The notes below the pieces were generated by a model. It saw only the letters and a list, made by a program, of their open reading frames with translations, was not told where the DNA came from and made no database searches. From Alphaproteobacteria bacterium (GTDB lineage Bacteria > Pseudomonadota > Alphaproteobacteria > UBA6615): DNA of 35,900 bases. Made by a program: the position numbers and the translations under genes. The stretch lies in assembly GCA_028822385.1 (NCBI GenBank), contig JAPKDV010000009.1, positions 1 through 35,900 of the forward strand, written 5' to 3'. Of this stretch, positions 1 through 35,900 are shown piece after piece. The first letter of the stretch is position 1, and each line of letters begins with the position of its first letter.

Positions 1-31
1 AAAAAAACACCCTCAACACGAAAGTGAGTTC

Positions 32-751
32 ATGGCGACCTTCGTTCTTGTGCATGGTGCTTGGCATGGCGGCTGGTGCTGGTCACGCATCGCTCCGCAA
101 CTGCGGGCAGCAGGTCACATCGTTCAGACACCCACGATGACCGGTTTTGGTGAACGCAGCCACCTCCTTACATCCGATGTCGGGCTGGAAACTAATATCA
201 CGGACATTATGAATGTTCTGTTATGGGAGGATCTGAGCGACGTTATTCTTGTTGCCCAAAGCTATGCCGGAATGGTGACCACGAGCGTGGCGGACCGGAT
301 GCCCGAGCGGATAGCCGCCCTCGTCTATATCAACGCCTTCATTCCAGGTGATGGTATTTCCCAGAACGACATGCTTCCAAACTGGCGGCGTGAAATGATT
401 GAGGAAGAGACCTCCCAAGACCCCGATGCCTGGCGGATGCCTGCCCCTTCACCGGAACTGATCGGCGTCACAGACCCCGCAATCGCCGCGTGGATCACCG
501 AAAAGATGACCATACAGTCAGCCAAGACCATGCGCGACCACGCCACGATCACCGGTGCCATCGATAAGATCACAAATCGCACCTTTATTCGCGCTACTGG
601 ATATCGCAACAGCACTTTCGATGCGACCGTCAAAGAATATATGGCGCACCCGGACTGGCGTGGCATTGAACTCGACACGAGCCACGATGCGATGATCACA
701 GCCGCCGACGAGGTTCGAGCAATTTTCGAAGAGATCGCCGCCGATATTTGA
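32..751 (+). CDS. alpha/beta fold hydrolase (esterase-like)
   Basis: ORF starts MATFVLVHGAWHGGWCW with HGxWHG oxyanion region, nucleophile elbow-like AQSYAG, late SHDAM His; SD-like 'aaagtgag' region upstream. Confidence 0.9.
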   Translation: MATFVLVHGAWHGGWCWSRIAPQLRAAGHIVQTPTMTGFGERSHLLTSDVGLETNITDIMNVLLWEDLSDVILVAQSYAGMVTTSVADRMPERIAALVYINAFIPGDGISQNDMLPNWRREMIEEETSQDPDAWRMPAPSPELIGVTDPAIAAWITEKMTIQSAKTMRDHATITGAIDKITNRTFIRATGYRNSTFDATVKEYMAHPDWRGIELDTSHDAMITAADEVRAIFEEIAADI

Positions 752-769
752 GCTGCTTCCAAACGGAAA

Positions 770-791
770 GGGCCGCTCCGAAGAGCGGCCC
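770..791 (-). terminator. Rho-independent terminator on the minus strand
   Basis: Perfect 9-bp stem; minus strand reads GGGCCGCTC-TTCG-GAGCGGCCC followed by TTTCCGTTT (UUCG tetraloop). The T-tract is only on the minus-strand side. Confidence 0.8.
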
Positions 792-838
792 CGTGAGCAG
801 GCTACATGCCCAGCCCGTGGTCATTTCGACCATTGTCT

Positions 839-919
839 CTATTCGATTAGTGAAGGTTGCTCCGCCATCCGAACCCAAGACACTGGGTTGAACATGTTGC
901 CTAGAATCTCACTCGACAT
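839..919 (-). CDS. 26-aa small ORF, MSSEILGNMFNPVSWVRMAEQPSLIE
   Basis: ATG preceded by AAGGAGGTGATC-TA (perfect 12-nt anti-SD complement, 922-933); GGAGG is 7 nt from the ATG; UUCG terminator about 47 nt after the stop. Not in the supplied ORF track (too short). Confidence 0.65.
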   Translation of the reverse strand: MSSEILGNMFNPVSWVRMAEQPSLIE

Positions 920-1064
920 TAGATCACCTCCTTTTGATTGTTAAAAAACAAAAAAACCTAACTCCGGATTTCGAGTCCATTGCAAACAAATTCCAGTCCA
1001 ATAGAAGAAACTGTTAGCTCGCTATCATAGCGTTTTGTATAATAGGGAATTAAAAAGAATGAAG

Positions 1065-2285
1065 TTACTCTGCCGCAACCTTGCTGTAGCGCTCCGGAAT
1101 TTCGAGATCGAAGACGCGAGCTGCATTGTATCCGAGAATGTTGCGCTTGGCGTTTTCATCAAGGAACGGTAGGTCCCAAATCACTGATGGCAGATCAAAA
1201 TCCCAGTGCGGCCAATCTGACGCATAGAGCATTTGTGAATTTGCGCTGATCCCTTCCATAGTCGCGGCCAGTAGAGCTTCGTTGCTACGTTCCATCGGCT
1301 GGCTTGTGTAGAACATGTCACGCATATATTCGCTCGGCAGCTTTTTAAGCAGCGGCGCTTCAGAAGTCCTCATCATGTATTCGTGGTCAAGCCTCTGCAT
1401 CGCAAAGGATAGCCAGGCAATGCCACTTTCTATCCACATGACCTTGAGCTTGGGGAAGCGTTCCGGCAATCCGTTGATCACCCAGTTAGTCAGATGCACC
1501 AGATTGCACAGAACGAAAGAGATCGCGTGCATGGAAATGAAACGGTTTAGCTGAGAGGTGTACTCATCCTGCCAGTTCAAATGTGTGTGGAATCCAAGCA
1601 CCTGTCCGGCTTCTTCGAGCATGGCATAGAGCCGCATATATTCGTTCGAATGCACCGGCTTGTGGCGTGATGACGTAACGAGGAAACCTGCAACACCAGG
1701 CTTGCCTAGGAAACGTTTAACCGTCGCTTCCGCCGCTTCAGGATTGTTGAACGGGAGATAGAGCATCGCCCGGATCCGCGGGTCCTCAGGCAGGATTCGT
1801 TCCACGAGCCAACGATTATAGGCCGTCGCCAGATGGACTTCCATCTCCGGGACCGGATGCATACCCAAAAACAGGAGTGCGTTGGGGAAGACAACCTGAT
1901 AGTCGAGCCCCATCTGATCGATGGATTTTCGTACCAACACAACATCGCGAGGAACATCTGTGTCTTCAACCGGCTCCTTGAGCCCCTGCCCGTGAGGAAT
2001 ACGACCCCAGACATTCTGCCATTGCAGTCCCGGCGTATGATTCAGGAAAGCTCCGCGCTTCGATCCATCACCAAATGCGGACGCAGCATCTCGAATGACT
2101 GGATCCTCGACTAGGTCCATGATCTCCGGCCAGGCGCCGCCGTCACTGATATGTGAATCGATATCGACAATGAACACATCGTCGAAATTGCGCTGGTTGG
2201 CCTGCTTACGCGCATTAGCGAGCAACTCGCGGCTATCAGACCAATCATCAATCTGCGAATAAGTCCGCTTGTAATCTTCACTCAT
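1065..2285 (-). CDS. amidohydrolase family protein (amidohydrolase_2-like TIM barrel)
   Basis: 406 aa; DIDSHIS near the N-terminus, GFHTHLNW, WIESGIAWL, LYASDWPHWDFD motifs typical of ACMSD-like amidohydrolases. Confidence 0.9.
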   Translation of the reverse strand: MSEDYKRTYSQIDDWSDSRELLANARKQANQRNFDDVFIVDIDSHISDGGAWPEIMDLVEDPVIRDAASAFGDGSKRGAFLNHTPGLQWQNVWGRIPHGQGLKEPVEDTDVPRDVVLVRKSIDQMGLDYQVVFPNALLFLGMHPVPEMEVHLATAYNRWLVERILPEDPRIRAMLYLPFNNPEAAEATVKRFLGKPGVAGFLVTSSRHKPVHSNEYMRLYAMLEEAGQVLGFHTHLNWQDEYTSQLNRFISMHAISFVLCNLVHLTNWVINGLPERFPKLKVMWIESGIAWLSFAMQRLDHEYMMRTSEAPLLKKLPSEYMRDMFYTSQPMERSNEALLAATMEGISANSQMLYASDWPHWDFDLPSVIWDLPFLDENAKRNILGYNAARVFDLEIPERYSKVAAE

Positions 2286-2309
2286 TGCATGAAATTCCTT
2301 CTCTCTTCA

Positions 2310-2597
2310 CTACGCCCGGTTCGTCCACATGGCCAAGTCGAACAGGTTGAGATCTGCTGTCTGCAAAAGGGCAGTTACCGTCACAGCGACATCCGTCGCA
2401 TTCATGGTTCCGGGTTCACATACGGGCGAAAATTGCCGTCCTTCGGTATCGACCTTCCTCGCATAGAGACGAGCACCAGCTGTCAGCAGAGCCTGAACCG
2501 TCTCATCCGAAATGTTGGCCGTGTCGTCGGACTCAAGTCGACGCAAAGACTCAAAAAGAGCACCTTCGGCTAGTTCAGCAAGATCAGGTGCGGACAT
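2310..2597 (-). CDS. small uncharacterised protein (~95 aa) between Rieske and amidohydrolase genes
   Basis: ORF starting MSAPDLAELAEG; its ATG overlaps the 3' end of the upstream Rieske gene (translational-coupling arrangement). The track start at 2609 is an upstream GTG. Confidence 0.65.
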   Translation of the reverse strand: MSAPDLAELAEGALFESLRRLESDDTANISDETVQALLTAGARLYARKVDTEGRQFSPVCEPGTMNATDVAVTVTALLQTADLNLFDLAMWTNRA

Positions 2598-3057
2598 AAA
2601 TATCCTCACCGCGCACCACCACTTCGTACTGTGTCAGCCGCGTATTGGCTTCACCGGGATGCACGCCGGTTCGAATGTTAAACTCGAAACCATGCCAAGG
2701 GCAGATGATATGAACATCAGCTTCCACAAATTCGAAGCCATGGCTTTTCTTACCATCGTCAAGAACTTCATTGACCCGGTTCATGACCTTACCCTGACAG
2801 ACGGGCCCGCCCATGTGGGGGCAATTATTCTCCCAGGCGAAGAAATCATCCCCGAGGCGAAATACGCCGATCTCCAGATCGCCTTCCACAACGACGCAGC
2901 GATCCCTATCCGCAATATCGCCTGCTTTCGCAACAAATAACTCTACCACGCCCACTCCCCTTGGAAACATTTGTGCTGTTGGTAACGCACTAGGAATATC
3001 AGCAGGAAAATAGCGATGCAGATGCCCCTGCGCAAGATTTCTAACCTGGTGATCCAA
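2584..3057 (-). CDS. Rieske 2Fe-2S ferredoxin-like protein
   Basis: CPHMGGPVC...CPWHGFEFNIRTG Rieske cluster motifs; true start may be internal (e.g. MFPRGVGVVELF). Confidence 0.85.
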   Translation of the reverse strand: MDHQVRNLAQGHLHRYFPADIPSALPTAQMFPRGVGVVELFVAKAGDIADRDRCVVVEGDLEIGVFRLGDDFFAWENNCPHMGGPVCQGKVMNRVNEVLDDGKKSHGFEFVEADVHIICPWHGFEFNIRTGVHPGEANTRLTQYEVVVRGEDIYVRT

Positions 3058-3112
3058 AGAAACCTAGTTTCCGTATCTATGGTCACAACAAACCAACATC
3101 ATGGAGTTTTTA

Positions 3113-3613
3113 ATGCCGTCAATCAAAAAGTTAGCTTCAGCCCTACTAGTTACTGGCGCACTGGCCCTGTCCTCAACTGCGGCCATTTCCGGTGGCCATA
3201 ATAGCAAAGACATTGTTGAAACCGCTGTAGCAAACGAACAGTTCTCCACTCTCGTCGCAGCCGTCACAGCCGCCGGCCTGGTCGACACTCTCAAGAGTGA
3301 TGGCCCGTTTACCGTATTCGCACCAACCAACGAAGCCTTTGCGAAACTTCCCGCTGGCACAGTTGAAAATCTGCTCAAGCCGGAGAACAAGGATAAACTT
3401 ATTGCCGTGCTCACCTATCACGTGGTCCCGGGCAAGGTGATGTCTTCGGATATCGCTGGCAAGGAACTGAGCGTCAAAACCGTCCAGGGGACCATGGTGG
3501 ATATTGATGCCACTAAGGGCGTCACGATTGATGGTGCCATGGTGACCAGTGCCGATATCGAGACCTCGAACGGAGTCATCCACGTCATCGATACGGTAAT
3601 CCTTCCAAACTAG
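3113..3613 (+). CDS. fasciclin (FAS1) domain secreted protein
   Basis: Signal-peptide-like N-terminus ([24 protein letters not shown]), then [35 protein letters not shown]. Confidence 0.93.
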
Positions 3614-3651
3614 CCCGACCTTGAGGTCTTTTCCGCGTAGTCCCATACTTG

Positions 3652-3687
3652 CGCCGGGCGAACACACCGCTCGCCCGGCGTTTTTCT
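3652..3687 (+). terminator. Rho-independent terminator of the FAS1 gene
   Basis: CGCCGGGCGA - ACACACCGC - TCGCCCGGCG followed by TTTTTCTT. Confidence 0.9.
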
Positions 3688-3708
3688 TCCCGAGCTGAGA
3701 ACAGAAAC

Positions 3709-3891
3709 ATGACAACTGACAAAGAAATTGAAACTGGATTTATCGGCCCCGCCACTTGCCCAACTTGTACCTCAAAAACCGACTTCTGGCTGCAGTCCAA
3801 TGGTCGAGCCATGTGCCCGTGTTCAGCACGTCGCGCGTTCGATCCATCCGAACTGGATTTGGCGTCGAGCCCGAGCAGCGCTGGAAACTGA
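3709..3891 (+). CDS. small zinc-ribbon-like protein (60 aa)
   Basis: MTTDKEIETGFIGPATCPTCTSKTDFWLQSNGRAMCPCSARR...; CxxC and CxC Cys pairs; lies between the FAS1 terminator and the SDR gene. The track start at 3649 lies within the 5' edge of the terminator. Confidence 0.45.
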   Translation: MTTDKEIETGFIGPATCPTCTSKTDFWLQSNGRAMCPCSARRAFDPSELDLASSPSSAGN

Positions 3892-3913
3892 GCACAACCA
3901 AAGTGTTAGGCCG

Positions 3914-4657
3914 ATGAGTATTTTAAAACCTTTCGGAACAGAGCTCTCCGTAGCTGTATTTGGTGCTGGAGGAGGAATCGGCGGAGCCTTGGTGGATGTC
4001 CTGCAATCAGAAACATCGGTCGAGCGGATTTACGCTCTCTCACACAACGAGCTTGAGGGTCTGGGAAAGAAATCAACCGGTATAGAATTTGACATGCTTG
4101 ATGAGGCTTCAATAGTAAAGGCAGCGGCGGTCATTTCCAAAGACGGTCCACTCCACCTTGCAATCGTCGCCACAGGTTTTCTTCATAACAACACTGTTGG
4201 CCCTGAGAAACGCATGAAGGACCTAGGAGGTGACAATATGGAACACCTCTTTCGTATCAACACCGTAGGACCAGCGATTATCGCCAAACATATTTTGCCG
4301 TTGTTCGCCAAGGATCGCCAATCTCTGTTTGCAGCACTGTCTGCCCGGGTTGGTAGCATTTCAGATAACAAGCTTGGCGGATGGCACAGTTACCGTGCTT
4401 CGAAAGCTGCGCTTAACATGGTAATTCGAACACTCTCGATCGAGATGGCCTATCGCAACCCACGTTCCATCTGTGTAGCCCTTCACCCAGGAACCGTCGA
4501 CACTCAACTGTCAGGACCCTTTCAGGGTAATCTTTCGTTCCAAAAAGTCTTCACACCCGATCATTCCGCGACACGACTGCTAGAAGTTGTGGCAGGTCTC
4601 ACACCGAAAAGCACAGGTGGCTTCTTTGCCTGGGATGGACAACAAATCCCTTACTAA
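3914..4657 (+). CDS. SDR family NAD(P)-dependent oxidoreductase
   Basis: VFGAGGGIGGAL nucleotide-binding motif, YRASKAALN catalytic motif; the track start at 3728 is a frame extension through the preceding ORF. Confidence 0.9.
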   Translation: MSILKPFGTELSVAVFGAGGGIGGALVDVLQSETSVERIYALSHNELEGLGKKSTGIEFDMLDEASIVKAAAVISKDGPLHLAIVATGFLHNNTVGPEKRMKDLGGDNMEHLFRINTVGPAIIAKHILPLFAKDRQSLFAALSARVGSISDNKLGGWHSYRASKAALNMVIRTLSIEMAYRNPRSICVALHPGTVDTQLSGPFQGNLSFQKVFTPDHSATRLLEVVAGLTPKSTGGFFAWDGQQIPY

Positions 4658-4679
4658 AATTGCGAAATACGAAAAGGAC

Positions 4680-5105
4680 ATGGATATGGTCGTCAAATAC
4701 CTCGCCGTTTATCTAGCAGCGCTTGTAACATTTCTGATCATTGATGCCGTATGGCTGGGCTTGGTCGCACGGTCATTTTATGTGCAGCAGTTAGGCGATC
4801 TGCTCCGTCCCGAGCCCAATTTCGGCGTCGCGGGCCTATTCTACATTCTTTATGTCATCGGTGTGGTCGTGTTCGCCGTGTTGCCTGCCGCAGAACAACA
4901 ATCTTGGGTAACCGCTATGTTGCTTGGTGCCCTGTTCGGCTTCATCGCCTATGGGACATACGACCTTACTAATCTCGCCACTCTCGCGAACTGGCCCGTC
5001 CTAGTCTCTGTCGTCGATATGATCTGGGGTTCTGTGCTGACAGCCTTCGTTGCCTTGGCCGGGTACAGCGCGGCACGCGTCATGTTCGCGGGCCCCACGC
5101 CCTAG
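4680..5105 (+). CDS. DUF2177-family membrane protein
   Basis: MVVKYLAVYLAALVTFLIIDAVWLGLVARSFY...AYGTYDLTNLATL; four hydrophobic segments. Confidence 0.85.
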   Translation: MDMVVKYLAVYLAALVTFLIIDAVWLGLVARSFYVQQLGDLLRPEPNFGVAGLFYILYVIGVVVFAVLPAAEQQSWVTAMLLGALFGFIAYGTYDLTNLATLANWPVLVSVVDMIWGSVLTAFVALAGYSAARVMFAGPTP

Positions 5106-5125
5106 TGTCATGCCACAAACAAAAA

Positions 5126-5145
5126 GGGCGGCTAATTTGCCGCCC
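5126..5145. terminator. Bidirectional terminator between convergent genes
   Basis: GGGCGGC-TAATTT-GCCGCCC; minus strand followed by TTTTTGTTTG. Confidence 0.8.
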
Positions 5146-5153
5146 TAATCTGT

Positions 5154-6038
5154 TTACAGATTGTACTGGTAGGAATGCGGTATCCAAGAATAACCGTCGC
5201 CATGAGTGTCGATATATCCCACTGACGGAAACGGCATGTGGAAGCCAATCGCCGGCATCTTCGCATCTGCGACCTGCGCCAAAATACGCTTGCGCGAAAT
5301 GATAGCCGTATCGGGATCATCATCCATTCCAAATTTCCATTCCGGGTGGGCAGTCGAGACAGCAAAATGCGCAACCGTATCGGACATAATCATCAGCTCA
5401 TTGCTACCGCTCTGCACGTGATAGGCCATGTGCCCTGCTGAATGACCAAACGCGTCAACTGCGGTCACACCAGAGACGATCTCGTCGCCCGGCTTCACGA
5501 AGCGAGCCTGTTCGGCTAGAGGTTCACAGATCTTGCGGAACATTTCCAAGGTCGGCGGACGATGGGTAGGAATGTTCTCCCCCTTCTTCCAAAAATCGAA
5601 CTCAACCTCGCCGAAAACAATCTCTGCATTCGGAAAGGTCAGGCCGTCACCATTGGTCAGGTTGGCGATGTGATCGGGGTGACAATGGGTGATCACGACA
5701 ATATCGACATCCGAACGGTCATAACCAGCATCGGCAAGCCGTGCATTGTAGTGACCGGCATTTGGCTGGGGTGACTTGTCGCCAAACCCCGGATCAAACG
5801 CGATCAGCTTTTCGCCGGTATCAACAAGCGTCGGCACAAACTGGTGTTCAAAATTTGGAAACGGAATGCGGTTTGCTGTGGCGACGGCCTCAACTTCGGC
5901 CGCACTTGCATTGGTCCCCGTGACAGGGTGCAAATCATCACGAAGCACAAAACCTTCGAGAATGTTGGTCACGACGAAGTCGCCGTGATTGAACTGATAG
6001 ACGGTTGGGCGCGTCATGCTGGGTTTGTTGGCAACCAC
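5154..6038 (-). CDS. MBL-fold metallo-hydrolase
   Basis: THCHPDHIANL (HxHxDH), FGHSAGHMAYH, IMSDTVAH; GTG start at 6038 supported by GGAGG with 7-nt spacing. Confidence 0.9.
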   Translation of the reverse strand: MVANKPSMTRPTVYQFNHGDFVVTNILEGFVLRDDLHPVTGTNASAAEVEAVATANRIPFPNFEHQFVPTLVDTGEKLIAFDPGFGDKSPQPNAGHYNARLADAGYDRSDVDIVVITHCHPDHIANLTNGDGLTFPNAEIVFGEVEFDFWKKGENIPTHRPPTLEMFRKICEPLAEQARFVKPGDEIVSGVTAVDAFGHSAGHMAYHVQSGSNELMIMSDTVAHFAVSTAHPEWKFGMDDDPDTAIISRKRILAQVADAKMPAIGFHMPFPSVGYIDTHGDGYSWIPHSYQYNL

Positions 6039-6189
6039 GTTTGTTCCTCCTGCTTAAATTTAGATCGGCTATATAGCACGTTCGGAACGTACCAAAACCA
6101 CCACACTGTCTATAAATCCATGCGGACGGCCGATTGACAATCACGCGTCTGGATTGAAACCTGTTCCCTATGCAAAAAGGAACGACGTC

Positions 6190-7059
6190 ATGACTGCACA
6201 AACTTCACCGGAAACTCGCTCTTTTGGGACCTCCCTGGGCGCGGAGATACGCGGTGTCGACCTTTCAAGGGCCCAGCCGCCAGCAGTGCTCAAGCAAATT
6301 CATGCTGCATGGCTGGACAATCTGGTTCTGGTTTTTCGAAATCAGTCCCTGAGCGACGACGATCTGGTGAATTTTAGCCGTCAATTTGGTGATCTGGATA
6401 TGGTCCCGGGCTGGGAGCCCTTCTCCCCGGAGGGACATCCCGAAGTTCTCGTTGTCTCTAACGTTCAGGAAGACGGTACTGCGATTGGTGTTCTAGGTGA
6501 TGGCGAAGCGTCGTGGCACACGGATATGGCTTATATCCCCCAACCACCCCCGGCGAGCCTGCTCTACAGTCTGGAAGTGCCAGAAATCGGTGGTGACACC
6601 AGTTTTATGAACATGTACGCGGCCCTCGACACTCTGCCGGACGATCTCCGACAAGCCATCAACGGCAAAATCCTCAACCACGACTCAAGCCATGATAGCG
6701 GCGGTAACCTGCGGCCTAACCACACCATGTTCGGCAGCCTTGCCGAAGCGCCGGGCGCGCGCCACCCCATCATCCGTACACATCCGGAAACCGGGAAATC
6801 TGCCCTCTTCCTTGGTCGCCGTCTCCACGCCTGGATCGTCGGTGAGGGCGTCACTAAAAGTGACGAACTTCTCGACCGGCTCTGGGAACACTGCACAAGT
6901 GGAGATCTGACCTACCGGCACCGTTGGCAAAAAAGCGATCTTCTGATGTGGGACAACCGGGTAACCATGCACCGACGTGAACATTTTGATTCTAGCAGAC
7001 GACGCGTAATGCACCGTACCCAGCTTAAGGGTAATCAGGGCGTTGAAGCGGCCAGATAG
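6190..7059 (+). CDS. TauD/TfdA family Fe(II)/2-oxoglutarate-dependent dioxygenase
   Basis: WHTDMAY (HxD), PxIRTHPETGKSALFLG, LLMWDNRVTMHRR. Confidence 0.93.
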   Translation: MTAQTSPETRSFGTSLGAEIRGVDLSRAQPPAVLKQIHAAWLDNLVLVFRNQSLSDDDLVNFSRQFGDLDMVPGWEPFSPEGHPEVLVVSNVQEDGTAIGVLGDGEASWHTDMAYIPQPPPASLLYSLEVPEIGGDTSFMNMYAALDTLPDDLRQAINGKILNHDSSHDSGGNLRPNHTMFGSLAEAPGARHPIIRTHPETGKSALFLGRRLHAWIVGEGVTKSDELLDRLWEHCTSGDLTYRHRWQKSDLLMWDNRVTMHRREHFDSSRRRVMHRTQLKGNQGVEAAR

Positions 7060-7124
7060 TTTTAGTCCTGTTGCAGGTTGCGGCAATCAAGCACGGCATT
7101 CACGAAAAATGGTTCTCCGGACCG

Positions 7125-7979
7125 CTAGGACGCGGCACCTCGTCGGAGAATGAAGATGTAGATAAACGCCGTGGCGAACATGATCAGGCTGTAGGTGGCA
7201 GCAGGCACCACTGCTAGACCACCATCAAACAACAGTGTTGCGACAGCGATAGCCAGCGTCCCGTTCTGCATTCCACACTCAATTGAAATCGTGACGCGCT
7301 GCCGCACACCTGATGCAAAGATGCGCGCGATCACGTAGGCCAGCACCATCATCAACACATTCAGCACCAGCATAATCAACCCAGCCTGGGTGAAGTAGGT
7401 GACGATGTTTGCCCGTTCCTGAAAAATCGCACCTGCAAGAACTAGAATAAATAAGCCGGCTGAAATTTGCCGCGCCATCGACTCGATCCTGATGGCCGTA
7501 TTTTCAGCGAAGTGACGCACGGCAAGACCGATCAGGACGGGTACGGTCACAATGACAAACACGCTGATCGCCGTACTGGTCACGGACACATTACCGGCAT
7601 CACCGCCCACAAATTGGACATAAGAGAACACAACAACTGCAGGAATTGTGATGACACTGACCAAGCTGATGACGGCGGTCAGCGAGATCGACAACGCCAC
7701 GTCCCCACGTGCAAAGGCTGTCAGAATATTTGAGGTCACGCCCCCGGGTGCCGCTGCAATGATCATGACGCCAAGTGCTAGTTCGGGCGGCAACTCCCAA
7801 ACCATCAAAAGCAGATACGCAACAACCGGTAAAAGAACGATCTGCGCGAGAGCTCCAACAACGAAGTCTTTTGGTTGGCGTATAACCCGCGCAAAATCAT
7901 CGAACGTCAGACCCAAGCCCAGCACAAACATAATAAAGGCTAGCGCCAGAGGTAAGATAATATCGGTTATAATGCCCAT
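7125..7979 (-). CDS. bile acid:sodium symporter (BASS) family transporter
   Basis: MFVLGLGLTFDDF, AAPGGVTSNILTAFARGDVALSISLT, IECGMQNGTLAIAVA. Confidence 0.92.
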   Translation of the reverse strand: MGIITDIILPLALAFIMFVLGLGLTFDDFARVIRQPKDFVVGALAQIVLLPVVAYLLLMVWELPPELALGVMIIAAAPGGVTSNILTAFARGDVALSISLTAVISLVSVITIPAVVVFSYVQFVGGDAGNVSVTSTAISVFVIVTVPVLIGLAVRHFAENTAIRIESMARQISAGLFILVLAGAIFQERANIVTYFTQAGLIMLVLNVLMMVLAYVIARIFASGVRQRVTISIECGMQNGTLAIAVATLLFDGGLAVVPAATYSLIMFATAFIYIFILRRGAAS

Positions 7980-8123
7980 GGTTTCCCCAAAAAAATTTCG
8001 TAGAATTTAACAGACTTTATGAGACGCATCGCGTGGTTGAAAGGGGGCAGTGTCATTGCGTAAATCTTATAAAAGAATTAGACACGAGCAGCAGATAAAA
8101 CAATTTGAGAGACACCCTTAATT

Positions 8124-9479
8124 ATGACCAATTCTGATCACGTAAATCTTGAGCAATTCATGGAGGGCGTGCAGCGCCGAAACCCAGGTGAGATCGAATT
8201 CCATCAGGCAGTTTACGAGGTGGCTGTCGATATCTTCGACTTCATCAAAGACAAAGAAATTTACCAAGAGCAACAGATTTTGCGCCGCATGGCTGAACCC
8301 GACAGGGTAATCTCTTTTCGTGTGTGCTGGGAGGACGACAACGGCAATGTCCGTGTCCAGCGCGGCTACCGAGTTCAAAACAATAATGCTATCGGCCCAT
8401 ATAAAGGTGGCCTACGGTTTCACAAGTCCGTTAACCAAAGCATTCTAAAGTTTCTCGCCTTCGAGCAGACTTTTAAGAATAGCCTGACAGGCCTCCCCAT
8501 GGGTGGTGGCAAGGGCGGCTCAGACTTTAACCCGAAAGGCAAGTCTGACAATGAAGTGATGCGGTTTTGCCAATCCTTCATGACGGAACTTTATCGCCAC
8601 GTTGGCGAAGATATAGATATTCCAGCCGGTGATATCGGCGTCGGTGGCCGTGAGATCGGCTATATGTTTGGTCAGTACAAGCGCATCACCAACAAATATG
8701 TTGGTGTCTTGACGGGCAAGGGGCTTGAGTACGGCGGTAGCCTCGTGCGTACCGAAGCGACTGGTTACGGCGCTGTATACTTTATGGAAGACATGCTTTC
8801 AGAAGCCAAAGACGGTTTCGACGGTAAAACAGTTCTGGTTTCAGGATCGGGTAACGTCGCAACCCATGCGGCAGAAAAGGCCACTGAACTAGGAGCCAAG
8901 GTCGTGACTCTCTCGGATTCCGGTGGCTTTATCCACGATCCAGACGGCTTTACGCAAGAGAAGATCGACTGGATCAAGGAGCATAAGAACATTCGACGTG
9001 GCCGTATCTCCGACTATGTGAAGGAGTTCAAGGGCGCGGAATTCCATGAGGGCCAAAGGCCCTGGGCAGTACCCTGCGATATCGCCTTACCCTGTGCGAC
9101 ACAAAATGAGATCAGCAAGGAAGAAGCCGAAATGCTGGTCAAGAACGGCGTCAAGGCCGTAGCAGAAGGCGCAAATATGCCTACCGTAAACGAAGGCGTA
9201 GAGGTCTTCCGCGACGCGAAGGTTTTGTTTGGGCCGGCTAAGGCTGCAAATGCCGGTGGCGTAGCTGTATCAGGTCTCGAGATGAGCCAGAACAGCGGCC
9301 GAATTTCTTGGAGCGCGGACGAACTCAATAAATTACTGCGCGACATAATGCGAGACATTCATGGCAACTGCCTTGAATACGCTAGAGATGGCGACGGTTA
9401 TGTCGACTACGCCAAGGGTGCGAACATCGCCGGCTTCAAAAAAGTCGCAGATGCCATGTTGGCGTTTGGCGTCGTCTGA
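8124..9479 (+). CDS. gdhA: NADP-specific glutamate dehydrogenase
   Basis: GPYKGGLRFH, GLPMGGGKGGSDFNPKGKSD, PAGDIGVGGREIGYMFGQYKR. Confidence 0.97.
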   Translation: MTNSDHVNLEQFMEGVQRRNPGEIEFHQAVYEVAVDIFDFIKDKEIYQEQQILRRMAEPDRVISFRVCWEDDNGNVRVQRGYRVQNNNAIGPYKGGLRFHKSVNQSILKFLAFEQTFKNSLTGLPMGGGKGGSDFNPKGKSDNEVMRFCQSFMTELYRHVGEDIDIPAGDIGVGGREIGYMFGQYKRITNKYVGVLTGKGLEYGGSLVRTEATGYGAVYFMEDMLSEAKDGFDGKTVLVSGSGNVATHAAEKATELGAKVVTLSDSGGFIHDPDGFTQEKIDWIKEHKNIRRGRISDYVKEFKGAEFHEGQRPWAVPCDIALPCATQNEISKEEAEMLVKNGVKAVAEGANMPTVNEGVEVFRDAKVLFGPAKAANAGGVAVSGLEMSQNSGRISWSADELNKLLRDIMRDIHGNCLEYARDGDGYVDYAKGANIAGFKKVADAMLAFGVV

Positions 9480-9500
9480 CCCGGTCAGCAACGACAATCC

Positions 9501-9535
9501 AAAAGTCCGGTCCACTTGGCCGGACTTTTTTATTT
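9501..9535 (+). terminator. Rho-independent terminator of gdhA
   Basis: AAAAGTCCGG...CCGGACTTTTTTATTTT. Confidence 0.9.
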
Positions 9536-9542
9536 TAAACGT

Positions 9543-9863
9543 CTAGATCGGCGGCACCCGCTGCAGGAACGGCTCAATAATTACTGTTTCGAAAATGCCA
9601 CCAAGTGTGTAGGGGTCGTTGGAATGCATGGCTACTGCCGCTGCGCGATCGGGAACATCGAGCACCAGAACATTGCCAGTTACCTTCCGGATACCCTCTT
9701 CGCCATAGATAAAATTCTCTACGTCAGTACCATCCTCAACCAGTCCGCCACCGAAGGTGATTAAAGGCATAAAGGCCTGCTGATATTCAGCATGTGCTGC
9801 GAGCAACTCGGCGCGCTTGTCGCCCATTCCGAGCTTGTCACGTCTGGCGATAACAAAAAGCAT
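9543..9863 (-). CDS. YciI family protein
   Basis: YCII-like ferredoxin fold sequence (RAELLAAHAEYQ...AAVAMHSNDPYTLGGIFETVIIEPF); RBS AGGAGG upstream. Confidence 0.85.
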   Translation of the reverse strand: MLFVIARRDKLGMGDKRAELLAAHAEYQQAFMPLITFGGGLVEDGTDVENFIYGEEGIRKVTGNVLVLDVPDRAAAVAMHSNDPYTLGGIFETVIIEPFLQRVPPI

Positions 9864-9873
9864 TCTGATCCTC

Positions 9874-10839
9874 CTAAGCTAGCGCAACGGTGTTGCTAAG
9901 TTTTCCAATACCTTCGATATCAACCTCAATCACGTCGCCCGGCTTCATGAAGACCGGAGGCTTGCGTCCTGCGCCAACTCCGGACGGGGATCCTGTGGTG
10001 ACAATATCGCCCGGACTGAATCGGTAGAATTTCGAAAAGTAGCTAACCATCTGGGGAATGTTAAATATCAGATCATCCGTGCGCGTCGACTGCACCACAT
10101 TGCCGTTCAGGGTGGTGGTTAATTGCAGCATGTGCGGATCTGGGATCTCGTCCTTGGTAACGATAACCGGGCCGCAGGGGCAGAAAGTCGGAAGCTGCTT
10201 ACCGAGCAGGTTCCGGTCCCAGGCGGACACGACCTCAAACTGTTCGCTCGCCCCGAAGAAAGCGCCAACCCAATCGCGCGCTGAGACATCGTTGGCAATC
10301 GTGTAACCGGCGACATAATCCATTGCCTCCTCTTCCGATACATTGTGGCAGTCTTTTCCAAAGACGAAAGTCAGCTCTCCCTCCCAGTCGATCATGTCCG
10401 GGCACTGAGGCGGCACAATGATCGGACGACGGTGACCGTTCAGCGCCGGATGGGTCATCAGAAACGCTGGCGGGTATTTCGGAATGGGAATGCTCACCAT
10501 CTCTTCCAGATGGGCTCGGTAGTTCATGCCGACTGAAAGAATAATAGATGGGTCAGGCACCACAGGCAGAAAACTGGCGTCATCCCAAGCCTGAAGAACG
10601 CCCGAACCATAGAGCACTTCCCGTTCATCTGCTGACATCGCAGCAACACCGTCGATACAGGATTGCACCGCAGCCAAAGCCGCATCACCGCCACCCATCA
10701 GATCTCGCATACGCGCCGGAACTTTTTTTGCTACAGACATAACCGCACGCAGTGCTGTCAGGTCGAGCAGTTCGTTGTCTAAGGTGAGTACCGCAACATG
10801 AGATTCTTTTTTCGCACTTTCGATCGTCGCTAGTTTCAT
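9874..10839 (-). CDS. fumarylacetoacetate hydrolase (FAH) family protein
   Basis: VGMNYRAHLEEM, DWEGELTFVFGKDC, GYTIANDVSARDW, GDIVTTGSPSGVGAGRKPP. Confidence 0.94.
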   Translation of the reverse strand: MKLATIESAKKESHVAVLTLDNELLDLTALRAVMSVAKKVPARMRDLMGGGDAALAAVQSCIDGVAAMSADEREVLYGSGVLQAWDDASFLPVVPDPSIILSVGMNYRAHLEEMVSIPIPKYPPAFLMTHPALNGHRRPIIVPPQCPDMIDWEGELTFVFGKDCHNVSEEEAMDYVAGYTIANDVSARDWVGAFFGASEQFEVVSAWDRNLLGKQLPTFCPCGPVIVTKDEIPDPHMLQLTTTLNGNVVQSTRTDDLIFNIPQMVSYFSKFYRFSPGDIVTTGSPSGVGAGRKPPVFMKPGDVIEVDIEGIGKLSNTVALA

Positions 10840-10970
10840 GGCTTCCCCCTCAAAGTGATTTGAATCAGCCTGTATAGCCGCTTCATATTTAGTCTTGAAC
10901 CTAACTTCGTATCGGGCAATCCTACATGGGAGAAAGAACTTTATCCCTATTGACGCAAAAGGAAATCTCG

Positions 10971-11468
10971 ATGGCTGAGACGCACACTGATTTGAAAAAC
11001 GGGCCCCTGTCGCTCAATTTTCTATCACACGGGACGATCGAAACGATCGATTCCGATAAAAGTCGAAAATTTTATGAAGAATTCCTGGGTTTCGACGTAA
11101 TCCGCACCAGCCCGATTTCACTACTGCTCCGTATGGGCGGCAACAACACGATGGCTGTTGTCGAGGTGAAAAAAAAGCCGCCGATGGGGATGCTAAATCA
11201 CAACGGGCTCGATGTGCGCACCAAGGCCGATGTCGACGCAGCCCACGCTAAAGCAGTCGCTCAGCAGGACAAATGGGGAATTAAAAAAATCACGCGCCCG
11301 CTAGACCAGCATGGAACCTATTGCTTCTTCATCAACGATCCGGATGACAATTGGTGGGAAATCTTGACCAATCCTGAAGGCGGATATGCATGGATGTTTG
11401 AACGCGGCGATCAGGAAGGCCGTGGTCACCTCGAGAAAGACTTCGAGCGGCCCAAGGAAACCCTTTAG
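10971..11468 (+). CDS. VOC (glyoxalase/dioxygenase superfamily) protein
   Basis: DSDKSRKFYEEFLGFDVIRT...FFINDPDDNWWEIL; start at MAETHTDL. Confidence 0.88.
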   Translation: MAETHTDLKNGPLSLNFLSHGTIETIDSDKSRKFYEEFLGFDVIRTSPISLLLRMGGNNTMAVVEVKKKPPMGMLNHNGLDVRTKADVDAAHAKAVAQQDKWGIKKITRPLDQHGTYCFFINDPDDNWWEILTNPEGGYAWMFERGDQEGRGHLEKDFERPKETL

Positions 11469-12103
11469 CCAGCAATCACCTTTTTATAGCGACCTCTTTG
11501 TCGTCGCACTGGCAGTTCACCCAGATTTCTAAACCCGTCGCCGTCAACCTGCGATGGACCAGTGAACTCGTGCAGAACTACATGCGCGATTCCCCCTTCC
11601 ATCGAGAGATAACGACGGACGCGGACATTGTAAGACAGTTGCGCAATCGACGGTAAATACACAGTGACGAACCAGATGTTGAAGGTCTGAACATCGCTTT
11701 CATGGAGATCAAAGCGGTCCATCTGAATAAACGGCGCCAAGTCCTGAACGTTACCAGCGGCGCACACTAATTCAGGTCCTACCCACGCCAATGTGTAGCG
11801 GTCTGGATTCCGAAATTTTGCGTGATAGGCCGCGTCGCGCGGTCCGCGGGTTTGGCGCAGCGCCTGGTAGGGCTCTCCATAGAGATGCCCAAGACTGGGC
11901 ATTTCATACAAGGTTACGAACTGCTGTCCGTTACCCGCGATCAGGTCATAACTTGCGCAAGTGTTGAAGCCGATTGCGTTACGGGTGGGAAACATATCCT
12001 CGCTTAGCCAAGGTCTAAAATCAGCACGGTCCGGTTCGTCGAGATCACAGAAGATCGCGAGAAGTCCACTACCGCTTTCCGGGGAATCCTTAAGATTCGA
12101 CAA
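11465..12103 (-). CDS. uncharacterised protein, EthD/dimeric alpha-beta-barrel-like
   Basis: 212-aa ORF; LLAIFCDLDEPDRADFRPWLSEDMFPTRNAIGF resembles dimeric alpha/beta barrel proteins; starts 9 nt after the upstream TauD-like gene. Confidence 0.7.
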   Translation of the reverse strand: MSNLKDSPESGSGLLAIFCDLDEPDRADFRPWLSEDMFPTRNAIGFNTCASYDLIAGNGQQFVTLYEMPSLGHLYGEPYQALRQTRGPRDAAYHAKFRNPDRYTLAWVGPELVCAAGNVQDLAPFIQMDRFDLHESDVQTFNIWFVTVYLPSIAQLSYNVRVRRYLSMEGGIAHVVLHEFTGPSQVDGDGFRNLGELPVRRQRGRYKKVIAG

Positions 12104-12112
12104 GGTCCGTCT

Positions 12113-13186
12113 CTATGCCGTCTCGAAGACGATATCGTCGCCATGTCCCGGATGACCACCGCGAACCGCGCCAGCACGCGTGTCGCGATAGAACGGCTCA
12201 AAACTGGGTGAAAGTTCCCGCCCGTTAGGAAGGGACATCCAGAGGCGCATTAAATGGCGACGCTTTTCCATTTCGGGATAGTCCTCAAACTCAGTGCGCA
12301 TGTGCAGCATCAGGTGATTGTTAAGAAACTGGATGTCTCCCGGTTGGAACATCATGGTCAACTGGAATTCAGGCCGCATACAAATCTCGTCGATCAAGTC
12401 GAGCGCCTCACTCTGGGTTGCGTTCATTCCCGGCAGATGGTTCATCAATTCTGCTGAGCGCATATGCGTGCGGGTATATCGGGCAGCAAACCGGCCGCTG
12501 TGCATGGTGAAGACCGGCTGCTCATAATGGGCCGGTGTGCCGGGTAACTCGTTCCCCTGAAAGCTCCAAAAATACGGCTCGTAAAGCGCTTCCAGAAGAT
12601 CCGGTCGGGTCCGCAGAATTTCATTGTGAATAGCAGAGGTACTGACAATTCTGCTCAAGCCGCCGCTTTTGGCCGACTGAATACAGAAGAGGCCCGTCAC
12701 ATCGGCGGCATCCGCGTGATAGGTCAGTTCGCCCGCGCTAGTGTAACCGCGAAATGCCGGACCATCGAGGCCCGTTCCCAGATCGCGCACATCACCCAGC
12801 ACGTCACCGCGCTTGCTCTGGGACACGGCCGTCCCAAGATGCAGGCCGATACCCCAATAAATAAACCGTAGATCATCTTTGGAATAGCGCTCCACCGGAA
12901 TGCCACGGAGCAGAAACAGTCCCCAGCCCTCTTCCAGTTCATGCTGAAGACGCGCAAGCACCCCACCAACGCTCGGTAACGGAAACAATTTACGTGTAAG
13001 CGTCGCGAGGCCTGCCCCGGCATCGAGCGCATGGCGATAAGCAGCGTCGATTTCCGCTATTTCTGCATCAGAGAACAGGTGCACCCAATCGTCCGATGAC
13101 TGGGCTGATTCCCCCATCCAGACGTCTTCGCCGGTCAGCGGTTGGTGTTTAATGCTTTCTGGAACGAACATAGCGGCACCCCTCAC
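12113..13186 (-). CDS. TauD/TfdA-like dioxygenase
   Basis: YHADAADVTGLFCIQSAKSGG (HxD), GDIQFLNNHLMLHMR, RHLMRLWMSLPNGRELSP. Confidence 0.9.
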   Translation of the reverse strand: MRGAAMFVPESIKHQPLTGEDVWMGESAQSSDDWVHLFSDAEIAEIDAAYRHALDAGAGLATLTRKLFPLPSVGGVLARLQHELEEGWGLFLLRGIPVERYSKDDLRFIYWGIGLHLGTAVSQSKRGDVLGDVRDLGTGLDGPAFRGYTSAGELTYHADAADVTGLFCIQSAKSGGLSRIVSTSAIHNEILRTRPDLLEALYEPYFWSFQGNELPGTPAHYEQPVFTMHSGRFAARYTRTHMRSAELMNHLPGMNATQSEALDLIDEICMRPEFQLTMMFQPGDIQFLNNHLMLHMRTEFEDYPEMEKRRHLMRLWMSLPNGRELSPSFEPFYRDTRAGAVRGGHPGHGDDIVFETA

Positions 13187-13277
13187 TGGTTGATCGCTGT
13201 TTAGATTTGATCAATCTACGTGAGAGTTTAGATCATTTTAATTGGAATATTAATTAAAAACAGTTCATTAATATTGA

Positions 13278-14138
13278 ATGATAAAGCAATTTAATCCGGT
13301 CCTACTACGCACCCTCGTCGCCTTCGCAGATACGGGAACACTATCACGGGCTGCTGACATTGTTGGTCGCACATCGTCCGCAGTGACCGCACAGATACAA
13401 AGGCTAGAGCATGTCGCAGGTGTCCCGCTGCTTGAAGCATCAGGACGTAAACGAGTTTTAACATATGCTGGCGAACGGCTCGTGGGTCACGCACGTCGCA
13501 TCCTCACGGCCAATCATGAGGCCTGGCTCAGCATTTCCGGCACCGAAGCGGAAGGTCGTGTGGTTTTAGGGATCACGCAGGACTTCACCGGGAGTGCCCT
13601 TCCGGCAGCCGTGAAATCCTTTGCGCGAACTCACGGTCATATGCGCATTGATTTACGTGTAGGGCGCTCAGTGGAACTCTTCGATGATTTCACAGCGGGA
13701 CGAATCGACGTACTCGTCGCCATGAGACGTTCCATAGAACCAGACGAGACCGCAGTTATTCGTGAACCAATGCACTGGTTCACTGCAACTGATGGACTTG
13801 CGGGCGTCATATCCAGCCCATTGCCCATCGCAGTTCTTGAATCGCCCTGCGAGTTTCGCGACACTGCATTGCGCAGTCTCGATGCCGCTGGCTACCCCTT
13901 TCATATTGCGACAAGCAGCCAAAGCTTGGCCGGGCTTTCCGTCGCGGTACGCGCTGGCGTGGCCATAACCGTCCGAACTTCACGCTGGATTCAGGATGGA
14001 ATCGCGATTGCACCAAAAGAACTCAAGCTTCCGAAACTTCCCGATGCCGAGTTTTCAATCCGGATACACGCGGATGCCGCCGACCCAACTCGACATCTAG
14101 CAGATGTACTGGTATCGAGCCTCCCCCCCCTGAACTAG
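13278..14138 (+). CDS. LysR-family transcriptional regulator
   Basis: N-terminal wHTH LLRTLVAFADTGTLSRAADIVGRTSSAVTAQIQRLEHVAGVPLLE; divergent from the TauD-like gene. Confidence 0.93.
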   Translation: MIKQFNPVLLRTLVAFADTGTLSRAADIVGRTSSAVTAQIQRLEHVAGVPLLEASGRKRVLTYAGERLVGHARRILTANHEAWLSISGTEAEGRVVLGITQDFTGSALPAAVKSFARTHGHMRIDLRVGRSVELFDDFTAGRIDVLVAMRRSIEPDETAVIREPMHWFTATDGLAGVISSPLPIAVLESPCEFRDTALRSLDAAGYPFHIATSSQSLAGLSVAVRAGVAITVRTSRWIQDGIAIAPKELKLPKLPDAEFSIRIHADAADPTRHLADVLVSSLPPLN

Positions 14139-14168
14139 CGTGCAGATATCTACATTAGCCCGTTCAAA

Positions 14169-14204
14169 CTTATTGCATCGCAATAAGTCAATGTTGCAGT
14201 GCAA
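14169..14204. promoter_or_regulatory. Two inverted repeats upstream of phaZ, candidate PhaR-type operator
   Basis: CTTATTGC-ATC-GCAATAAG (14169-14187) and TTGCA-G-TGCAA (14194-14204) in the promoter region. Confidence 0.5.
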
Positions 14205-14281
14205 AATTTATAGAGTTAGCCTAGTGTCATAGATATTCGCCCTAACTAGTATTTACGCGCGCGTTTGTAGCCCTTAATGAG

Positions 14282-15529
14282 ATGTATCAGAAGCAAAAAT
14301 GGACGCTAGACTGCATGCTGTACCAGAGTTACCAGAACTACACCGACACCATGGAACCCCTTCGGAGTGCGGCACGGAACGCTGTAGCCATGGCCGATAT
14401 GATTCCGGGCTTCCATTTCATGGGCCTGACCCGAAACATGACAGCGTTCTGGGAAATCTCAGCACGCTCGCACCTGTCCCACACCCGCCCTGACTACAAT
14501 ATTGACCATGCGGAAGTCGGCAAAGAGCGTGTTGCAGTGCAAGAAAACGTGGTTCTCACCCATCCCTTCTGCAATCTGCTGCACTTTGCCAAAGATGGAA
14601 TTTCGGACCAGCCAAAGATGCTGCTCATTGCGCCACTTTCGGGGCATTTCGCAACGCTCCTGCGCCCGACCATAGAAACGCTGCTGTGCGAGCACGATGT
14701 CTACATTACCGACTGGAAGAACGCGCGCGACGTCGCACCATCACAGGGTGTTTTTGGCTTCGATGACCACACCGATTTCATCATCGAATGCATCGAAACC
14801 CTTGGCCCCGATACCCATGTCTTCGCGGTCTGCCAGCCCAGCGTGCAAGCTCTCGCCGCCGTGGCGTTGATGGAAGAAGACAATCACCCGGCCATCCCCG
14901 CCAGCCTGACCCTCATGGCCGGCCCGATCGACACACGTGTTTCCCCGAATGCGGTCAACAAATTCGCGACGTCTCACCCAATAGAATGGTTCGAGAAAAA
15001 CGTCGTCAGCCAGGTTCCTTTTAAGTTTGAAGGCGGCGGCCGCGCGGTTTATCCGGGGTTCCTGCAGCTCTCAGGCTTCATGTCGATGAACTCCGACAAG
15101 CACGCCAAGGCACACCGCGACCTCTTCGGACATCTGGTCAAAGACCAAACGGGCGAAGCCGAAACCATCACCAGTTTTTATGATGAGTATTGCTCGGTGC
15201 TCGATCTGACAGCCGAGTTCTTTCTGGATACCATCGAAACCGTTTTCCATGACCATCGCATCGCCAAGGGTGAGCTGACCCATCGCGGCCACAAGGTCGA
15301 TCCGGCGGCCATCAAACGCACCACTCTGCTCACCATCGAAGGTGAACGCGACGACATTTGTTCGATCGGTCAGACTTCGGCCGCACACGGACTTTGCAGT
15401 AGCCTACCTACAAAACAAAAACACCATCACCTGCAAGCCGGTGTCGGGCACTACGGCACATTCAGCGGACGACGCTGGAACGAGCAAATCTACCCTGAGA
15501 TCAAGAAAGTTGTGCAGGCAGCGAGTTAG
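14282..15529 (+). CDS. phaZ: intracellular polyhydroxyalkanoate (PHB) depolymerase
   Basis: MLYQSYQNYTDTMEPLRSAARNA N-terminus, QPSVQALAAVALM, LMAGPIDTRVSPNAVN, LTIEGERDDIC...; start may be 14315. Confidence 0.92.
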   Translation: MYQKQKWTLDCMLYQSYQNYTDTMEPLRSAARNAVAMADMIPGFHFMGLTRNMTAFWEISARSHLSHTRPDYNIDHAEVGKERVAVQENVVLTHPFCNLLHFAKDGISDQPKMLLIAPLSGHFATLLRPTIETLLCEHDVYITDWKNARDVAPSQGVFGFDDHTDFIIECIETLGPDTHVFAVCQPSVQALAAVALMEEDNHPAIPASLTLMAGPIDTRVSPNAVNKFATSHPIEWFEKNVVSQVPFKFEGGGRAVYPGFLQLSGFMSMNSDKHAKAHRDLFGHLVKDQTGEAETITSFYDEYCSVLDLTAEFFLDTIETVFHDHRIAKGELTHRGHKVDPAAIKRTTLLTIEGERDDICSIGQTSAAHGLCSSLPTKQKHHHLQAGVGHYGTFSGRRWNEQIYPEIKKVVQAAS

Positions 15530-15535
15530 CCAGAG

Positions 15536-16801
15536 CTAGTTGGTGCCAATGATCCCGCGCTTGCGGGCCCAGACGAACAACACACCCATCGCCACCAACA
15601 AAATTCCGGCGCTGACAGCCAGCGACACATGAATGCCGATCAGGCCACCACCAAATCCCACGGTGAAGCCGCTGAAGGTCCGGCAACCAAGACTGCCTAC
15701 ATTGAACACACCAATGGCGCGACCGCGTATTTCAGCGGGAGCGTTTAGCTGTGCCAGCGTCCGGGTCATCGAATTGAACGAAAGATCAAAGAACCCGGCT
15801 AGAGCCAGCAGTCCGAAAGACAGCCCATAAAAAGGTGACACGGCAAAACCGAATATGGCCGCCGCCCAGAAAATGCCAAGAATAAAAGCGGTCCGCGTGC
15901 GCGCCGGCAACATGCTCCGTGCTTCGAGCACAATTCCCGCCGTCAGCGCGCCAGCGGCATTAGCTCCCAACAAGAGGCTGTAATAGATCCCCTGCCCAGC
16001 ATAGCCAAGATCAGCTGCGAATTCTGGCATTTGCGGCTGATGCGCATTACCCACAAGCGTCGCGGCCAGACCTGCGAGCATGGACATAGCAAAAACCACA
16101 GGAATACCCGCGACTTGACGCAACGCAACAAACATATCCCGAAAACTGGAAATTGTGGCCCCAGCCTTGCGCTTCACCAAATCGATACGTTCGGGGTGAT
16201 TGATCAGCCAGATAGTCAACGGCAAATAGATTAATACGTTAATCAAAATGCCGTAGGTCGGCCCAACAAAGATCAAAAGCGCACCGCCAACTGCAGGTCC
16301 AAGCAGCAACCCGAGTGTTAGGGAAGTCGCCATCAAGCGGATCGCGCTTTGCAGCTGATGGCCCCCGACAACATTGTGGATCAGCACTTGACTGGCCGGT
16401 GCCCACAACGCCCCTGCAAGGCCATGTACTATCAGCAGGATCACCGCATGCCACCGGGCCAGCGAGTCCGTAGCAAACAGAATGCCCCAGCCCAGAGAGA
16501 CCAGCATGAACAAGACCATTCCAACCTGAATAATCCGTCGGGGGTCATATCTGTCCGCCAGTGCACCCGCCCAGATCGAGCCGAGCAGAAATGGCACCCA
16601 GTGAGCTATCACCGCGAAGCCAGCCAGTGCAGGCGACTGGAACTTCTCGAAAATAATCCAATAGCTAATCACGTGTTCAACGCTGTCAGCCATCATCGCT
16701 AATGCGGCACAAAGCAGATACTGACGTGAGGCTGGTATCCGCAATGCGGCGTAGGAACGCTGGTCGGGCGTAACCGGTTGATTATCTGGAATATTAGTCA
16801 T
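15536..16801 (-). CDS. MFS transporter
   Basis: 421 aa, multiple TM segments, GALADRYDPRRIIQVG loop 2-3 motif. Confidence 0.93.
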   Translation of the reverse strand: MTNIPDNQPVTPDQRSYAALRIPASRQYLLCAALAMMADSVEHVISYWIIFEKFQSPALAGFAVIAHWVPFLLGSIWAGALADRYDPRRIIQVGMVLFMLVSLGWGILFATDSLARWHAVILLIVHGLAGALWAPASQVLIHNVVGGHQLQSAIRLMATSLTLGLLLGPAVGGALLIFVGPTYGILINVLIYLPLTIWLINHPERIDLVKRKAGATISSFRDMFVALRQVAGIPVVFAMSMLAGLAATLVGNAHQPQMPEFAADLGYAGQGIYYSLLLGANAAGALTAGIVLEARSMLPARTRTAFILGIFWAAAIFGFAVSPFYGLSFGLLALAGFFDLSFNSMTRTLAQLNAPAEIRGRAIGVFNVGSLGCRTFSGFTVGFGGGLIGIHVSLAVSAGILLVAMGVLFVWARKRGIIGTN

Positions 16802-16935
16802 CGCGATGTTCTAGGCCATCTGCAATCAAGGACAAAATGCGCATTCCTCATCCCTTTCCTGCGCGCCAAGTTAACGTATAGTTTCAACAGGGCCGACCCC
16901 TGAGCGTTCCGATAAAATCTGGGAGGATCCAACCG

Positions 16936-17850
16936 ATGACCGAAGGACTGGGCTACACCAAGGAAGATGTCACCTATTTTAGTGACGGGTTGAAGCTTGC
17001 CGCTCATCTTTATCGACCGGCGAACTGGTCTCCCGATGATGCGCCACGCCCGGCAGTTGTCTGCCTGACCGGTTATACAGGCCGCAAGAACATCGCCACA
17101 GTCGATATCCCCCGGAGGCTCGCTCGTGAAGGGTATATCGCTCTGGCACCGGATTATCGCGGCTATGGTGAGAGCGAGGGCACACGCGGTCGTCACCGAC
17201 CACTGGAACAGGCCCAGGACACCTATGACAGCGCGACCTATCTACAGACTGTCGCGGGCGTCAATCCGAACCGTATCGGCATTTACGGATCGAGTTTCGG
17301 GGGTGCGAATGCCATCTGGGCAGGCGCCTTCGACACACGTTTCAAGGTTGTCGTCTCAGCGGTCGGATGCGGCAATGGCGAAGACTGGATGGAAGCGGTG
17401 CGCACGCCGGAGGAATGGGACACGTTTCGCCGACGGGTCGCCGAACATGCGCGCGACCGAGTGCTCACCAACACCGCCGAGTTGATCTACCGTTACGACA
17501 TCTACCCAAAAGACCTAAACGCCGTGGACAAGCCAACCCTGACCTTGGAGGAACATGGCAGCGAGGACGTAACCCATTTGGATCTGGCCAGTGTTGACGC
17601 TCTGATGCGCTACAAACCGGACTGGGTGGTGGACAAGATATCCCCTCGCCCAGTGCTTTTTTTCATTGCAGAGGAGGATACCATCGCGCCACCGAAGGTC
17701 ACGATGGACGTCTACGATAAGTGTGGCGAGCCCAAGCGACTCATCACGCTCCCCAGCGCCCGGCACAACGAAGTCTACGAGTTTTCAAACTCTGTGCATT
17801 TCGAAACTGTCGCCAGCGAAACAGTGAAATGGTTCGAGACGCATTTATAG
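16936..17850 (+). CDS. alpha/beta hydrolase (dienelactone hydrolase/prolyl-oligopeptidase-like)
   Basis: DYRGYGESEG, GIYGSSFGGANA nucleophile elbow, FFIAEEDTIAPP, SARHNEVY. Confidence 0.92.
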   Translation: MTEGLGYTKEDVTYFSDGLKLAAHLYRPANWSPDDAPRPAVVCLTGYTGRKNIATVDIPRRLAREGYIALAPDYRGYGESEGTRGRHRPLEQAQDTYDSATYLQTVAGVNPNRIGIYGSSFGGANAIWAGAFDTRFKVVVSAVGCGNGEDWMEAVRTPEEWDTFRRRVAEHARDRVLTNTAELIYRYDIYPKDLNAVDKPTLTLEEHGSEDVTHLDLASVDALMRYKPDWVVDKISPRPVLFFIAEEDTIAPPKVTMDVYDKCGEPKRLITLPSARHNEVYEFSNSVHFETVASETVKWFETHL

Positions 17851-17889
17851 GCTTCTCAAGGAGCTAAACCACCGAAGAAGGGCACTGCC

Positions 17890-19479
17890 ATGACAGCGTT
17901 TGATGGAGTAATCATCGGTGCCGGCCACAACGGGCTGACCCTTGCCGCATACTTGTCCCGGGCTGGTCTGAAGATCGCGGTGCTAGAGCGCAACAGCCAG
18001 GTAGGTGGCGGCACCAGCACTCATGAGCCCACATTGCCGGGTTACCGATCAAATATGCATTCTAACTTCTTCATGGGGTTTGATCACGCGCCGTTGGCGC
18101 GTGATCTTGAACTGCACCGCTTCGGCTTTTCCACCATTGAGCCGCCTGTGCAGCAGGCGGCTGCGTTTCGGGACGGGTCCTGCGTCATCGTACACAAGGA
18201 TCTCGAGGCGACTTGTACTTCCCTAGCCCGGTTCTCACAGCGCGACGCCGATACCTTCCGAGAATTGCACCACATTTATGCCGACAAGATGCGGCCCTTG
18301 CTAGTCTCCCTGCTGTACAACGCTCCTCTGCCGCTCGATCAGCTGAATGATCGCCTTTCAGGTCCTCAGGCACGTGAGTTCATGTCCCATGCCGAACACG
18401 ATCTGTTCAGCGTCGTGCGCAAACATTTTGTTGATGACCGCATCCGCACCCTCTTCACATCCTACATGCATGTGATCACGGCTGAGAACGTGCCCGGCGC
18501 AGGTATCGTGTTTCCGGCAATATTCTCGAATGTGATGGACTTTGCCCTACCCGTAGGCGGCGCAGTTGCGCTGCCCCTGGCACTCACGCGCATCGTCGAA
18601 GCGGGTAGCGGTAGTGTGATCACCGATGCCCATGTGGAAGAGATCCTAACCCATAACGGCCGCGCTACCGGGGTACAACTATCCAATGGAGAGATCATTG
18701 AAGGCCAGAAATTCGTCGCCAGCGCCATCGACGCCGTAACCACAATGCAGATGACTGGCGAAGCAGCCTTCCCCAAGGATGTACGCGAAAAACTGAACAA
18801 CTGGCACTGGGGAAACCACAGTCTGGTGACACTTCATCTCGCCTTGCGTGAGCGTCCCCTCTACAAGGCCCGTGACTTCGATCCGGATATCGATAGAGCG
18901 TTTAACATTTTCTTCGGGATGGATGACATCAATCAGGTCGAACAATGTTTTGAACACTGCAAGGCCGGGCAGTTTCCCGACGTTCTGATGGGCAATGGTG
19001 CCTGCAACAGCCAGGTCGACCCGTCCTACGCCCCAGCGGACGGTCATTCCGCGTTCTGGTGGCCTTTCGCCCCCTACTCAGTTGATGGTGCCCCTGATAA
19101 CTGGGACCAGAACAAGGCCGGCTACGTGCGGAAAATTCTCGATGTCTGGCGTGAATACGCTAGTAATCTCGACGACGACAATATACGCGCAGAATACCTG
19201 TTCACACCGCTCGATGTGGAACGCCTCAACCCTAATATGCGTCAGGGCGCGGTCCGGATGGGCGCCTTTATACCCAGTCAGTTAGGCATCAACCGGCCGC
19301 ATCCGGCCCTGTCAGGGACCCGCTGTCCGATCGAAGGCCTGTATCTATGCGGTTCGTCATCCGGCAATGGTGGTGGGGTCAATGGCGCACCCGGCTACAT
19401 CGCTGCCAACGCGATTGTTGACGATTTTGGCCTGACCCGCGACTGGACGCCGGTACCGCAACCGGAATGGCGGGACTAA
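17890..19479 (+). CDS. phytoene dehydrogenase-like NAD(P)/FAD-dependent oxidoreductase
   Basis: VIIGAGHNGLTLAAYLSRAGLKIAVLERN dinucleotide-binding motif; LYLCGSSSGNGGGVNGAPGYIAA C-terminal motif. Confidence 0.93.
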   Translation: MTAFDGVIIGAGHNGLTLAAYLSRAGLKIAVLERNSQVGGGTSTHEPTLPGYRSNMHSNFFMGFDHAPLARDLELHRFGFSTIEPPVQQAAAFRDGSCVIVHKDLEATCTSLARFSQRDADTFRELHHIYADKMRPLLVSLLYNAPLPLDQLNDRLSGPQAREFMSHAEHDLFSVVRKHFVDDRIRTLFTSYMHVITAENVPGAGIVFPAIFSNVMDFALPVGGAVALPLALTRIVEAGSGSVITDAHVEEILTHNGRATGVQLSNGEIIEGQKFVASAIDAVTTMQMTGEAAFPKDVREKLNNWHWGNHSLVTLHLALRERPLYKARDFDPDIDRAFNIFFGMDDINQVEQCFEHCKAGQFPDVLMGNGACNSQVDPSYAPADGHSAFWWPFAPYSVDGAPDNWDQNKAGYVRKILDVWREYASNLDDDNIRAEYLFTPLDVERLNPNMRQGAVRMGAFIPSQLGINRPHPALSGTRCPIEGLYLCGSSSGNGGGVNGAPGYIAANAIVDDFGLTRDWTPVPQPEWRD

Positions 19480-20354
19480 GCGGCTTTGTCTTGTCGCACC
19501 ATGAAGTCGGCCAGCGTCTGGGCAATTTCGGGCTCATGGGCAACCCAGTCCTCGAACGGCACAACCGGGATATCCTGATCTTCCATCGGGAGCACGTGCA
19601 TTTCGCTACCGGGGATCATGTCATGTACGGCGCGCCCACTTCTGGAATCATGCACTTTGTCATTGCCCGGGATCACCACGGTGGGGATCTGAATCGAATT
19701 CAACTCCGCTTCGGTCACACCGAAGACCGGCAGATCGGCACCGGCCACGAACAAATCGCGCAGACGGGTCTGGACGTCGATGAAGTCCGCAGCAGACATC
19801 GACATTAGCCGGTCGTGATTACCGCTGTTGGCGGCGATCCGTTCACTATATTCTGGCGTGGCACAGATCGCTTTCATGCCACCGGATTTTGCAATCCGGA
19901 TAAATTGTTCATAGTAAGCTTCCGGCAGACGTTGTGCCGCGAAGGCGCCGCCAGATACCCGGAGCAGTAAGAGGCCGCGTGCTGTTTCAGGATGGCGCAA
20001 CCCAAACATTAGTGCTGTCCGCGCCCCCGAGGACGAGCCACCAATAAAGGCCGGAGCCGCGTCCAGATGATGCAGCAATTCGTTGAGGTCGTCTGCCCAG
20101 ACCGCTTCCTCAACAGCATCTGCCGCCATCAGGATATCTGAGGCCCCGGTGTTGCGGCGATCATGGAGCAAAACGCGGTAGCCATAGGCGGCGACTTTCT
20201 CAGCTAGGGGGATGAACTCATCAAACCCGCGGCGCCCGCCAGTGATCAGGGTTACAAATGGTCCACCATCACCGATCACGTCGTAGCGCAGGTTAACCTC
20301 GCGAATATTAGCTGTAGGCATGACTGTTCCCTTTCCTTGGATCGACCCAGACAT
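19476..20354 (-). CDS. alpha/beta hydrolase
   Basis: LLHDRRNTGASD, FIGGSSSGARTALMFGLRHPE; likely start MPTANIREVN. Confidence 0.9.
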   Translation of the reverse strand: MSGSIQGKGTVMPTANIREVNLRYDVIGDGGPFVTLITGGRRGFDEFIPLAEKVAAYGYRVLLHDRRNTGASDILMAADAVEEAVWADDLNELLHHLDAAPAFIGGSSSGARTALMFGLRHPETARGLLLLRVSGGAFAAQRLPEAYYEQFIRIAKSGGMKAICATPEYSERIAANSGNHDRLMSMSAADFIDVQTRLRDLFVAGADLPVFGVTEAELNSIQIPTVVIPGNDKVHDSRSGRAVHDMIPGSEMHVLPMEDQDIPVVPFEDWVAHEPEIAQTLADFMVRQDKAA

Positions 20355-20419
20355 ACTTTCAGGTTATATGCTGCGCTGATAAAACCAAAGACTGCATGAT
20401 AGCCTAGAAAAGCAAAACC

Positions 20420-20878
20420 ATGACACAAACCGCATCTTCAAACACACCAGACATGAAAGCTCGTGACACCTACGGCACCTGGACGACCGTCAGCGTGCGG
20501 TACGGTGACCTTGACCCCAACGGTCATGTGAATAACGGCGCTATCAACCAGTATTTCGAGGATGGTCGAGTGGGCTTTCGACTGCAACGACTGGCATCAG
20601 TCGCCGGAGACAAACTGTCTGGCTTTGCCGTCGTCAAATACGCCGCCAACTATCTCGCACCAGCGCATTATCCCGGTGAAGTCGAAATCGGGACCGTGGT
20701 CACCCGGATCGGCGGGTCATCCTATGGATTAGGACAGGCGATATTTCAGGACGACAAATGCGTTGCAACAGCCGAGATAGTGACCGTGCAGTTCGACCCA
20801 GCCACATCTAGCTCGGTTCCATTGTCAGAAGACTTCCGGGAACTACTCGGGACCGCGATGGCACCATCAGCAGCTTAG
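20420..20878 (+). CDS. acyl-CoA thioesterase (hotdog fold)
   Basis: RYGDLDPNGHVNNGAINQYFEDGRVGF. Confidence 0.9.
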   Translation: MTQTASSNTPDMKARDTYGTWTTVSVRYGDLDPNGHVNNGAINQYFEDGRVGFRLQRLASVAGDKLSGFAVVKYAANYLAPAHYPGEVEIGTVVTRIGGSSYGLGQAIFQDDKCVATAEIVTVQFDPATSSSVPLSEDFRELLGTAMAPSAA

Positions 20879-20885
20879 AAGTCAT

Positions 20886-21419
20886 CTACTCGGCGGCGAC
20901 CATCTTCCCGTCTTTGTCCAGCGCAAGCCCGGCCGCTGCAGCAGCATCGATCACATCCTGAGGCCGCGACACAGTGGAATTTTCTGTCCCGCCAATAATC
21001 ACCAGCAGGTAGCCATAGGTGTCACCAACATTCTTGAAGCTTCGCATCACCTTGGCTGGCACGGAAATACAATCCATCGGCCCCAATACGACCTCTTCCA
21101 TGTCGTCACCTTCGTTCCAATAGACCGCCCACTAGCCGGTGACTGGGATGAACACTTCAATCTCTTTATCGTGCGTATGCATCGCTGAGCCATTGTCTGG
21201 TGGTGCGCCGACATAGGCCACATTAAACCCTTCGGAATCGACAATTCCCGGCTGGGTTCCTGCATCTTCCGAAACGCCCTTCCCGATGATGCTGTAGATA
21301 TCGCGCTTAAACCCGGGAATGCTCTGGGTGATCATCAGTTGCGAGTTGCCCGTCTGCTCGGCAAAACGCGCGACCCGGCCACTCATCTCGTCCTGCGTCA
21401 TCTTGATGACTTCGCTCAT
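20886..21419 (-). pseudogene. cupin-domain protein interrupted by one in-frame amber codon
   Basis: Two ORF halves (21132-21419 and 20886-21101) are in the same frame; TAG at 21132-21134 then WAVYWNEGDD-MEEVVLGP... continues the cupin sequence. Confidence 0.75.
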
Positions 21420-21498
21420 GCTGTCTTCCCCTGAATGCGTGTGCAATCCAAGGATGATCAATATCGGAGGCTGCAACAAGCCTTTACGAGTTCTTTTG

Positions 21499-22501
21499 TT
21501 ATTCCCCAAGCATGGTCGCTGCGACCTTCTCGGCAATCATCAGCGTGGGAATATTTGTGTTGCCGCGGGTCACCCACGGCATGAGGGACGCATCCACCAC
21601 CCGCAGTCCTTCCGCGCCATAAACCCGACCCTGCGTATCCGTGACGCATCCGAATCATCAGCCCTGCCCATCCGGCAGGTCCCGGCGTGATGGACCATAC
21701 CGGACACACTTTCGCACACGAAGGCATCCAGAACATTGTCATCCCCGATCAGGCTGACAATATCGAGACCGGGATGCAACAAGGTGCCCAGCACCGGCCG
21801 ACTGGCAGCAGGTACAAGATCAAGAAATGCCGAAATTGCCCGTGCCCGAATGGAATTATAGGCGTTTATGTCATTGAACTGACGCAGACTATGTGTGCTC
21901 GCGACAGGACTTGCGGCAGGGCACCGAAGCCATCACGAAAATCACTGTTGAAGTCCTCGATCTGCGCGAGCTGGTGGTTCCGGCTGTGTTCGGCCAGAGC
22001 CTTGAGCAGCGGCGGCCATTTTTCTTCGGGCAGCCGACGGATCGGTACCGGCCCCTCGCTGCCATGCGCCACGCCATGCTGATCATTGTCAGCAAAATCG
22101 GTGTCGGTTTCCAGCTTTCGGAAATAGGGCAGAACGTCTTCCCAACCCCAGCCTTCCGCACCCTGCTCGACCCAATCATTGTAGTCATCGGGTGTTCCCC
22201 GCAAGGCGACCATCCCCATGACCGACGATCCACCCCCAAGAATACGTCCCTGACGCAAATGCACCGAGGGACCATCAGCAGGACCACGATTGAAGCCCTT
22301 CAGCGTCGGCCAAGCGTAGTTGGGATTTTAGTAGGAAGTGGGATAGGTGTCGGCGACATCGGCTGGCTCTACACCTGGTGGAGTGTCCCGCCCTGCTTCG
22401 AGAAGCAGCACCCCGTTTGCCGCATGCGCAGAGAGCCGGTTGGCCAGCACACGGCCCGCCGATCCACCACCAACGATAATATAATCGAACACGCCACTCA
22501 T
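21499..22501 (-). pseudogene. GMC-family FAD oxidoreductase, multiply disrupted
   Basis: N-terminal [24 protein letters not shown]...YPTSY-TAA-NPNYAWPTLKGFNRGPADG...GRILGGGSSVMGMVALRG; C-terminal MVHHAGTCRMG...[48 protein letters not shown] found only across a frame change; total only ~334 codons. Confidence 0.88.
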
Positions 22502-22517
22502 TTTTTGACCTAAACGG

Positions 22518-23129
22518 TTAGTTGTTGTGCTCACGCGCCGCGACCAAGGCAGGACGAGCTTCAACACGATCGATGTAGGCAGTCAGGTTCGGCAATTCTA
22601 AAACATCCGCACCGAGGTTTCTAGAAACACTGCAGGCATGACCCGTCATGACATCGGCAGCGGAGAATTCTCCCGCAAGATAGTCACGTTCTTCTAGATG
22701 CGTATCCACAGCGACGAGCATCCGGTTCAGGAGTTTCATGGCACGATCAATATTCACCTGATTACGGCGTTCCACCGACAGGAATATGGTTTCCACAACC
22801 AAAATGTTGATCTGCGGCATTAGCATACCTTCCGCATAGTGAAGCCATTGCAAATAGACCCCGAATTCGGGTGTAGCAACTTCAGGCACCAGCGCGCCGT
22901 CGCCATATTTCGCCAGCACATATTGTACAATGGCCCCGGACTCACAGATCGTCTGATCGCCATCTTCAAGTGCCGGCACGCGGCCCATCGGATGTACCTT
23001 TAGATATTCCGGTGAGCGCATCTCCGGCGCCCCAAGTTTGAACTGCTCCAGTTCATAAGGAAGGCCAAGTTCCTCGAACAGCCAGATCACACGGACAGAC
23101 CGGGAACCCGGGGAATGGTAAATTTTCAC
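22518..23129 (-). CDS. glutathione S-transferase
   Basis: [53 protein letters not shown] thioredoxin-fold GSH site. Confidence 0.93.
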
Positions 23130-23330
23130 GATATCTCTCCTGTGCAGTCACGTTCGGAATTCAACTACGGATTCTTTCCACATTTCCCGAACAGGGTACC
23201 CTTCCCTTGTGCTCCAGGATCGAGTGTTGAGACAGATTTTACGTGACGCGGATTTTTACAAAAGCTTTCGGCTTGAACCCTTCGTGTGATCATGGTCTCT
23301 GTCGCCTGAACGTCATGCAAGGCTAGGAAA

Positions 23331-24089
23331 ATGCCAGAATTCGAACTCTACAACGCTACCCAGTCGATTTGTAGTCACAAGGTCCGCTTTGCCCTCCACG
23401 CGAAAGAGAAAGCGTTTAAGGAACACGTCCTTGACCTGTGGTCCGGTGATCAACTGACACCAGAATATCTGGCGATCAATCCCAACGGGCTGGTGCCGAC
23501 CTTAATTCACAAGGACACGAGCATCATCGATTCCCTAGTGATCGTGCAGTATCTCGACGAATTGTTTCCAGAGCCCCACCCGCTGATTCCCGAAGACGCG
23601 CTGGCCCGGGCACGGATGCGTTCGCTGATGGCCTATATTGACGAAATCCCGACGCCCGCGGTGCGCGTGCCTTCCTACAACATGGCATTTCTGGTGAACT
23701 TCCAGAATATGCCCGAAGACGAATTCATTGCGATGGCTAATGCGAAACCTTTGCGGAAGGAATTCCTGCTGAATTTCGGCCGCCTCGGATTTCCTGAAAA
23801 GGCCTACAATGAGGCCATCGATCGGCTCGGACGTTCACTTGAACGCATGCAGGCTGAAATTGAAAAAAGTGGCGGCCCTTGGTTTCTGGGTGAAGCCTTC
23901 ACCATCACCGACATCGCCATGATGCCGGTCATCGTCCGGATGGCTGATCTGGGGCTTGGAACCATGTGGGATGACAAACCTGCCATCTCAAAATGGCATG
24001 AGGCCATTCGCGCCCATCCCGCCTATACCCCCACATTCTATCACGGCTCACTGCTCACCGAGCAGTACCCGCATTTGCTTCAGAACTAG
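23331..24089 (+). CDS. glutathione S-transferase
   Basis: ICSHKVRFALHAKEKAFKEHVLDL, PNGLVPTLIHKDTSIIDSLVIVQYLDE, ITDIAMMPVI. Confidence 0.92.
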   Translation: MPEFELYNATQSICSHKVRFALHAKEKAFKEHVLDLWSGDQLTPEYLAINPNGLVPTLIHKDTSIIDSLVIVQYLDELFPEPHPLIPEDALARARMRSLMAYIDEIPTPAVRVPSYNMAFLVNFQNMPEDEFIAMANAKPLRKEFLLNFGRLGFPEKAYNEAIDRLGRSLERMQAEIEKSGGPWFLGEAFTITDIAMMPVIVRMADLGLGTMWDDKPAISKWHEAIRAHPAYTPTFYHGSLLTEQYPHLLQN

Positions 24090-24109
24090 AGAGTTTCACG
24101 GAGAACCCC

Positions 24110-25321
24110 ATGGCTGACTTGTCCCGCCAGGCACTCAACATCGAAGATCTTCGCCATATGGCGAAACGCCGTCTCACCAAGGCTCTGTTCGATTTTTGCG
24201 ACAAGGGCAGTGAAGACCAGATCGCTATACGTGACAACCGTGTCGCGCTCGACCGCATCAAGTTGCGACCCCGGGTGCTGCGCAACACCTCCAAGCGCCA
24301 TGCCCAGACCAATATTCTGGGTAAACAGCATGACCTACCCTTTCTGATTGGACCAACCGGCCCGGCGGGCTTTGTCTGGTATCGCGGGGAAACAGAACTC
24401 GCCTGTGCCGCTGCCAAGGCGAATATTCCATTTACGCTCGCAAGCACTTCCAACACGGCGATGGAGAAAGTCCTTGAGAATGGCGGCGGAACCCAATGGT
24501 TCCAGCTCTATGTCTGGCGAGATCCCGAAGCTGCATTTGTTACAATCCAGCGTGCACTCGACGCGGGGTTCGAAGCATTGGTCGTGACCGTCGACTCTCC
24601 CGTCTACAACAACCGGGAAATCGATGTGCGCAACGGACTAGTGTTTCCACCCAAGATCAATCTGCGAACAGCTGTCGACAGCCTGAAACACCCACGCTGG
24701 CTGCTCGGCACGGCCGGGCGTTACTACATGGCAGAAGGAAAGCTACCCGCTTTCTCGAACATCCACATTCCCGAAGCGGCGAAAGCCGAGGCGACGGGTT
24801 ATGTCTCAGCCAAATCAAAGAGCTTTCTCAATCGTGACGACACAATGGATTGGGACTATCTGCGCCGCATCCGTGATTTGTGGCCGCACAAGCTTCTAGT
24901 TAAAGGCATTCTCCATCCCGAAGACGCACTCATGGCCGCCGAAGTAGGAGCTGATGGCATATTCGTTTCCAACCATGCCGGTAATGTGAATGATACCGCC
25001 GTCACACCTTGGGATGCCCTACCGTCGATCGTGGAGGCTGTCGGCGATAAGTTAACGATCATTGCAGATAGCGGCGTTCGACGGGGCAGTGATATCCTTA
25101 AGGCGCTTGCGCTTGGTGCAGATGCCGTCGCGATCGGTCGTGCTACCCTTTATGGCGTCGGGGCGGCTGGCGAGGCGGGTGCAGCCCGCGCAATCGAAAT
25201 TCTGGAATCCGAAGTCCTGCGCACCATGGCCGTGCTGGGTGTTACCGACATTCCCTCGATTGGCCGCGAACACATCATGCTCCCAAATGAACTACCCGTA
25301 TCCGGCACGGGTGCCGCCTAA
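24110..25321 (+). CDS. FMN-dependent alpha-hydroxy-acid oxidizing protein (LldD/glycolate oxidase-like)
   Basis: MAKRRLTKALFDFCDKGSEDQ, VTVDSPVYNNREIDVRNG, VKGILHPEDA, IFVSNHAGN, IADSGVRRGSDILKALALGADAVAIGRATLYG. Confidence 0.94.
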   Translation: MADLSRQALNIEDLRHMAKRRLTKALFDFCDKGSEDQIAIRDNRVALDRIKLRPRVLRNTSKRHAQTNILGKQHDLPFLIGPTGPAGFVWYRGETELACAAAKANIPFTLASTSNTAMEKVLENGGGTQWFQLYVWRDPEAAFVTIQRALDAGFEALVVTVDSPVYNNREIDVRNGLVFPPKINLRTAVDSLKHPRWLLGTAGRYYMAEGKLPAFSNIHIPEAAKAEATGYVSAKSKSFLNRDDTMDWDYLRRIRDLWPHKLLVKGILHPEDALMAAEVGADGIFVSNHAGNVNDTAVTPWDALPSIVEAVGDKLTIIADSGVRRGSDILKALALGADAVAIGRATLYGVGAAGEAGAARAIEILESEVLRTMAVLGVTDIPSIGREHIMLPNELPVSGTGAA

Positions 25322-25381
25322 GATAGACATCCTCGGCAGAAACCCCATCTTCTAGAGGTAAGGACACCGGAACCCCAAAAC

Positions 25382-26872
25382 ATGAACAACCCGAGCCCCG
25401 CTCTTCCTAAGTTCGCATTCGACAACAGCTTCTCGCGCGATCTCGAGGGCTGCTTTGTGGAGTGCAACGCGGCATCAGCAAAAGCGCCAAAACTTCTGCA
25501 ACTTAACCACGCACTGGCAGAAGAACTCGGCCTGGAATCAGCCGCCTTAAACACAGACGGAGGGACGAGTGTTTTCTCCGGCAATGTTGCTCCGGATGGC
25601 GCGGCACCACTGGCACAGGCCTATGCCGGCCATCAGTTCGGTGGGTTTAGCCCGCAGTTGGGTGATGGTCGCGCGCTTTTACTAGGCGAAGTTATCGACG
25701 TTCACGGGCAGCGGCGCGACATCCAGCTCAAAGGCTCAGGCCGCACGCCCTTCTCGCGGGGTGGTGACGGAAAATCGGCGCTAGGCCCAGTCCTGCGAGA
25801 ATATCTGATTGGTGAAGCGATGCACGCGCTCGGTGTGCCCACAACACGAGCGCTGGCTGCTGTCAGTACCGGCGAGACGGTACTGCGCGAAACGCCCCTA
25901 CCTGGCGGAGTTCTGACACGCGTGGCTGCAAGTCATATCCGTGTGGGTAGCTTTCAATTTTTCGCCGCGCGAGGTGATGCAGAGACGGTGCGTCGACTGG
26001 CCGATTACGCCATCGCCCGCCATCACACCGACGCCGCAGATGCGAAGAACCCTTATCTGGCTTTCCTTGAGGCCGTCACCGAAGCGCAGGCCGCGTTGGT
26101 CGCCAAATGGATGAGTATCGGCTTCATCCACGGTGTGATGAACACCGACAATATAACCATTTCAGGTGAGACCATCGATTACGGCCCTTGCGCCTTCATG
26201 GATAGCTACGCGCCGGACACGGTCTTCAGCTCTATCGACACCCGAGGCCGCTACGCCTATGGCAACCAGCCTGACATTCTGGGTTGGAACCTTGCGAGAC
26301 TAGCAGAAACCTTGATCCCATTGATTGATCCTGACAAAGATCGTGCGATCGAGATTTTAACCGATGTGATCAGCACCATCCCCGTGCGCTATGACGCTTA
26401 CTGGACGGCGGCAATGCGCCGGAAAATCGGCCTGAACACTGAACAAGAAGCGGACGGCGAACTAATTGGTGGTCTTTTGACAGCCATGCATCAAGGCAGT
26501 GCCGACTTCACTTTGGTTTTCCGTTACTTGGCAAAGGCTGTACGAGGTGATGCGATCCCTTTGCGGGGCCAGTTCGCCGAACTTTCCGCCATCAACGCTT
26601 GGCTAGAAATCTGGCGAGCGCGACTGGCCGAAGAAAATGCTGAGGCTGACGCACGCGCAGATGCGATGGATCGGATCAATCCGATCTACATACCGCGCAA
26701 TCACCATGTCGAAGAGGCTCTAGCCGCTGCAGTCGAGCACGAGGATATGTCTCCCTTCGAGGCGCTACTCGCTGTCGTGAGTCAGCCCTTCGATGAGATT
26801 TCTGGTCAAGAGAACTTCGCCGAACCTGGAGCGAAAACGACCCTACCCTATCAGACTTTTTGCGGTACCTGA
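25382..26872 (+). CDS. selO: SelO/YdiU family protein adenylyltransferase
   Basis: QAYAGHQFGGFSPQLGDGRALLLGE, IQLKGSGRTPFSRGGDGKSALGPVLREYL, HGVMNTDNITISGETIDYGPCAFMD, terminal FCGT. Confidence 0.96.
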   Translation: MNNPSPALPKFAFDNSFSRDLEGCFVECNAASAKAPKLLQLNHALAEELGLESAALNTDGGTSVFSGNVAPDGAAPLAQAYAGHQFGGFSPQLGDGRALLLGEVIDVHGQRRDIQLKGSGRTPFSRGGDGKSALGPVLREYLIGEAMHALGVPTTRALAAVSTGETVLRETPLPGGVLTRVAASHIRVGSFQFFAARGDAETVRRLADYAIARHHTDAADAKNPYLAFLEAVTEAQAALVAKWMSIGFIHGVMNTDNITISGETIDYGPCAFMDSYAPDTVFSSIDTRGRYAYGNQPDILGWNLARLAETLIPLIDPDKDRAIEILTDVISTIPVRYDAYWTAAMRRKIGLNTEQEADGELIGGLLTAMHQGSADFTLVFRYLAKAVRGDAIPLRGQFAELSAINAWLEIWRARLAEENAEADARADAMDRINPIYIPRNHHVEEALAAAVEHEDMSPFEALLAVVSQPFDEISGQENFAEPGAKTTLPYQTFCGT

Positions 26873-27027
26873 CCTGGCGCCTAGACCAAAACACCAGCCG
26901 TTGCGCTGAAATGTTTTCTGAGTGCGCGGGCAGAAAACATAACCATGGCCACAATCAAAACTGCGCTACCGGTATTAGCCACCAAATTTAGCGTCCAGAA
27001 TAAAACCCACCGCCTAGACGTATTTCC

Positions 27028-27543
27028 TTAGGCAGCGTCTTCACGACGCGGCAACTTCCAGCCGGGCCTAATAAAGTGGCAGGTATAGCCAGCTGGGAAG
27101 CGCTCCAGATAATCCTGATGCTCGGGCTCCGCCTCCCAGAAATCACCAACCGGCGCGACTTCGCTCACAACCTTTCCGGGCCACAGGCCACTGGCATCTA
27201 CATCGGCAATGGTGCGTTCGGCCTCGGACTTCTGTGCTTCGCTCACATAGTAGATACCCGAGCGGTAGGACATACCCACGTCGTTGCCCTGACGATTGGA
27301 TGTGGAGGGATCATGTATCTGAAAAAAGAACTCAAGCAGTGTGCGAAAGCTGATCTGGTTTGGATCGAAAACGATCTCAATGCCCTCGGCATGGGTTCCG
27401 TGTTTGGGATAGGTCGCGTCGGGGATGTCCCCGCCCGTATAGCCAACCCGGGTAGATGCCACGCCAGGTAGCTTTCGGATCAGGTCTTCCATTCCCCAAA
27501 AACATCCGCCTGCCAGAACGGCCCGTTCCATATTTTCGTTCAT
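27028..27543 (-). CDS. msrA: peptide-methionine (S)-S-oxide reductase
   Basis: [11 protein letters not shown] catalytic motif, [35 protein letters not shown]. Confidence 0.96.
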
Positions 27544-27596
27544 CTGAATTCTCCTGTGTTTCAGGTTAGATGCCCATACGACGCTTCGTCGACAAT

Positions 27597-28439
27597 TCAG
27601 CCAATATCGCTGTCGCTGTGGCGGTTGTGAACCTGCATTTCTTCGGGTCCCGACATCTTGTTGACACGCCGGCCACGCTGCACTGCCGGACGACTCTGGA
27701 TGTCCTCGGCCCAGCGCACCACGTTATTGTAAGAGGCCACATCAAGGAATTCAGCGGCTCCGTACTGATTGTTAAGCACCACATTACCGTACCAAGGATA
27801 GGTCGCGATATCGGCGATGTTGTATTCGTCACCGGACAGATACTTCCGGTCGGCAAGGTTACGGTCGAGCACGTCCAGCTGACGTTTCACCTCCATAGTG
27901 AACCTATCGATCGGGTATTCCATTGGAGACGGCGCATAGTGATAGAAATGCCCGAAGCCCCCGCCCAGATAAGGCGCACTGCCCATCTGCCAAAACAACC
28001 AGTTCATGCATTCGGCCCGCGCAGACGGATCATTCGGAATGAAGGCGTCAAACTTCTCGGCCAGATAGAACAGGATCGAGGCGGACTCGAAAACCCGCGT
28101 CGGGGTCGGCGTACTGTGGTCCAGCATGGCTGGGATTTTCGAATTCGGGTTGATGTCTACAAACCCGCTGCCGAACTGTTCACCATCACCAATCTTAATC
28201 AACCAGGCGTCGTATTCGGCTTCGGTTTTGCCAAGCGCAAGCAGCTCTTCGAACATCACCGTGACCTTCACGCCGTTGGGCGTCGCCAGAGAATAGAGCT
28301 GATGCGGATGTTCTCCGACCGGCAGTTTGACCTCTTCCATAGCTCCGGCTACCGGCCGATTGGTGCTAGCCCATTTGCCGCCATTTTCGGCATCCCATTT
28401 CCAAACTTTTGGCGGGGTGTAGGTCGTTGTGTCAGGCAT
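27597..28439 (-). CDS. yghU: glutathione S-transferase, YghU-like
   Basis: [59 protein letters not shown]; typical YghU N-terminus. Confidence 0.88.
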
Positions 28440-28648
28440 AGGAATGCTTCCTTTTATTATCAGAACCGCGTGAGCGGCAACGCCGACGGAAATATAAAAT
28501 AGTTCAGAATTCTTTGCAGATATCTGGATCTTAATTTCGATCAAAGCAAATTACGGAACCACGTGGCATCGTCAATGGAGTTATGATGGAAACGCCGAGT
28601 GAACGATACGGCATCCGTACGCAACGCACTCAACGATTTCGCCAGGCG

Positions 28649-29071
28649 TTAGCGTTTCTCGTAGTAGGAGCCCTGAAGGCTCTTAATCTCTAAGGCATTT
28701 AGGTTGGGATCTTCAACAAAGAAGGTCTCCTGCTGCGTGTCCTGACCTTCAAACCGAATATAGGGTTCGTCATAGAACCCAACGGACTTCCGGACATTTT
28801 CCTTAATCCGTAGGTAAACATCCCATTCGATGTGAACTCCAAAATGCGGTACACACACGGCCCCCATATCAACGACATGACGCTCTCTGTCAGATTCAAC
28901 CTGGGTTCTGGGTATGCTTTCATGGAGCGTTAGTTCATTGCCCCAAAAATCAACATCCTGCCACTTCCCCTCTTCCGAAGGGCCTAGTTTGCACCCGAGA
29001 ATCTCGGTGTAGAACGGCAGTGTAGCGGGAAGGTGACCAGCAAGAACGGCAAGGTGAAAAATGTTGCTCAT
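28649..29071 (-). CDS. VOC family protein
   Basis: FHLAVLAGHLPATLPFYTEILGCKLG...FFVEDPNLNALEIKS. Confidence 0.88.
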   Translation of the reverse strand: MSNIFHLAVLAGHLPATLPFYTEILGCKLGPSEEGKWQDVDFWGNELTLHESIPRTQVESDRERHVVDMGAVCVPHFGVHIEWDVYLRIKENVRKSVGFYDEPYIRFEGQDTQQETFFVEDPNLNALEIKSLQGSYYEKR

Positions 29072-29117
29072 AAACTTTTAACTCTACAATTAATGATTGC
29101 GTGAATACACATCATCT

Positions 29118-29180
29118 ATGTCGAAAATCGTTCTAGGCAACATGTCCAAATTTAAGCAACGTCAACCGTTTCTGCCGTAA
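29118..29180 (+). other. 20-aa candidate ORF MSKIVLGNMSKFKQRQPFLP, related at its 5' end to the 839-919 ORF
   Basis: ATGTCGA-N6-TTCTAGGCAACATGT-N-CAA shared in phase with the 839-919 ORF; no convincing SD upstream. Confidence 0.35.
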
Positions 29181-29198
29181 CCGATTTAGACGTCCGGC

Positions 29199-30197
29199 TT
29201 ATACTGGACCGATTAAAACCTTTCCGTCCCGCGAATCACGGGCGGAATGTTCCGCAGCGTCTTTGATCTGTTCAAAGCTGTACTGACCCGCAACAGCAAT
29301 CCGCAAAACACCTTTTTCCATCTGTTCGGCGAGTTCGGCATAGAGCTTCAGAATTGCTGCGGGCTCAGCCAACTGCAGCCATTGCGACATCCAGAAGCCA
29401 CGAATGGTGATATTTCGAAAATGCAGGTGTCCGCCATATATCTGGCAAGGTTCCTTACTCAGGACGCCATAGTTCACCAAGGTTGCCCCATTCGACAGGT
29501 TTTGGGCCAGTGCATCGGTCGAAGACCCTGCAATCGCATCAAGGCCGAGCCTCACCGGGGCACCCGCCGTGGCATCTTCCACTTTTTGTTTTAGTTCGTC
29601 AGAAGGGCCGCCGGTGTGCTCAATGACAATAGCACCCGGAACGTCCAGAAGATGCGTACCAGATTCGACCCGCCGGACAATATTCAGAGTATTAATGCCT
29701 CGGCTTCCAGCTAGTTGGGCGAAACAGGTCCCAACGGCTGAGTTTGCCACATTCTGTATCGCCCAATCTCCAGTTTCCAAATCGACGAAATCCCGCAGCA
29801 TTAGACTTGCTGTGGCAGGTCCTGACCGCAACATGGCAGCTTGTTGCAAATCTATTCCTGGGGATAGCGGGACCAAGGATTTCACCGGCCTAACAATCTT
29901 GCTTTGCCAGGTAGGCGCCGTAAACGGCATGACTAGGTCACCAACACTAAAACCAGAAACCCCTGGCCCCGTTGCAATAATGCGTCCAACGCCCTCGCGC
30001 CCCATATCACAGGGAAGCGACGGTGGCGCCCCACCATAAATCCCCCCTGTCATCATGAGGTCAGACGGGTTTAGGGGCATATAGATCATATCAATCTCTA
30101 CCTCGCCGGCACCCGCAGGATCAGGATCCGGCGCCTCAACACACTCCAGAACCTCTGATGCGAGGCCGAAACAACTAAACTGAATTTTTTTGATCAT
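29199..30197 (-). CDS. MDR-family zinc-type alcohol dehydrogenase/enoyl reductase-like protein
   Basis: MPLNPSDLMMTGGIYG, GREGVGRIIATGPGVSGFSVGDLVM, NVANSAVGTCFAQLAGSRGI. Confidence 0.9.
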   Translation of the reverse strand: MIKKIQFSCFGLASEVLECVEAPDPDPAGAGEVEIDMIYMPLNPSDLMMTGGIYGGAPPSLPCDMGREGVGRIIATGPGVSGFSVGDLVMPFTAPTWQSKIVRPVKSLVPLSPGIDLQQAAMLRSGPATASLMLRDFVDLETGDWAIQNVANSAVGTCFAQLAGSRGINTLNIVRRVESGTHLLDVPGAIVIEHTGGPSDELKQKVEDATAGAPVRLGLDAIAGSSTDALAQNLSNGATLVNYGVLSKEPCQIYGGHLHFRNITIRGFWMSQWLQLAEPAAILKLYAELAEQMEKGVLRIAVAGQYSFEQIKDAAEHSARDSRDGKVLIGPV

Positions 30198-30253
30198 GCC
30201 GCTTCCAAGCAGGTAATTTGATTACGAATGAGGGGCCATCGCCGATGGCACTG

Positions 30254-30352
30254 TCAGTCTGGCGGGAACCAGCCTCCGAATTGCCAACCAATATAAATCC
30301 AAACCGCACCAAACCCTAAAATGAAGGCGATGATGTCGAGTTTACTCGGCAC
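30254..30352 (-). other. candidate 32-aa single-TM peptide MPSKLDIIAFILGFGAVWIYIGWQFGGWFPPD (GTG start)
   Basis: Reads as one hydrophobic helix with Trp/Tyr belt; no clear SD, so may be a remnant. Confidence 0.3.
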
Positions 30353-30422
30353 TAAGATCGTAGCCGCGCAATAGAATAAGCTGTAAAATTATATCGCAAA
30401 ACAGAGTATCGGGGTGATGCCA

Positions 30423-30557
30423 TGACCCTTCTCCGGAGGCAACTGCTACCATAGAATTTCTGCGAATACGTCGGCTAATAGTCACTCGTCGGCATACATT
30501 TTCCCCGGCATCATATGCGCTGGCCACTGTCCAAGGGCCGCTTCTCGCAGACCATCG
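30423..30557 (-). pseudogene. possible remnant of an IS3/IS66-type OrfA (HTH) transposase subunit
   Basis: RWSARSGPWTVASAYDAGENVCRRVTISRRIRRNSMVAVASGEG resembles RWS..K..IV.E.Y.PGENV..VARRH...WRR...VAV..GE; very degenerate. Confidence 0.25.
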
Positions 30558-30655
30558 GTGGAGGGAGAGGGAGCTGGTCGTCACCCTTCTTGCGCAAACC
30601 AGCAATACTATCCAATTCACATCAAAGCCGATTGAACTAATCCGAGAAGAGGAAT

Positions 30656-31522
30656 TCAGGAAGCGAATTCGATGATCACACTGCTACTTCTGCGTAAATT
30701 CAGATAGCTCGGGACCGATAAAAATTGTTGACCATCACCCAATTCGTTCAAAGTGGCACAGAGTGGCGCACCATCGATGCGAACGGCGTACTCTCCATTC
30801 TTGATCTTCGTATAATATGAGAGATCGAAAGAATATATGTCATTGTCAAGTACCGGAATTGCCTCAACGGACCAAGGTCTCCCGAGGACGTTTGCGGCAG
30901 ATGACATCTCACCCTCGCAGATATGGTCACGAGCTAAGGAAGATGAAGCTGTCTCACTCCCAACTCTGATCTGATCAACTACAGATATCCCTATACCTAG
31001 TTGGCTACAGAGTTCCTTCAACATGTCTGTATTACCAGACTGACGATAGCCAAATTTGAAATCAGCACCCACGACCAAATGTGCTGCCCGCAGGGAATCC
31101 AGCAAGACTCTACGCACAAACTCCGATGGAGTTAATACAGAAAAATCTTTTTCGAAATTCTGATTAAGGCAGAGGCCTGCTCCCAAACTAGCTAGCTCAC
31201 GGGTCTTTTGTGCAGTGGTAGCAAGACGGAAAGGCAATGCTGACGGGGCGAAAAACTCCCGCGGATGAGGATCAAACGTCAAAATTGCCGGACGTTTCAT
31301 CATCTCTTCTGATATACGCAATGTTTGCTGAAGAAGCTCCTGATGGCCGACATGCAGTCCATCAAAGTTGCCAATAGCATACACGTTTCCGTGCGATTTT
31401 TCAGACACCTCACGGTGATCTGTAAAGATTTTCATCTGCGGATTTCCTATTAGGCTCTTATTGCCGAATAGAGAAGTCATCTGAGAGCGAGCGGGTGACC
31501 GCATTGGTAACGGTGTAGTCAT
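30656..31522 (-). CDS. RibF-like FAD synthetase (FMN adenylyltransferase domain) with divergent C-terminus
   Basis: AIGNFDGLHVGHQELL, LTFDPHPREFF, LVVGADFKFGYRQSGN; the riboflavin-kinase GxxLGFPTAN motif was not found. Confidence 0.82.
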   Translation of the reverse strand: MTTPLPMRSPARSQMTSLFGNKSLIGNPQMKIFTDHREVSEKSHGNVYAIGNFDGLHVGHQELLQQTLRISEEMMKRPAILTFDPHPREFFAPSALPFRLATTAQKTRELASLGAGLCLNQNFEKDFSVLTPSEFVRRVLLDSLRAAHLVVGADFKFGYRQSGNTDMLKELCSQLGIGISVVDQIRVGSETASSSLARDHICEGEMSSAANVLGRPWSVEAIPVLDNDIYSFDLSYYTKIKNGEYAVRIDGAPLCATLNELGDGQQFLSVPSYLNLRRSSSVIIEFAS

Positions 31523-31846
31523 TTTTTACCAATTAACGAATTGTACTACTTTAATACGAGAAACTTCCAACATCGGTTCACATATTTCTTGTTAACCAGT
31601 GCTTAGCAGGTTGGCAAAGAATTAAGCGATAATATTTTATGTTAGTTACCAATGGCGGCATCCCGAGCCACAGCGCAACAACGAGATTATTTTCAGAGAT
31701 AGGATTTAGTCATATCCCCCCCAAGAGTTGTATAACCTCGAATAAAACTAGCTGCCGCGGTAAAACTAAGAGCTCCAACAGCACCCATTTCGCTTACCCG
31801 TCGCGCGTCACCAAGGTCGCTTCCGAACTCTAAACTGGACCAACCC

Positions 31847-33694
31847 TTGACGACTTCGCCTTCCGATATCGATCACCAGTTAGGCAACGACGCGCAGATA
31901 CTGTGGCGCATCATCCAGCTGTGCCTTCACTATCGCGGCCGTGTTCTCATCGCCGTCGGCGCAACCGTGATCGCCGCGCTATTCCAACTCGCTGTACCTC
32001 CGCTTCTCGGTAGTGCCGTTGATGGCGCGCTGGGCCTACTCGACACCGTTAGCTCCGCGAAGTCGGATGCCCGCACCACACTTTTCCAAACTGCAGCGCT
32101 GCTGCTCGGCGTCTCAATTCTACGCGGCCTCTTCACCCTCATACACAATTATACTGGCGAAGCCGTTGGCCATATGATGGCTAACGGCCTCCGGCTCGCC
32201 TTCTACAATAAACTGCAAGGTTTAAGCTTTTCATTCCACGACAGGGTTCATACCGGAGAGCTAATCACCCGCGGCATGCTCGACCTAGAAGGCGTACGGA
32301 TGTTCGTCAGTACCGGCCTGATGCGCCTCGTCCTGTTGACCATTCTAATTGGTGCCGGCTCTTATCTACTTCTCTCTGCCGACCTAATTCTCGGCGCCAT
32401 GAGCCTTAGTTTTGTGCCGTTCGTAGCATGGAAGTCGGCCATGGCGCGGCTCAAGCTGCGGTCTCTATGGCTGGCCCTGCAGGAGCGGATGGGGGTCATC
32501 GGCAGGATCATGGACGAGAACCTAACAGGCATCCGGGTGGTTCGTGCGTTCGGCGCTGAAAACTATGAGCTCGCCAAATATGGGGAAGCGGCGGACACCG
32601 CGATGGCGCTGGCCGACCAACGCATTAAGACCAGGGTGGCGTCGACCACAATCATGACGTTCGCCTATTTCATAGCAATGGGTCTTGTTCTGTGGGTTGG
32701 CGGATTGCGTGTGCTTGAGGGCCGTCTGACCGTGGGTGACTTAACCGAATTTCTCACCTTCATGACGATTCTTCAATCGCCGGTCCGCCAACTGGGCCTA
32801 CTAGTGAACTCGTTCGCTCGGGCCTCGACTACCGGACGCCGGCTGTTTGCGGTCCTCGATCTTGAGCCTACAATCGCTGACCGGCCCGGCGCAAAGCCGC
32901 TGCAAATCAAGGACTCCCTGGTCAGTTACGAAAATGTCTCGTTTAGCTATGACGGCGATGACGGCCTTCCAACACTGCATGGGGTCTCGTTCAAGGTCCA
33001 ACGTGGCCGGTCCCTCGGAATCGTTGGACCGCCAGGGGCCGGAAAATCGACAATCGCCCATCTGCTAACCCGCTTCTACGACGTCTCCGACGGCCGCATT
33101 ACCCTAGATGGTCAGGATGTACGCGATGTCACCTTGGAATCACTCCGCCGTCAGGTGTTGGCAGTACCACAGGACCCGTTCCTGTTTACGACATCGCTGG
33201 AAAACAACATCGCCTATGGCGATCCCTGGGCCGAAGACGGGTCCATCGTCAATGCTGCCTCTTTGGCACAGATTGATACATTTATTGGCAGTCTACCCGA
33301 AGGCTACAGTACCTTGGTAGGCGAACGCGGAGTATCACTGTCGGGGGGGCAGAAGCAGCGCATTGCGATCGCCCGTACCGCTATGCTCGAGCCAGCGGTA
33401 CTGATCCTCGACGATTCGACGGCGGCGATCGATGCTGGTACCGAGCAGCAGATCCGCGAGTTACTGAAAGCGCCCATGAAATCCTGCGCAACGATCTTTA
33501 TTTCCCACCGCTTGAGAACCCTACTCCATGCCGACGAGATTATATTTCTCAAGGGCGGACGAATCATCGAGCGGGGGACACACGACAGCCTGATCGCTCA
33601 AGGGGGCCACTACGCCGAACTCCATTTCTTACAAAACCAGCTCGACAACGAACTGGATAACAACCCCTCCAGCATTAAGGGGGCGGCGCAATGA
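31847..33694 (+). CDS. ABC exporter half-transporter (TMD-NBD), degenerate-site subunit
   Basis: Walker A GPPGAGKST, signature LSGGQ, Walker B AVLILDDSTAAID (Asp for catalytic Glu), H-loop ISHR; TTG start. Confidence 0.93.
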   Translation: MTTSPSDIDHQLGNDAQILWRIIQLCLHYRGRVLIAVGATVIAALFQLAVPPLLGSAVDGALGLLDTVSSAKSDARTTLFQTAALLLGVSILRGLFTLIHNYTGEAVGHMMANGLRLAFYNKLQGLSFSFHDRVHTGELITRGMLDLEGVRMFVSTGLMRLVLLTILIGAGSYLLLSADLILGAMSLSFVPFVAWKSAMARLKLRSLWLALQERMGVIGRIMDENLTGIRVVRAFGAENYELAKYGEAADTAMALADQRIKTRVASTTIMTFAYFIAMGLVLWVGGLRVLEGRLTVGDLTEFLTFMTILQSPVRQLGLLVNSFARASTTGRRLFAVLDLEPTIADRPGAKPLQIKDSLVSYENVSFSYDGDDGLPTLHGVSFKVQRGRSLGIVGPPGAGKSTIAHLLTRFYDVSDGRITLDGQDVRDVTLESLRRQVLAVPQDPFLFTTSLENNIAYGDPWAEDGSIVNAASLAQIDTFIGSLPEGYSTLVGERGVSLSGGQKQRIAIARTAMLEPAVLILDDSTAAIDAGTEQQIRELLKAPMKSCATIFISHRLRTLLHADEIIFLKGGRIIERGTHDSLIAQGGHYAELHFLQNQLDNELDNNPSSIKGAAQ

Positions 33695-35562
33695 CCACGA
33701 CGAACGACAGCACCCAGAACCCACCGGAGCGCGGCCGCCCACCACACGCCTATGTGGGCTCGCAGATCAACCTCGATGAGGAAATGTTTGGTGCACTGTT
33801 TGATGGTGGCGTGGTACGCCGATTCATGGCCTATGTGCGGCCCTACCGCAAACAAGTTTGGCTAGCAATCGCCGCAGTCTTGGTCGTCACCATGGCCCAA
33901 TTGGCCATACCACTAATTATTCGGTTCGGCATCGACAATGTGATTTTGGCCAACGATGGCGATGCCGTCGGCCTGCTTCTGGTGGTCATGGTGTTCGCGG
34001 CCGTCATTACGGTCAATTACGGCGCCAACTGGCTGCAGGACCGGCTGATAGGGATAACCGGCGAGCATGTCATCTTCGATCTACGCCAAGCCATGTACGC
34101 CCATCTGCAAAATGTATCTCTCTCGTTTATGGATAAAACCGAAACCGGGCGCATGATGTCGCGCCTAACCGGCGACGTAAACTCTCTGCAGGAATTTCTC
34201 GAAAACTCTGTCACCGCGTTCGGGGATCTGGTCCTGCTATTTGGCATCGTCGTCATCATGCTGACTATGGATTTTGAGCTTGGCATCCTCACCCTGTCGG
34301 TGGTGCCGACCTTGTTCATCGTCCGCGTGATCTGGTTGCCACGCGCACGGGTGGCATTCCGCCGCGCTCGAGAAACCAACTCCAACGCCAATGGCGCCCT
34401 GGCCGAAGGGATCCGAGCCGTACGAACGGTGCAGAGCATGCGACGCGAGTCGGTCAATTTCGATCTATACGACGAGAAGGTCCAAGATAATCTCAATGCA
34501 CACCTGAAGTCTGCCCAAATGGCCCAAATGATGGTGCCGATCGTCGACACTCTGACCGGTGCGGCGATGGGAATCGTGATCGTGGTCGGCGGTCTCCAAG
34601 TCCTAGATAGTACGCTTGACGTAGGCGTCATGATCGCCTTCCTATTTTACGTACAACGTTTTTTCGACCCTATCCGCTCGCTCACCATCCAGTACTCCGT
34701 AATGCAACGAGCCATGGCGTCGGGCAAACGAATCTTCGAAGTCCTCGACGTTCCCTTGGCTATCGACGACGGTCCCGATGCCATGGACCCAGATACCATA
34801 GAGGGATCAGTCGAGTTCCGTAACGTCACGTTCAGTTACGTCAAGAATCAGCCGGTATTACAGAATGTAAATTTTAAGCTGGCTCCGGGCGAGACTTTGG
34901 CCCTAGTTGGCCCGACAGGCTCGGGTAAAACTAGTATTACGTCGCTGCTACATCGGTTTTACGAGGTCAACGAGGGTGCGGTGCTGATCGACGGTTACGA
35001 CGTGCGCGACTACGCCAAGGCGGCGCTGGGTAAGCACATCGCCATGGTCTTGCAGGACCCTTTCCTATTCACCGGAACTATATTCGAGAACATCAGGTAC
35101 AGGACCGTCGGGGCGACCCGCGAGGATGTCGAACGCGCTACGCGCGTGGTAGGCGCCCATGATTTTATCACCCTGCTCGCCAACGGCTATGACACAATTC
35201 TCGAAGAACAAGGCCGTAACTTATCGCTCGGCCAGCGCCAATTGCTTAGTTTTGCCCGCGCACTGGTGGCAGACGCCAAGATACTGGTGCTCGACGAAGC
35301 GACGGCAAATATCGACAGCCATACCGAGCGCCAAATCCAAACAGCCCTCAAACGTTTGCTCGAGGGCCGCACCGGCATCGTCATCGCCCACCGGCTTGCC
35401 ACCGTGCGCAACGCCGATAGGATTGTCGTCCTGCAGAACGGCCACGTCGTCGAAATCGGACCCCACGCTGCGCTGGTCGCACAAGGCGGGCTCTACGCGC
35501 GTCTTTACGACCTTAACTACGCATCGTTCGACGATGTGCCGGAAGAACAGTTCAAATCATAG
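33691..35562 (+). CDS. ABC exporter half-transporter (TMD-NBD), consensus Walker B subunit
   Basis: Walker A GPTGSGKTS, signature LSLGQ, Walker B ILVLDEATANID, H-loop IAHR; ATGA overlap with the upstream gene. Confidence 0.94.
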   Translation: MTTTNDSTQNPPERGRPPHAYVGSQINLDEEMFGALFDGGVVRRFMAYVRPYRKQVWLAIAAVLVVTMAQLAIPLIIRFGIDNVILANDGDAVGLLLVVMVFAAVITVNYGANWLQDRLIGITGEHVIFDLRQAMYAHLQNVSLSFMDKTETGRMMSRLTGDVNSLQEFLENSVTAFGDLVLLFGIVVIMLTMDFELGILTLSVVPTLFIVRVIWLPRARVAFRRARETNSNANGALAEGIRAVRTVQSMRRESVNFDLYDEKVQDNLNAHLKSAQMAQMMVPIVDTLTGAAMGIVIVVGGLQVLDSTLDVGVMIAFLFYVQRFFDPIRSLTIQYSVMQRAMASGKRIFEVLDVPLAIDDGPDAMDPDTIEGSVEFRNVTFSYVKNQPVLQNVNFKLAPGETLALVGPTGSGKTSITSLLHRFYEVNEGAVLIDGYDVRDYAKAALGKHIAMVLQDPFLFTGTIFENIRYRTVGATREDVERATRVVGAHDFITLLANGYDTILEEQGRNLSLGQRQLLSFARALVADAKILVLDEATANIDSHTERQIQTALKRLLEGRTGIVIAHRLATVRNADRIVVLQNGHVVEIGPHAALVAQGGLYARLYDLNYASFDDVPEEQFKS

Positions 35563-35900
35563 AATTTGCGGTTATGGGTGGGAAACGCGAGAGAAACGCA
35601 GAATACGTGCCGAGAAACTGCGGGAGCTTGGAGAGCTGGAGGGCTTGTTAAAGCTAAAGGGTTTACTGACTTAGTGCTGTTCCGGACGTATGCAGAAAGG
35701 AGTAAAATTTATTTCCTGAGACGCACTACCAGGTGCACTAAGCTCGACAGAAGATACGGCTTTATTGACCCCTGCCTTAGCTGGCACCCTCCCCCGAAAC
35801 CAGTTCCGTTAGCTGAATCCCACTGAAACGAGATTTATTCGTCCGGATTAGTATTAATAGGGGATACGGGGAGTCCCAACTGAGAAAGCGGGGGTGCCCC

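Follow-up and report, generated by a model that had tools for sequence, protein, structure and literature searches.

A divergent, evidently translated variant of the CC2171 small RNA family with class-wide spread in Alphaproteobacteria

The window analysed here, a stretch of 35,900 nucleotides from an Alphaproteobacteria bacterium (assembly GCA_028822385.1, contig JAPKDV010000009.1), carries near its start, on the minus strand, an ORF of 26 codons behind a Shine-Dalgarno (SD) sequence that is a perfect complement of the 16S rRNA 3' tail. The initial annotation regarded it as a minimal translated unit in "empty" sequence and proposed a RiPP-like precursor, a small regulatory protein or an enzyme subunit as the product. 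The locus raises the question of whether such a unit is kept for its peptide, for its RNA or for the act of translation itself.

Layout of the locus

Read from the sequence, positions 950 to 760 of the minus strand form a stand-alone transcription unit of ~180 nt with a promoter-like site, SD, ATG, 26 codons and a TTCG terminator (Table 1), and the SD, the start codon, the ORF ending at 839 and the terminator named in the initial annotation were all found in place. The sequence AAGGAGGTGATC at 933-922 (minus strand) becomes, with A934 added, a block of 13 contiguous nt complementary to the 16S tail GAUCACCUCCUUU, and T921 (minus strand) offers one more G-U pair beyond this block. The GGAGG core (931-927, minus strand) ends 7 nt ahead of the ATG at 919-917, and the ORF at 919-842 (minus strand) encodes MSSEILGNMFNPVSWVRMAEQPSLIE and closes with TAG at 841-839. 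A terminator-like hairpin was present in 196 of 200 homologues, with a score of 34 versus 18 on the reversed sequence.

The promoter scan gave no sigma-70 match for the putative promoter, which is weak by consensus, and alignment showed that its GTTAGG box is common to the genus relatives. In the window 23 nt separate GTTAGG from AAGGAGG; in the homologues, -10-like boxes peak at a separation of 20-25 nt (124 of 199). Since the spacing fits this peak, transcription probably starts at ~950, as an independent unit separate from the amidohydrolase operon. The amidohydrolase ORF (2285-1065, minus strand) lies upstream on the same strand, as the initial annotation had placed it, and an alpha/beta hydrolase gene (32-751, plus strand) lies downstream in convergent orientation.

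Table 1. Features read or predicted at the micro-ORF locus (positions in the window)
Feature	Positions	Strand	Description and basis
Putative promoter	957-986	minus	-35-like TTTGCA 986-981, 18-nt spacer, -10-like GTTAGG 962-957; read from sequence
Shine-Dalgarno AAAGGAGGTGATC	922-934	minus	13-nt perfect complement of 16S rRNA 3' tail; invariant in relatives
Micro-ORF, 26 codons	839-919	minus	ATG 919-917 to TAG 841-839; start-codon and ORF-length statistics
Helix P1, 5' strand	891-912	minus	GUGAG 912-908, UAGGC 903-899, ACAUG 897-893; ORF codons 3-10; duplex/permutation test, consensus structure, single-sequence fold
Helix P1, 3' strand GGCAUGUAGCCUGCUCACG	792-810	minus	Directly ahead of terminator; duplex/permutation test and consensus structure
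Hairpin P2	839-874	minus	3' half of ORF; apex GGAG-CAAC-CUUC ("EQP" codons); alignment fold columns 69-102, compensatory changes
Intrinsic terminator	769-792	minus	GGGGCCGCTC-TTCG-GAGCGGCCCT, then T-containing tail TTTCCGTTT
RF01867 (CC2171) full-length match	769-943	minus	29.3 bits, E 1e-4, model positions 1-159 of 159

Distribution across Alphaproteobacteria

Homologues were sought by DNA patterns. The ORF was found in 5 of 6 genomes of the genus at 83-100% identity, and homologues with other peptides were found across the family. The exact pattern AAGGAGGTGATCNNRTGTC occurred in 75 of 387 class-level genomes and its reversed form in 0, while the pattern with at most one mismatch occurred in 78 of 291 genomes, almost always as one copy per genome, again with 0 matches for the reversed control. 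Sites with at most one mismatch from CRAAAGGAGGTGATC numbered 1-3 per genome in the bacterium's own genome and genus, and 1 in genome G000. The named scan gave at least 118 stretches; among the matches listed, almost all were from Alphaproteobacteria, with Rhodobacteraceae, Sphingomonadaceae, Erythrobacteraceae, Bradyrhizobium, Mesorhizobium, Methylobacterium, Acetobacteraceae, Caulobacterales and others represented. Seven stretches that proved to be ordinary genes (L090, L094, L125, L142, L168, L175 and L195) and one unassigned non-alphaproteobacterial stretch (L139, Alteromonas) were taken out of the set. The plasmid collection that was searched gave no match.

The initial annotation had considered the combination of elements hard to explain by chance, and the 75 of 387 genomes against 0 for the reversed pattern agree with this. 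A chance coincidence of SD, ATG, ORF and terminator has in its favour the shortness of the ORF only; it is already refuted by the class-wide conservation against 0 control matches, and its probability is practically nil.

Relation to Rfam family RF01867

A permissive Rfam search matched the window RNA to the full length of RF01867 (CC2171, a Caulobacter sRNA), and a search of the window at the gathering cut-off gave no match. The loci of 9 relatives scored 31-39 bits, also over the full length. The gathering score was exceeded by copies from Methylobacterium, Bosea, Roseiarcus and Falsiroseomonas, and the sampled Rhodobacteraceae, sphingomonad and Bradyrhizobium members gave no match to RF01867 at this score. 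In the window and its relatives the match was collinear and included the leader/SD block (CAACAAUCGAAAGGAGGUGAUCC..UGUC, identical in CC2171 and the window), the helix that closes the post-start segment onto the pre-terminator segment, and the terminator, and the RNA was identified with RF01867 because these parts are held in common. As its score lies below the curated gathering cut-off of 75 bits, the window RNA is, judged by sequence homology, a divergent full-length homologue of RF01867 rather than a curated member. The description of the unit as minimal and presumably translated was retained; the description of its surroundings as "empty" was not, because the transcript is, over its entire length, a homologue of an sRNA family already described.

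The present group differs from the family as filed in two respects. Rfam classes CC2171 as an sRNA, yet an ORF starting with RTG is conserved throughout, and the group reaches Rhodobacteraceae, sphingomonads and Bradyrhizobium. A Mesorhizobium transcript of RF01867 has been listed with RNA-seq coordinates (PMC5596092). In C. crescentus, two earlier-predicted ncRNAs are reported as translated by Ribo-seq, and only 24.6% of genes are reported to carry a Shine-Dalgarno sequence (PMC4117421). In S. meliloti, Ribo-seq is reported to have revealed 54 new translated sORFs, of which a third lie on annotated sRNAs (PMC10117765).

One genome (G035) carried two copies of different types, L237 and L264 (MSHCH..., 24 codons; MSHGSA..., 18 codons), which suggests a paralogous relation between the 18-codon type of sphingomonads and the CC2171-like type.

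Conservation of start codon, frame and length

When the pattern was ended at GATC and no start codon was demanded, all 47 distinct matches (47/47) had ATG, GTG or TTG exactly 2 nt after it, followed by an open frame; three of these starts were TTG. Stops before codon 13 were found in 0 of 200 curated copies in frame 0, whereas 46% and 50% of copies had one in the two alternative frames (+1 and +2), the set having been curated by leaving out copies with ORFs of more than 40 codons, most of which were unrelated genes. ORF length was constant within lineages, which were delimited solely by the N-terminus: Rhodobacteraceae had 18 codons in 22 of 22 copies, sphingomonads 18 codons in 26 of 27, and Bradyrhizobium 14 codons in 7 of 7. 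The stop triplet interchanged among TAA, TAG and TGA while the length stayed fixed. A column-shuffle test for stop avoidance was not counted as evidence, since sorting the copies by ORF length already builds the outcome into the comparison.

The ~20 one-mismatch matches never altered the GGAGG core. Eight of them changed GGUGAUC to GGUGGUC with retention of a G-U pair to the 16S rRNA, and start function was spared, the change of A or G to T at that position yielding TTG. Homologues lacking the ATG, the frame or the SD, named in the initial annotation as evidence against the unit, were looked for, and the unit held in every homologue seen.

On three lines (unselected starts, no early stops and lineage-fixed length), the micro-ORF is evidently translated, and it shows the conserved start codon and reading frame of a dual-function sRNA or small mRNA. 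Within a known sRNA family, the locus represents a new, divergent and evidently translated variant that is spread across the class; an Rfam family filed as non-coding would be recast as translated and extended to groups in which it was unrecognised.

These results bear on the view that the RNA is a non-coding 30S decoy or anti-SD sponge, which occupies the 16S tail or base-pairs elsewhere while its translation is incidental. Such a role would agree with the maximal complementarity to 16S rRNA (13-14 nt), the conserved RNA fold and the Rfam class of sRNA, but start codon, frame and stop, all dispensable for a pure decoy, are conserved in every lineage. We consider it unlikely.

Two sets of variants were observed. 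The TTG-start homologues L227, L228 and L229 were typical otherwise and had EQP-type C-termini. L230, L231 and L232 had the same leader and SD with a different post-start sequence (GTGAACTAC/CAC..., VNYTITTPAISAVAATRIV), so the rule that TC follows the start codon, otherwise nearly universal, has exceptions.

Constraint on the peptide

Close-pair pN/pS was 0.75 in Rhodobacteraceae (0.58 for codons 2-10), 1.43 in sphingomonads, 0.74 in the lineage of the window (MSS) and 0.89 in a Rhizobiales subset. Because these ORFs are very short and partly constrained by RNA structure, the range of 0.74-1.43 may still be compatible with weak peptide constraint. The peptides of different lineages were unrelated, and searches of Pfam and NCBIfam with the 26-mer gave no family. 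In peptides of the window type only EQP recurs as a motif; its coding sequence, GGAGCAACCU, is the tip of a conserved hairpin, and the same segment recurs in another reading frame (RSSL in L023 and L091).

A functional small peptide, in which the 26-aa product itself acts as regulatory peptide, RiPP precursor or small subunit, would account for the invariant start, the conserved frame, the lineage-fixed length, a residue 2 that is nearly always Ser, the C-terminal EQP-like motif of MSS-type peptides and the longer versions in a few lineages with a secretion-signal-like N-terminus. Against it stand the pN/pS values, which do not show the purifying selection expected of a dual-function sRNA product, the absence of a Pfam or NCBIfam family, of an assigned function and of a conserved partner gene, the unrelated peptides of the lineages and the hairpin origin of the EQP-coding segment, which is seen in other frames too. 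This explanation is rather unlikely, and the peptide, which appears unconstrained, is probably not the product that matters. The product proposed in the initial annotation was consequently not upheld, given complete divergence of the peptide, pN/pS near 1, neighbours that are not conserved and no RiPP-type enzyme among those scanned.

In L057, L180, L269 and L274 the same SD/start block opens an ORF of 56-59 codons, with a secretion-signal-like N-terminus and then a polar tail (e.g. MSHGAKPVIAVLFGISALLTAGVASACPSHTTH...); these versions look as though the micro-ORF was lengthened into a small exported protein.

Genomic neighbourhood

At ~200 loci the flanking genes were randomly oriented, the downstream orientation was about half and half, and no neighbour gene was shared across lineages; for these reasons the unit was taken as a stand-alone gene rather than a leader. 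Control of a gene downstream by a leader peptide or attenuator would fit the short ORF followed by an intrinsic terminator, yet it calls for a co-oriented regulated gene downstream, and the gene in the window is convergent and none is common across lineages. A cis-leader role was rejected by this context analysis as largely refuted and is very improbable.

The neighbours scanned (hydrolase, amidohydrolase, Rieske, metallo-beta-lactamase, SBF transporter, GDH, FAA hydrolase and glyoxalase) included no RiPP-type maturation enzyme. The region 1065-10839 of the window looks catabolic, with an amidohydrolase, a Rieske protein, a metallo-beta-lactamase fold protein, an SBF-type transporter, a Glu/Leu dehydrogenase and an FAA hydrolase, and is apparently unrelated to the micro-gene.

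RNA structure of the coding region

The coding region doubles as conserved RNA structure, which the initial annotation had missed. In helix P1, codons 2-11 pair with the segment immediately ahead of the terminator. Pairing with the own partner reached -18.1 kcal/mol versus -12.65 kcal/mol for permuted partners (z -24.7 in the permutation test, inflated by related sequences) and was better than between-lineage swaps in 90%; the probability of P1 was 0.33 versus 0.10 with shuffled bodies. The window transcript folded much more stably than its shuffles (z -5.7), and in a family alignment of 13 sequences 18 of the 55 consensus pairs had compensatory changes; P1 covaries between lineages. In the alignment fold, the outer pairs of hairpin P2 extend to the stop codon. 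The predicted pairing of the SD with the body in the lineage of the window was 0.08 versus 0.33 in shuffles, that is, less paired and exposed.

Proposed mode of action

The conserved event is probably the translation of the RNA rather than its peptide, because start, frame and approximate length are kept while the peptide drifts. That the peptide has a role of its own is less probable than that the RNA acts through being translated. The explanation we favour, with moderate confidence, is a CC2171-type structured stand-alone sRNA that carries a translated micro-ORF and in which ribosome loading is the functional event; it is tempered by lineage-specific SD exposure and by the weak promoter consensus. 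Ribosome loading and passage that alter the fold or occupy ribosomes would give the best account, since the SD is perfect, the ORF structured, the frame and stop selected and the peptide unselected.

The short 5' leader (CAAUC-AAAGGAGGUGAUC) would offer the entire 16S tail a perfect partner and set the AUG in the P site. Codons 3-10 would form the long-range helix P1 with the pre-terminator segment, with the remaining ORF folded into P2. The 30S subunit would dock on the exposed SD, translation of ~26 codons would open P1 and P2, both of which could refold once the ribosome terminates near codon 26, so the RNA would have a ribosome-open and a ribosome-free fold. Ribosome loading could then act as a sensor of free ribosomes, a sink for them or a gate controlled by them. 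Transcription and translation in the source organism, ribosome gating and any downstream effect are what we infer from these features, and the Ribo-seq and RNA-seq reports on C. crescentus, S. meliloti and Mesorhizobium lend the mechanism indirect support. More tentatively, the group may be a class-wide bacterial RNA conserved for being translated: a micro-mRNA with a perfect SD that is gated by ribosomes or titrates them, under selection for start, frame and stop position and not for the peptide. A maximal SD kept class-wide with a drifting peptide could offer a clean natural case in which to ask whether translation is selected independently of its product.

Dual-function sRNAs and sRNA-encoded small proteins (Pos19 of Rhodobacter, rnTrpL/peTrpL of Sinorhizobium) resemble the window RNA in being small transcripts that have a terminator of their own and carry a short ORF that is translated. 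They differ in having an assigned peptide or base-pairing activity, whereas the peptide of the window RNA is not conserved, and rnTrpL is moreover leaderless and derived from an attenuator. Attenuator leader peptides are alike in a micro-ORF whose translation rather than product matters, in a structured RNA and in a terminator, but the window RNA is stand-alone, without a downstream regulated gene.

Lineage differences at the Shine-Dalgarno sequence

In Rhodobacteraceae, Bradyrhizobium and the MSN group the predicted folds sequester the SD. Because the SD is exposed in the lineage of the window, the ribosome loading site may, on these predicted folds, be regulated differently in different groups. 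An internal anti-SD mimic as a general SD-sequestering device fits Rhodobacteraceae, Bradyrhizobium and MSN and was ruled out for the lineage of the window, where pairing of the SD falls below the level of shuffles; GAGCAACCU, considered as such a mimic, is better explained as the hairpin tip. Near copies of the 16S tail (ACCUCC, UCACCUC, GAUCACCU) were observed in Rhodobacteraceae, Bradyrhizobium and MSN-type RNAs (e.g. L093, L133 and L027), and 16S-tail words of at least 7 nt were present in 55% of the Rhodobacteraceae, 100% of the Bradyrhizobium and 37% of the MSN copies, versus ~5% in shuffles.
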